From Oceanospirillales bacterium (GTDB taxonomy: Bacteria > Pseudomonadota > Gammaproteobacteria > Xanthomonadales > SZUA-38), in the NCBI GenBank assembly GCA_003233095.1, contig QIKT01000200.1:1-45284 (forward strand): a stretch of DNA of 45,284 nucleotides, given 5' to 3'. Both the position numbers and the translations under genes were made by a program. Positions within the stretch are counted from its first letter, which is position 1, and every line of letters starts with the position of its first letter. Positions 1-45,284 of the stretch are shown here, piece after piece. The notes below the pieces were generated by a model. That model worked only from the letters and a program-made list of their open reading frames with translations, ran no database searches and was not told where the DNA came from.

Positions 1-758
1 CCACCGTGCTCTAGCGCGCAGCGAGCACCGGGCGCCAGCTTGGAACGTAGCATCCACCCCACTGCGGCACTGCCGATGAAGCTGAAAAAGGCCACTCGAG
101 AATCGGACACCATGGTCGTCGCCTGGGCGTTGTTCTCCGGTATCACAACCTGACACCATTCTTTGGGCAGTCCCGCCTCCCGGAGCAGTTCCACAAAGTG
201 GAAACATGAGATCGGCGTGGACCTGGCTGGCTTGATCAGCACCGGACAACCGGCCGCAACAGCAGGCCCGACCTGGTGAATGATCAGGTTCAATGGATGA
301 TTGAATGCGCTGACTGCCACAACCACGCCAATTGGCTCATGCACACTGAAACTGATCTTGTGACTGGATGAAGCATTGATGCCCATCGGATATTGCCGGC
401 CCGCATTGTTCTTGATCGCATCAATGCACAGATGAACCCCTTCGATAGCACGCGTGACTTCGACCCGAGAGTCCATCAGCGGCTTGCCCCCTTCAGAGGC
501 GGCCTGCACTGCGAACTCTTCGGCACGTTCACTCATCAACTCGGCGGTACGCGACAATATTTCAATTCGCCGGCTGGCATCCAGCCAGCGGCTGCGGTCA
601 CGATACAGGGCGTGTGCAGCGCTGAGCGCTTCTTCGATCAACGCGTCTCCAACCATGTCGACGCTGGCCAGAATGCTGTCATCGTAAGGACAGGTCACAT
701 TGAACGTTCCGCCAGACTGATAGGCGTCACTGATGGTCTGAGAGTAGTGTGTGTTCAT
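1..758 (-). CDS. Aldehyde dehydrogenase family protein, N-terminal part (cut by window edge)
   Basis: The minus strand reads open from an ATG at 758 to the window edge, giving 252 codons without a stop. The translation looks like the NAD(P)-binding half of an aldehyde dehydrogenase: AFNHPLNL, then KPARSTP with the cofactor-binding Lys, then FIGSAAVGW and finally the LEHGG motif that holds the general-base Glu. The catalytic Cys and the C-terminal oligomerisation part must lie beyond position 1. The start is supported by AGGGGG a few bases upstream. The gene begins 31 bp after the dapE stop on the same strand, so it may be the last gene of the dapD-dapE unit. The family (NAD(P)+-dependent oxidation of an aldehyde to an acid) is clear. 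The substrate cannot be told from this fragment. Confidence 0.88.
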   Translation of the reverse strand, partial: MNTHYSQTISDAYQSGGTFNVTCPYDDSILASVDMVGDALIEEALSAAHALYRDRSRWLDASRRIEILSRTAELMSERAEEFAVQAASEGGKPLMDSRVEVTRAIEGVHLCIDAIKNNAGRQYPMGINASSSHKISFSVHEPIGVVVAVSAFNHPLNLIIHQVGPAVAAGCPVLIKPARSTPISCFHFVELLREAGLPKEWCQVVIPENNAQATTMVSDSRVAFFSFIGSAAVGWMLRSKLAPGARCALEHG

Positions 759-789
759 GCGGCCCCCTGATGAATGCTGCAGCTGAGTG

Positions 790-1920
790 CTACAACAGCT
801 GTTGAATGATTCGAGTATACAGTTCGGCCAGACGGTCGACGTCTGTTATCCGAACGTGTTCATTGACCTGATGGATCGATGCATTGATCGGACCCAGTTC
901 GATGACTTCTGCCCCCAGAGGCGCAATGAAGCGCCCATCCGAGGTCCCACCTGCGGTGTTGCAGACGGGCGGTTTAAGGCCAGTATAGTCAATGGCCTGC
1001 AACACTGCATCTCGTAACGGCCCCGGCTCTGAATAGAACGGCCTGCCGGACAGATGCCAGTCAATGCTTGCGTTGACCTGATGGCGACTGAGTACCTCGT
1101 CGACATGCTGCTGAATGCTCTGTTCAGTATGTGCGGTCGAATAGCGAATATTGAACAGGGCGTCGGCTTGACCCGGGATCACATTACTGGTGCCATCTCC
1201 GGCCAGAAATTGAACGATCTGAAAAGTGCTTGGTGGAAACTGATCAGAGCCCTGATCCCAGACATGCCCTGCCAACTCATCCAGCGCAGGCAGTAATCGA
1301 TGAATCGCATTGTCGGCCAGTGCGGGATAGGCCACGTGGCCCTGTTTGCCTGTTGCTCGAAGACGTCCGGTCAGAGAACCACGTCGGCCTACTCGAATGG
1401 TATCGGCCAACTCGTGCTTGCTGGAAGGCTCTCCGATCAGGCAGTAATCAATGTCACCCAGTTGCTCGACCATTGCCGGTGCCGCACGCTGTACGCCGTC
1501 GAAGGCATCGCCCTCTTCATCGCTGGTGATCATCAGCGTCAGCCGGCCCTTGAGTGGATCGCCACCGAGCCTTTGATCGATCGCAGTCACCATGGCCGCC
1601 AGGGACGCTTTCATGTCAGCTGCACCTCGACCATACAACTGGCCATCACGCTCATGCGGTTCAAACGGATCGCTGTCCCAGTCGTCCAGCGGACCCGCAG
1701 GAACCACGTCGGAGTGGCCCAGCAGCAGCAGGTGCGGACTGCCCTGCCCCCAGCTCAGACACAGGTTACGCGTATTGCCATAATCCAGCTGAAGATGTTG
1801 TGGGCTGCGGTGTGCCAGAAGATCGACAATCTGCGGCTGACAGCCTGCATCATCAGGCGTCAACGATCTGCACCGAATCAGTGCGTCCAGGATGGCCCGC
1901 GTGTCGGAGGCTTTCATCAT
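790..1920 (-). CDS. dapE: Succinyl-diaminopimelate desuccinylase
   Basis: Hydrolyses N-succinyl-LL-2,6-diaminopimelate to LL-DAP and succinate in the succinylase branch of lysine/meso-DAP synthesis; cytoplasmic, M20 metallopeptidase family. The 376-residue length is typical. Metal-site motifs are intact: GHSDVV (His69, Asp71), GRGAADMK (Asp102), TSDEEGD (Glu135/Glu136), IGEPSS, and a late His in [11 protein letters not shown]. The ATG overlaps the dapD stop as ATGA, implying translational coupling. DAP made by this pathway is used by the DAP-type MurE encoded further along. No anomaly is seen; identification is from motifs, length and the dapD neighbour. Confidence 0.96.
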
Positions 1921-2744
1921 TGGACGCCGCGCAGAATCTCGTTGATCGCCGTCTTGGCCCGTGTGGCCTCATCGACGTGCTTGACGATCACGGCACAGTA
2001 CAGGCTGTGTGAGCCATCCTCGGCGGGCAGACTACCCGGCACGACTACCGATCCGGCAGGAATACGGCCTCGCGAGACCTCACCGGTCATGCGATTGTAA
2101 ATCCGGGTCGACTGGCCAAGGTACACGCCCATCGACAGCACTGAGCCTCGCTCGACGATCACGCCTTCGACAACTTCGGAGCGCGCTCCGATGAAACAGT
2201 GATCTTCGATGATGGTCGGCGTCGCCTGAAGAGGTTCGAGCACTCCGCCAATACCGACACCACCGGACAGATGAACGTGTGCTCCAATCTGCGCACAGGA
2301 TCCGACGGTCGCCCAGGTATCCACCATCGTCCCCTCACCAATCCAGGCACCAATGTTGACATAGCTGGGCATCAGCACCACTTGCGGGGCAAGATAGCAG
2401 CCACGGCGAGCCATGGCCGGAGGGACGATTCGCACGCCTTCTCGCTCGAAGCGTTCTGCGTCGCCGTCGGCATACAGACTGGGCACCTTGTCGAAATAAT
2501 GGGTATGCCCGCCATTGATGACCACGTTGCCACGCGATCTGAAGTACAGCAACACGGCCTTCTTGAGCCATTCATTGACCTGCCACTGCCCCCCGCCGAG
2601 TGGTTCTGCAACACGCAACCGGCCCGATTCCATACCCAGCAATATCTCGTCCAGAGTGGCCGACAGCTCGCCACTGGCGTCCAGTCGTGCATAGTGTTCG
2701 GGGCCATCGAACGCGTTGTTGATCAGTAATTGAATTGAGCTCAT
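1917..2744 (-). CDS. dapD: 2,3,4,5-tetrahydropyridine-2,6-dicarboxylate N-succinyltransferase
   Basis: Transfers succinyl from succinyl-CoA to tetrahydrodipicolinate, the committed step of the succinylase DAP pathway; a cytoplasmic trimer. The 275 residues match the family. An alpha-helical N-terminal domain (about residues 1-100) is followed by a left-handed beta-helix of hexapeptide repeats (about 110-230: [24 protein letters not shown] and similar), and the tail contains PGSLP. The ATG at 2744 has AGGA eight bases upstream. The stop overlaps the dapE start. The 196 bp upstream (2745-2940) separates it from the end of nadE and holds only a weak GC-rich hairpin around 2879-2907. Confidence 0.96.
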
Positions 2745-2940
2745 GACTTTGATCCTGATGGATAGTGTAGCCCGCCGTTACTCCAGTCACATTCAGCGAG
2801 TCTCAAAGCATTTAGCCGCAAGACATGGATCGCCGGGTATGGCAGAGTTCTTGCCAACAGACAACACGCTGCGGATGAGCGCTTTCGGGCTCGCCCTTCG
2901 GGAGCGCGCCTGAATGTTGCTCGAATAACGGAGGCGACCA

Positions 2941-4095
2941 CTAGTATTGCCAGCCGTTGGTGATGGGATAGCGGCGGTCACGGCCGAAGGCACGTTCGGT
3001 GATACGGACTCCGGGAGCCGATTGACGCCGCTTGTATTCATTGATGCGGACCAATCGCGCCAGTCGCTCGACCATGTCTCGATCATGACCATCTGCGACA
3101 ATCTCGTCGATGGACTGATCCTGCTCCACGTAACGGCTGATCACCTCGTCAAGCACCGCATAGGGCGGTAAAGAATCCTGATCCAGTTGCCCCGGTGACA
3201 GCTCTGCCGTGGGTGGTCGGCTGATCACGCCCTCGGGAATTACCGGCGATATCTGGTTGCGATATTCGGACAGTTGATAGACCAACAGCTTGGCGCAGTC
3301 CTTGATCGGAGCATAGCCGCCGCACATGTCACCATAAATAGTGCAGTAGCCGACCGCCAGTTCACTCTTGTTGCCGGTAGTCAACAACATGGCACCGGTC
3401 TTGTTGGACAGAGCCATGAGGATTACGGCTCTGAGACGAGCCTGCATGTTTTCTTCAGTCACGTCCTCAGCCTGCCCTTCGAAGGCCGGCTGCAGTGACT
3501 CGTTGAGCGTGTCTAACGAGGGTGCAATCGAAATCGACTGATACTTGACCCCCATCCGTTGCGCCTGCTCGGCGGCCAGATTGAGGCTTAACTGTGAGGT
3601 GTGCCGAGACGGCATCATGATGGCCTCAACATTCTCGGCACCGAGTGCATCCGCAGCCACGGCCAGAGTCAGGGCTGAATCGATCCCTCCGGACAGTCCG
3701 AGTATGGCCTTGCGAAAACCGTTCTTGTGCAGGTAATCCCGCGTCCCGCGTACCAGCGTCTGATAGACCGCGTCGAGCAGAACCTCATCGCCATCTGCTT
3801 GCCAGCCCAGCGCAGAGAAACCCTGCTTTCGGTCAAACTGAAAATCGAACTGACCATCCTGATACAGACTCGTTGGCCCGATCATGTTGCCATCGGCGTT
3901 GCAGGCAAAACTGCGTCCATCAAACACCAGATCGTCCTGGCCGCCCACCAGATTCGCATACAGGATCGGGCAACGGTGGCTGATGGCTCGCTCGCTGATC
4001 GTGGTCTCACGCAGAGCGCGCTTGTGCAGGTGGTAGGGAGAGGCATTGGGAACGACGATCAGGTCGAGTCGGTCCCGGCACCCAGATATCCTCAC
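2941..4095 (-). CDS. nadE: NAD+ synthetase, C-terminal part (synthetase domain) after a frameshift
   Basis: This reading frame supplies the rest of a glutamine-dependent NAD+ synthetase. It starts with the end of the amidase domain ([17 protein letters not shown], then ANLVGGQDDLVFDGRSF). Next comes the ammonia-dependent synthetase domain with the ATP pyrophosphatase loop LGLSGGIDSAL, the TTGNKSE motif and the C-terminal RITERAFGRDRRYP. The first 20 or so residues (MRISGCRDR) are just the other frame of the upstream part and are not family-like. I see no ribosome site for an independent start. The frame differs from the 5' fragment (4007-4558), so a whole enzyme needs a frameshift or corrected sequence. 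If translated alone, it would keep the NH3-dependent synthetase active site. Either a genuine lesion or a sequence error fits. Confidence 0.8.
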   Translation of the reverse strand: MRISGCRDRLDLIVVPNASPYHLHKRALRETTISERAISHRCPILYANLVGGQDDLVFDGRSFACNADGNMIGPTSLYQDGQFDFQFDRKQGFSALGWQADGDEVLLDAVYQTLVRGTRDYLHKNGFRKAILGLSGGIDSALTLAVAADALGAENVEAIMMPSRHTSQLSLNLAAEQAQRMGVKYQSISIAPSLDTLNESLQPAFEGQAEDVTEENMQARLRAVILMALSNKTGAMLLTTGNKSELAVGYCTIYGDMCGGYAPIKDCAKLLVYQLSEYRNQISPVIPEGVISRPPTAELSPGQLDQDSLPPYAVLDEVISRYVEQDQSIDEIVADGHDRDMVERLARLVRINEYKRRQSAPGVRITERAFGRDRRYPITNGWQY

Positions 4096-4558
4096 AGATC
4101 AGCAGCCCAACGCGGTATCCCTTGAGGGTCACCGAAACGGCTTGATCATCGGAACTGAAATATCGCTTCTCGTCAAACACCGCGTAATTAGGCAATGATT
4201 GCTTGCGATATGTGGCCAGAATGCGCCCCTGACGAATCCAGCTGACCGCGTTGTACAGACGCCCTTGATCCATTTGTGGATGACCGATCAACACATCCGC
4301 AGCAGTCACATGCTTGAGCAGTGACTGCAAAGCCTGCTCAGCAGCGCGGATGAACCCATGCCGATACAGCAGATCCTCGGGAGGATAGCCGGTCAGAGTC
4401 AATTCGGGAAAGACCACCAGATCGGGCTCGGAGGCTTTGGCTTTCGCCAGCGCATCCAGAATGCGCTGGCGATTTCCATCGATGTCGCCAACCGGGAAGT
4501 CCTGCTGGACCACAGCAATCCGCAGTGAACCAGGGTGAGTCACTCCGGTGGTGTTCAA
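4007..4558 (-). CDS. nadE: NAD+ synthetase, N-terminal glutaminase (nitrilase-fold) fragment
   Basis: The N-terminal half of glutamine-dependent NAD+ synthetase, whose amidase domain makes NH3 from glutamine. Visible motifs are [31 protein letters not shown] with the catalytic Glu, [19 protein letters not shown] with the catalytic Lys, and LLICEDIW with the catalytic Cys. Straight after [12 protein letters not shown] the reading drifts into non-homologous sequence and stops at 4007, while the expected continuation is in another frame. The start is probably the TTG at 4558 overlapping the sucD stop (TTGA) or a GTG at 4543; neither has a clear ribosome site. It follows sucD directly, suggesting one sucC-sucD-nadE transcript. 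Confidence 0.8.
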
Positions 4559-5430
4559 CCGGCGAGTCGATCAGCCAGCGTCTGGCCCAGATCACTTGGA
4601 GAGCGAACCGTGCTGACACCCGCACTGTTGAGCGCCTCGAACTTGGCTTCTGCAGTGCCCATGCCGCCTGCGATAATCGCACCAGCATGGCCCATGCGCT
4701 TGCCAGGAGGTGCCGTCACGCCGGCAATATAGGCAACGACAGGCTTGTCCACATATTGATCGATGAACTCGGCTGCTTCCTCTTCGGCCGTGCCACCAAT
4801 CTCGCCGACCATGATGATGCCATCGGTCGCTGGATCGTCCTGGAACAGCTTCAGGCAATCGATGAAGTTCATGCCGTGAATCGGGTCTCCACCAATGCCA
4901 ATGCAGGTGCTCTGCCCGAGGCCAACCATGGTGGTCTGATGAACCGCCTCATAGGTCAACGTGCCAGAACGCGAGACAATGCCGACCCGCCCAGGCTGAT
5001 GAATACGACCCGGCATGATGCCAATCTTGCACTCGCCCGGTGTGATGATGCCTGGGCAGTTTGGCCCGATCAGCACGGTATCTTCCATCTCTTCCAGTAC
5101 GGCCTTGACTCGCATCATGTCCATGACCGGAATGCCTTCGGTAATGCAGACAATGACCGAAACTCCAGCATCGGCTGCTTCCAGAATGGCATCTGCAGCA
5201 AATGGCGGTGGCACGTAAATCATGCTGGCATCAGCACCGGTCTGATCGACCGCTTCTTCAACCGTGTTGTAAACCGGTCGGTCCAGATGAGATTCACCGC
5301 CTTTGCCTGGCGTCACCCCAGCAACCAGCTGTGTCCCGTAGGCAATCGCCTGCTCGGAATGGAAAGTCCCCTGTGAGCCGGTAATGCCCTGACAGATGAC
5401 CTTGGTGTCCTTGTTGATCAATACGCTCAT
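4555..5430 (-). CDS. sucD: Succinyl-CoA synthetase (ADP-forming), alpha subunit
   Basis: The alpha subunit of the TCA-cycle enzyme that interconverts succinyl-CoA and succinate with substrate-level phosphorylation. At 291 residues it has standard length. The N-terminal CoA-binding Rossmann region has [11 protein letters not shown]. The phospho-histidine site is [14 protein letters not shown], with His248 the expected phosphorylated residue. [12 protein letters not shown] and [10 protein letters not shown] are also family signatures. AAGGGA lies before the ATG and sucC ends 11 bp upstream. Its stop overlaps the possible start of nadE. Confidence 0.97.
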
Positions 5431-5441
5431 GTTCGAATCCC

Positions 5442-6602
5442 TTATATAGCCGCAGCGACGGCCTTGATGGCCCCGTCGTTCAGGTCACTCGCAGAGGTGA
5501 CTGCCAGACCACTCTGGTCGAGCATCTCGCGTCCTTTCTCCACGTTGGTGCCTTCCAGCCTGACAATGACTGGCACCTTGACGCCCACTTCCTTGACCGC
5601 AGTGATGATCCCTTCGGCAATCAGATCACAGCGCACAATGCCACCGAAGATGTTGACCAGGATCGCCTTGACGCGATCGGACTGGGTGATCAGCTTGAAG
5701 GCTTCTGACACGCGTTCGGCGGTTGCACCACCTCCCACATCCAGGAAGTTGGCCGGATCGCCGCCATTGAGTTTGATGACATCCATGGTCGCCATCGCCA
5801 GTCCGGCACCATTGACCATACAGCCAATGTCACCATCGAGCGTGACAAAGTTCAGATCATGACGCGCCGCAGCAGCCTCGGTTGGATCTTCCTGGGTTTC
5901 ATCGCGCATTGCAGCCAGTGCCTTGTGGCGAAACAGCGCGTTGTCGTCAATATTGATCTTGGCATCCAGGGCTTGCAGATCGCCAGCGGCAGTGATGACC
6001 AGAGGATTGATTTCGAGCAGTGACAGGTCTTTCTCAACAAACAGAGTGTGCAAAGCCATCATGATCTTGGTCAGCTGTCCCACCTGACGCGGTGTCAAAC
6101 CGAGCGCAAAGCCCATCTTGCGGCATTGATAGGGTTGCAGTCCTTCCAGATTGTCGACCTGGATGGTGATGATCTTTTCAGGTGTTTCACGCGCCACCGT
6201 CTCGATATCCATACCACCGGCTGCCGATGCCATGAAGGTCACACACTTATGGGCACGATCAACCAGAACGCTCAGATACAGCTCAGAGGCGATATCCGTG
6301 GCTTCGGCGATCAGCACTCCATTGACTGGCAACGCCAGTCCTCCAGTCTGATAGGTTTCGATCCGCATGCTCAGCATGCGCTCGGCGACCTCACGAACTT
6401 CGTCCAGCGTCTTGACCAGCTTGACGCCGCCAGCCTTGCCACGTCCACCTGCATGAACCTGCGCCTTGACGACCCAACTCGTGCCGTCGAGTTTTCGTGC
6501 TGCATCGACTGCCTCATCGGCTGTTCGGGCAACCAGGCCGGCAGGCACGGGAATGCCGTAACTGGCAAAGATGTCTTTTGCCTGATATTCGTGAAAATTC
6601 AT
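5442..6602 (-). CDS. sucC: Succinyl-CoA synthetase, beta subunit
   Basis: The ATP-grasp beta subunit that binds nucleotide and succinate and pairs with SucD. It has 386 residues. It starts with the canonical [20 protein letters not shown], followed by [16 protein letters not shown] (nucleotide loop), EINPLV (metal site) and [16 protein letters not shown] near the C-terminus (succinate/phosphate site). GGAG lies five bases before the ATG. It is the first gene of a minus-strand unit sucC-sucD-nadE, divergent from pilS. A reasonable sigma-70 promoter is readable in the gap. Confidence 0.97.
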
Positions 6603-6653
6603 GATGACTCCAGATAAAAATGGTCAGACATGAAGGATGCCTGACGATGCGAG

Positions 6654-6682
6654 ATTTTCGCGTCAGTGCTGCGACGTGACAA
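6654..6682 (-). promoter_or_regulatory. Candidate sigma-70 promoter of sucCD
   Basis: On the minus strand TTGTCA (6682-6677) is followed after 17 bp by GAAAAT (6659-6654), about 50 bp before the sucC ATG. This is five and four matches to the -35 and -10 consensus with ideal spacing. It sits in the only gap upstream of sucC. Confidence 0.45.
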
Positions 6683-6702
6683 AGTATCGTATTTTGGAGC
6701 AA

Positions 6703-6750
6703 ATGACCGATATAATCAAAAAAGTCTTTCCGAGTTCACTCAGATCATGA
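6703..6750 (+). other. Possible 15-codon leader ORF before pilS
   Basis: An ATG at 6703, three bases after GGAG, opens a 15-residue frame beginning MTDIIKKVF and stopping at a TGA that overlaps the preferred pilS ATG (ATGA). The pilS ATG itself has no clear ribosome site, so coupling from this mini-ORF could deliver ribosomes. The GGAG-ATG spacing is shorter than usual and the peptide may be chance. Confidence 0.25.
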
Positions 6751-8396
6751 GCCACCATCCAATCCGGGACGTGTTTGACATCATCCGTGCCGAGGATGAC
6801 AACGCCTGGCAGGCTCTGGACTACCTCAATCTGTATCGTTTCTTTGTCTCGATGCTGCTGATCACAATCTGTTATACACCGATCGCTGAAGAAATCCTCA
6901 ACCCGGATCAACTTCAGGGCGCTCGACTCTACAGTCTGCTTCACACCCTTCTGAGCATCAACCTGGTCTTCGTCGCACGCCGGATCAAACGCTCTTTCAC
7001 CCTTCAGGTCATTCTGAGCTTCATAACCGACCTGACGACTCTGGTGGTGATGATTCGCCAGATGGGCGGCGTGGACAGTGGTGCAGGCGTGCTGATGATC
7101 GGCAGTGTGATGATGTCCGGTGTCCTGCTGAAGCGCAAGGGGGCGATGTTCTATGCTGCCATCACCTCGCTGCTGATGATCTGGCTGTCGACTCTCGAAC
7201 TGCTGAACGCCAACGCACCGCTGAGCGACATTACCAGCACCGGCACATTGGGCATTGTCTATTTCACCGTGGCGATGATCGGATCCATCCTCTCCCGACG
7301 CACCATGGAAAGCGAGACCATCGCCACCCAGAGCGCCGAGCGGCTGCTGGACATGCAACGCCTGAATGAATTGATCGTTGAACAGATGAATAATGGCATC
7401 CTGCTGATCAAGGCCCACAACAATATTCACCTACTCAATCACGCAGCCTTTCATTTCCTGGGGCGCGACCCAGGCACCGAATCGGTGATCCATCAAATGC
7501 CCGAACCATTGATGGCCGAATACCAACATTGGTCAACCACCGGCATGCAGCGCGGCCACCCCCTCCAGCTGAGCCCGACCGCACCGGAGACCATCGCGCG
7601 CTTCGCCCGCCTGGGCATTCGTGACACCTCCGACCGGTTGATTTTCCTCGAGGATGCTGGCCTGGTTTCCGAGCGCGCTCAGCAAATTGCTCTGGTCTCT
7701 CTGGGCAAATTGTCCGCGACCATCGCCCATGAAATTCGAAATCCTCTGGCCGCAATCAGTCACTCGGCCCAGCTGTTGGCCGAGTCAACCAAGCTGTCGG
7801 ACTCTGACATTCGACTCTCATCGATTATCGGCAAGCACTGCCGCCGCATGAACGATATCATCGAGAACGTCCTGCAGCTGGCCCGACAGAAAGATGCTGA
7901 CATCGAACCGATGGATCTTGGGATGTGGTTGAGAGATTTCATCCAGGAGTTCACAGAGACCCAGAATCTCACCAATACCCATATTGATCTGAAGGTTCCC
8001 GACTATCCCACACCCGTGATAGCTGACAGCTCCCAGCTGCAACAAGTCCTTTGGAATCTTCTTCAGAACGCCATGCGACATGGCGCCGTGGATGGGCAGA
8101 CGTCAATTCTGATCGCTCTGGAACATACTGACCTTGACGAGATCGATCTGGTGGTGGCTGATCAGGGTCCAGGCATTGCCGATGATCTGGCTGAACAAAT
8201 CTTCCAGCCGTTTTTCACGACCTGCGACGACGGATCAGGTCTGGGACTGTATTTGTGCCAGCAACTGTGTACCGCAAACCGCATTCAACTCACACTCCAA
8301 CAACGTGAGGGCCAGGGTTGCACCTTTGTACTGCGCTTCAACCATCGACCCGCCAACCATCAGCCAACGAGCGGCTATCACAACTCTGAGGCATGA
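6747..8396 (+). CDS. pilS: Two-component sensor histidine kinase PilS
   Basis: Inner-membrane kinase that controls type IV pilin transcription through PilR. With the ATG at 6747 it is 549 residues; the frame is open to 6666, but MSHHPIRDVFDIIRAED is the family-like N-terminus. About six hydrophobic segments lie in the first 190 residues, as in PilS. A PAS-like stretch follows (LLDMQRLNELIVEQMNNGILLI). The transmitter has the H-box AHEIRNPLAAISHSAQLL with His328, the N-box NLLQNAMRHG, G1 VADQGPGI, F-box IFQPFFTT and G2 GSGLGLYLC. It lies 42 bp before pilR and divergent from sucC. The pilin operons downstream, with sigma-54 promoters, are the expected targets. Confidence 0.95.
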   Translation: MSHHPIRDVFDIIRAEDDNAWQALDYLNLYRFFVSMLLITICYTPIAEEILNPDQLQGARLYSLLHTLLSINLVFVARRIKRSFTLQVILSFITDLTTLVVMIRQMGGVDSGAGVLMIGSVMMSGVLLKRKGAMFYAAITSLLMIWLSTLELLNANAPLSDITSTGTLGIVYFTVAMIGSILSRRTMESETIATQSAERLLDMQRLNELIVEQMNNGILLIKAHNNIHLLNHAAFHFLGRDPGTESVIHQMPEPLMAEYQHWSTTGMQRGHPLQLSPTAPETIARFARLGIRDTSDRLIFLEDAGLVSERAQQIALVSLGKLSATIAHEIRNPLAAISHSAQLLAESTKLSDSDIRLSSIIGKHCRRMNDIIENVLQLARQKDADIEPMDLGMWLRDFIQEFTETQNLTNTHIDLKVPDYPTPVIADSSQLQQVLWNLLQNAMRHGAVDGQTSILIALEHTDLDEIDLVVADQGPGIADDLAEQIFQPFFTTCDDGSGLGLYLCQQLCTANRIQLTLQQREGQGCTFVLRFNHRPANHQPTSGYHNSEA

Positions 8397-8438
8397 TTCG
8401 ACGCTTGCACAACCGGACGAAGGCCTTATCATGCAACG

Positions 8439-9770
8439 ATGACTAACCCACTGGCACTGATCATTGATGACGAAGCAGATATCCGCGAGCTGCTCGACCT
8501 GACCCTGTCGCGAATGGACGTTGATTGCCATCTGGCCGCCAATTGCAAGCAAGCCAAGGCGCTGCTTGACCGCCACTCATTCGATCTGTGCCTGACCGAT
8601 ATGCGACTACCGGATGGCTCGGGCATCGAAATCGTCAAATTCATCAACGAGCATCACCCCAGTACACCCGTGGCAGTGATCACCGCACATGGCAATACCG
8701 ATGCGGCGATCGAATCACTGAAATCCGGCGCCTTCGATTTCGTCTCCAAACCGGTAGACCTGAGTGACCTGAGAAACCTGGTCACCACTGCGCTCAAGCT
8801 GAGGCCGGCGCAGACTGCCAAGACAATGATCTCGATCATGCATGGACAGTCAGCGATTGTGCAGCGTACCAAGGCCACCATCGCCAAGCTGGCACGCTCC
8901 CAGGCACCAGTCCATATCACTGGCGAATCAGGCACAGGCAAGGAGCTGGCCGCCAAGATGATCCATGAACAGGGGCCACGACACGATCAACCCTTTATCG
9001 CCATCAACTGTGGCGCTATTCCGACCGAATTAATGGAAAGCGAGTTTTTTGGCCACGTCAAAGGCAGCTTTACCGGGGCGCATGCGGACAAGGACGGCCT
9101 TCTGGTCAGCGCCCACCGCGGCACCATCCTGCTCGATGAAATCGCCGACCTGCCTGCACACATGCAAGTCAAGCTGCTGCGAGTCATCCAGGAACGAACC
9201 GTCAGGCCCATTGGCGCATCGGCAGAACAGGCGATCGATGTCCGCCTGATCAGCGCCACACACAAGGACCTGGGCGAATTAGTCCGCGATGGTCAGTTTC
9301 GACAAGATTTGTATTATCGGATCAACGTCGTTCAGCTCTGCATGCCAGCACTTCGGGAGCGTGGTCATGATATCAATGACCTGACTGACTTCTTCATTGA
9401 ACGAATTGCCGCTGACTGGAACATCGACACACCCCAGATCGACTCACGAGCGAGAGATGCGCTGATGCAGTACAGCTTCCCCGGGAATGTGCGCGAACTG
9501 CGCAATGTTCTTGAACGCAGCATTACACTCTGTGAGGACAACAGGATCACACAAGCTGATCTTCAACTGAGTACGACCAGCACGCTGCCCACCGAAGCGG
9601 CCACGGATCGGGGTGATGCGTCCCTGCCTGACTTTATCGAACAGATTGAACGAAAAGCCATCACCGACGCACTGGAGTCCTGTCGCTACAACAAGACCAT
9701 GGCCGCAAAACAGCTGGGCATTACTTTTCGCGCCTTGAGATATCGTCTGAAGAAGTTGGGCATGGAATAA
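8439..9770 (+). CDS. pilR: Sigma-54-dependent response regulator PilR
   Basis: The NtrC-family activator paired with PilS. Its 443 residues comprise a receiver domain (phospho-acceptor Asp54 in LCLTDMRLPDG, acidic pair IIDDE, Lys in VSKPVD), a central AAA+ domain and a C-terminal Fis-type helix-turn-helix (about 405-440, ending FRALRYRLKKLGME). The AAA+ domain has Walker A GESGTGKE at 162-169, the sigma-54 contact loop as GSFTGA at 209-214 (Ser instead of the common Ala) and Walker B ILLDEIADL. It should act at the two -24/-12 promoters upstream of the pilin genes at 10146 and 11422. Confidence 0.95.
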   Translation: MTNPLALIIDDEADIRELLDLTLSRMDVDCHLAANCKQAKALLDRHSFDLCLTDMRLPDGSGIEIVKFINEHHPSTPVAVITAHGNTDAAIESLKSGAFDFVSKPVDLSDLRNLVTTALKLRPAQTAKTMISIMHGQSAIVQRTKATIAKLARSQAPVHITGESGTGKELAAKMIHEQGPRHDQPFIAINCGAIPTELMESEFFGHVKGSFTGAHADKDGLLVSAHRGTILLDEIADLPAHMQVKLLRVIQERTVRPIGASAEQAIDVRLISATHKDLGELVRDGQFRQDLYYRINVVQLCMPALRERGHDINDLTDFFIERIAADWNIDTPQIDSRARDALMQYSFPGNVRELRNVLERSITLCEDNRITQADLQLSTTSTLPTEAATDRGDASLPDFIEQIERKAITDALESCRYNKTMAAKQLGITFRALRYRLKKLGME

Positions 9771-9974
9771 CGAAGTGACCACGACCTGGTTTGAGGAATA
9801 CTGACAAAAGCGGTCAAAAGGTGACCAAAAATTGGGGTAACCTGATAGATCGCAACCCTCCTTGGTCTGAGATCTTACCCTGATCATCGGCAACAATACA
9901 TCACACCGAACAAACACTACCCTCCTGTAATTACTGGCATTATTTTCTAAAACTGAAAACATCCTTCCCTGAAA

Positions 9975-9995
9975 TGTAAACAATTTGTTACAAAC
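9975..9995. promoter_or_regulatory. Candidate activator (PilR) site upstream of pilin gene 1
   Basis: Contains TTTGTTACAAAC (9984-9995) inside an imperfect inverted repeat with TGTAA at 9975-9979 and TTACA at 9988-9992. The core is nearly the same as TTTGTCACAAA upstream of the second pilin promoter. In both places a copy is centred about 37-38 bp upstream of the -24 GG. Assignment to PilR is inference. Confidence 0.4.
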
Positions 9996-10024
9996 AACAG
10001 CGCAACTTGCTTTCGGCTCCTTGC

Positions 10025-10040
10025 TGGCATGCTACTTGCA
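10025..10040 (+). promoter_or_regulatory. Sigma-54 (-24/-12) promoter of pilin gene 1
   Basis: TGGCATGCTACTTGCA matches the sigma-54 consensus TGGCACG-N4-TTGCW at all but one position. The invariant GG (10026-10027) and GC (10038-10039) are correctly spaced. Transcription would start near 10051, about 95 nt before the pilin ATG. Confidence 0.8.
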
Positions 10041-10145
10041 GCTTCAACCAGCGAAAAGTAGCTGTTTATATCTGCCGCTTCATAGAAACAGGTGACTCAG
10101 CCTCGAGGTGCGGAGTCGCACACATTGCAACTGGGGGTTGTAGTA

Positions 10146-10622
10146 ATGAAAAGACAAAACGGTTTCACTTTGATCGAATTGATGATCGTCGTCGCGATTG
10201 TCGGCATCCTAGCCGCTGTCGCTCTTCCGACTTACCAGGATTTTCAGACCCGTTCAAAGGTGTCTGAAGTATTGGTCGCAATGGGAGCTTGCAGGACCAC
10301 GGTTGGCGAGTTCTATCAGTCCAACAATGGCTGGGTTACACGTGGCGGCACGAATATCGACGGCAACATCTGTCAGGACGTCCTGTTGGCGCAACAATCG
10401 GCTTATCTGGCCGTCTTGACCGTCGACTCGGCAACGGGCACCATCACGGCAACCACGGTCAACACTGGCTCGAATCCCGAAGGCAACATTACGATGATCC
10501 CAGCTGACAGCAATGGCGTCCTGGTCGCGTCTCCTGGACCGATACAGACCTGGATTTGTGGCCAGCTGTCAGACGGAACCACGCTCGCCGGTCGCTATCG
10601 CCCAGGTTCCTGTCAAGGATAA
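10146..10622 (+). CDS. pilA: Type IV pilin, PilA-like copy 1
   Basis: Structural pilin of 158 residues. The prepilin signal MKRQNG is followed by the mature N-terminus FTLIELMIVVAIVGIL, with Phe+1 and Glu+5 after the Gly6 cleavage site, and a hydrophobic assembly helix. Cys pairs in the globular part (MGACR, NICQDV, WICG and PGSCQG) suggest disulfides including a C-terminal loop. The frame is open upstream to 10092, but the prepilin leader and GGGGG before the ATG fix the start at 10146. By eye it is roughly 70-75 percent identical, without gaps, to the pilin at 11422. It would be processed by PilD and polymerised by PilB/PilC. Its own sigma-54 promoter lies upstream. Confidence 0.92.
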   Translation: MKRQNGFTLIELMIVVAIVGILAAVALPTYQDFQTRSKVSEVLVAMGACRTTVGEFYQSNNGWVTRGGTNIDGNICQDVLLAQQSAYLAVLTVDSATGTITATTVNTGSNPEGNITMIPADSNGVLVASPGPIQTWICGQLSDGTTLAGRYRPGSCQG

Positions 10623-11248
10623 TCACCAACTGCGGAGCATCCTTCGATCCAGATCTCCGTTTGACTCATGACAAGCACAGCCCGCTCAGACAAGAGGTTG
10701 AACGCATCTGATGCTTGAATGGACAGCACTCACGGAACCGGCCTTCTGCAGATTGTCAAGCGGCAACAGTTGAGGCTGTTGATGTCCTGAGAGTGATCTG
10801 AACACACTGCTGAATCGAACCATGCGTCATAAGTCTTTGCCCACTGCTTCAATGTCACTCGCAGATGCGTCTGGCCCATGAACGCTGCAATACAGACTTG
10901 AGGTCACAATCCAAAGCGTTCATCCCGCCCGATCGCGGATATCAAACCCGTCATCTACCACAGAAGTGTACACGCTCTGTCCTGAGATTCTGGCACTGAT
11001 TTCCGACCTTCGCTGTGAGATTTATTCTTGGCACTGATGCCAAGTTGCAGCATGAAAGAGAAGCGAAAGGTCACAAACTGACCATTTACGTCACAATGCG
11101 ACCCACATGCCCCTCGAACTTATCGTCAATGCATCTCAAGGGCACGACCCAATCGTTCTGATAAAACGCCATGCCAATCAAATCATCTAGCCGTAAGTCT
11201 TTGTATGTAAATGTATTTACGTTGTGACTCACCGCTAACCAGCGTACG

Positions 11249-11269
11249 ATTTGTCACAAATTTGTCAAC
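11249..11269. promoter_or_regulatory. Candidate activator (PilR) site upstream of pilin gene 2
   Basis: ATTTGTCACAAA at 11249-11260 overlaps a second half-copy AAATTTGTCAAC ending at 11269. The pattern TTTGT(C/T)ACAAA is shared with the site at 9984-9995, and the second half-copy sits at the same distance from its -24 element. Conservation between two otherwise diverged upstream regions argues for function. Confidence 0.45.
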
Positions 11270-11300
11270 AGTGGGCCATACCTTGGTAGCACACTGGCAT

Positions 11301-11316
11301 TGGCACGCTATGTGCT
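11301..11316 (+). promoter_or_regulatory. Sigma-54 (-24/-12) promoter of pilin gene 2
   Basis: TGGCACGCTATGTGCT fits TGGCACG-N4-TTGCW with a perfect -24 half and one mismatch in the -12 half (GTGCT). GG (11302-11303) and GC (11314-11315) have the required spacing. The predicted start is near 11327, about 95 nt before the ATG at 11422, as in copy 1. Confidence 0.8.
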
Positions 11317-11421
11317 TGTATTCTGTTCGAGCTTTCAGTGGCACTGGCAGACTTAAACAATCAGGCCGTCTGCTAGCGTTCACTACATTAATCACATCAC
11401 TACTCATAGGGGATTTAATCC

Positions 11422-11898
11422 ATGCGTAAACAAAATGGTTTTACATTGATTGAACTGATGATCGTTGTCGCGATTGTCGGAATTCTGGCAGCCATCGCCA
11501 TTCCAGCCTACAAAGACTTCCAGGTTCGCTCGAAAGTCTCTGAAGTACTGGCAGCCATGGGCGCCTGCAAAACAACAGTGGGTGAGTTCTATCAGTCCAA
11601 CAATGGCTGGACCACTCGTAGCAACAACAGAATCGACGTGAACGTCTGTCAGGACGTCGCACTGACTCAGCAATCTGCTTACCTGGCAACGATGGTTGTC
11701 AACGACGCCAATGGCATCATTACTGCAACGACCATTGATACTGGCGCAGACATGGAAGGTATTATCACCATGCGTCCAGCATCTGCAGCCGGCATAATTG
11801 TAGCTGCACCAGATCCAATTCAAACATGGATTTGTGGCGACCTGGCTGACGGCACCAATCTGGCTGCTCGTTACCGCCCAGGTTCTTGTCAGGGTTAA
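11422..11898 (+). CDS. pilA: Type IV pilin, PilA-like copy 2
   Basis: A 158-residue prepilin with leader MRKQNG and mature start FTLIELMIVVAIVGIL (Glu+5 present). It is collinear with copy 1 and ends in the same RYRPGSCQG. Differences concentrate after residue 60, in the surface-exposed globular part; the Cys residues are conserved. AGGGGA lies upstream of the ATG. It has its own sigma-54 promoter and is followed by a strong intrinsic terminator, so it can be a separate transcript. Which copy is the main fibre subunit cannot be decided from sequence. The perfect -24 element and strong terminator make this the better candidate. Confidence 0.93.
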   Translation: MRKQNGFTLIELMIVVAIVGILAAIAIPAYKDFQVRSKVSEVLAAMGACKTTVGEFYQSNNGWTTRSNNRIDVNVCQDVALTQQSAYLATMVVNDANGIITATTIDTGADMEGIITMRPASAAGIIVAAPDPIQTWICGDLADGTNLAARYRPGSCQG

Positions 11899-11930
11899 TT
11901 CTCACCCTGGCTTGATCTAAGCAAGAAATC

Positions 11931-11966
11931 AATCCCTGCCTGTTTTAAGGCAGGGATTTTTTATTT
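11931..11966 (+). terminator. Intrinsic terminator after pilin gene 2
   Basis: A perfect 10-bp stem AATCCCTGCC/GGCAGGGATT with an 8-nt loop is followed directly by TTTTTTATTT. It lies 33 bp after the pilin stop and 48 bp before the next pilin gene. Confidence 0.92.
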
Positions 11967-12013
11967 GAAGACGAGGTAGTCGCAGTGAGTCAGCAGACAC
12001 CAAGGAGCTTAGT

Positions 12014-12466
12014 ATGAAACAGCATGGTATGAGTTTCATCGAAATGATGATTGTCGTGGCCATCATTGCCATTCTTGCGGGAATCGCACTGCCGCTTTAC
12101 TCAGCCTTTCAAACCCGTGCACGTACCTTCGAAGTCATTTCGGTGTTGAGCACATGCAAGCTAGCTGTGATTGACTTCTACCTGGACAATGCCGGATGGA
12201 ATCAACCCGATGGGACTAACATCGCCGCTTTGGCAGTGTGTGAACCGGGGGGAACTGCTCATGTACAACCCAATTCAGTTCTCGTTGATGCCAATGGCCT
12301 GATCACGATCGGCACCCGAGACCTGGGCTCATCCCTTCCGGATGGTTCGATTATTTCAATGAGACCTGTATTCGCCAACCGACAAATCACTGGATGGATC
12401 TGTGGCAGTAGCGACGATGGGACATCCATTGCACCTCGATACCTACCGGGTTCTTGCCAGGGCTGA
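12014..12466 (+). CDS. Type IV pilin-like protein, third tandem copy
   Basis: A 150-residue prepilin-like protein. The leader MKQHG is followed by MSFIEMMIVVAIIAILAG, so the mature protein would start with Met and keeps Glu+5. The globular part is diverged from the two preceding pilins but shares the Cys in the first helix region (LSTCKLAV), WICG and the ending RYLPGSCQG, so it belongs to the same paralogous family. AAGGAGC provides a strong ribosome site. No promoter fits in the 48 bp after the upstream terminator, so expression probably depends on read-through. It could be a minor pilin or a reserve variant; low expression compared with copies 1 and 2 is an inference. Confidence 0.88.
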   Translation: MKQHGMSFIEMMIVVAIIAILAGIALPLYSAFQTRARTFEVISVLSTCKLAVIDFYLDNAGWNQPDGTNIAALAVCEPGGTAHVQPNSVLVDANGLITIGTRDLGSSLPDGSIISMRPVFANRQITGWICGSSDDGTSIAPRYLPGSCQG

Positions 12467-12651
12467 TCCAATGGCTAGCCAGCTTTATGCTCACAGACAG
12501 CTGGGCGAGGCCATTGCCATCAATTTCGACCTCTGATCGTCCTTCAAGACACCATTCTCAGTGGATGTGACGCAAAACTTGCACTTCATCACTTAAATTA
12601 TTGTTCCGTAAGTAGTAATCTATAGCTCTTTATCTATCCACGAGGGGTTTC

Positions 12652-14379
12652 ATGGCCACATCCGCAGAGTCTGCAGTGACACTGAGCGGCCTCGCCAAGC
12701 GTCTGGTTACCGAAGGGCTGATCGAGCAGGCCGTTGCGGTCGATGCTCATCAGAAGGCCCACAAGCAAAAAATCCCATTCATTACCTATCTGGTGGAGAA
12801 CGCCCTGGTGGATGCCAACAAGGCCGCCACGCTCGCCTCTTTGGAGTTCGGTGTTCCTCTATTTGATATTGACGCCATAAATCTGAGCATGGCTCCGATC
12901 AAGTTGGTGGAGGAGAAGCTGGTTCACAAACACCGTGTTCTCCCACTCTACAAACGCGGAAGCCGCCTGTACGTCGCCGTCTCAGACCCGACCAATCTGC
13001 GCGCTCTGGACGAAATCAAGTTTCATACCAATCTGGGCATCGAGCCAATACTGGTCTCGGACGATGCCCTTAGCCGCAAGATCGATGAAGGCCTGTCCCA
13101 GGCTGACAGTTTCATGGACGAGCTTGCCACCGAAGATGGTCTGGATGACGTCGATTTTGCCGATGTCGAAGATTTCGCTGATGACGACATGGGCTCCGGC
13201 GATGAAGGCAACGCGATCGATGACACCCCAGTGGTCCGATTCATCAACAAGGTCTTGCTGGATGCGATCAAGCGCGGTGCATCAGACGTTCACTTCGAAC
13301 CCTACGAACACAAGTATCGAGTCCGATTTCGAATGGATGGTGTCCTCAAGCAGATGGCCAACCCTCCCTCCAAGATGTCACCCCGACTTGCGGCTCGTCT
13401 GAAAGTCATGTCACATCTGGATATTGCCGAGAAGCGAGTGCCACAGGACGGCCGAATCAAGTTGAATCTGTCAAAGACAAAGGCCATCGACTTCCGGGTC
13501 AGTACCTGTCCCACGTTGTTCGGCGAAAAGATCGTCCTGAGGATACTCGACGCATCAGCAGCCAAGATGGGCATCGACAAGCTCGGCTATGAGGAATCGC
13601 AGAAAAAACTATTCCTCGATGCGATCATGAAACCGTACGGCATGGTTCTGGTCACAGGGCCAACCGGGAGCGGCAAGACTGTGTCACTGTACACGGCACT
13701 GAATATCCTCAATACCGAAGAGCGCAATATCTCGACTGCTGAGGATCCGGTTGAAATTCGCCTGCCGGGCGTCAACCAGGTCCAGCAGAACGTCAAGCAG
13801 GGCATGACCTTTCCAACCGCGCTACGAGCCTTCCTGCGCCAGGATCCGGACATTATCATGGTCGGTGAAATCAGAGACCTCGAAACGGCGGAAATCGCCA
13901 TCAAGGCCGCTCAGACTGGCCACATGGTCCTGTCCACCCTGCACACCAATGACGCGCCACAGACGATTGCCCGACTCATGAACATGGGCATCGCCCCGTT
14001 CAATATCACCTCGTCGGTCTCGCTGGTGATCGCTCAGCGCCTGGCCCGCCGCTTGCATGACTGCAAGCAGCTCGCCAACATTCCCCATGAAGCGCTGCTA
14101 CTGGAAGGTTTCAGAGAAGACGAAGTGGATGAAATTAAAATCTATGAACCCGTCGGCTGCAATAGCTGCAACGACGGCTACAAGGGTCGAGTCGGTATCT
14201 ATCAGGTCATGCCAGTGACCGATGCCATATCAAAAATCATCCTGGAAGGCGGCAATGCCATGCATATAGCCGATCAGGCACGAAGGGAAGGAATCGATGA
14301 CCTTCGAGCATCAGCGTTGAACAAGGTCCGCGACGGCGTGACCGGTTTGGCTGAAATCAACCGCGTAACCAAGGATTAG
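12652..14379 (+). CDS. pilB: Type IV pilus extension ATPase PilB
   Basis: The cytoplasmic hexameric ATPase that powers pilin polymerisation. Its 575 residues include an N-terminal T2SSE_N-type domain (about 10-170), an acidic linker and the GspE/PilB ATPase core. Walker A GPTGSGKT is at 336-343. The Asp box is followed by Walker B IIMVGEIRDLETA and a His box with GHMVLSTLHTND. GCNSCNDGYKGR and the upstream Cys form the zinc-binding region typical of PilB. GAGGGG precedes the ATG. The 185 bp between the third pilin and pilB hold no clear promoter. pilC follows after 4 bp. Confidence 0.96.
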   Translation: MATSAESAVTLSGLAKRLVTEGLIEQAVAVDAHQKAHKQKIPFITYLVENALVDANKAATLASLEFGVPLFDIDAINLSMAPIKLVEEKLVHKHRVLPLYKRGSRLYVAVSDPTNLRALDEIKFHTNLGIEPILVSDDALSRKIDEGLSQADSFMDELATEDGLDDVDFADVEDFADDDMGSGDEGNAIDDTPVVRFINKVLLDAIKRGASDVHFEPYEHKYRVRFRMDGVLKQMANPPSKMSPRLAARLKVMSHLDIAEKRVPQDGRIKLNLSKTKAIDFRVSTCPTLFGEKIVLRILDASAAKMGIDKLGYEESQKKLFLDAIMKPYGMVLVTGPTGSGKTVSLYTALNILNTEERNISTAEDPVEIRLPGVNQVQQNVKQGMTFPTALRAFLRQDPDIIMVGEIRDLETAEIAIKAAQTGHMVLSTLHTNDAPQTIARLMNMGIAPFNITSSVSLVIAQRLARRLHDCKQLANIPHEALLLEGFREDEVDEIKIYEPVGCNSCNDGYKGRVGIYQVMPVTDAISKIILEGGNAMHIADQARREGIDDLRASALNKVRDGVTGLAEINRVTKD

Positions 14380-14383
14380 TCAG

Positions 14384-15604
14384 ATGGCAACAAAAACAAT
14401 GGAATTAGCGACCTATGCGTGGGAAGGCAAGGACAAGCGAGGCAAAGTCCTCAAGGGTGAGCAGTCCGCCAAGAGTGCCAACCTGATCAAGGCTGACCTC
14501 AGACGCCAGGGCATCAACCCCACCCGAGTTCGCAAGAAGGGCAAACCACTGCTTGGTGGTGGCGGGAGGGCGATCAAGCCTCAGGACATCGCCATTTTTT
14601 CCAGGCAGCTGGCGACCATGATGAAAGCTGGCGTACCGCTGGTGCAAGGGTTCGAAATTGTCGCGGGAGGCCAATCCAACCCGCGCATGAAAAACATGCT
14701 GATCGATATAAAGAACAGCATCGAGGGAGGCTCCACTCTCAGTGAATCTCTGAATAAATACCCGGTTCAGTTCGACGAATTGTTCGTCAACCTGGTGGCC
14801 GCTGGCGAACAGGCCGGTGTACTGGATACCCTGCTGGATGAGATTGCGACCTACAAGGAACGCACCGAGGAAATCAAGTCCAAAATCAAGAAAGCGTTGT
14901 TCTATCCGGCAGCCGTGATCGGTGTCGCAGTCCTGGTCTCAGCCGTTCTGCTGATCTTTGTGGTGCCTCAGTTCCAGATGATCTTCCAGGACGCTGGCTC
15001 CGACCTGCCTGCCTTTACCCAGGCGGTCATCAATCTGTCCGAAAACGTTCAGTCCTATGGCTGGATTTACGCAATCGTGATCGTTGGGTCTATTGTAGCG
15101 ATCGTGCTGGCAAAAAAGCGATCGAGGCCATTTGCGCATCTGTTGGATCGCATCGCACTCAAGGTGCCTATCATCGGCAAGATTCTGCATGATTCAGCCA
15201 TTGCACGATTCGCACGTACCTTGGCCACAACCTTCGCCGCCGGTGTGCCGCTGGTCGACGCACTCGACACGGTCTCAGGTGCGACCGGGAACGCCGTCTA
15301 TGGCGAAGCGGTCAAACGCATTCGAGAAGACGTTTCAGTCGGTCACCAGCTGCAGCTAGCCATGTCCCAGGTCAATCTGTTCCCCAACATGGTCATCCAG
15401 ATGACCGCCATCGGTGAGGAATCAGGATCGCTGGACGCGATGTTGACGAAAGTGGCCGAGTTCTATGAACGAGAGGTCAATAACGCTGTTGATGCTCTGA
15501 GCAGTCTGATCGAACCACTGGTCATGGTCGTGATCGGCGGAATGGTCGGCAGTCTGGTGGTTGCCATGTATCTGCCGATCTTCAAACTTGCAGCGACGAT
15601 CTGA
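14384..15604 (+). CDS. pilC: Type IV pilus inner-membrane platform protein PilC
   Basis: The polytopic membrane protein (GspF family) that couples PilB to pilin extraction. It has 406 residues. An N-terminal basic region (YAWEGKDKRGKVLKGE) is followed by two T2SSF repeats. The first contains FSRQLATMMKAGVPLVQGFEIV and the second FARTLATTFAAGVPLVDALDTV. Each repeat is followed by hydrophobic segments (about residues 170-200, 220-245 and 370-400). It is in one operon with pilB and pilD. The start at 14384 or at Met6 is possible; the longer is chosen because it follows pilB closely. Confidence 0.96.
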   Translation: MATKTMELATYAWEGKDKRGKVLKGEQSAKSANLIKADLRRQGINPTRVRKKGKPLLGGGGRAIKPQDIAIFSRQLATMMKAGVPLVQGFEIVAGGQSNPRMKNMLIDIKNSIEGGSTLSESLNKYPVQFDELFVNLVAAGEQAGVLDTLLDEIATYKERTEEIKSKIKKALFYPAAVIGVAVLVSAVLLIFVVPQFQMIFQDAGSDLPAFTQAVINLSENVQSYGWIYAIVIVGSIVAIVLAKKRSRPFAHLLDRIALKVPIIGKILHDSAIARFARTLATTFAAGVPLVDALDTVSGATGNAVYGEAVKRIREDVSVGHQLQLAMSQVNLFPNMVIQMTAIGEESGSLDAMLTKVAEFYEREVNNAVDALSSLIEPLVMVVIGGMVGSLVVAMYLPIFKLAATI

Positions 15605-15612
15605 CGCCACTC

Positions 15613-16482
<870 letters not shown>

Positions 16483-16483
16483 G

Positions 16484-17092
16484 ATGACTCTCAGAGTGGG
16501 CGTCACCGGCGGAATCGCTTCAGGCAAGTCTACCGTGTGCCAACTGTTCGCTGATCATGGAGCCACGATCGTGGATGCCGATGTCATTTCCCACGAACTG
16601 ATGATGCCGGATATGATTGTCTATTGTCAGATCGTGGACGCATTCGGAACCGGCATCCTGGATACGGATCGACGCATCGATCGATCTCGCCTTGGTGCTC
16701 TGGTATTCAGTCAACCCGATCGTCGCCGCCAGCTCGAATCCATCATTCATCCGCAGGTTCGTCGCATCATGAGTGAACAGGTACAGTCCAGCAGCGGTCC
16801 CTATTGCCTGATGGCAGTGCCGTTGTTGATCGAAACAGGCATGCAATCAGAAGTTGATCGAGTCCTGGTGATCGACATTGACCCGCAGACTCAGAGAGAT
16901 CGATTGAAACATCGCAATGGTTTCGATGATACGCGGATCGATCTAATTCTCTCGGCACAGTTGAATCGTGAAGATCGACTCTGCCACGCAGACGACATCA
17001 TCGACAACAATGGAACCATCGAGTCATTGGCCCCACAGGTCATAGCTCTGGATGAACTATATCGCAGAGAGGACCTTAGCAGGCATGACTAG
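16484..17092 (+). CDS. coaE: Dephospho-CoA kinase
   Basis: Last step of coenzyme A synthesis: ATP-dependent phosphorylation of the 3'-OH of dephospho-CoA. The 202 residues include the P-loop GGIASGKST (9-17), DADVISHEL after it, and the lid region with RDRLKHRNG. The position directly after pilD is the usual one in many gammaproteobacteria. Its end overlaps the start of the pilin accessory gene by 8 bp. Confidence 0.95.
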   Translation: MTLRVGVTGGIASGKSTVCQLFADHGATIVDADVISHELMMPDMIVYCQIVDAFGTGILDTDRRIDRSRLGALVFSQPDRRRQLESIIHPQVRRIMSEQVQSSSGPYCLMAVPLLIETGMQSEVDRVLVIDIDPQTQRDRLKHRNGFDDTRIDLILSAQLNREDRLCHADDIIDNNGTIESLAPQVIALDELYRREDLSRHD

Positions 17093-17846
17093 ACACCGCG
17101 CAGCACTGATTCATTTCATCCTCAGCATCATGATCGCAGGGACGGCACTGACATTGATGTTGCTGTTTGTCTTTCCTGCGAAGTATTTCCTGGCTGGCGG
17201 CGGCAGTAAATTACTGATCATCATGGTTAGCGTCGACATCATCATTGGCCCCTTGCTCACCTGGATCGTCTATCGACAAGGCAAGAAGTCACTGACATTC
17301 GACCTGAGCGTGATCGTCATGTTGCAGCTCGCCGCGCTGGTATACGGCATCACTGTCATGATCAATTCGAGGCCCGTATTCATGGCGCTGGTGACTGACC
17401 GATTCTCTCTGGTTCAAGCCAACCAGATCAGTGATGACTTACTCCACAAAGCCATCTATCCGGAATTCAGAACACGCTCCTGGACCGGCCCCATCGCCGT
17501 AGTGACCAGGATGCCCCAAGATCCCGATTCCATGCAGACAGTAATGATGAATGCCCTGGCGGGATTTGATCGCGACAAGTTTCCCGAACTGTACCATCCA
17601 TACGATGAGAACAGTCACGAGGCTTTGCTTTACGCCAGAAACGTTAGTGGTTTGATCACTATTGATCCGGCCGCAGCTGACCGTATTGATCCCGTGATGG
17701 CAGAATATGGATTGACCATTGAGCAGGTCGACTTCTTGCCACTGGTCACATCACAAAGTGATATGACCACACTGCTAAACAGTGAAACCGGAGAAATTCT
17801 GGCCATCGTTGACGTCGATCCATGGCAAACCGCCGATCAACCCTGA
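17085..17846 (+). CDS. TfpX/TfpZ-family type IV pilin accessory protein
   Basis: A membrane protein of about 253 residues with three or four N-terminal hydrophobic segments. The pattern FVFPAKYFLAGGGSKLLIIMVSVDIIIGPLLTWIVY, then KKSLTFDLSVIVMLQLAALVYGI and SRPVFMALVTDRF, is the one I associate with the TfpX/TfpZ accessory family. In that family the proteins are needed for stable assembly of a particular cognate pilin. The C-terminal half (about 110-253) is soluble. The start at 17085 (MTRHRAALIHF) is preferred over the longer frame from 17052 because AGAGGA precedes it. It overlaps coaE by 8 bp, which keeps it in the pil transcript. The link to the unusual tandem pilins is an inference. Confidence 0.75.
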   Translation: MTRHRAALIHFILSIMIAGTALTLMLLFVFPAKYFLAGGGSKLLIIMVSVDIIIGPLLTWIVYRQGKKSLTFDLSVIVMLQLAALVYGITVMINSRPVFMALVTDRFSLVQANQISDDLLHKAIYPEFRTRSWTGPIAVVTRMPQDPDSMQTVMMNALAGFDRDKFPELYHPYDENSHEALLYARNVSGLITIDPAAADRIDPVMAEYGLTIEQVDFLPLVTSQSDMTTLLNSETGEILAIVDVDPWQTADQP

Positions 17847-17883
17847 CCTCGGTTCAATCACTGCCCTCAACAGGAGAATCCCC

Positions 17884-18135
17884 TTGAAAACAAGACGACT
17901 CGCAATCATCGCCATAATCGCATTGATCACTGGGTGTGGAGACAACTCCAGTCCCACAGAACAGGTCGATGAAAATTCGGCAGAATCGTCGAGCACACCA
18001 CAACCTCACGTGCTACAGGATCAGATGGACCAGATCGACAAGGCCCGGGCCTTGCAGGAACAGCTCAACACAGCAGCGCAAGATCGCCTGAAACAGATCG
18101 ACGAGAATACCCGGCGTGAAACCGACGATGGTTGA
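17884..18135 (+). CDS. Small putative lipoprotein
   Basis: An 83-residue protein from a TTG start with CAGGAGAA seven to eight bases upstream. The signal MKTRRLAIIAIIALITGC has a good lipobox with Cys18. The mature part is Ser/Thr-rich, then acidic and helical (QMDQIDKARALQEQLNTAAQ), probably a short coiled coil. Asp at +3 does not give the strict +2 Asp inner-membrane retention signal. I do not recognise the family. It lies 37 bp after the pilin accessory gene and overlaps the nitrilase start by 20 bp, so the three may be co-transcribed. Confidence 0.65.
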   Translation: MKTRRLAIIAIIALITGCGDNSSPTEQVDENSAESSSTPQPHVLQDQMDQIDKARALQEQLNTAAQDRLKQIDENTRRETDDG

Positions 18136-19114
18136 TCAGGAGCATGCGGATCAACTCACGATCGGTTGTGCTCAGATTGCCCCGGTCTGGTTCGATCGCG
18201 ACGCGACTACGGCCAAAGTAATTGAGCGGATCGAGCAGGCCGGCACAGAACGCGTCGACCTGATCGCCTTCGGCGAAGCTCAGGTTCCGGGCTATCCATT
18301 CTGGATCGAATGGACCCATGGAGCACGTTTCAACGCTACCGACCAGAAACTATGGCATGCCGAATACATGCATCAGGCAGTACAGATTGAATCCGGCCAC
18401 CTCAATGGAGTCTGTCAGGCCGCGCGCGCGCACCAGGTTGCCTTGTATCTGGGCATCATCGAACGCCCAATGGATCGAGGCGGACACAGTCTGTACGCGA
18501 GCATGGTCTACATTGATCAGCAAGGACAGATCCAGTCAGTCCATCGCAAGCTGATGCCCACCTACGAAGAACGCCTCACGTGGTCACCAGGGGACGGACA
18601 TGGCCTGGTCGTTCATCCGCTGGGGGCCTTTACAGTGGGTGGCTTGAACTGCTGGGAAAACTGGATGCCGTTGCCTCGCGCAGCGCTCTATGGCCAGGGC
18701 GAGGATCTGCACGTGGCCATCTGGCCCGGCAGCATTCGCAACACCGAAGACATCACGCGCTTTATTGCCAGAGAGTCTCGATCATACGTGCTCTCGGTGG
18801 GCAGCCTGATGCGACCTTCGGACATCCCGGCGGACAATACTCGCAAGCAGGCACTGATAGAAGCCATTGATGTGGACTATCTCTGCGATGGAGGTTCATG
18901 CATCGCTGGGCCTGATGGCCAATGGGTTCTGGCACCGCAATGTCATCAGGAGGGCTTGTATATCGCTTCGATCGATCATGCGCGGGTCCGCGAGGAGCGA
19001 CAAAACTTTGACCCCGTCGGGCACTACTCACGCCCGGATGTCACCCAGCTGCATGTCAACCGTCAGCGACAATCTACCCTGAAGTTCACCGAGAAGGATG
19101 ACTCTGCCAGCTGA
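18116..19114 (+). CDS. Nitrilase (carbon-nitrogen hydrolase superfamily, branch 1)
   Basis: A 332-residue member of the nitrilase superfamily. The catalytic Glu54 is in FGEAQVPGYPFWIEW, Lys145 in VHRKLMPTYEERLTW and Cys179 in GGLNCWENWMPL. The NCWENWMPL form is typical of true nitrilases that turn R-CN into the acid and ammonia, rather than amidases. The GTG at 18116 (GAG upstream) or the ATG at 18128 may be the start. The substrate is unknown; arylacetonitriles, aliphatic nitriles and cyanide-type substrates are all possible in this branch. Nothing nearby encodes an aldoxime dehydratase or another nitrile enzyme. Confidence 0.88.
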   Translation: MKPTMVDQEHADQLTIGCAQIAPVWFDRDATTAKVIERIEQAGTERVDLIAFGEAQVPGYPFWIEWTHGARFNATDQKLWHAEYMHQAVQIESGHLNGVCQAARAHQVALYLGIIERPMDRGGHSLYASMVYIDQQGQIQSVHRKLMPTYEERLTWSPGDGHGLVVHPLGAFTVGGLNCWENWMPLPRAALYGQGEDLHVAIWPGSIRNTEDITRFIARESRSYVLSVGSLMRPSDIPADNTRKQALIEAIDVDYLCDGGSCIAGPDGQWVLAPQCHQEGLYIASIDHARVREERQNFDPVGHYSRPDVTQLHVNRQRQSTLKFTEKDDSAS

Positions 19115-19125
19115 TTCACGGGCCT

Positions 19126-19162
19126 AAAAAAACCCGTCATGCACCATTTTGCACGACGGGTT
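19126..19162 (-). terminator. Intrinsic terminator of the minus-strand lipoprotein gene
   Basis: Stem AACCCGTC/GACGGGTT extended by TGCA/TGCA around a 6-nt loop. On the minus strand it is followed by TTTTTTT. It lies between convergent genes; the plus-strand side lacks a T-run, so it mainly serves the minus-strand gene. Confidence 0.88.
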
Positions 19163-19193
19163 GGATCAGAATAATATTTTGAGTGGCGAGTGC

Positions 19194-19451
19194 TTAGCCC
19201 AGTTCTGCCAGGATGTCATCCAGCGCCTCACAGACTTCACCAGGGTCATCAGCGTTGGTCAGATCGTTACCAATGTCCTGCATTTTCTTGCTCAGTTCCA
19301 TGAGCTTGGCCATGTCTTCACCGGCCAATGACTGCATCTTGGTAGACACTTCCATGGACTTTTGCATGGCCTCTTCCTTGGTACAGCCACCACAACCTGT
19401 CAATGCTGTGGCCATCAGTACCAGTGCGCCTATTGCCATGAGTTGTTTCAT
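19194..19451 (-). CDS. Small helical lipoprotein
   Basis: An 85-residue protein starting at the ATG at 19451, which has GGGAG seven bases upstream; the open frame to 19496 is not used. The signal MKQLMAIGALVLMATALTGC has lipobox Cys20, followed closely by Cys23. The rest is predicted helical and Met/Lys/Glu-rich (KSMEVSTKMQSLAGEDMAKL) with one further Cys near the C-terminus (GEVCEALDDI). I do not recognise the family. It has its own terminator and probably its own transcript, convergent to the nitrilase gene. Confidence 0.75.
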   Translation of the reverse strand: MKQLMAIGALVLMATALTGCGGCTKEEAMQKSMEVSTKMQSLAGEDMAKLMELSKKMQDIGNDLTNADDPGEVCEALDDILAELG

Positions 19452-19652
19452 GTTCTTGCTCCCTACTCGTGATTGAATCAGCAGAAACTGTATCACAGAA
19501 CACTCTGTTGTCTCATGTTCTCATTTTGACTGCCGTCACATATTCGCAAGCCTGTGTGCAAGGTCTGGCCTGAGCACCAGTCATGCCTTGAGGGGGTCAG
19601 TGACACGCGCAAGCAGACACTGACATCAAACAGACTTTGAAAAATGGGCAAC

Positions 19653-22355
19653 CTATCCCAGTTTGCCGTGACATTGTTTGAACTTCTTGCCTGATCCACA
19701 GGGGCACGGGTCGTTTCGTCCGACTTTGTCGCCGTCTCGAACAAATGGTTGTGCAGCCAGTGCCGGTGCGGACGGGGCAGGCTTCTGGTTAGCGACTGCC
19801 TCTGGATGATTGAACTGCATGTTCGATTGCTGTTGACGCTGTGCTGCGACCGCATCAACATCTTCCTGAGCCTGGATTCGTATCCTGGCGAGAATCTGGA
19901 TCACGTCATGATCGATTTCACTCAGCACCTTGGTAAACAGGTCAAAGGCTTCGCGTTTGTATTCCTGCTTGGGCTGCTTCTGGGCATAGCCACGCAGTCC
20001 AATGCCGCGGCGCAGATAATCCATGTTGGCCAGATGTTCTTTCCAATGCCGGTCCAACTCCTGAAGCATGACCGTCTTTTCCAGATTGCGCATCAGTTTG
20101 GCGCCAATCAGATCTTCCTTCTCCGCGAAGAAATGCTCGACAGCCGTAGTCACCGCGTCTCGCAAGCCGTCGGCACCCAGCGTGTCATCTCGCTTGAGCA
20201 TGTCCAGCAGTGGAATATTGAGGCCAAACTCACCTTCTAGAGACTTCTCAAGACCTGCAACATCCCATTGTTCGTCAATGGTATCTGGTGGGATATACCC
20301 ATCAATCAGATCATCGAACACAGTCTCACGTATGCTGCTGACCTGATCGGAAATATCATCACTATCCATCAAATCATTGCGTTCACGATAGATCACGCGA
20401 CGCTGATCATTGGCCACATCATCGTATTCGAGCAAATTCTTTCGCGCATCGAAGTTCATCGCTTCGACTTTGCGCTGGGCGTTCTCGATCAGTCGGCTGA
20501 ATATCTTGTTCTGGATGACTTCATCTTCACCCATGCCGGACTTCTGCATCATTGCCTGAACACGATCAGAGGCAAAGATTCGAATCAGGTTATCTTCAAA
20601 AGAGACATAAAAACGACTGGATCCAGGATCACCCTGTCGGCCGGATCGGCCTCTCAACTGGTTGTCGACTCGACGTGACTCGTGCCGTTCAGTGCCGATG
20701 ATATGCAGGCCGCCAGAGTCCAGTACCTTCTGATGACGGAGTTTCCACTGTGTACGCACATCATCGACCTGCGCCTCTGTCACACCCTCTCCCATATCTT
20801 CAATTTCGGATTCCGGATTACCACCCAGGACAATATCGGTGCCTCGGCCCGCCATGTTGGTCGCGATCGTCACCGCGCCTGGTCGGCCGGCTTGCGCCAC
20901 AATGGTTGATTCGCGTTGGTGCTGCTTGGCGTTCAGGACTTCGTGTGTCACGCCCGCTTTCTTCAATTCGCGCGAGAGCTCTTCGGAGTAGTCAATCGAG
21001 GTTGTACCGATCAGCACAGGCTGTTCGCGCGTCTGACAATCCCTGATGTCTTCAAGTATGGCGGTAAACTTGGCCGCCTTGTTGACATAGATAAGATCCT
21101 CTTCATCGTTACGAACCATGGGTTTGTGAGTGGGAATCACAATGACTTCCAGACCGTAAATCTGCTGGAATTCATAGGCTTCAGTATCAGCCGTCCCTGT
21201 CATACCAGATAACTTGTCATACAGTCTGAACAGGTTCTGAAAGGTAATTGAAGCGAGCGTCTGGTTTTCCTTCTGAATCGGTACCCCTTCCTTCGCTTCG
21301 ATCGCCTGATGCAAGCCATCTGACCAGCGACGTCCTTTGAGAGTACGTCCGGTAAATTCATCCACGATAACTACTTCGCCATCATCGACCAGGTATTCGA
21401 CATCCTTGTGATACAAAGCATGAGCACGAATCGCCGCGTTGAGGTGATGAACGAGGCTCAGATGTTGTGGATCATAGAGTGATTCACCAGCCAGTATAAG
21501 ACTTTGCTCAACGAAGATTTTCTCGACGTGCTCCATGCCGTCCTCGGTCAGATGAATCTGCTTCATCTTCTCGTCAATGCTATAGTCGCCCTCACCGTCC
21601 TCGGATTCCTGCGCCTTGAGCATGGGAACCACGCGATTGACCTTGACGTACAGCTGCGGACTGTCGTCTGTCGGGCCCGAAATGATCAACGGAGTCCTGG
21701 CTTCATCAATCAGGATCGAATCCACTTCATCGATAATGGCAAATGCCTGATCCTTGATCACCCGATCAGCAGCGGTAAACGCCATGTTGTCGCGCAGGTA
21801 GTCAAAACCGAATTCGTTATTGGTGCCATACACCACGTCGCAGGCATACGCAGCTCTTTTGGCGGCGGGTGACATGTTTGGAATCACTGTGCCTACTGTC
21901 AACCCAAGCGCTTCGTAAACCGGGCGCATCCAGTTACCGTCTCTGGCGGCAAGATAATCGTTCACGGTGATGATGTGTACCGATTGGCCCGACAAGGAGT
22001 TCAGATAGGCTGGAAGTGTAGCCACCAGCGTCTTGCCCTCTCCAGTTCGCATCTCGGCAATTTTTCCGCTGTGCAGGACCATTCCACCAATGAGCTGAAC
22101 ATCATAATGTCGCATGCCCATGGTTCGCTTTGAGGCTTCACGTACCGCTGCAAATGCCTCGGGTACTAGTTTGTCCAGTGACTCACCATCCTTGAATCGC
22201 TGCCGAAATGTCTGCGTCATTGCTTTCAGGTCGTCGTCAGAGTGCGTTTCAAATTCTGCCTCTAACGCATTGACACGGTCTACAACGCTGGACATGCGAC
22301 GAACCTGCCGATCATTGCGACTACCGAACATACTGGTGAATATTTTTGTGAACAT
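19653..22355 (-). CDS. secA: Preprotein translocase ATPase SecA
   Basis: Motor ATPase of the Sec pathway. With the ATG at 22355 (GGAAG upstream) it has 900 residues; a 17-codon open extension to 22406 is not family-like. Recognisable parts are [11 protein letters not shown] (Walker A), [19 protein letters not shown] (DEAD-like box and start of the preprotein cross-linking domain), [29 protein letters not shown] and the C-terminal zinc motif [17 protein letters not shown] for SecB/lipid contact. The 150 bp downstream contain a T-run-free hairpin at 19596-19624. The upstream 360 bp contain a repeat element. Confidence 0.98.
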
Positions 22356-22550
22356 GCGAACAGGCTTCCGTGATGCGTGGTTGAGTCGTTGACCGACGAT
22401 GGTCACATTGTTTTATCTGGAGCTTCACATGACATAGGGTCGATCTTGCCCGCTTACAATACGAACAACGCTCCAAACCTGATTTTTTGTACTGACAACG
22501 CAGCGAACGTGCGTCAGCCGCGATAACTCATGGCGAAGGGGTGTCGCGCC

Positions 22551-22720
22551 CTGGGAACCATCTGAACAAGTCATGAATGGCTGCCCTGACCGTCAACTAT
22601 GCCCACTTTGCGTTACAGGAACTGAACGATAGAATCACTATGGCTCAGTTCCTGCGCCTTGATTGGACACATTTGCCATCTCAATCCAACTCGCTTAAGA
22701 CTTGTTCAGAGGCTCCCTAG
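22551..22720. repeat. Palindromic miniature element (about 170 bp) between secA and the M23 gene
   Basis: GGGAACCATCTGAACAAGTC (22553-22572) is the near-perfect inverted partner of GACTTGTTCAGAGGCTCCC (22699-22717). The outermost right end reads CTAGGGAGCC on the minus strand. A nested hairpin lies in the middle (CAGGAACTGA 22616-22625 with TCAGTTCCTG 22645-22654, inner ATAG/CTAT). No ORF is present. It abuts the M23 stop codon exactly. The remaining 195 bp towards secA (22356-22550) hold only the presumed secA leader; no convincing promoter was found. Confidence 0.7.
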
Positions 22721-23649
22721 CTAGCCAAACGTTTGACGATGTTGGTCGGGTTGATGCGCTTGCCATCCAACCAGACCTCGAAATGAACATGAGGACTGGT
22801 CGCTCGACCGGTTGTCCCCATCAGCGCAATCTGCTCACCAGTCGCAACTCGTTGCCCAACCTTGACCAGATTCGAATGATTATGTGCATAGCGTGTCACA
22901 TAGCCATTGCCATGATCAATGTCCACGACGTTTCCATAGCCAACACGCTTGCCTGACCAGATCACCACGCCATCAGCAACCGATACGATCGGTGCCTCCA
23001 GTTTCCCGGCAAAATCGATTCCGTAGTGGTTGGAAGGTTCTCCAGTAAATGGGTCAGCACGGGGTCCATAACGTGACGACAACCAGCCCGATTCAACCGG
23101 TCTGCCTGATGGCTCCATGCGAGAATCCAGCTCACGATTGATAATCATGCTTTCCAGCAGGGACAATTGCCCATGCTGAGAATTGAGCCGTGATTCCAGA
23201 TTGAGCAGCTCCCGCTCCAGATCCATGGAGCCGATGCTTTGATAACTGCCCGCTTCATCCGGCCCGCCAATGGGAGGGTCGATATCGAAATTGAATTCAC
23301 CGTCATCAAGATTGCCCAATTCAGTCAGGCGGGAGCCCAGGGCTTCAACTCGAGTCGTACGCGCTTGAAGGTCGCCCATTTTCATGGCCAATGCATCAAG
23401 ATGATACTGGTTCTGGCGTTTCAATGTGTTCAGGCTCTTGCGCTGCAAGGCCAATTCCTGGCGTGCCTGCTCCAGTTCATCCAGGCTGGCCACCTCCTCA
23501 GGTGCCATCGCGTGTGACAACCAGAAACCGAAGACGGCACAAGTCAGCAACGTCAGCGAAGCCAAAGCAGCCGCCGTTGCAATCGTTCTCTGATTGACGT
23601 TAAATCGTATGGGGCGCTCGTTTGCGTCCTTGAATACAATAATTTTCAT
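22717..23649 (-). CDS. M23 family metallopeptidase (LytM/EnvC type)
   Basis: A 310-residue envelope protein. A short cytoplasmic N-terminus (MKIIVFKDANERPIRF) is followed by one transmembrane anchor (about residues 22-46), a long periplasmic coiled coil (about 55-110 and 140-175) and a C-terminal LytM domain. The zinc ligands are intact: His208 and Asp212 in NHYGIDF, and His287/His289 in HVHFE. It should therefore be an active peptidoglycan endopeptidase rather than a degenerate activator. The ATG at 23649 is chosen over an upstream GTG because MKII is the usual beginning. The gene order secA-M23-dciA-lpxC is common in gammaproteobacteria. It is divergent from dciA with only 21 bp between starts. 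Confidence 0.9.
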   Translation of the reverse strand: MKIIVFKDANERPIRFNVNQRTIATAAALASLTLLTCAVFGFWLSHAMAPEEVASLDELEQARQELALQRKSLNTLKRQNQYHLDALAMKMGDLQARTTRVEALGSRLTELGNLDDGEFNFDIDPPIGGPDEAGSYQSIGSMDLERELLNLESRLNSQHGQLSLLESMIINRELDSRMEPSGRPVESGWLSSRYGPRADPFTGEPSNHYGIDFAGKLEAPIVSVADGVVIWSGKRVGYGNVVDIDHGNGYVTRYAHNHSNLVKVGQRVATGEQIALMGTTGRATSPHVHFEVWLDGKRINPTNIVKRLAS

Positions 23650-23670
23650 GCAGAAGGATGGTCTCTTAAG

Positions 23671-23967
23671 TTGACTCACGATTCAGCCCGACAATGTGGC
23701 AACCTGTTGCTGCAATCCAGTGATCGGGTCATGCGACACCTGAAACATCTGAATCAGCTGCAAACCCAGCTTTGGGGCTGCCTGCCGGTCGACCTGCGTG
23801 CACACTGTGAGCTGGCGAACTATCGTGACAAGACGCTAGTCATCGCGGTGCACTCACCAGTGTGGGCAAGTCGATTGAAACTCTCAAGCCGTGAGATTCT
23901 ACATGCGATACAGGCAATTGGCAAAATTGAGGTTCAAAAGCTCCGAATCTTGACCATGCCATCGTGA
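23671..23967 (+). CDS. dciA: DciA/DUF721-family protein (replicative helicase loader)
   Basis: A 98-residue protein with the DUF721 pattern: LLLQSSDRVMRHLKHLNQLQTQLWGCLPVDLRAHCELANYRDKTLVIAVHSPVWASRLKL, then KIEVQKLRI. DciA proteins load the DnaB helicase in bacteria that lack DnaC. It is short, covering essentially only the conserved domain. The start is uncertain: the TTG at 23671 has AAGGA 12 bases upstream, and an ATG 20 codons later is too far in. It is convergent with lpxC, with 45 bp between stops. Confidence 0.8.
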   Translation: MTHDSARQCGNLLLQSSDRVMRHLKHLNQLQTQLWGCLPVDLRAHCELANYRDKTLVIAVHSPVWASRLKLSSREILHAIQAIGKIEVQKLRILTMPS

Positions 23968-24012
23968 CAGACGTGTGACAATTGGCTGTGCTCGTGGCAA
24001 GGTCAGGGAGAT

Positions 24013-24924
24013 TCAGATTGCCTGTGCGGGATGAGCATATGAGATCGGTGCCGTTTCGACATCGTCATAGCTCACCTCTTCATAGCTGCTGGGATCGGAC
24101 AGCAGTTTGTGCAGGAGCTGATTGTTCAACTGGTGACCCGATTTGTGTCCGTTAAAAGCACCAATAAGACTGTGCCCCAGCAAGTACAGGTCACCGATTG
24201 CATCAAGAATCTTGTGTTTGACAAACTCATCTTCATATCGGAGTCCGTCTTCGTTGAGGATGCGGTAGTCATCGAGCACAATCGCATTGTCCATGCTGCC
24301 GCCCAATACCAGGTTGCGCTCGCGCAGCATCTCAATGTCACGCATGAACCCGAACGTCCGGGCACGGGCCACTTCTTTGACAAACGATGTGGTTGAAAAG
24401 TCGACGCTGGCCTCCCTGGAGTGCATCCGGAAGACCGGGTGATTGAAATCGATTGAAAAACTGACCTTGAAGCCTTCATGCGGTTCAAAGCGCGCGGTTT
24501 TGTCACCATCGGACACTTCAACCGGTTTCAGAATCCGAATGAATTTTTTGGCAATGTTCTGTTCTTCGATGCCTGCTGACTGAAGTAGAAAAACAAACGG
24601 ACCGGCACTGCCGTCCATTATCGGTACTTCAGGAGCGCTGAGATCGACATACGCATTATCCACCCCGAGACCTGCCATTGCCGAGAGCAAGTGCTCCACA
24701 GTCGAAATGGTCACGCCTTCCTTGTTCAGGCTGGTCGACATGGTGGTATCGCCGACATTCTCTGGACATGCCTTGATTTCAACTGCGGGTTCCAGGTCAA
24801 CTCGACGAAACACAATACCAGTATTGGGCAGTGCAGGCCGCAAGGTCATGTAGACCTTCTGACCTGTGTGAATACCAACACCGGTGGCGCGAATAATGTT
24901 TTTCAGCGTGCGTTGTCTGATCAT
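24013..24924 (-). CDS. lpxC: UDP-3-O-acyl-N-acetylglucosamine deacetylase LpxC
   Basis: Zinc amidase for the committed step of lipid A synthesis. The start [21 protein letters not shown] at 24924 matches the family, giving 303 residues; nine more codons are open upstream. Zinc ligands are His78 (STVEHLLSA), His237 and Asp241 ([11 protein letters not shown]), and the catalytic-site His264 is in HKSGHQ. It is the usual gene after ftsZ in the dcw region. Here a 438-bp gap with two hairpins separates them, so lpxC probably has its own promoter. Confidence 0.97.
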
Positions 24925-25012
24925 AGGTGGTGCCCTGTGTCTTTCAGTCATTCATAGCATGAACGCGTTGGATGTTATCACAGCCGTTCTGTGCAGGAAA
25001 GCACTAATTGAC

Positions 25013-25060
25013 CATAAAAACAACAGGTGTTGCTAAATCGCAACTTGTGTTGTTTTTATG
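25013..25060 (-). terminator. Terminator-like hairpin upstream of lpxC
   Basis: Thirteen perfectly paired bases (CATAAAAACAACA with TGTTGTTTTTATG) continue, after a 3x3 internal loop, into GTTGC/GCAAC with a 6-nt loop. Both 3' arms end in a T5 run, so it could act in either direction. It would end ftsZ transcripts and insulate lpxC. Confidence 0.55.
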
Positions 25061-25304
25061 TCGCTACAAAGACATGAGTGAGGTTTGGCAGCCTGTCGTA
25101 CATGGCATCCAATCCATCGATTTACTTGATGAAAGCGTTCTGAACACCACTGATCTTGCCAGGATAAGTGTGGGCTTATGTGAGTCATTGCAAGAGCAGT
25201 GTTATTGCTTTTGGGATCGATGCACAGAACGCCTTCATCAAACAAATCGGTCAGCCACGGTCTATTCTTGTCTGAACCTGTTCAGCGAAAACAGGACAGG
25301 TAGC

Positions 25305-25348
25305 ACCGGATACAGAAAGTGAGAAGCCAAACGCTTTCTGTATCCGGT
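25305..25348 (-). other. 15-bp perfect inverted repeat after ftsZ
   Basis: ACCGGATACAGAAAG and CTTTCTGTATCCGGT are separated by 14 nt. The repeat begins 14 bp past the ftsZ stop. No T-run follows on the minus strand, so it may protect the 3' end of the transcript or act as a pause site rather than a simple terminator. Confidence 0.6.
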
Positions 25349-25362
25349 CCTCAGCCGATCGG

Positions 25363-26547
25363 TCAGTCAGCTTGCCTACGGAGAAACGCAGGGATATCAA
25401 GATAATCCAGCTGTTCTTCACTAGTGGCCTCGCTGCTGGGTTCTTCGGCAACCTGGCTCGACGAGGTCGCCTTCTGGCTTGTCTGCGCTTGGCTGCGGCT
25501 CATTGCCGGACGCTGCGACAAGGCCGCATAATCCACTTCTCCCGTCGATGCGTTTCGCACCAGCTTGACCGGCTTCTCTTCAACTAGGACATCGCGATTC
25601 AGACCGGTCGCCACGACCGTCACACGCAGTTCATCCTGCATGTTCTGATCAATCACGGTTCCGATGACGACGTTGGCATCCTCAGATGCAAACTCACCAA
25701 CCGTACGACCCACTTCCTCGAACTCACCCATGGTCAGATCAAGTCCTGCGGTCACATTGACCAGAATGCCGTAGGCGCCGGACAGGTTGATATCTTCAAG
25801 AAGCGGGCTGCCAATCGCCATCTCTGCCGCTGCAATGGCGCGGTCATCACCCCGTGCAGAACCGGTACCCATCATGGCCATGCCCATTTCCGACATGACC
25901 GTCTTGACGTCGGCAAAATCGACGTTGATCAGGCCAGGACGTGTGATCAGCTCGGCAATCCCCTGCACAGCTCCCAGCAGGACTTCATTGCCTGCCCTGA
26001 AGGCATCCAGCAAACTGACACTGCTGCCCAGAACTGTGAGTAATTTTTCATTCGGAATGGTGATCAGCGAATCCACATGCTTGCTCAACTCTTCCATTCC
26101 AAGGCCTGCCACTTTCATTCGGCGAGACCCTTCGAACGGGAACGGCTTGGTCACCACGGCGACGGTCAGAATATCCATCTCCTTGGCCAGTTGAGCGACC
26201 ACTGGTGCAGCACCTGTTCCGGTTCCACCACCCATGCCTGCTGTGATGAATACCATATCGGCACCTTGCAGCACTTCGACGATGCGCTCCCGATCTTCCA
26301 GCGCTGACTGACGACCGATCTCTGGATTGGCTCCTGCACCCAAACCCTTGGTGACGTTACTGCCCAATTGCAGCGTGATGGGCGCGTCACAATTTTTCAG
26401 CGCCTGCGAATCGGTGTTGGCACAAATGAAATCGACCCCTTCAATATCGGCCTCTATCATCTGCTTGACGGCATTGCCGCCTCCACCGCCCACGCCAATG
26501 ACCTTGATCACAGCGGTTTGGTTAAATGAATCCATAAATTCAAACAT
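25363..26547 (-). CDS. ftsZ: Cell division protein FtsZ
   Basis: Tubulin-like GTPase forming the Z-ring. It has 394 residues. [10 protein letters not shown] opens the nucleotide-binding domain. The tubulin signature GGGTGTG is at 106-112 and the T7 loop contains [12 protein letters not shown] variable linker (about 330-375) leads to the conserved C-terminal peptide [13 protein letters not shown] that binds FtsA/ZipA. AGGAGA precedes the ATG. It is 57 bp after ftsA on the minus strand. Confidence 0.98.
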
Positions 26548-26604
26548 GGCTTCTCTCCTGGTTCCTTTTTATTAATGACCTATCAAATCCAGTATCGCGA
26601 CACT

Positions 26605-27837
26605 CTAGAATTCTCCGCGAAACCAGCCCTTGATTCTTTCAAAGAGCGAATCACTTGCACCACTGCCATATCCACCAGCAGGCACATGATCTGCTGAAGC
26701 GCCATACAACAACAGACCCACGCCAGTGGCATGAATCTGATTGTTGACCACGTCAGACAATCCGCTCACGTATTGAGGGGCTCCGATTCGGACCGGAAGA
26801 TGAAATACTTCCTCGGCCAGATCCGCAACACCTTCCATCTTCGATGCTCCACCAGTCAGTACGACTCCGGCAGGCACCAGATCCTCAAACCCACTGCGAC
26901 GCAATTCCGCCAGCACCAGATTGAACAATTCTTCGTATCGTGGCTCGGTCACTTCGGCCAACGTCTGTCGCGCCAAACGACGCGAAGGTCGATCACCAAC
27001 GCTTGGAACCTGTATGGTTTCCTCGGCGCTTGCCAACTGCCCCAATGCACAGGCGTATTTGATCTTGATCTCTTCTGCGCTCTGAGTTGGCGTTCTCAGT
27101 GCCACGGCAATGTCATTGGTGACCTGATCACCGGCAATGGGTATGACCGCGGTATGTCGGATCGCCCCCTGCGTGAACACCGCGATATCCGTTGTGCCTG
27201 CACCGATGTCTACCAGACAGATCCCGAGGTCTTTCTCGTCCTGGTTGAGCACGGCATACGATGAGGCCAGTTGCTCAAGAATCTGATCGTCCACTCGAAG
27301 ACCACAGCGAGCCACACACTTGGCAATATTCTGGGCCGCACTGGCAGCACCGGTTACGACATGAACACGTGCTTCAAGCCGGACTCCAGACATGCCAACC
27401 GGATGGCGAATGCCCTCCTGCCCATCAATCATGTAATCCTGCGGCAGGACATGCAGTATTTTCTGGTCGGCAGGTACCGCGACGGCACGCGCAGCGTCGA
27501 GTACCCGCTCAACATCACTATCACTGACCTCCGAATCCCGGATCGCAACAATTCCATGTGAATTCAGGCTGGAGATATGACTGCCCGAAATGCCGGCATA
27601 GACTGAGCGAATTTCGCAACCGGCCATCAACTCCGCTTCTTCTACCGCGCGCTGGATTGATGCCACGGTCGACTCGATATCAACCACGACACCTCGCTTC
27701 AGGCCACGTGATGGATGGGTTCCGATGCCGATCACTTCAACCTCGCCATCTTCGGAGACGTCGCCCACAATGGCAACAATCTTCGAGGTCCCGATATCCA
27801 GACCGACGACCAGTGACTGTTCTTGCCGTGAGGCCAT
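26605..27837 (-). CDS. ftsA: Cell division protein FtsA
   Basis: Actin-like protein that tethers FtsZ to the inner membrane. Its 410 residues include VVGLDIGTSKIVAIVG (phosphate 1), LVDIGAGTTDIAVF (phosphate 2), VLTGGASKMEGV (adenosine motif) and the C-terminal amphipathic membrane-targeting helix LFERIKGWFRGEF. Its ATG overlaps the ftsQ stop by one base (TGATG). Confidence 0.98.
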   Translation of the reverse strand: MASRQEQSLVVGLDIGTSKIVAIVGDVSEDGEVEVIGIGTHPSRGLKRGVVVDIESTVASIQRAVEEAELMAGCEIRSVYAGISGSHISSLNSHGIVAIRDSEVSDSDVERVLDAARAVAVPADQKILHVLPQDYMIDGQEGIRHPVGMSGVRLEARVHVVTGAASAAQNIAKCVARCGLRVDDQILEQLASSYAVLNQDEKDLGICLVDIGAGTTDIAVFTQGAIRHTAVIPIAGDQVTNDIAVALRTPTQSAEEIKIKYACALGQLASAEETIQVPSVGDRPSRRLARQTLAEVTEPRYEELFNLVLAELRRSGFEDLVPAGVVLTGGASKMEGVADLAEEVFHLPVRIGAPQYVSGLSDVVNNQIHATGVGLLLYGASADHVPAGGYGSGASDSLFERIKGWFRGEF

Positions 27838-28583
27838 CAGTCCGACTCCCTTGTTGTCATTGTCAGTTGCTGCTTTTGTGGATCATCCCAGCGAACACTG
27901 AAGCCGTTGGGATACCGAAGATCCGCCGACTTCATGCGCCGTGATTCATCGCTCTGTATCAATGGTTCTGCTACGAGAAACCGTTCCAGTCTTGCCATTG
28001 GATTGCTGCTGCCCATGACGATACTCACCCCATTGTCCAGGTCGACTGACCATGAACCTCGAGCACTCAGTGATAACTCGCTGAGCATCACATCACTTTC
28101 GGCAAACAATGTCACAATCTGTCCAAAGACTTGCTGAACTTCATTGACTGAGCCCTCTGGTCCATGCAGCAAGGGAAGCCCTTGCATCACCACGTTGCCT
28201 TCCGCTGCGAATACCTCACCCAGATCACTGAGCAGTTGTCGCTCACCCCACCTGGCAACAGGCTCGTGCTCAAGCACTCTGATCTGAAGAGTATCGGGCC
28301 ATTTGCGGCGCACGCCTGCCGACCGTATCCAGGCCAGTGATTCCACCTGTCGTTTGACCTCACTCAGGTCAGTTGCCACAAATGTCTGCCCCATGGCAGG
28401 CACCGCTGCTGCCCGGATCTGCTCGATACTGACTCGCTCGAATGGACCCTGGACTTCAATCCACTTGACCACCCATGTCTTGTTACTCCAGGTGGCCGGC
28501 AAGCCAAACATCACTGCTGCAAACACGGCAACAATGGCCAGCGCCATTCCCAACAAGGCCACATCACGTAATCTCAGCATCAT
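27837..28583 (-). CDS. ftsQ: Cell division protein FtsQ
   Basis: Bitopic divisome protein linking FtsB/FtsL to the early ring. The 248 residues comprise a short cytoplasmic start, one transmembrane segment (about 9-28), a POTRA domain beginning IEVQGPFERVSIEQIRAA, and the FtsQ domain with RVLEHEPVARWGERQLLSDLGEVF. Its ATG overlaps ddlB (ATGA). FtsQ is weakly conserved; position and these motifs make it secure. Confidence 0.95.
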   Translation of the reverse strand: MMLRLRDVALLGMALAIVAVFAAVMFGLPATWSNKTWVVKWIEVQGPFERVSIEQIRAAAVPAMGQTFVATDLSEVKRQVESLAWIRSAGVRRKWPDTLQIRVLEHEPVARWGERQLLSDLGEVFAAEGNVVMQGLPLLHGPEGSVNEVQQVFGQIVTLFAESDVMLSELSLSARGSWSVDLDNGVSIVMGSSNPMARLERFLVAEPLIQSDESRRMKSADLRYPNGFSVRWDDPQKQQLTMTTRESD

Positions 28584-29530
28584 GACCCCGCTCCGGCCTG
28601 AACCGTGTGCGTTGCTGTATTCAGAATGGACCGCACCAGGGCATCAAACTCGATACCCGCCTGGGCAGCCGATTTAGGTACCAGCGAATGACTGGTCAAC
28701 CCTGGCGTGGTGTTCGCCTCGATCAGAACAAAACGGTCGTCGCAGAAGATGAAATCAATGCGCGCCCAACCTGCCAGATGCAAGGCAGTCCATGCTTTCA
28801 ATGCCGCCTCTTCAAGCCGCACGAGCTGGTTCGCATCCAGACCACAGGGACAGTGGTATTCGGTATCGTCGTCGACATATTTAGCCTGATAGTCATAAAA
28901 GGCTCGCTGGGTCACAATGGCAACCGGTGGCAGCACCTGACCATTCAATACAGTGACCGCCAATTCGGTGCCATCCAGATACGTCTCAAGCATGACCGAA
29001 TCATCCAGACTCAGCGCATCGTTGGTCGCTGACAACAGATCCTCAGACTTTCTGACCAGATGCACTCCAAGGCTGGAACCCTGTGATACTGGTTTGACGA
29101 CCAGTGGATATCCAAGCGTCTGACCAGCAGTCAATCTTGCTGCCGGATTCATAGTCGCATCGATCAACTGTGAATCGGCCACATCCAGCCCCTGAGCCTT
29201 ACAGACAGTCTTGCTGACCGCCTTGTCCATGGATATGGCAGAGCCAAGCAGCCCGGTTCCGGTACAAGGAATCTGATGGCAATCGAGCATGCCCTGCAGA
29301 ACGCCACTTTCCCCTTCGGCACCATGTAGCAGATTGAATACCCGAGACGGCCGATCTGATTTGATCCTTTGCATCAAGGCTCCCAGCCCATCAACGGCCA
29401 CTGCATTCACACCCAATCGGGCCATTGCGCCCATGACGGCGGCACCGCCATCGAGCGACACTTCTCGCTCACCCGACAGTCCACCCATCACGACTGCCAC
29501 GACATCTGTTTGAAATTCGGAACGGGTCAT
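28580..29530 (-). CDS. ddlB: D-alanine--D-alanine ligase
   Basis: ATP-grasp ligase making D-Ala-D-Ala for the pentapeptide. Its 316 residues start with VVAVVMGGLSGEREVSLDGGAAV. The ATP-grasp part includes PLVVKPVSQGSSLGVHLV, the metal-binding end FVLIEANTTPGLTSHSLVPKSA and the lid with YDYQAKYVDDDTEYHCP. It lies between murC and ftsQ with ATGA overlaps on both sides. Confidence 0.97.
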   Translation of the reverse strand: MTRSEFQTDVVAVVMGGLSGEREVSLDGGAAVMGAMARLGVNAVAVDGLGALMQRIKSDRPSRVFNLLHGAEGESGVLQGMLDCHQIPCTGTGLLGSAISMDKAVSKTVCKAQGLDVADSQLIDATMNPAARLTAGQTLGYPLVVKPVSQGSSLGVHLVRKSEDLLSATNDALSLDDSVMLETYLDGTELAVTVLNGQVLPPVAIVTQRAFYDYQAKYVDDDTEYHCPCGLDANQLVRLEEAALKAWTALHLAGWARIDFIFCDDRFVLIEANTTPGLTSHSLVPKSAAQAGIEFDALVRSILNTATHTVQAGAGS

Positions 29531-30954
29531 TGATCAAACCCCTGCTGGTACAGCTGCGCTGCAGCAGAGCCGATATCACCGGCACCCAGCAACATGACCA
29601 GGTCACCATCCTGGGTCACATTTGGCAAGATCTCGCGACAATCGAGTGGATCTCGTACGCAGATCGGCTCGACTTTGCCACGAGCACGAATGGCCGCCGC
29701 CAGAGCATGCGTATCGGCACCTGGTATTGGCGTCTCACCCGCCGAGTAGACCTCAGCCAGAATCAACACATCCACGTCGCTAAGCACTCGGGCAAATTCG
29801 TCCATCAGATCCCGCGTTCGACTGTATCGATGCGGTTGAAAGACAACCACGCGGCGCTGGCCCGGCCATCCTTCGCTGGCAGCATTCAGTGTCGCTTCAA
29901 TCTCGGTGGGATGATGGCCGTAGTCATCGATGAACAAGGCCTGGGCACCCTTGATCATCATGCTTCCATGCACATTGAATCGGCGCCCGACCCCTTCGAA
30001 CTCTACCAGTGCCTGGCGGATGTCTGCGATTCGAACACCCACTTCCCATGCCACCGCAACGGCGGCCAAGGCATTCAGAACATTATGTCGACCTGGCATG
30101 TTCAGCGAGGCCGTAGTGGCCGGCCGTCCCGGTATATGCAGTGAAAATGTCACCGTTCCCTGGTCCTGAACCAGATCGGTTGCTCGAAAATCGGCATCCT
30201 CACTGAACCCATAACGGATCACCGAGCGGCTGGCCGTTTCAGCCAGCTCACGAACTTGTGGATCATCGACGCACAAGACCGCCAGTCCATAAAATGGCAA
30301 ACGCTGAAGAAACTCGGCAAACGCCGACTTCAATTGCTCCGGATCATGCGCATAGGTTTCCAGATGATCCTGGTCAATATTGGTAATTACTGCAATCATT
30401 GGCTGCAGGAGCAAAAACGACCGATCGCTTTCATCGGCCTCGGCCACCAGATATCGGCCTTCACCCAAACGGGCATTACTGCCCACCCGGTTCAGCAACC
30501 CACCCACCACAAACGTTGGGTCCAGTCCTGCCTCTCCGAGAATGCTGGCAATCAGAGAGGTGGTGGTTGTCTTGCCGTGGGTTCCGGCGATTGCGATGCC
30601 TTCTCGCAAACGCATCAGTTCAGCGAGCATTTCTGCCCGTTGCACCACAGGTATTCTACGGATTTTGGCAGCCACCACCTCGACGTTGTCAACGCCGATG
30701 GCGGTTGATACTACGACCACATCGGCATGACGTACATGCTCGGCATCATGACCCAGGTTGACTGTGGCACCCAATCGACGCAGTCGCTCGATGACACTGG
30801 AATCACTTCGATCCGACCCACTCACCTCATAGCCCAGAGACAACATGACCTCGGCAATTCCACACATGCCACTGCCACCAATTCCAATGAAATGGACGCG
30901 ACTGAAGCGCTTCATGAACTCGGGGCCCAAACGCTGTTGCAAGCGTTGATTCAT
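29527..30954 (-). CDS. murC: UDP-N-acetylmuramate--L-alanine ligase
   Basis: First of the Mur ligases; adds L-Ala to UDP-MurNAc. Of its 475 residues, the N-terminal Rossmann domain has VHFIGIGGSGMCGIAEV, the ATP loop GTHGKTTT begins at 124, and the FDDYGHHPTEI region with the C-terminal domain YSRTRDLMDEFARVL follows. The start at 30954 overlaps the murG stop (ATGA); an internal Met14 would also be possible. Confidence 0.97.
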   Translation of the reverse strand: MNQRLQQRLGPEFMKRFSRVHFIGIGGSGMCGIAEVMLSLGYEVSGSDRSDSSVIERLRRLGATVNLGHDAEHVRHADVVVVSTAIGVDNVEVVAAKIRRIPVVQRAEMLAELMRLREGIAIAGTHGKTTTTSLIASILGEAGLDPTFVVGGLLNRVGSNARLGEGRYLVAEADESDRSFLLLQPMIAVITNIDQDHLETYAHDPEQLKSAFAEFLQRLPFYGLAVLCVDDPQVRELAETASRSVIRYGFSEDADFRATDLVQDQGTVTFSLHIPGRPATTASLNMPGRHNVLNALAAVAVAWEVGVRIADIRQALVEFEGVGRRFNVHGSMMIKGAQALFIDDYGHHPTEIEATLNAASEGWPGQRRVVVFQPHRYSRTRDLMDEFARVLSDVDVLILAEVYSAGETPIPGADTHALAAAIRARGKVEPICVRDPLDCREILPNVTQDGDLVMLLGAGDIGSAAAQLYQQGFDQ

Positions 30955-32015
30955 CGAATCACCTCGCAGCAGGCATCGGCAATCATGGCCGCCGCATCGC
31001 CGGTTGCACGCGCGCGCGCCGCTCTGGCCATGCCTGACAGCTGATCACGGTCACTCATCAGATTCGTCAACATTGCTGACAGCGATGCAGCGGACAATTC
31101 ATGCTGAGGCATCAGTTTCCCAGCACCGGCATTCACCATGACTCGAGCATTGCTTGTCTGATGATCATCCACTGCGTGCGGATAGGGGACGTAAACCGCA
31201 GGCTTGCCCGCTTCTGCCAACTCCGCGACTGTCAGTGCCCCCGCACGACAGACCACCAGATCAGCCAGCTGATAGGCCGATGCCATATCGTCAATGAATT
31301 CCACAACCTGTGCGTTGATACCCGCGCGCTCATAGGCCTCGGTCGTCATTTCCAGCTTGCCTCTGCCTGCCTGATGAACCACCCGGGGTCGCTCAGATGT
31401 GTCCATCCGTGCCAGAGCTTCGGCTACGGTGCGGTTCAACACCTCAGCCCCAAGGGAGCCGCCAATCACCAGCAACTGCCGATGAGCCAGCTCGGTTGCT
31501 GGCAAGCTGGTATCGATAGCCCGGATACTGGCACGCACCGGATTGCCAACGTATTCGCAGCGTTTGCCCAAGGCATTGGGGAATCCGCACAACACTCGGG
31601 CGGCCAATTTTGCCAACACTCGATTCGTCAGGCCGGCCACACTGTTCTGCTCGTGGACAATCAGCGGGATTCCGCAGACGCGGGCTGCAAGCCCCCCTGG
31701 TCCAGCCACGAATCCACCTAGACTGAGCACCGAATCAGGCGTTTGTTGCTTGAGGATGCGCCGCGCTTGCCAGACCGCACGAGCCACTCGAAAAGGCGCC
31801 TTGAACAGACTCAACAATCCCTTACCTCGAATCGCGGTGACATCGATGCTGTGCATCAGGATGCCCGCTTTGGGCACCACCTGCTGTTCCATTCCATGAC
31901 GCGAGCCCATCCACATCACCGAGACGCCACGTTGTTTCAGCGTTTCAGCGACCGCCAGACCCGGAAAGATGTGCCCGCCTGTGCCGCCTGCCATGATCAT
32001 CACTGACTGACTCAT
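30951..32015 (-). CDS. murG: Lipid II synthase MurG (UDP-GlcNAc transferase)
   Basis: Transfers GlcNAc to lipid I at the cytoplasmic membrane face. Taking the ATG at 32015 that overlaps the ftsW stop (ATGA), the protein has 354 residues; a 155-codon open extension is only the other frame of ftsW. Motifs are MIMAGGTGGHIFPGLAVAE (glycine loop 1), HEQNSVAGLTNR, VIGGSLGAEVLN (loop 2) and CRAGALTVAELAEAGKPAVYVPYPHAVDDHQ for UDP-GlcNAc binding. Confidence 0.97.
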   Translation of the reverse strand: MSQSVMIMAGGTGGHIFPGLAVAETLKQRGVSVMWMGSRHGMEQQVVPKAGILMHSIDVTAIRGKGLLSLFKAPFRVARAVWQARRILKQQTPDSVLSLGGFVAGPGGLAARVCGIPLIVHEQNSVAGLTNRVLAKLAARVLCGFPNALGKRCEYVGNPVRASIRAIDTSLPATELAHRQLLVIGGSLGAEVLNRTVAEALARMDTSERPRVVHQAGRGKLEMTTEAYERAGINAQVVEFIDDMASAYQLADLVVCRAGALTVAELAEAGKPAVYVPYPHAVDDHQTSNARVMVNAGAGKLMPQHELSAASLSAMLTNLMSDRDQLSGMARAARARATGDAAAMIADACCEVIR

Positions 32016-33229
32016 GCCCGCGCCCCCGCTTTGCGACGACCCACAGACTTGGCAGGCTTTCGCTTGCGTGGTTTGGGGGCCACCGCTGCTGTGGCTCCGA
32101 CACGCGACTCGTGCGCAACCCTGAACAACAACCCCATCATCACGCAAGTCATCATGACACTGCTGCCGCCTGAGCTGATCAGAGGCAAGGTCAGACCTTT
32201 GGTCGGCAGCAAACCAAAATTCACTCCAACACTGATCATGGCCTGGGTCCCCAGCAAAAAGGACAATCCAAATGCGAGGTATCCTGAAAAGGACTGCCCT
32301 CCCCTGAGCGCCCGCATGGCAATCACCATGCCACGACCGATCAAGACGGCAAACAGGGCCAGCAACACAAAGATTCCGGCCAGTCCCATCTCCTCGGCGT
32401 ACACCGCAAGGATGAAATCGGTATGTGCTTCTGGCAGATAGAACAACTTCTGCACGCTTCCGCCCAGACCGGCTCCCCACCAGTCACCACTACCAATGGC
32501 GATGAGTGCCTGAGTCAATTGAAATCCGCTATCGAACGGATCCGCCCAGGGGTCCAGAAATGACTTGATGCGACGCAAGCGATAGCCCTCTGACACGGCC
32601 ACCCAAACCAGCGCAGGGACAGTCAGGATGACGATCAGAATCAGATCTCTGATCCGTGCACCGCCCAGCCAGATCATGGCGAAGGTCACGCCCAGAATCA
32701 GTACCGCGCCGCCAAAATCCGGTTGCGCCAATAACAGTGCGACAACCACACCGGACACACACAGTGGCTTGATGGTCCCGAACAGCGTTTCTCGAAGCGC
32801 ATGCGTTTGCCGGACCATATAGCCTGCCAGAAAGATGACCGTCGTGATCTTGACTGCCTCAACGACCTGGAAATTCAACAAACCGGTTCGAATCCATCGC
32901 GTACTGCCATTGACCGTCACACCCAGCCCTGGCAAGAACACCATCAACATCAGCGGAATACTCAGCAGCAACAGCGCCGCACTGGCACGTTCCAGATTGG
33001 CCAGTGGAATACGCATGCACAGCAATGCCAGTGCGGTGCCCAATCCCAGTGCGATCATGTGCTTGAACACATAGTAGAAAGGATGCAGCCCGTACTTTTC
33101 AGCAATTGCCATCGATGCCGAAGCCACCATCACTACCCCAATGGACGCCAGAGCCAACACCACAACCAACAGGCAGTGATCCAGCTCGAAGCGTTCGTCA
33201 GTTTGTGATCTAGCCGTTTGTTTGCTCAT
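32012..33229 (-). CDS. ftsW: Peptidoglycan glycosyltransferase FtsW
   Basis: SEDS-family septal glycan polymerase. It has 405 residues and about ten transmembrane segments. Typical stretches are [38 protein letters not shown], the extracellular loop [31 protein letters not shown] and [21 protein letters not shown]. The C-terminus is strongly basic. It starts directly in the mraY stop (ATGA); the murD gene usually found between the two is absent. Confidence 0.97.
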
Positions 33230-34308
33230 CGTATTTTCAATGTCGCCAATCCAATCAAGACCAGCACAACACTGATGATCCAGAAACGCACAATCACTCT
33301 GGGCTCAGGCCAACCCTTCAATTCGAAATGGTGATGAAGCGGAGCCATCCGAAAGATTCGCTTGCCGGTCAACTTAAAAGAAGCCACCTGCAGAATGACC
33401 GACACGGTTTCTATCACAAACACGCCGCCCATGATGAAAAATGCCAGCTCCTGCCGAACCATCACGGCGATCACTCCCAGCGCTGCCCCGATGGCCAAGG
33501 CTCCCACGTCGCCCATGAACACCTGGGCGGGATAGGTGTTGAACCACAAGAACCCCAAGCCTGCCCCAGCCATGGCGCTGCAAAAAACCGTCAGCTCACC
33601 CGTGCCTGGAATGCCAGGGATCCCCAGATATTCGGCAAATCCCGAGTGGCCTGAGACATAGGCAAAAATACCTAGCGCGACGGAGACCAGAATGGTCGGC
33701 ATGATTGCCAGACCGTCGAGCCCATCAGTCAGATTCACGCCATTGCTGGAACCAACAATCACGAAATAACAGAGCACCACAAACCCCATTCCCAAGGGAA
33801 TCGCCAGGTCTTTGGTGAACGGCACCAACAGATCGGTGTAACTGTCTGTCGGCGCTGTCTGATACAGGTAGATCGCCACTGTCAGTGCAAAAATGGTCTG
33901 CAGCAGGTATTTCCAGCGCGCTGCCAGGCCGCGGCTGTTGCCTCTCGATATTTTCAGATAGTCATCCATCCAACCGATGACTGCGAAGCCCAGCGTCACG
34001 ACAATGACTGTCCAGACAAATCGATTCGACAAATCTGCCCACAACAGCGTGCTGATAATCACTGCGGTGATGATCAGCGCGCCACCCATGGTTGGTGTCC
34101 CGGCTTTGGACAAGTGGCTCTGTGGTCCGTCACTGCGAACTTGCTGTCCTATCTGTAATGTTGCCAGGCGATTGATCATCCACGGTCCAACCAGCAGTGA
34201 GATGGCCAGCGCCGTCAGCGCGCTGAGAATGGCGCGTAGTGTCAGGTAACTGAATACATTGAAGCCGGTTTCAACCGACGCTAGATAATCGGCCAATATC
34301 AACAGCAT
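33226..34308 (-). CDS. mraY: Phospho-N-acetylmuramoyl-pentapeptide transferase MraY
   Basis: Membrane enzyme that makes lipid I on undecaprenyl phosphate. The 360 residues form about ten transmembrane segments. Conserved parts are [18 protein letters not shown] (metal-binding Asp pair), [25 protein letters not shown] and the C-terminal [19 protein letters not shown] precedes the ATG. The start lies 10 bp inside murF. Confidence 0.98.
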
Positions 34309-35657
34309 GGTTGTGTCTCCCCTGTCATCAACACCTGACTGATTCGTTCCATGCGCATACCACGAGACCCCTTGATCAGGCAGGTGACCCCGTCACCAAG
34401 CAGCGGCCTCAAATAGTCCAGTAACTGTTCTGCCGACTCGAAGTGCTCTCCCATCGAACCAAAGGCGGAGCTGGCCTCGCTCGACAAAGCGCCCAATGTC
34501 AACAGCTGATCGAGACCGACACGTCCGGCCGCCTCACCAAGCTCTCGATGCATGCGCAGCGCATCCTCTCCGAGTTCGAACATGTCACCTAGCACAAGAA
34601 TGCGATGCCCCTGACAGTCCGCCAGAACATCGATAGCGGCGGCAACCGAGGCAGGATTGGCGTTGTAGCTATCTTCGATCAGATGACCGCCTTGCGGCAG
34701 CGCTCGTCGATTCAGGCGCCCCTCAGCGGAGACAAATGAGGCCAAACCACTGGCAATCAGATCCACTGACACATTCAGTGCCGAGGCAGCAGCGGCAGCA
34801 CACAGGGCATTGCGAGCATTGTGGCGTCCGGCAACCGGCAGCTTCACTTCAACCGTTTCGGTACCGACGGTCAGCAACAGTTGCTGCGCATCGCCGGCTG
34901 GCTCAACCTGTCCACAGATGTCGGCCGAATGATCCAGCGACACTTCCAGAATGGTTCGATTGGCCGCGAGTTTGCGCCAGACCGAATGCCTGACATCATC
35001 GACATTGAGAATCACCACGCCGTCTCCAGGCAATGCTTCGATCAGCTCGCCCTTGACCCGCGCCACATTATCGACCGTGCCCAAGCGCTCCAGATGAGCC
35101 GGCCCTGCATTGGTGATGAGGCCCACATCGGGCTTGGCAAGCTCGGCAAGATAGCGGATGTCGCCCGGCTTTCCAGCGCCCATTTCGATGGCCGCAAACT
35201 GATGCGACCGATCGAGCTGACACAGCGTCAGTGGCATCCCGATTTCATTGTTGAAATTGCCTGCGGTAGCAAGCGTTGGCCCTTGTTGTGACAAGATTGA
35301 TGCGAGCATCTGCTTGACGGTCGTCTTGCCATTGCTGCCGGTAATCCCAACCAGCCGAGGGTTCATTTGCTGACGCCAGTGTGACGCAAGACGACCCAAT
35401 GCATGAGCACTGTCCTGACAGATGAGTTGTGGCAGCGGCGCTTTGACCGGATGCTCAACCAGAGCCGCACTGGCCCCCTGTTCAGCGGCCTGCTGCAGAG
35501 ACTCATGACCATCAGAACGGACACCGCTGAACGCGACGAATAACTCGCCAGCGCTGACCTTGCGCGAATCAATTGTCACGCCCTTGAATCGAGGGTTCTC
35601 ACTCGGCATCGCGACCTTGATGGCTGCCGCCGCCTGATGAAGGGTCATCTCAATCAT
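34299..35657 (-). CDS. murF: UDP-MurNAc-tripeptide--D-alanyl-D-alanine ligase
   Basis: Mur ligase that adds D-Ala-D-Ala to complete the pentapeptide. Among its 452 residues are an N-terminal domain with [19 protein letters not shown], the ATP loop [28 protein letters not shown] typical of MurF, and [14 protein letters not shown] overlap with murE upstream and 10-bp overlap with mraY downstream. Confidence 0.97.
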
Positions 35658-37138
35658 GCCGACAACTCCTCCAGGACTTGTCGGGCCTGGTCACGGTCGT
35701 CAAAAGTGTGCCTGACGCCGCAGACCTCCTGATAGGGTTCATGGCCCTTGCCAGCTATCAGCACGATGTCGTGTTGCCGTGATTCGACAATCGCAGTTCG
35801 TATGGCGCAGGCTCGATCCCGAATCACCGAGCATTGCGGCCCAGGCGTCATGCCCTCAAGGATGTCGGCAATGATCACATCGGCATCTTCATAGCGCGGA
35901 TTATCATCGGTCAGCACCACGCGGTCTGCATGCTGCTGTGCAATCTTGCCCATTTGCAGCCGCTTGCCGCGATCACGATCACCACCGCAGCCGAAAACCG
36001 CCGTCAACTGACGAGGCTCATGTTCACGCAGCGTGCTCAATGCCTTGTCCAGGGCATCGGGAGTATGCGCATAATCGACCACAACCGTCGGCTGTAGGTC
36101 GCAAGAGACCACTGTGTCCATGCGGCCTGGAACGCCGCGTAATGACGCCAGTGTCTCAATCACCTCTGCCATGCTCCACTCATGGGCCAGCAAGACGCCG
36201 GCCACTGCCAGCAGATTATGCACATTGAATCGGCCCAACAACGGACTGGAAACAGACCATTTTCTGCCTTCAAACGAGACCGTGAATTGAAGCCCTGTGG
36301 TCGAGCACTGGATGTCACTGGCACGAAGTTCGCCGTGCTCTACCCCATAGCAAATGGACTGAACTGAAGGATCAAGATATCTCAGTATCGCTTCAGACAG
36401 AGCATCGTCCGCATTGATGACTACAACCCTCAGACCGGGCCACAGAAACAAGCGCTGCTTGGCAGCGGCATAGGCTTCAAGACTACCGTGATAATCCAGA
36501 TGATCTCGGGTCAGATTGGTCAACACCGCGACCTCGAAGGCCAGGCCGTCCACTCGGTGCTGGTCCAATGCATGCGATGAGACTTCCATCAGCACGTGGT
36601 CATGGCCCTCGGTGCGCGCCTGATTGATGTGCGACTGGAGGGACACTGCATCCGGGGTGGTATGCGTTCCTGACAGCAGATGATCCACCGGACCGATGCC
36701 CAGTGTACCGATCGTGCTCGCGGTACCGCGATCGTTGGTCAAGGCCTGCGCCAGCAAGTGAACCACCGATGTCTTGCCATTGGTCCCGGTCACACCGGTC
36801 AAGTGCAGATGCGACGATGGATCGCCATACCAGCGGGCCGCCAGTTTGCCCAGCTGTTCATCCAACTTGTCGATGGCAATCGCCGGCTGGGTGGTCAGGA
36901 TCTGAATCAGCTCGATCGGCGCCGAGTCGACCGGATCGTAGATGATTGCGGCACAGCCTCGGGACATCGCTTCGGGAAGAAATTGCAGCCCGTGATATCG
37001 AATACCAGCGCGAGCAATGAACAGGTCTCCGGACTGAACCGCCGATGCCTCAGTGGCCAGGCCAGTCACTTCAAGCTCACTGTTGCAAGCCACCAGGCCA
37101 GCCAGCAGCTCTCGCAAGGTCATGCGCTGCTCACTCAT
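35654..37138 (-). CDS. murE: UDP-MurNAc-L-Ala-D-Glu--2,6-diaminopimelate ligase
   Basis: Adds the third stem residue. Its 494 residues contain the ATP loop VTGTNGKTSVVHLL, NLTRDHLDYHGSLEAYAAAK and DYAHTPDAL. The specificity motif DNPR (in LTDDNPRYED) indicates meso-DAP rather than lysine. This agrees with dapD/dapE in the same window. ATGA overlaps occur with ftsI and murF. Confidence 0.97.
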   Translation of the reverse strand: MSEQRMTLRELLAGLVACNSELEVTGLATEASAVQSGDLFIARAGIRYHGLQFLPEAMSRGCAAIIYDPVDSAPIELIQILTTQPAIAIDKLDEQLGKLAARWYGDPSSHLHLTGVTGTNGKTSVVHLLAQALTNDRGTASTIGTLGIGPVDHLLSGTHTTPDAVSLQSHINQARTEGHDHVLMEVSSHALDQHRVDGLAFEVAVLTNLTRDHLDYHGSLEAYAAAKQRLFLWPGLRVVVINADDALSEAILRYLDPSVQSICYGVEHGELRASDIQCSTTGLQFTVSFEGRKWSVSSPLLGRFNVHNLLAVAGVLLAHEWSMAEVIETLASLRGVPGRMDTVVSCDLQPTVVVDYAHTPDALDKALSTLREHEPRQLTAVFGCGGDRDRGKRLQMGKIAQQHADRVVLTDDNPRYEDADVIIADILEGMTPGPQCSVIRDRACAIRTAIVESRQHDIVLIAGKGHEPYQEVCGVRHTFDDRDQARQVLEELSA

Positions 37139-38841
37139 GGCATCTGCCCCGAGGCCACGGTACGTGCATCCATGCCCAGGTCGTCTGGTGGAATATCGAG
37201 CAAACGCAAGGTTCCCGCCATGATCCGCGAGAACACCGGTGCTGCAAGCTGTCCGCCATAATACACATCACTGGCCGGATCATTGATCGAGACCACGATC
37301 ACCAGACGCGGCATATCAGACGGCGCCATGCCGGCGAAGGTCGCCATATAGCGACTTTCATAACCACCGTCAGTTGCCTTGCGCGAGGTACCGGTCTTGC
37401 CGGCAACCCGGTAGTATTTGATGGCTGCGCGATGGCCTGTGCCATCCGCTGCTGTGACCTGCTGCAGCATCCACTGAAGCTGGCTGGCCAACTGCGGGTC
37501 AATGACCGAATGGGCAGGATTGACCGCACCTTTGACGAAGGTCGGCGCGCGCATCTTACCCGCACCGGCAATTACCGAGTAGGCCTGCGCTAGCTGCAGA
37601 GGGGTGGTGGTCAGGCCATAGCCTCTTGAAATCGCTGATTTTTCAACATCATTCCAACGCGAAGAATCGGGCAGCAATCCAGGCGTTTCACCCGGAAAAC
37701 CCGAGCCGGTCACTTGCCCGAAGCCCATCCGGTTCAGTAGCGACCACATATGCCTCGATTCCAACTCCAGGGCCACCTTGCTGACACCCACATTGCTCGA
37801 CTTGGTCAGAATACCGGTCAGGTCCAGCGTGCCAAAATCCCTGAAATCACTGATCTTGTACTCACCGAGCTGAAAATAACCGGGCGAGGTGGACACTTGA
37901 GTTTGCACAGTGAATGCATCGCTTTCAAGCGCTGCCGCAATGGTGAACGGCTTCATCACCGAGCCTGGCTCGAAGAAGTCGGTCACGGCGCGATTGCGCA
38001 TCCGCTGATAGTCCTTCTGACGCTGATTGGGGTTGTAGGACGGTTGATTGACTATCGCAAGGACTTCGCCGGTCGGCACGTCCAGTACGACAGCGGAGGC
38101 AGAAATCGCCTGAAATTCCTGCACCGCATCGCGCAGTTCTCGATAGGCCAGATACTGAATTCTGGAATCGATCGACGTCACCAGGTCCTTGCCTGGACTG
38201 GCTTCGGCAATCTGTTCGATATTTTCGATGACTCGCTTGTAGCGATCCTGAATGACCCGCTTCGAGCCACGCGTCCCCTGCAACCAGTCATCAAATGCCA
38301 GCTCCAGCCCTTCCTGTCCTCTATCGTCGATATTGGTGATGCCGAGCAAATGCGCAGTCACTTCACCAGCAGGATAGAAGCGGCGATATTCCCGCTCCAG
38401 ATGCACTCCGGGCAACTCGATCGCCATGACCTGTTCCGCCAGAGCCGGCGATGCATGACGCTTGACGTAGACGAATTCACGCTCGGATCGTCTAGCGATA
38501 CGTTGTGACAGCTCTTCGACATCAACGGCCAATATCCGGGCCAGTTCGGGAAGTCGATCGGCCGCTTTCAGCAACTCCTGAGGGTTGACCCAGATGCTGT
38601 CGACTGGAGTGCTGATGGCCAGAGGCACGCCGTTACGATCCAGAATCTTGCCTCGCGAGGCGGCAATTTCCATAGTCCTCACCTGCCGCACGTCGCCCTG
38701 ATGCTGATAGAAGTCCTTGCGCAGAACCTGCAGATCGATGGCACGAGCAAACAAGGCAGTCACACACAAACCCAGAAATAGCATGACGACCAGGAATCGA
38801 CCGTTCTGAACCGGAATGATGACAGGTTGTCGGCGGCTCAT
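37135..38841 (-). CDS. ftsI: Septal peptidoglycan transpeptidase FtsI (PBP3)
   Basis: Class B penicillin-binding protein partnered with FtsW. The 568 residues include a short cytoplasmic start, one transmembrane helix (about 15-35), a pedestal domain (RGKILDRNG, LLGITNIDDRGQEGLE) and the transpeptidase. The catalytic SxxK is Ser294-Lys297 (PGSVMKPF), SxN is SSN in TKSSNVGVSK, and KTG is in VAGKTGTSRK. It is in the overlap chain between ftsL and murE. Confidence 0.98.
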   Translation of the reverse strand: MSRRQPVIIPVQNGRFLVVMLFLGLCVTALFARAIDLQVLRKDFYQHQGDVRQVRTMEIAASRGKILDRNGVPLAISTPVDSIWVNPQELLKAADRLPELARILAVDVEELSQRIARRSEREFVYVKRHASPALAEQVMAIELPGVHLEREYRRFYPAGEVTAHLLGITNIDDRGQEGLELAFDDWLQGTRGSKRVIQDRYKRVIENIEQIAEASPGKDLVTSIDSRIQYLAYRELRDAVQEFQAISASAVVLDVPTGEVLAIVNQPSYNPNQRQKDYQRMRNRAVTDFFEPGSVMKPFTIAAALESDAFTVQTQVSTSPGYFQLGEYKISDFRDFGTLDLTGILTKSSNVGVSKVALELESRHMWSLLNRMGFGQVTGSGFPGETPGLLPDSSRWNDVEKSAISRGYGLTTTPLQLAQAYSVIAGAGKMRAPTFVKGAVNPAHSVIDPQLASQLQWMLQQVTAADGTGHRAAIKYYRVAGKTGTSRKATDGGYESRYMATFAGMAPSDMPRLVIVVSINDPASDVYYGGQLAAPVFSRIMAGTLRLLDIPPDDLGMDARTVASGQMP

Positions 38842-39113
38842 TTGATGATCACCAGAACATCGGTCGTTGGCTTGTCTTCAAGATTCAGTCGGACCCTGGC
38901 CTGTGTTTCGATCCGTCCAGCCTCTGCCCACGTGGCTTGCTCCAGTTGCAGACGACCCCAATCCACTTCCAGACGATCCGCTTCTGTTTCTGCAGCTTGC
39001 CACTCGACAAACAACGCGCGGCTCTGGTGCCGAGCGTAGACGATTGACATGGCGGTCAGAATCACCAGCAACAACCAGACGATCGTGCTTCTGTTGCGCA
39101 TCAATGCACGCAT
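38838..39113 (-). CDS. ftsL: Cell division protein FtsL
   Basis: Small bitopic divisome protein. I choose the ATG at 39113, which overlaps the rsmH stop as TGATG, giving 91 residues; the open frame reaches 39158 but lies inside rsmH. A single transmembrane segment (TIVWLLLVILTAMSIVYA, about 9-27) is followed by a periplasmic leucine-zipper-like coiled coil (EWQAAETEADRLEVDWGRLQLEQ) and the RIETQARVRLNL pattern typical of FtsL. Confidence 0.93.
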   Translation of the reverse strand: MRALMRNRSTIVWLLLVILTAMSIVYARHQSRALFVEWQAAETEADRLEVDWGRLQLEQATWAEAGRIETQARVRLNLEDKPTTDVLVIIK

Positions 39114-40051
39114 CAATGCAGCCCTCCGGACGAGGAATCGCTGGTCAAACCAACACATTCAGCGATCCGAAGAACGGCACTGCGAGCACGCGGATTCTGA
39201 TCCAGCTCAGCATCACTGGCGCGAACCGGCTTGCCAATCTCGCGAAGCGGCATCTGAACCTCCTGCTGGATGGGCAAGCGCCGATTACCCTGCGGAGGGC
39301 GAGCGTGCTTGCGGATGAATTGCTTGACCATGCGGTCTTCCAGAGAGTGGAAGCTGATCACGACCAGACGGCCTTGCGGCTTGAGCAGCGAAAGACTGTG
39401 GTCCAGCACGCAACGCAGGTCATTAAGCTCCTGATTGACGTGAATTCGTATGGCTTGAAAGCTGCGAGTGGCCGGATGCTTCTGACCGGGACGATGACCC
39501 AGTACGCCAGCAATCAGCTCGGCCAGTTCAGCGGTGGTGCTGATTGGCGCATCCTGTCGTCGGGCAACAATGCGCTGCGCGATCTGACGGGATTTGCGCT
39601 CATCGCCATACTGCCAGAGCACATCGGCGATTTGTGACGCCTCTTCTGATGCCAGCCATTCGGCTGCCGACTGCCCAGAGCTATTGTCCATCCGCATATC
39701 CAGCGGACCATCCTTCATGAAACTGAAACCGCGCTCCGCCTGATCCAGCTGTGGAGAAGACACACCCAGGTCCAGCAGAATGCCATCGATACTGGCAGGC
39801 TTGAGCCACTGATCAAGCTCGGAGAAGCTGCCGTGAACCATGCTGAAACGATCGTCGTCGCCGGCCAATGCCTCACCGGACTCGATTGCCTGTGGGTCCT
39901 TGTCGACTCCCATCAGTCGGCCGTCCGGACCCAGCTGTTCGAGAATGGCCCGGCTGTGCCCGCCTCGGCCAAAGGTTGCGTCGACATAACTGCCCGTTGC
40001 ACTGATGGCCAGTGCAGTGACTGATTCGTCCAACAAGACTGAAGTGTGCAT
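39113..40051 (-). CDS. rsmH: 16S rRNA (cytosine(1402)-N(4))-methyltransferase RsmH
   Basis: SAM-dependent methyltransferase for 16S C1402; formerly mraW. The start MHTSVLLDESV at 40051 is the family start, giving 312 residues; the open frame extends 48 codons further without similarity. Motifs are YVDATFGRGGHSRAIL (SAM loop), DGILLDLGVSSPQLDQAERGFSFM and VISFHSLEDRMVKQFI. No ribosome site is obvious. The partner enzyme RsmI, acting on the same nucleotide, is encoded about 1.2 kb upstream. The 174-bp gap to mraZ has a 6-bp-stem hairpin at 40205-40221. Confidence 0.97.
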   Translation of the reverse strand: MHTSVLLDESVTALAISATGSYVDATFGRGGHSRAILEQLGPDGRLMGVDKDPQAIESGEALAGDDDRFSMVHGSFSELDQWLKPASIDGILLDLGVSSPQLDQAERGFSFMKDGPLDMRMDNSSGQSAAEWLASEEASQIADVLWQYGDERKSRQIAQRIVARRQDAPISTTAELAELIAGVLGHRPGQKHPATRSFQAIRIHVNQELNDLRCVLDHSLSLLKPQGRLVVISFHSLEDRMVKQFIRKHARPPQGNRRLPIQQEVQMPLREIGKPVRASDAELDQNPRARSAVLRIAECVGLTSDSSSGGLH

Positions 40052-40225
40052 GTTGTTGTCAACGCCATATTCGAGGGTGGCGCGTTTGTGCCGGATGTAC
40101 GAACGAGGCTGATGCCCACCTGTGGCACAACCCGTGCGTGCTGTTATCGGTACCGGCATCAATACGGCCCACCCTACAGTTTCAATAGTCAGCAAATCAG
40201 TCCTTCGAGCGTCAGGCTCGACGGA

Positions 40226-40669
40226 TCAGATCACCAGCTGACTGATCTCATCTGTGGGTTCATCCATGGGTTGCTCAAAACGGGACTTGTTGAGAATCTC
40301 TTCATTCCAGATCTCGAACTTGCTTCCCAACCCCATCAACGTCACGCGCTTTTCCAGACCAGCGACCTGTCTGAGCGTCTGCGGAATCTGCAGCCTGCAG
40401 CTGGCATCCGGCTCGACTGGAGCCGCACTACCTACCAGCCTGCGCTGAAGCGCACGATGACCGGGATTGAACGAACTCAGGCCCATGACCTGGTCACGCA
40501 CCGTTTCCCAGACGTGTTCGGGGTACAACCACAATGAATCGTTATCGAAGGCGTTATAGGTGAGCACCAACCGGTTGCCACATACACCTGTAACCTGCTC
40601 GCGAAAACGAGCGGGCACGGCCATGCGACCCTTGGCATCCAAATTGATTGCTGTTTCACCAAAAAACAC
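40226..40669 (-). CDS. mraZ: Transcriptional regulator MraZ
   Basis: The AbrB-fold regulator that heads dcw clusters and represses its own promoter. It has 147 residues and two MraZ repeats: INLDAKGRMAVPARFRE and DASCRLQIPQTLRQVAGL, which contain the DXXXR-type DNA-binding signatures. The start is a GTG at 40669 (MFFGETAINLDAKGR). The nearest Shine-Dalgarno-like GGG lies inside the first MraZ box, so binding there could also affect translation initiation. Confidence 0.96.
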   Translation of the reverse strand: MFFGETAINLDAKGRMAVPARFREQVTGVCGNRLVLTYNAFDNDSLWLYPEHVWETVRDQVMGLSSFNPGHRALQRRLVGSAAPVEPDASCRLQIPQTLRQVAGLEKRVTLMGLGSKFEIWNEEILNKSRFEQPMDEPTDEISQLVI

Positions 40670-40675
40670 TATAAA

Positions 40676-40700
40676 CCCACATTTATCTACTTTTTCCCAC
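40676..40700 (-). promoter_or_regulatory. MraZ operator: three boxes spaced by 10 bp
   Basis: Minus-strand GTGGG (40700-40696), GTAGA (40690-40686) and GTGGG (40680-40676) recur with 5-nt A/T-rich spacers. This is the arrangement known for MraZ-binding repeats. It lies between the promoter and the mraZ start codon. Confidence 0.85.
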
Positions 40701-40708
40701 TAATTTGC

Positions 40709-40737
40709 ACTCTAGAGCACCAACCAGAAGGTGTCAA
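40709..40737 (-). promoter_or_regulatory. Sigma-70 promoter of the dcw cluster
   Basis: Minus-strand TTGACA (40737-40732, perfect -35) is followed after 17 bp by TAGAGT (40714-40709, four of six -10 matches). The start would be near 40702, immediately before the MraZ boxes. Confidence 0.75.
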
Positions 40738-40897
40738 GGCAGCACGCCGTGTTTTGAGAACAAACCAGCACTTCCTGAAAACGGCGATCAGGTGAGGAAA
40801 CCAAAGGGCTGAGGAGTCATGGCTCGCGTTCAAGTTGACGCCTCATGACCGCAGGTGGAACAGGGTGGGAGAATGCCCACTGATGGGCGATGCAGGA

Positions 40898-41241
40898 AAG
40901 TGTGAGTCGGCCGATAAGCCGGGTTCTGTCGTGGACAGCCATTCATCTGGGGCAGCTGTCGCCAGCGGCCTCGTGCGACCAACCCGGGAACCTTGCGGGC
41001 CGCAAGATAGTTCCCCTATTTGGTCTTGCTCCGGGTGGGGTTTACAATACCATCTGAATTACTCCAGACGCGGTGCGCTCTTACCGCACCATTTCACCCT
41101 TACCAGCGCGAACGCTGGCGGTATCTTTTCTGTTGCACTTGCCGTGGGCTCGCGCCCCCCAGGCGTTACCTGGCACCCTGCCCTATGGAGCCCGGACTTT
41201 CCTCCTCGCCGAAACGAAGCGACTGCCTGGCCGACTCACAG
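40898..41241 (-). ncRNA. rnpB: RNase P RNA
   Basis: Catalytic RNA of ribonuclease P, about 344 nt, bacterial type A. The minus strand shows GAGGAAAGTCCGGGCTCC near the 5' side, GGTAAGGGTGAAA in the middle, and ACAGAACCCGGCTTATCGGCC near the 3' side. Helix P1 is a perfect 12-bp pair between 41240-41229 and 40912-40901 (TGTGAGTCGGCC/GGCCGACTCACA). Ends are estimated from P1. It sits between rsmI and mraZ on the same strand. The 157 bp between its 3' end and the dcw promoter show no clear T-run terminator. Confidence 0.96.
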
Positions 41242-41257
41242 GCGCAACAGTGACCGA

Positions 41258-42127
41258 TCACTGATCTTTTTTCAATCCCTGCAGCACGCTGTAACACTGT
41301 TTTTTATGCAATCCTGTATGACGCGCAACAAGACTGGCCAAGCGACTGTCCGGTAACTGACCGGCAAACAGCTCGAGCAAGGCTCTGGCCGAGCTCAGAC
41401 ATTCGTCCTCACTGTCGCCCTCACAGCCTTCAATCACGAGGACAAATTCACCTCGGGCAGGGATCCGGCCGCTGGCGAGTTCCTCGCCCAGTGAGCCCAG
41501 CGAATCAAATACGTACTGCTCATGCCGCTTGGTCATTTCGCGGGCAATCAGCGCACGGCGATCAGGACCGATAATCTCCTGCATGTCCTCCAGAACTGCA
41601 ACAATCCGATGACTGGACTCATAAAACACCTGGGTCTGCGCACAACTGACAAGGTCAGCGAGACGTGATTGCCTGGCCGTTTGCGCGGCAGGCAAGAACC
41701 CTCTGAAAACGAAGGCATCGGTGGCCATTCCACTGACCGACAGTGCGGCAACCGCTGCACAGGCACCGGGAATCGGTATCACCGTGACACCTGCCTCACG
41801 AGCCTGACGGACCAGCGGGTAGCCCGGATCGCTGATCAGCGGCGTTCCGGCATCAGAAATCAGCGCGACTGATTCGCCTCGCTGGAGTCGTTCGATCAGC
41901 ACACTGCTGCGATGGTGTTCATTGTGCTGGTGCAATGATTCACGATGCGTCCGAATATCATGGAACTGGCACAGCCTGGCACTGTGACGGGTATCCTCCG
42001 CCGCAATCAAATCCACCTGTTGCAACACCTCGATAGCTCGTTGAGACAAGTCGGACCGATGGCCAATCGGAGTGGCCACAATGTACAAAGTGCCAGAGTG
42101 GTCTTGCCCAGGTGAATCTGTGTTCAT
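41258..42127 (-). CDS. rsmI: 16S rRNA (cytidine(1402)-2'-O)-methyltransferase RsmI
   Basis: SAM-dependent tetrapyrrole-methylase-fold enzyme that 2'-O-methylates 16S C1402. Its 289 residues begin with GTLYIVATPIGHRSDLSQRA and include LIAAEDTRHSARL, ALISDAGTPLISDPGYPLV, VIPIPGACAAVAALSVSG and YESSHRI. It is divergent from lpoA, as in many gammaproteobacteria. Its stop lies 16 bp upstream of rnpB on the same strand. Confidence 0.97.
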   Translation of the reverse strand: MNTDSPGQDHSGTLYIVATPIGHRSDLSQRAIEVLQQVDLIAAEDTRHSARLCQFHDIRTHRESLHQHNEHHRSSVLIERLQRGESVALISDAGTPLISDPGYPLVRQAREAGVTVIPIPGACAAVAALSVSGMATDAFVFRGFLPAAQTARQSRLADLVSCAQTQVFYESSHRIVAVLEDMQEIIGPDRRALIAREMTKRHEQYVFDSLGSLGEELASGRIPARGEFVLVIEGCEGDSEDECLSSARALLELFAGQLPDSRLASLVARHTGLHKKQCYSVLQGLKKDQ

Positions 42128-42176
42128 TGTCTGTCCATGGTTGAGAAGCGTTGTTGCCGTCGACCGGTTTGATACA

Positions 42177-42343
42177 CTAGGAGCCTGTCAGACTTGACCG
42201 ATCGTCGCGAGGGAAAGCCGATTTGAGTCAGATTTTTGGATCTTTTGAGGCAAATAGCACTGCTATTTAACGAAAAAGATCCAAAAATCTGACCAAACTC
42301 GAATTTTCCGCAGGTGATCATGTTAAGTCCGACAGGCTCCTAG
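42177..42343. repeat. Palindromic miniature element (167 bp), complete copy
   Basis: Terminal inverted repeats of 22 bp begin CTAGGAGCCTGTCAGACTTG (42177) and mirror at 42322-42343 with few mismatches. A perfect 20-bp inner repeat (42227-42246 with 42274-42293) and a 7-bp AAATAGC/GCTATTT hairpin with a 3-nt loop form the centre, so almost the whole unit can fold on itself. The CTAG at both outer ends could be a 4-bp target duplication. No ORF. It fills most of the divergent rsmI-lpoA gap and ends 24 bp before the lpoA ATG. A second copy starts at 45191. Confidence 0.88.
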
Positions 42344-42367
42344 CCGCTTGTGACACGAGAATTCGAG

Positions 42368-44206
42368 ATGAAATATCCTGCGATCATTGCCATGCTATTG
42401 CTGATCTGCGCCTGTGGCACCACCCAACGCCAGCAATCCACAGGGAACAGCGGAGCAGGTGCGCTGACCGGCGCCGAGCAATCATATCAGAGTGGACGGT
42501 ATCGGGAGGCCGAACGCCAGTTCCTGGCGCGGGCAGAGCGTGATCCAGACGGCCGCGACCATTGGGTACTGATGGCGGCCGATGCGGCCTGGCAAGCGGG
42601 GTTCCCGTTCAAGGCAGGCGATCATCTCACGGACATCAATCCCGAGCGACTCAACGACCAGGATGCGGCCCTGTCTCGTCTGTTATCGGTGCTGATCTTT
42701 CCCGAGCGTTTTTCCGAGCTGAACGTCTTGGAAATGCTGTCCGGACCGACAGATCAATGGCCGACTCGGTATCAGGAACAGCTGCTGCTCAAGAAGGCTC
42801 AATCCTTCTCGTTGACTGCCCGCCATCTGGATGCAGCCCGTGCGCTGATCGAACGAGGTGACCTTCTGACTGATCCTCAGGTCGCCTCCGCAAATCGCCA
42901 GATGATCCTTGAAACGCTAACCCAGGTGCCCTCCGAGAAGGCCGAGCAAGCGATGCTTGGACTCGCGCCTCGTAACCCCTTGTTTGGCTGGCTGAAGCTG
43001 ATCGTCGATGTCAAGACACGGCTGTTTGAAAACGGTCAGATCAGGCTCGTTGTGGCGGCCTGGCAAGAACAATTTCCGAATCACCCTGCCAATCTTGAAG
43101 CGGTCCAGACCATTCTTCAAAATTATCGTCTGGCCGACGGCCTGGCGCGCCGAATTGCCGTCATCCTGCCAACCAGTGGCCGTCTGGCTGCACCATCACG
43201 CGCCATACGAGATGGATTGCTGAGCGCCTACTACCAACAGTCCGAACGAATCTCCAGCCTGACTTTCTATGACAGTGGATCCAATGACGAGCAGTTGATC
43301 GATGCCTATCAGCGAGCAGTCGTCGAGGGCGCGGAGCAGATCATTGGTCCACTGGAGCGACGCGCAGTCAACACCTTGATGGCCAATGCACGGCCAGAAA
43401 TACCCATTCTGGCGCTGAATTTCAGCGACCAGCCCAACAAGTCAAACTGGCTGCATTTCGAGTTCGGCCTGTCCCCCGAGCAAGAAGCGGCCGAGATGGC
43501 CGAACGGATGCTCGCAGATGGCATCTTCCGGGCGGTCTTGCTGATCCCCGAATCCGACTATGGCGAGCGGCAGGAAGCGGCATTCATTGATCGATTCATG
43601 ACCCTGGGTGGCCACATCATTGGACGCTATCGATATCCGCTCAAGCAAAATGATTACAGCGATTTACTTCGGGAAGTGACCGGTATCAACGAGGCCACCA
43701 GTCGCTATCGAAGACTGGCCGGCATGATTGGCAGTGCCATGGAGTTCGAACCTCAGCACCGAATTGATACCGATGCCGTGGTCCTGATTGCCAACCCCGA
43801 GCATGGCTATCTGATTCGCCCACAGCTGGCATTTCACAACCTCGGAGATTTGCCCTTGTATGCGACCTCAGCGATCTACAAGGGCTATCCTGAACCACGC
43901 AGCGACAAGGATCTGGATGGCATCCGCCTGTGTGATGCCCCACTGGTCTTCGCGCTGGCTGCCGCCGACAGGGACGGCAGCATCGAGGTGCCCTCATTAT
44001 GGTCTGACTCACCCTTGATTCGACTGTTTGCCATCGGACAGGATGCGATCAGAGTGTTGCCGTACCTGAGGTGGCTGCGAGGCACTGGCTCGGAATCATT
44101 CCCTGGCTACACCGGGTATCTTAAGGTAGACGCCGATGGTCGAATCCGCCGACAACTCGAGTGCGGACGGTTTCGCAATGGACGGTTGATCTCTACGAGT
44201 CCATGA
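42368..44206 (+). CDS. lpoA: Penicillin-binding protein activator LpoA
   Basis: Outer-membrane lipoprotein that activates PBP1A from outside the peptidoglycan. With the ATG at 42368 it has 612 residues; six more codons to a GTG at 42350 are open. The signal MKYPAIIAMLLLICAC gives Cys16 as lipidated residue, with an unusual Cys at -2. An N-terminal TPR-like helical domain (about 25-250) precedes a periplasmic-binding-protein-like C-terminal domain starting RRIAVILPTSGRLAAPSRAIRDGLLSAYY. It continues with IIGPLERRAVNTL, SAIYKGYPEPRSDKDLDGI and a final GYTGYLKVDADGRIRRQLECGRFRNG. It leads a unit with yraN and dolP. Confidence 0.93.
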   Translation: MKYPAIIAMLLLICACGTTQRQQSTGNSGAGALTGAEQSYQSGRYREAERQFLARAERDPDGRDHWVLMAADAAWQAGFPFKAGDHLTDINPERLNDQDAALSRLLSVLIFPERFSELNVLEMLSGPTDQWPTRYQEQLLLKKAQSFSLTARHLDAARALIERGDLLTDPQVASANRQMILETLTQVPSEKAEQAMLGLAPRNPLFGWLKLIVDVKTRLFENGQIRLVVAAWQEQFPNHPANLEAVQTILQNYRLADGLARRIAVILPTSGRLAAPSRAIRDGLLSAYYQQSERISSLTFYDSGSNDEQLIDAYQRAVVEGAEQIIGPLERRAVNTLMANARPEIPILALNFSDQPNKSNWLHFEFGLSPEQEAAEMAERMLADGIFRAVLLIPESDYGERQEAAFIDRFMTLGGHIIGRYRYPLKQNDYSDLLREVTGINEATSRYRRLAGMIGSAMEFEPQHRIDTDAVVLIANPEHGYLIRPQLAFHNLGDLPLYATSAIYKGYPEPRSDKDLDGIRLCDAPLVFALAAADRDGSIEVPSLWSDSPLIRLFAIGQDAIRVLPYLRWLRGTGSESFPGYTGYLKVDADGRIRRQLECGRFRNGRLISTSP

Positions 44207-44559
44207 GACGAATCGGCCAGCAGTATGAGGCGATTGCTGAGCGCTATCTCCGCCAGCAGGGATTGACCCGGGTCGAACAGAACTTTAACGGGCCGCGTGG
44301 TGAAATAGACCTGATCATGCAGGACAGCGACTCACTGGTGTTTGTCGAAGTCCGCTATCGGGCGAGCGGCGATTACGGCAATGCCCACGAGTCAATTGGT
44401 CATCATAAACAGCAGCGAATCATTCATACGGCGCGCTATTTTCTGATGAAACACCCCCGACTCGCATTGGACCCTTGCCGGTTTGATGTGATCTCGATGA
44501 CTGGTCGATGGCGACCCCGAATCGACTGGTTGAAAGCGGCCTTCGAGGCCAATGCGTAA
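44203..44559 (+). CDS. yraN: UPF0102 family protein YraN (endonuclease-like)
   Basis: A 118-residue protein. The ATG at 44203 overlaps the lpoA stop (ATGA) and starts the family-like MRRIGQQYEAIAERYLRQQG. The PD-(D/E)XK-type nuclease core is NFNGPRGEIDLIM followed by VFVEVRYR (Glu34, Asp36, Glu49, and Arg51 at the position usually Lys or Arg). Its biochemical role is not established. The rsmI/lpoA/yraN neighbourhood is conserved in gammaproteobacteria. Confidence 0.92.
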   Translation: MRRIGQQYEAIAERYLRQQGLTRVEQNFNGPRGEIDLIMQDSDSLVFVEVRYRASGDYGNAHESIGHHKQQRIIHTARYFLMKHPRLALDPCRFDVISMTGRWRPRIDWLKAAFEANA

Positions 44560-44572
44560 TGGAGAACCCAGC

Positions 44573-45163
44573 ATGAACCGACCCCTTATCCTTACCCTGA
44601 CCCTTCTGGCCTGCCTGGTCTTACCCGGCTGTGCCGCTGTCATCGTCGGCGGCGCTGTCAGCGGCGCCTCGGCCATCCACGATCGGCGCACTGCCGGCTC
44701 CATCGTGGAAGATCAGAGCATTGAAATTCAAGCCTCTGATCGACTGCATGAAAATGGCGGACCTGGGCGAGGCAATCACATCAAGTCCATCAGCTATAAC
44801 CAGATCGTGCTGTTGGCCGGCGAAGTCGAAGAGGAATCCGATCGCGATCGCGCCGAGGAGATCGTCAGCGACATTCCCAAGGTCAGACGAGTGGTCAACG
44901 AGCTGTCACTGCGACCTCGCACCGGGGCCTATACACGCAGCCGCGACAGCCTGCTGACGGCACAGGTCAAATCATCGTTTCTGGGCATGAACGAAATTGA
45001 TGGTTTTGACTCGGCACGGGTCAAGGTGGTCAGCGTTCGCGGGATTGTTTATCTGATGGGCATGCTCACAGAAACCGAAGCACAGGCCGCTGCCGAACGA
45101 GCCAGCAGGGTTCGTGGTGTACGCAAGGTGGTCAAGGTCTTCGAGGTGATCAGTCGCGACTGA
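44573..45163 (+). CDS. dolP: Dual-BON-domain outer-membrane lipoprotein DolP (YraP-like)
   Basis: A 196-residue lipoprotein; GGAG nine bases before the ATG at 44573. The signal MNRPLILTLTLLACLVLPGC has lipobox Cys20. Two BON domains follow: one from about 48 (DQSIEIQASDRLHE, then YNQIVLLAGEVEEESDRDRAEEI) and one from about 120 (DSLLTAQVKSSFLG, then VVSVRGIVYLMGMLTETEAQAAAERASRVRGVRKVV). DolP supports outer-membrane integrity and BAM function in E. coli. In E. coli diaA lies between yraN and this gene; here it is absent, with only 13 bp between them. Confidence 0.93.
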   Translation: MNRPLILTLTLLACLVLPGCAAVIVGGAVSGASAIHDRRTAGSIVEDQSIEIQASDRLHENGGPGRGNHIKSISYNQIVLLAGEVEEESDRDRAEEIVSDIPKVRRVVNELSLRPRTGAYTRSRDSLLTAQVKSSFLGMNEIDGFDSARVKVVSVRGIVYLMGMLTETEAQAAAERASRVRGVRKVVKVFEVISRD

Positions 45164-45190
45164 CAGGCCTCACCGAGTCGTCGAAAGAGG

Positions 45191-45284
45191 CTAGGGAGCC
45201 TGTCGGACTTGACCGATCAACGCGAGGGAAAGCCGATTTGAGTCATATTTTTGGATCTTTTGAGGCGAATAGCACCGCTATGTC
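45191..45284 (+). repeat. Palindromic miniature element, second copy (cut by window end)
   Basis: From CTAGGGAGCCTGTCGGACTT at 45191 the sequence follows the copy at 42177 with only scattered substitutions and one extra G near the end. It runs through the GGATCTTTTGAGG region and the central AGCACCGCTAT hairpin. It has the same orientation. The right half is outside the window. Confidence 0.88.

Follow-up and report, generated by a model that had tools for sequence, protein, structure and literature searches.

The palindrome and its neighbourhood

The window (the whole stretch of DNA that was analysed, 45,284 nt) carries at 42177-42343 a nearly complete palindrome of 167 nt, set between two divergent genes. 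The left one, presumably rsmI-like, starts at 42127 on the minus strand, 49 bp from the palindrome; the right one, presumably LpoA-like, has its ATG at 42368 on the plus strand, 24 bp away, and a GTG at 42350. These names, like that of a MraZ-like gene, come from our reading of the ORFs and not from a family scan. An RNase P RNA is located between the rsmI-like and MraZ-like genes; it is the only match of an Rfam 15 scan of the window at the gathering score, in which the palindrome gave none. A 65-aa ORF overlapping the palindrome is taken as a chance frame.

In what follows G000 is the genome of the window, other G numbers are other genomes, L numbers are fetched loci and C numbers are contigs. 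A1 and A3 are alignments of the element and R1 is a model built from A1. The features are:

40899-41238, minus strand: RNase P RNA, bacterial class A (Rfam match, 342 bits)
41258-42127, minus strand: rsmI-like ORF (ORF list, named by reading of the translation)
42177-42343, plus strand: complete copy of a miniature inverted-repeat element (MITE), both CTAGs included (repeats, fold)
42177-42180, unstranded: left target tetranucleotide CTAG (read from the sequence)
42181-42198, plus strand: left terminal inverted repeat GAGCCTGTCAGACTTGAC (repeat search, comparison with IS ends)
42203-42211, plus strand: proximal internal loop, 5' arm CGTCGCGAG (A3 columns 28, 33 and 34 near-invariant)
42244-42273, plus strand: apical part, with TTTGAGGCAAATAG, the apical loop and CTATTTAACGA (columns 74, 76, 98, 100 and 101 strongly conserved)
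42309-42317, plus strand: proximal internal loop, 3' arm CGCAGGTGA (A3 columns 138-140 near-invariant)
42322-42339, minus strand: right terminal inverted repeat, GAGCCTGTCGGACTTAAC in minus-strand reading (repeat search, comparison with IS ends)
42340-42343, unstranded: right target tetranucleotide CTAG (read from the sequence)
42350/42368-44206, plus strand: LpoA-like ORF (ORF list, named by reading of the translation)
45192-45284, plus strand: second copy, which ends at the contig end after 93 nt (R1 match, 65.8 bits)

The first-pass annotation had described a near-complete palindrome with symmetrically nested repeats and CTAG at both ends between divergent genes, and all of this was recovered. 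The terminal repeats (42177-42198 and 42322-42343, 22 nt each) are complementary at 91%; the inner 20-bp pair (42227-42246 and 42274-42293) has no mismatch; the core AAATAGC/GCTATTT (42252-42258 and 42262-42268) encloses a loop of 3 nt. As RNA the window copy folds at -93.9 kcal/mol, against a mean of -38.67 for shuffled sequences (z -13.95), and 0 of 200 shuffles folded as well. Its plus strand is the one with the conserved motifs and the better fold. The commonest forms of the proximal loop in the family are CGTAGCGAG for the 5' arm and CGCAGTAGA for the 3' arm.

Copies, ends and target of the element

Copies were counted genome-wide, as the first-pass annotation had proposed. By sequence search at least 40 places were scored in G000 (129 candidates), i.e. 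the window copy and 39 others with an identity of 83-93%. With R1 (E up to 1e-3) at least 136 matches, counted over both strands, correspond to at least 88 distinct places (150 of 810 candidates scored), which represents at least about 30 places per Mb and at least 0.5% of the genome. The window copy has the top R1 score in G000 (177.6 bits) and is itself among the sequences used to build the model. A1 comprises 29 elements collected by sequence alone; R1 was built while five of its rows (L035, L039, L067, L071 and L087) stood in the wrong orientation, and the scans of G000, class and phylum were run with R1 in that form. In G000 the exact end motif AGCCTGTCGGACTTRA has 107 occurrences and its reversed control none (over all 398 genomes of the order the control has 3); for a looser motif and its control the figures are 268 and 44. 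The exact motif is present in 21 of the 398 genomes of the order.

In the class sample of 369 genomes R1 matches 86, from 69 of 272 genera, and in the phylum sample of 398 it matches 48, from 18 of 213 genera; the other 283 and 350 genomes respectively have no match. Among the 48, 41 lie outside the class, 39 of them in a single family (f217). Seven candidates were scored per genome in these two scans, so that the copy numbers are not true counts. Every one of the matches listed spans model positions 1-167, with lengths of 165-169 bp in the class sample and 162-175 bp in the phylum sample. By blastn with the window copy, one of 72,556 plasmid records holds a copy, pMPC6-328K of Pseudomonas sp. 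MPC6; three other copies used as queries found the same single record, one of them in part only, and a fifth query, from G188, found no match among the 72,556. No element was detected at E up to 1e-3 in 51 viral loci picked for end-like 16-mers, and viral contigs were rejected as a source. Thus, within what was searchable, the family is mostly chromosomal.

Several other observations concern the copies and their surroundings. Some contigs of G000 (e.g. C212 and C166) start inside a copy; this, like the copy broken at the contig end at 45192-45284, is as expected of repeats, which stop assembly. Short forms of about 90-95 bp occur in L046, at G000:C19:10694-10780 and G000:C34:3111-3197, and in L243 between lpoA and yraN; the two that were read in sequence (L046 and L243) keep the ends and the proximal loop motif with the apical part absent, and the two G000 pairs are known from end spacing only. 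On the right flank of three G000 copies (L013, L022 and L026), directly or a few bases away, lies GGAGCCTCTGAACAAGT, apparently the end of another repeat family with the same first bases. A separate repeat of about 30 bp adjoins the element at L198:1075-1103; it recurs at several places in G599 and has a single match in G473.

When viral contigs were scanned, the end motif was found at 28 loci, of which only L106 has two facing ends at the distance of an IS (about 1.5 kb). Its ends, CTAG CAGCCTGTCGGACT (read as CCTAGCAGCCTGTCGGACT..AGTCCGACAGGCTGCTAGG), enclose a 454-aa reading frame that scores 363 bits with NF033551 (IS1182 family; cut-off 270), and 64, 24 and 23 bits with the IS5 models, whose cut-offs are 140, 110 and 275. 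The transposase, which the first-pass annotation had supposed to be of IS5 type, must therefore be assigned to the IS1182 family, and an IS5-family MITE was rejected. IS1182-family ISs with CTAG-SAGYCTGTCGGACTT ends are found on this viral contig, on plasmids and, intact, in G701. Five of six plasmid relatives fetched, including ISAzo2, carry ends of this kind, each flanked by CTAG; in the sixth, L147, a scripted search found no such ends. In G701, contig C24 carries a 465-aa frame without stop between the ends CTAGCAGCCTGTCGGGCTT and AAGTCCGACAGGCTGCTAG, and the same genome contains four identical copies of the MITE, each flanked by CTAG on both sides, and three further copies with 1, 1 and 4 differences. 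Between the MITE ends (GAGGCTGTCGG..) and the IS ends (CAGCCTGTCGG..) of this genome there are about 2 mismatches in 19-20 bases.

Comparison of the MITEs (window, G701 copies) with the ISs (G701, L106) shows that the terminal 18-23 bp agree at 83-95%, and blastn found no longer similarity between MITE and IS. The window left end is 85-89% identical to the ends of both ISs over 18-23 bp, CTAG included; the right end is 95% identical to one end of each over 22 bp, CTAG included, the mismatch being the first base (C for G). The search for an IS with the ends of the palindrome, suggested in the first-pass annotation, was thus successful as to CTAG-flanked ISs of the IS1182 family, whose ends are similar but not identical. 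Together with the many copies and the CTAG ends, they support its view of a non-autonomous miniature element.

Thirty of the 86 genomes with elements were scanned for IS1182 transposases; 20 gave some match and 3 a match above the cut-off, and at the 16 loci examined from these 30 the right ends surround an IS1182 transposase in G701 only. The two other transposases above the cut-off have other ends or none that were found, and at four further loci a single exact 12-mer of this end type is present, perhaps belonging to a MITE. G000 contains no intact matching transposase, only one weak match of 45 residues; DDE_Tnp_1 (PF01609) has four partial matches there, one of them at a locus (L097) with a short element of about 77 bp, and no IS with these ends was found at the four loci, at a tolerance of up to 5 mismatches. 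The partial matches of G027 and G016 were rejected as ends of an autonomous IS; they are truncated or short copies of the element, and no transposase was recognised in the ORF lists of L032 and L048-L050. REP/REPIN elements moved by RAYT were also rejected, with 0 matches to PF01797 (Y1 transposase) in G000, a genome about 93% complete.

Three end types, GTCGGACTT, GTCCGAGAATAG and TTAGTGCCTGACCGAGAAAG, occur on similar bodies. GTCGGACTT matches the IS1182 ISs found here, and TTAGTGCCTGACCGAGAAAG resembles the ends TAATTAGTGCCCGTCCGGAAA around an IS1182-like frame in G471. For the second type (GTCCGAGAATAG, CGAGAATAG) no IS was found, 0 of 23 viral loci having two facing ends. The ends may switch by transposase type. 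In G717 (one contig) the IS1182 model finds 54 matches, among them a row of 302-aa frames with equal scores, and there is one IS with CTAGCAGGCTGCTGAAAAAC ends; thus CTAG flanks occur with other IS1182 end types too.

Outside G000, 72 copies have CTAG on the left in 51 cases, on the right in 49 and on both sides in 39. The left and right tetranucleotides are identical in 40, where independence predicts 35.2 (134 of 5000 shuffles reached 40), in a set that is not itself independent, the four identical G701 copies being counted separately. For 38 G000 copies the corresponding values are 17, 14 and 6, with identity in 7 versus 9.0 expected. These counts exclude L002 for G000, since it lies at a contig end, and L205 for the others, since it is the same place as L176. 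The G000 copies look older and worn, and no duplication is visible there. In their outer tetranucleotides CTAG is often changed to CCAG or CTGG, more rarely to other forms; this T-to-C and A-to-G bias might reflect very-short-patch repair.

For ISPsy36, another member of the IS1182 family, PMC8027508 reports GGCC repeats, again a palindromic tetranucleotide target, and for ISPsy32 it gives CTAG; PMC3281130 lists the IS1182 member ISPse1 with a "4", which we read as a 4-bp duplication.

Several loci bear on target and mobility. In L086 one copy is nested inside another. The 32-nt apical segment of the outer copy reaches the length found in three others only when one of the CTAGs is assigned to it; duplication of CTAG would explain this, and duplication of the TA within it just as well. 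Without its insert the outer copy measures 190 nt, versus 158-161 for others measured in the same way; being about 30 nt too long, it carries a further change, and only its apical segment supports a duplication. Between lpoA and yraN, G701 has a copy where its congener G599 has none, although the gap differs otherwise too and the comparison is not base-exact; in G473 the gap holds a different short element with other ends. Two relatives (L051 and L052) have no room for an element, since their rsmI match, beginning at 5001, and the divergent frame of 593 aa, beginning at 5005, overlap or touch. On pMPC6-328K the copy adjoins an IS1182-like stretch, one CTAG being common to both. The first-pass annotation had asked for empty sites in relatives, and considered that their lack, or the lack of any IS with these ends, would contradict mobility; neither is the case, since G599 is empty and matching ISs exist.

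The element is thus short, non-coding and dispersed, with terminal inverted repeats and presence/absence at an orthologous site. It is a mobile MITE with IS1182-like ends and CTAG flanks.

Conserved fold and strand preference

The covariation of the fold, which the first-pass annotation had missed, was followed in both alignments. In A1, 87.8% of the cells are paired versus 77.2% in shuffles, and two-sided changes occur in 43 of 69 pairs versus 27.3. A3 comprises 52 elements in the right orientation, 29 of them class loci that were fetched as best R1 matches and so lean towards structure. There 92.5% of the cells are paired (78.5% in shuffles), two-sided changes occur in 59 of 69 pairs (34.1) and the covariation score is 0.425 (0.168), none of the 500 shuffles reaching any of these three values. 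A control in which the pairing partners were slid is stronger than shuffles, because related rows can exceed shuffles without structure; it gave 34-51% of paired cells and covariation scores up to 0.156. In eight genera of A3 (G552, G527, G661, G506, G703, G728, G752 and G671) one helix is replaced, as judged by eye, and still pairs. Thus the fold covaries across the class and the ends vary in at least three types.

Unpaired inner columns 28, 33, 34, 74, 76 and 138-140 are near-invariant in the 52 elements and the others are free. On average the unpaired inner columns are not more conserved (1.07 bits) than the paired ones (1.13). Rfam gave 0 matches at the gathering score in 20 loci carrying the element; sub-threshold matches, the best to two miRNA precursor families, were read as chance.

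The two strands are not equivalent. The plus strand folds better in 52 of 52 elements (mean -95.9 versus -77.7), which suggests selection on a single strand, probably as RNA. The paired cells include 342 G-T (GU) versus 51 A-C, with a reference structure from one plus-strand fold, which favours G-T. With Watson-Crick-only reference pairs common to the folds of both strands the sums are 9848 and 3969, a GT:AC ratio of 2.5; slid partners already give ratios of 1.1-2.1, so that the GU excess is partly compositional. These data point to a single-stranded form of one strand, of which RNA would be the simplest reading, short of proof.

With respect to genes (simple longest-ORF caller, both genes within 400 bp, i.e. 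28 of 39 loci in G000 and 58 of 72 elsewhere), the orientations -+, ++, +- and -- were counted 8, 6, 6 and 8 times in G000 and 14, 13, 13 and 18 times elsewhere, with no preference for one orientation or for convergent genes. Among the 3' ends of neighbouring genes, 94 in all, 25 reach 4 nt into the element, where they fall on the TAG of CTAG, and another 7 reach 21 nt into it, where the terminal repeat provides a stop triplet. A stop codon can be left or supplied by insertion.

Origin of the fold and relation to known elements

In kind the family belongs with the MITEs, among which ERIC, Correia and RUP are comparable. ERIC/IRU are likewise intergenic palindromic MITEs with tens to hundreds of enterobacterial copies (PMC2229807, PMC10969869), and the former paper describes ERIC as about 127 bp long with TA termini; by description and length we would set it apart. 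The present family further differs from ERIC/IRU in that an IS family with matching ends was found and in that its fold covaries across many families. According to these two papers RUP is a MITE with terminal inverted repeats resembling an IS (IS630-Spn1) and Correia/NEMIS a MITE whose hairpins are processed by RNase III; both have TA termini, another transposase family and other hosts. Coxiella QMITE2 (PMC5896051) is similar in length (150-190 bp), strong fold and frequent position at gene 3' ends, and differs by variable direct repeats of 7-11 nt, a GTAG REP and its targeting by IS1111. The IS1182-family ISs themselves (ISAzo2 and relatives) share with the MITE the terminal 15-19 bp and CTAG on both sides, with a transposase of NF033551, but they are coding, and the two measured are 1,539 and 1,594 bp long. 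IS1272, a member of the same family that acts on hairpins, leaves no duplication and removes its target hairpin (PMC5678879), whereas here CTAG stands on both sides. No description of the present element was found in open-licence papers, subscription papers and ISfinder being outside the search. At least one of six short motifs of the family occurs in 42 papers, and the titles of 15 of these look unrelated.

We consider it probable that these copies form an old MITE family that moves by an IS1182 transposase acting in trans, inserts at CTAG and keeps its interior as a folded strand, most likely RNA. The terminal repeats would be the recognition ends, bound by an IS1182-family DDE transposase supplied in trans; insertion would take place into the palindromic tetranucleotide CTAG, which would thereby be duplicated and stand on both sides. 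The body of about 167 bp, nearly fixed in length, would have to fold for the element to persist. We take the interior to be retained as a single folded strand because the helices change on both sides, some internal-loop bases are near-constant and the G-U pairs are on one strand. As to the role of the fold, we infer that the element itself needs the rod in cis, either for its insertion to be tolerated or to be mobilised, and that the rod would not be a host gene.

The main rivals are correction from arm to arm and a role of the hairpin as DNA in transposition. Long quasi-palindromes are known to undergo template switching between their arms in replication, and such correction would keep the arms complementary, and give covariation, without selection or function. 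It would account for the GAG/CAG and GTCGGACTT/GTCCGAGAAT end variants, which outside G000 mostly alter both arms together; but it would also erase internal mismatches, yet the asymmetric loop columns are near-invariant in the 52 elements, G-U pairs are retained on one strand, and several G000 copies have unlike arms at the GAG/CAG position, so that we hold this explanation to be improbable. A rod that acts as DNA is a better candidate, though still an unlikely one: IS1182-type transposases would recognise extruded or single-stranded hairpins, a proposal made for IS1272, for synapsis or targeting, with no part for RNA. The element ends do meet at the foot of the stem, and IS1272 targets and replaces inverted repeats (PMC5678879). 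However, the preference for one strand is not expected of a cruciform, and the ISs of L106, G701 and the plasmids are coding and have matching ends of 15-19 bp, hence they do not need the hairpin body.

The same replacement of stem-loops by IS1272 (PMC5678879) could make the palindrome an immobile landing site, replaced by an IS1182 element, and the copy of pMPC6-328K that shares its CTAG with an IS1182-like stretch would fit. This is very improbable, being already contradicted by the identical copies at four sites of G701, the empty site of G599 and the copy within a copy in L086, which show that the element itself moves. A terminator or mRNA-stability element under host selection, with spread as a by-product, would agree with the very stable hairpin and with the 25 of 94 gene 3' ends on the TAG of CTAG. 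Since copies have no preferred orientation to genes, a fixed-direction terminator role is unlikely, and a terminator role was rejected; there is moreover no preference for convergent genes, and the window copy has no T-run terminator. We therefore give quite little credence to host selection of this kind.

Within the reading of an IS1182-mobilised MITE with a folded interior, we tentatively envisage a mobile structured RNA, a narrower proposal that is possible without being favoured. The plus-strand rod would bind a partner through its loops, the ends would switch among IS1182-type transposases, and the element would persist across families. The loops CGTAGCGAG/CGCAGTAGA and GAGGCGAATAG/CTATTTAACGA might bind a conserved partner, either the transposase or a host factor, and retention of the RNA body while the ends change could explain the persistence across many proteobacterial families.

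Bacterial MITEs are usually regarded as decayed remnants of ISs with a passive interior. What is new here is a covarying fold in the interior of a MITE of nearly fixed length, with whole helices replaced in some genera; if the proposed explanation is true, a bacterial MITE would have a selected structured body, which is open to testing. A likely partner transposase family is supplied for a widespread repeat, which R1 detects in the sampled genomes. The IS1182 family, for which action on palindromes is known (PMC5678879), is also offered as a system in which to ask whether hairpins take part in DDE transposition.
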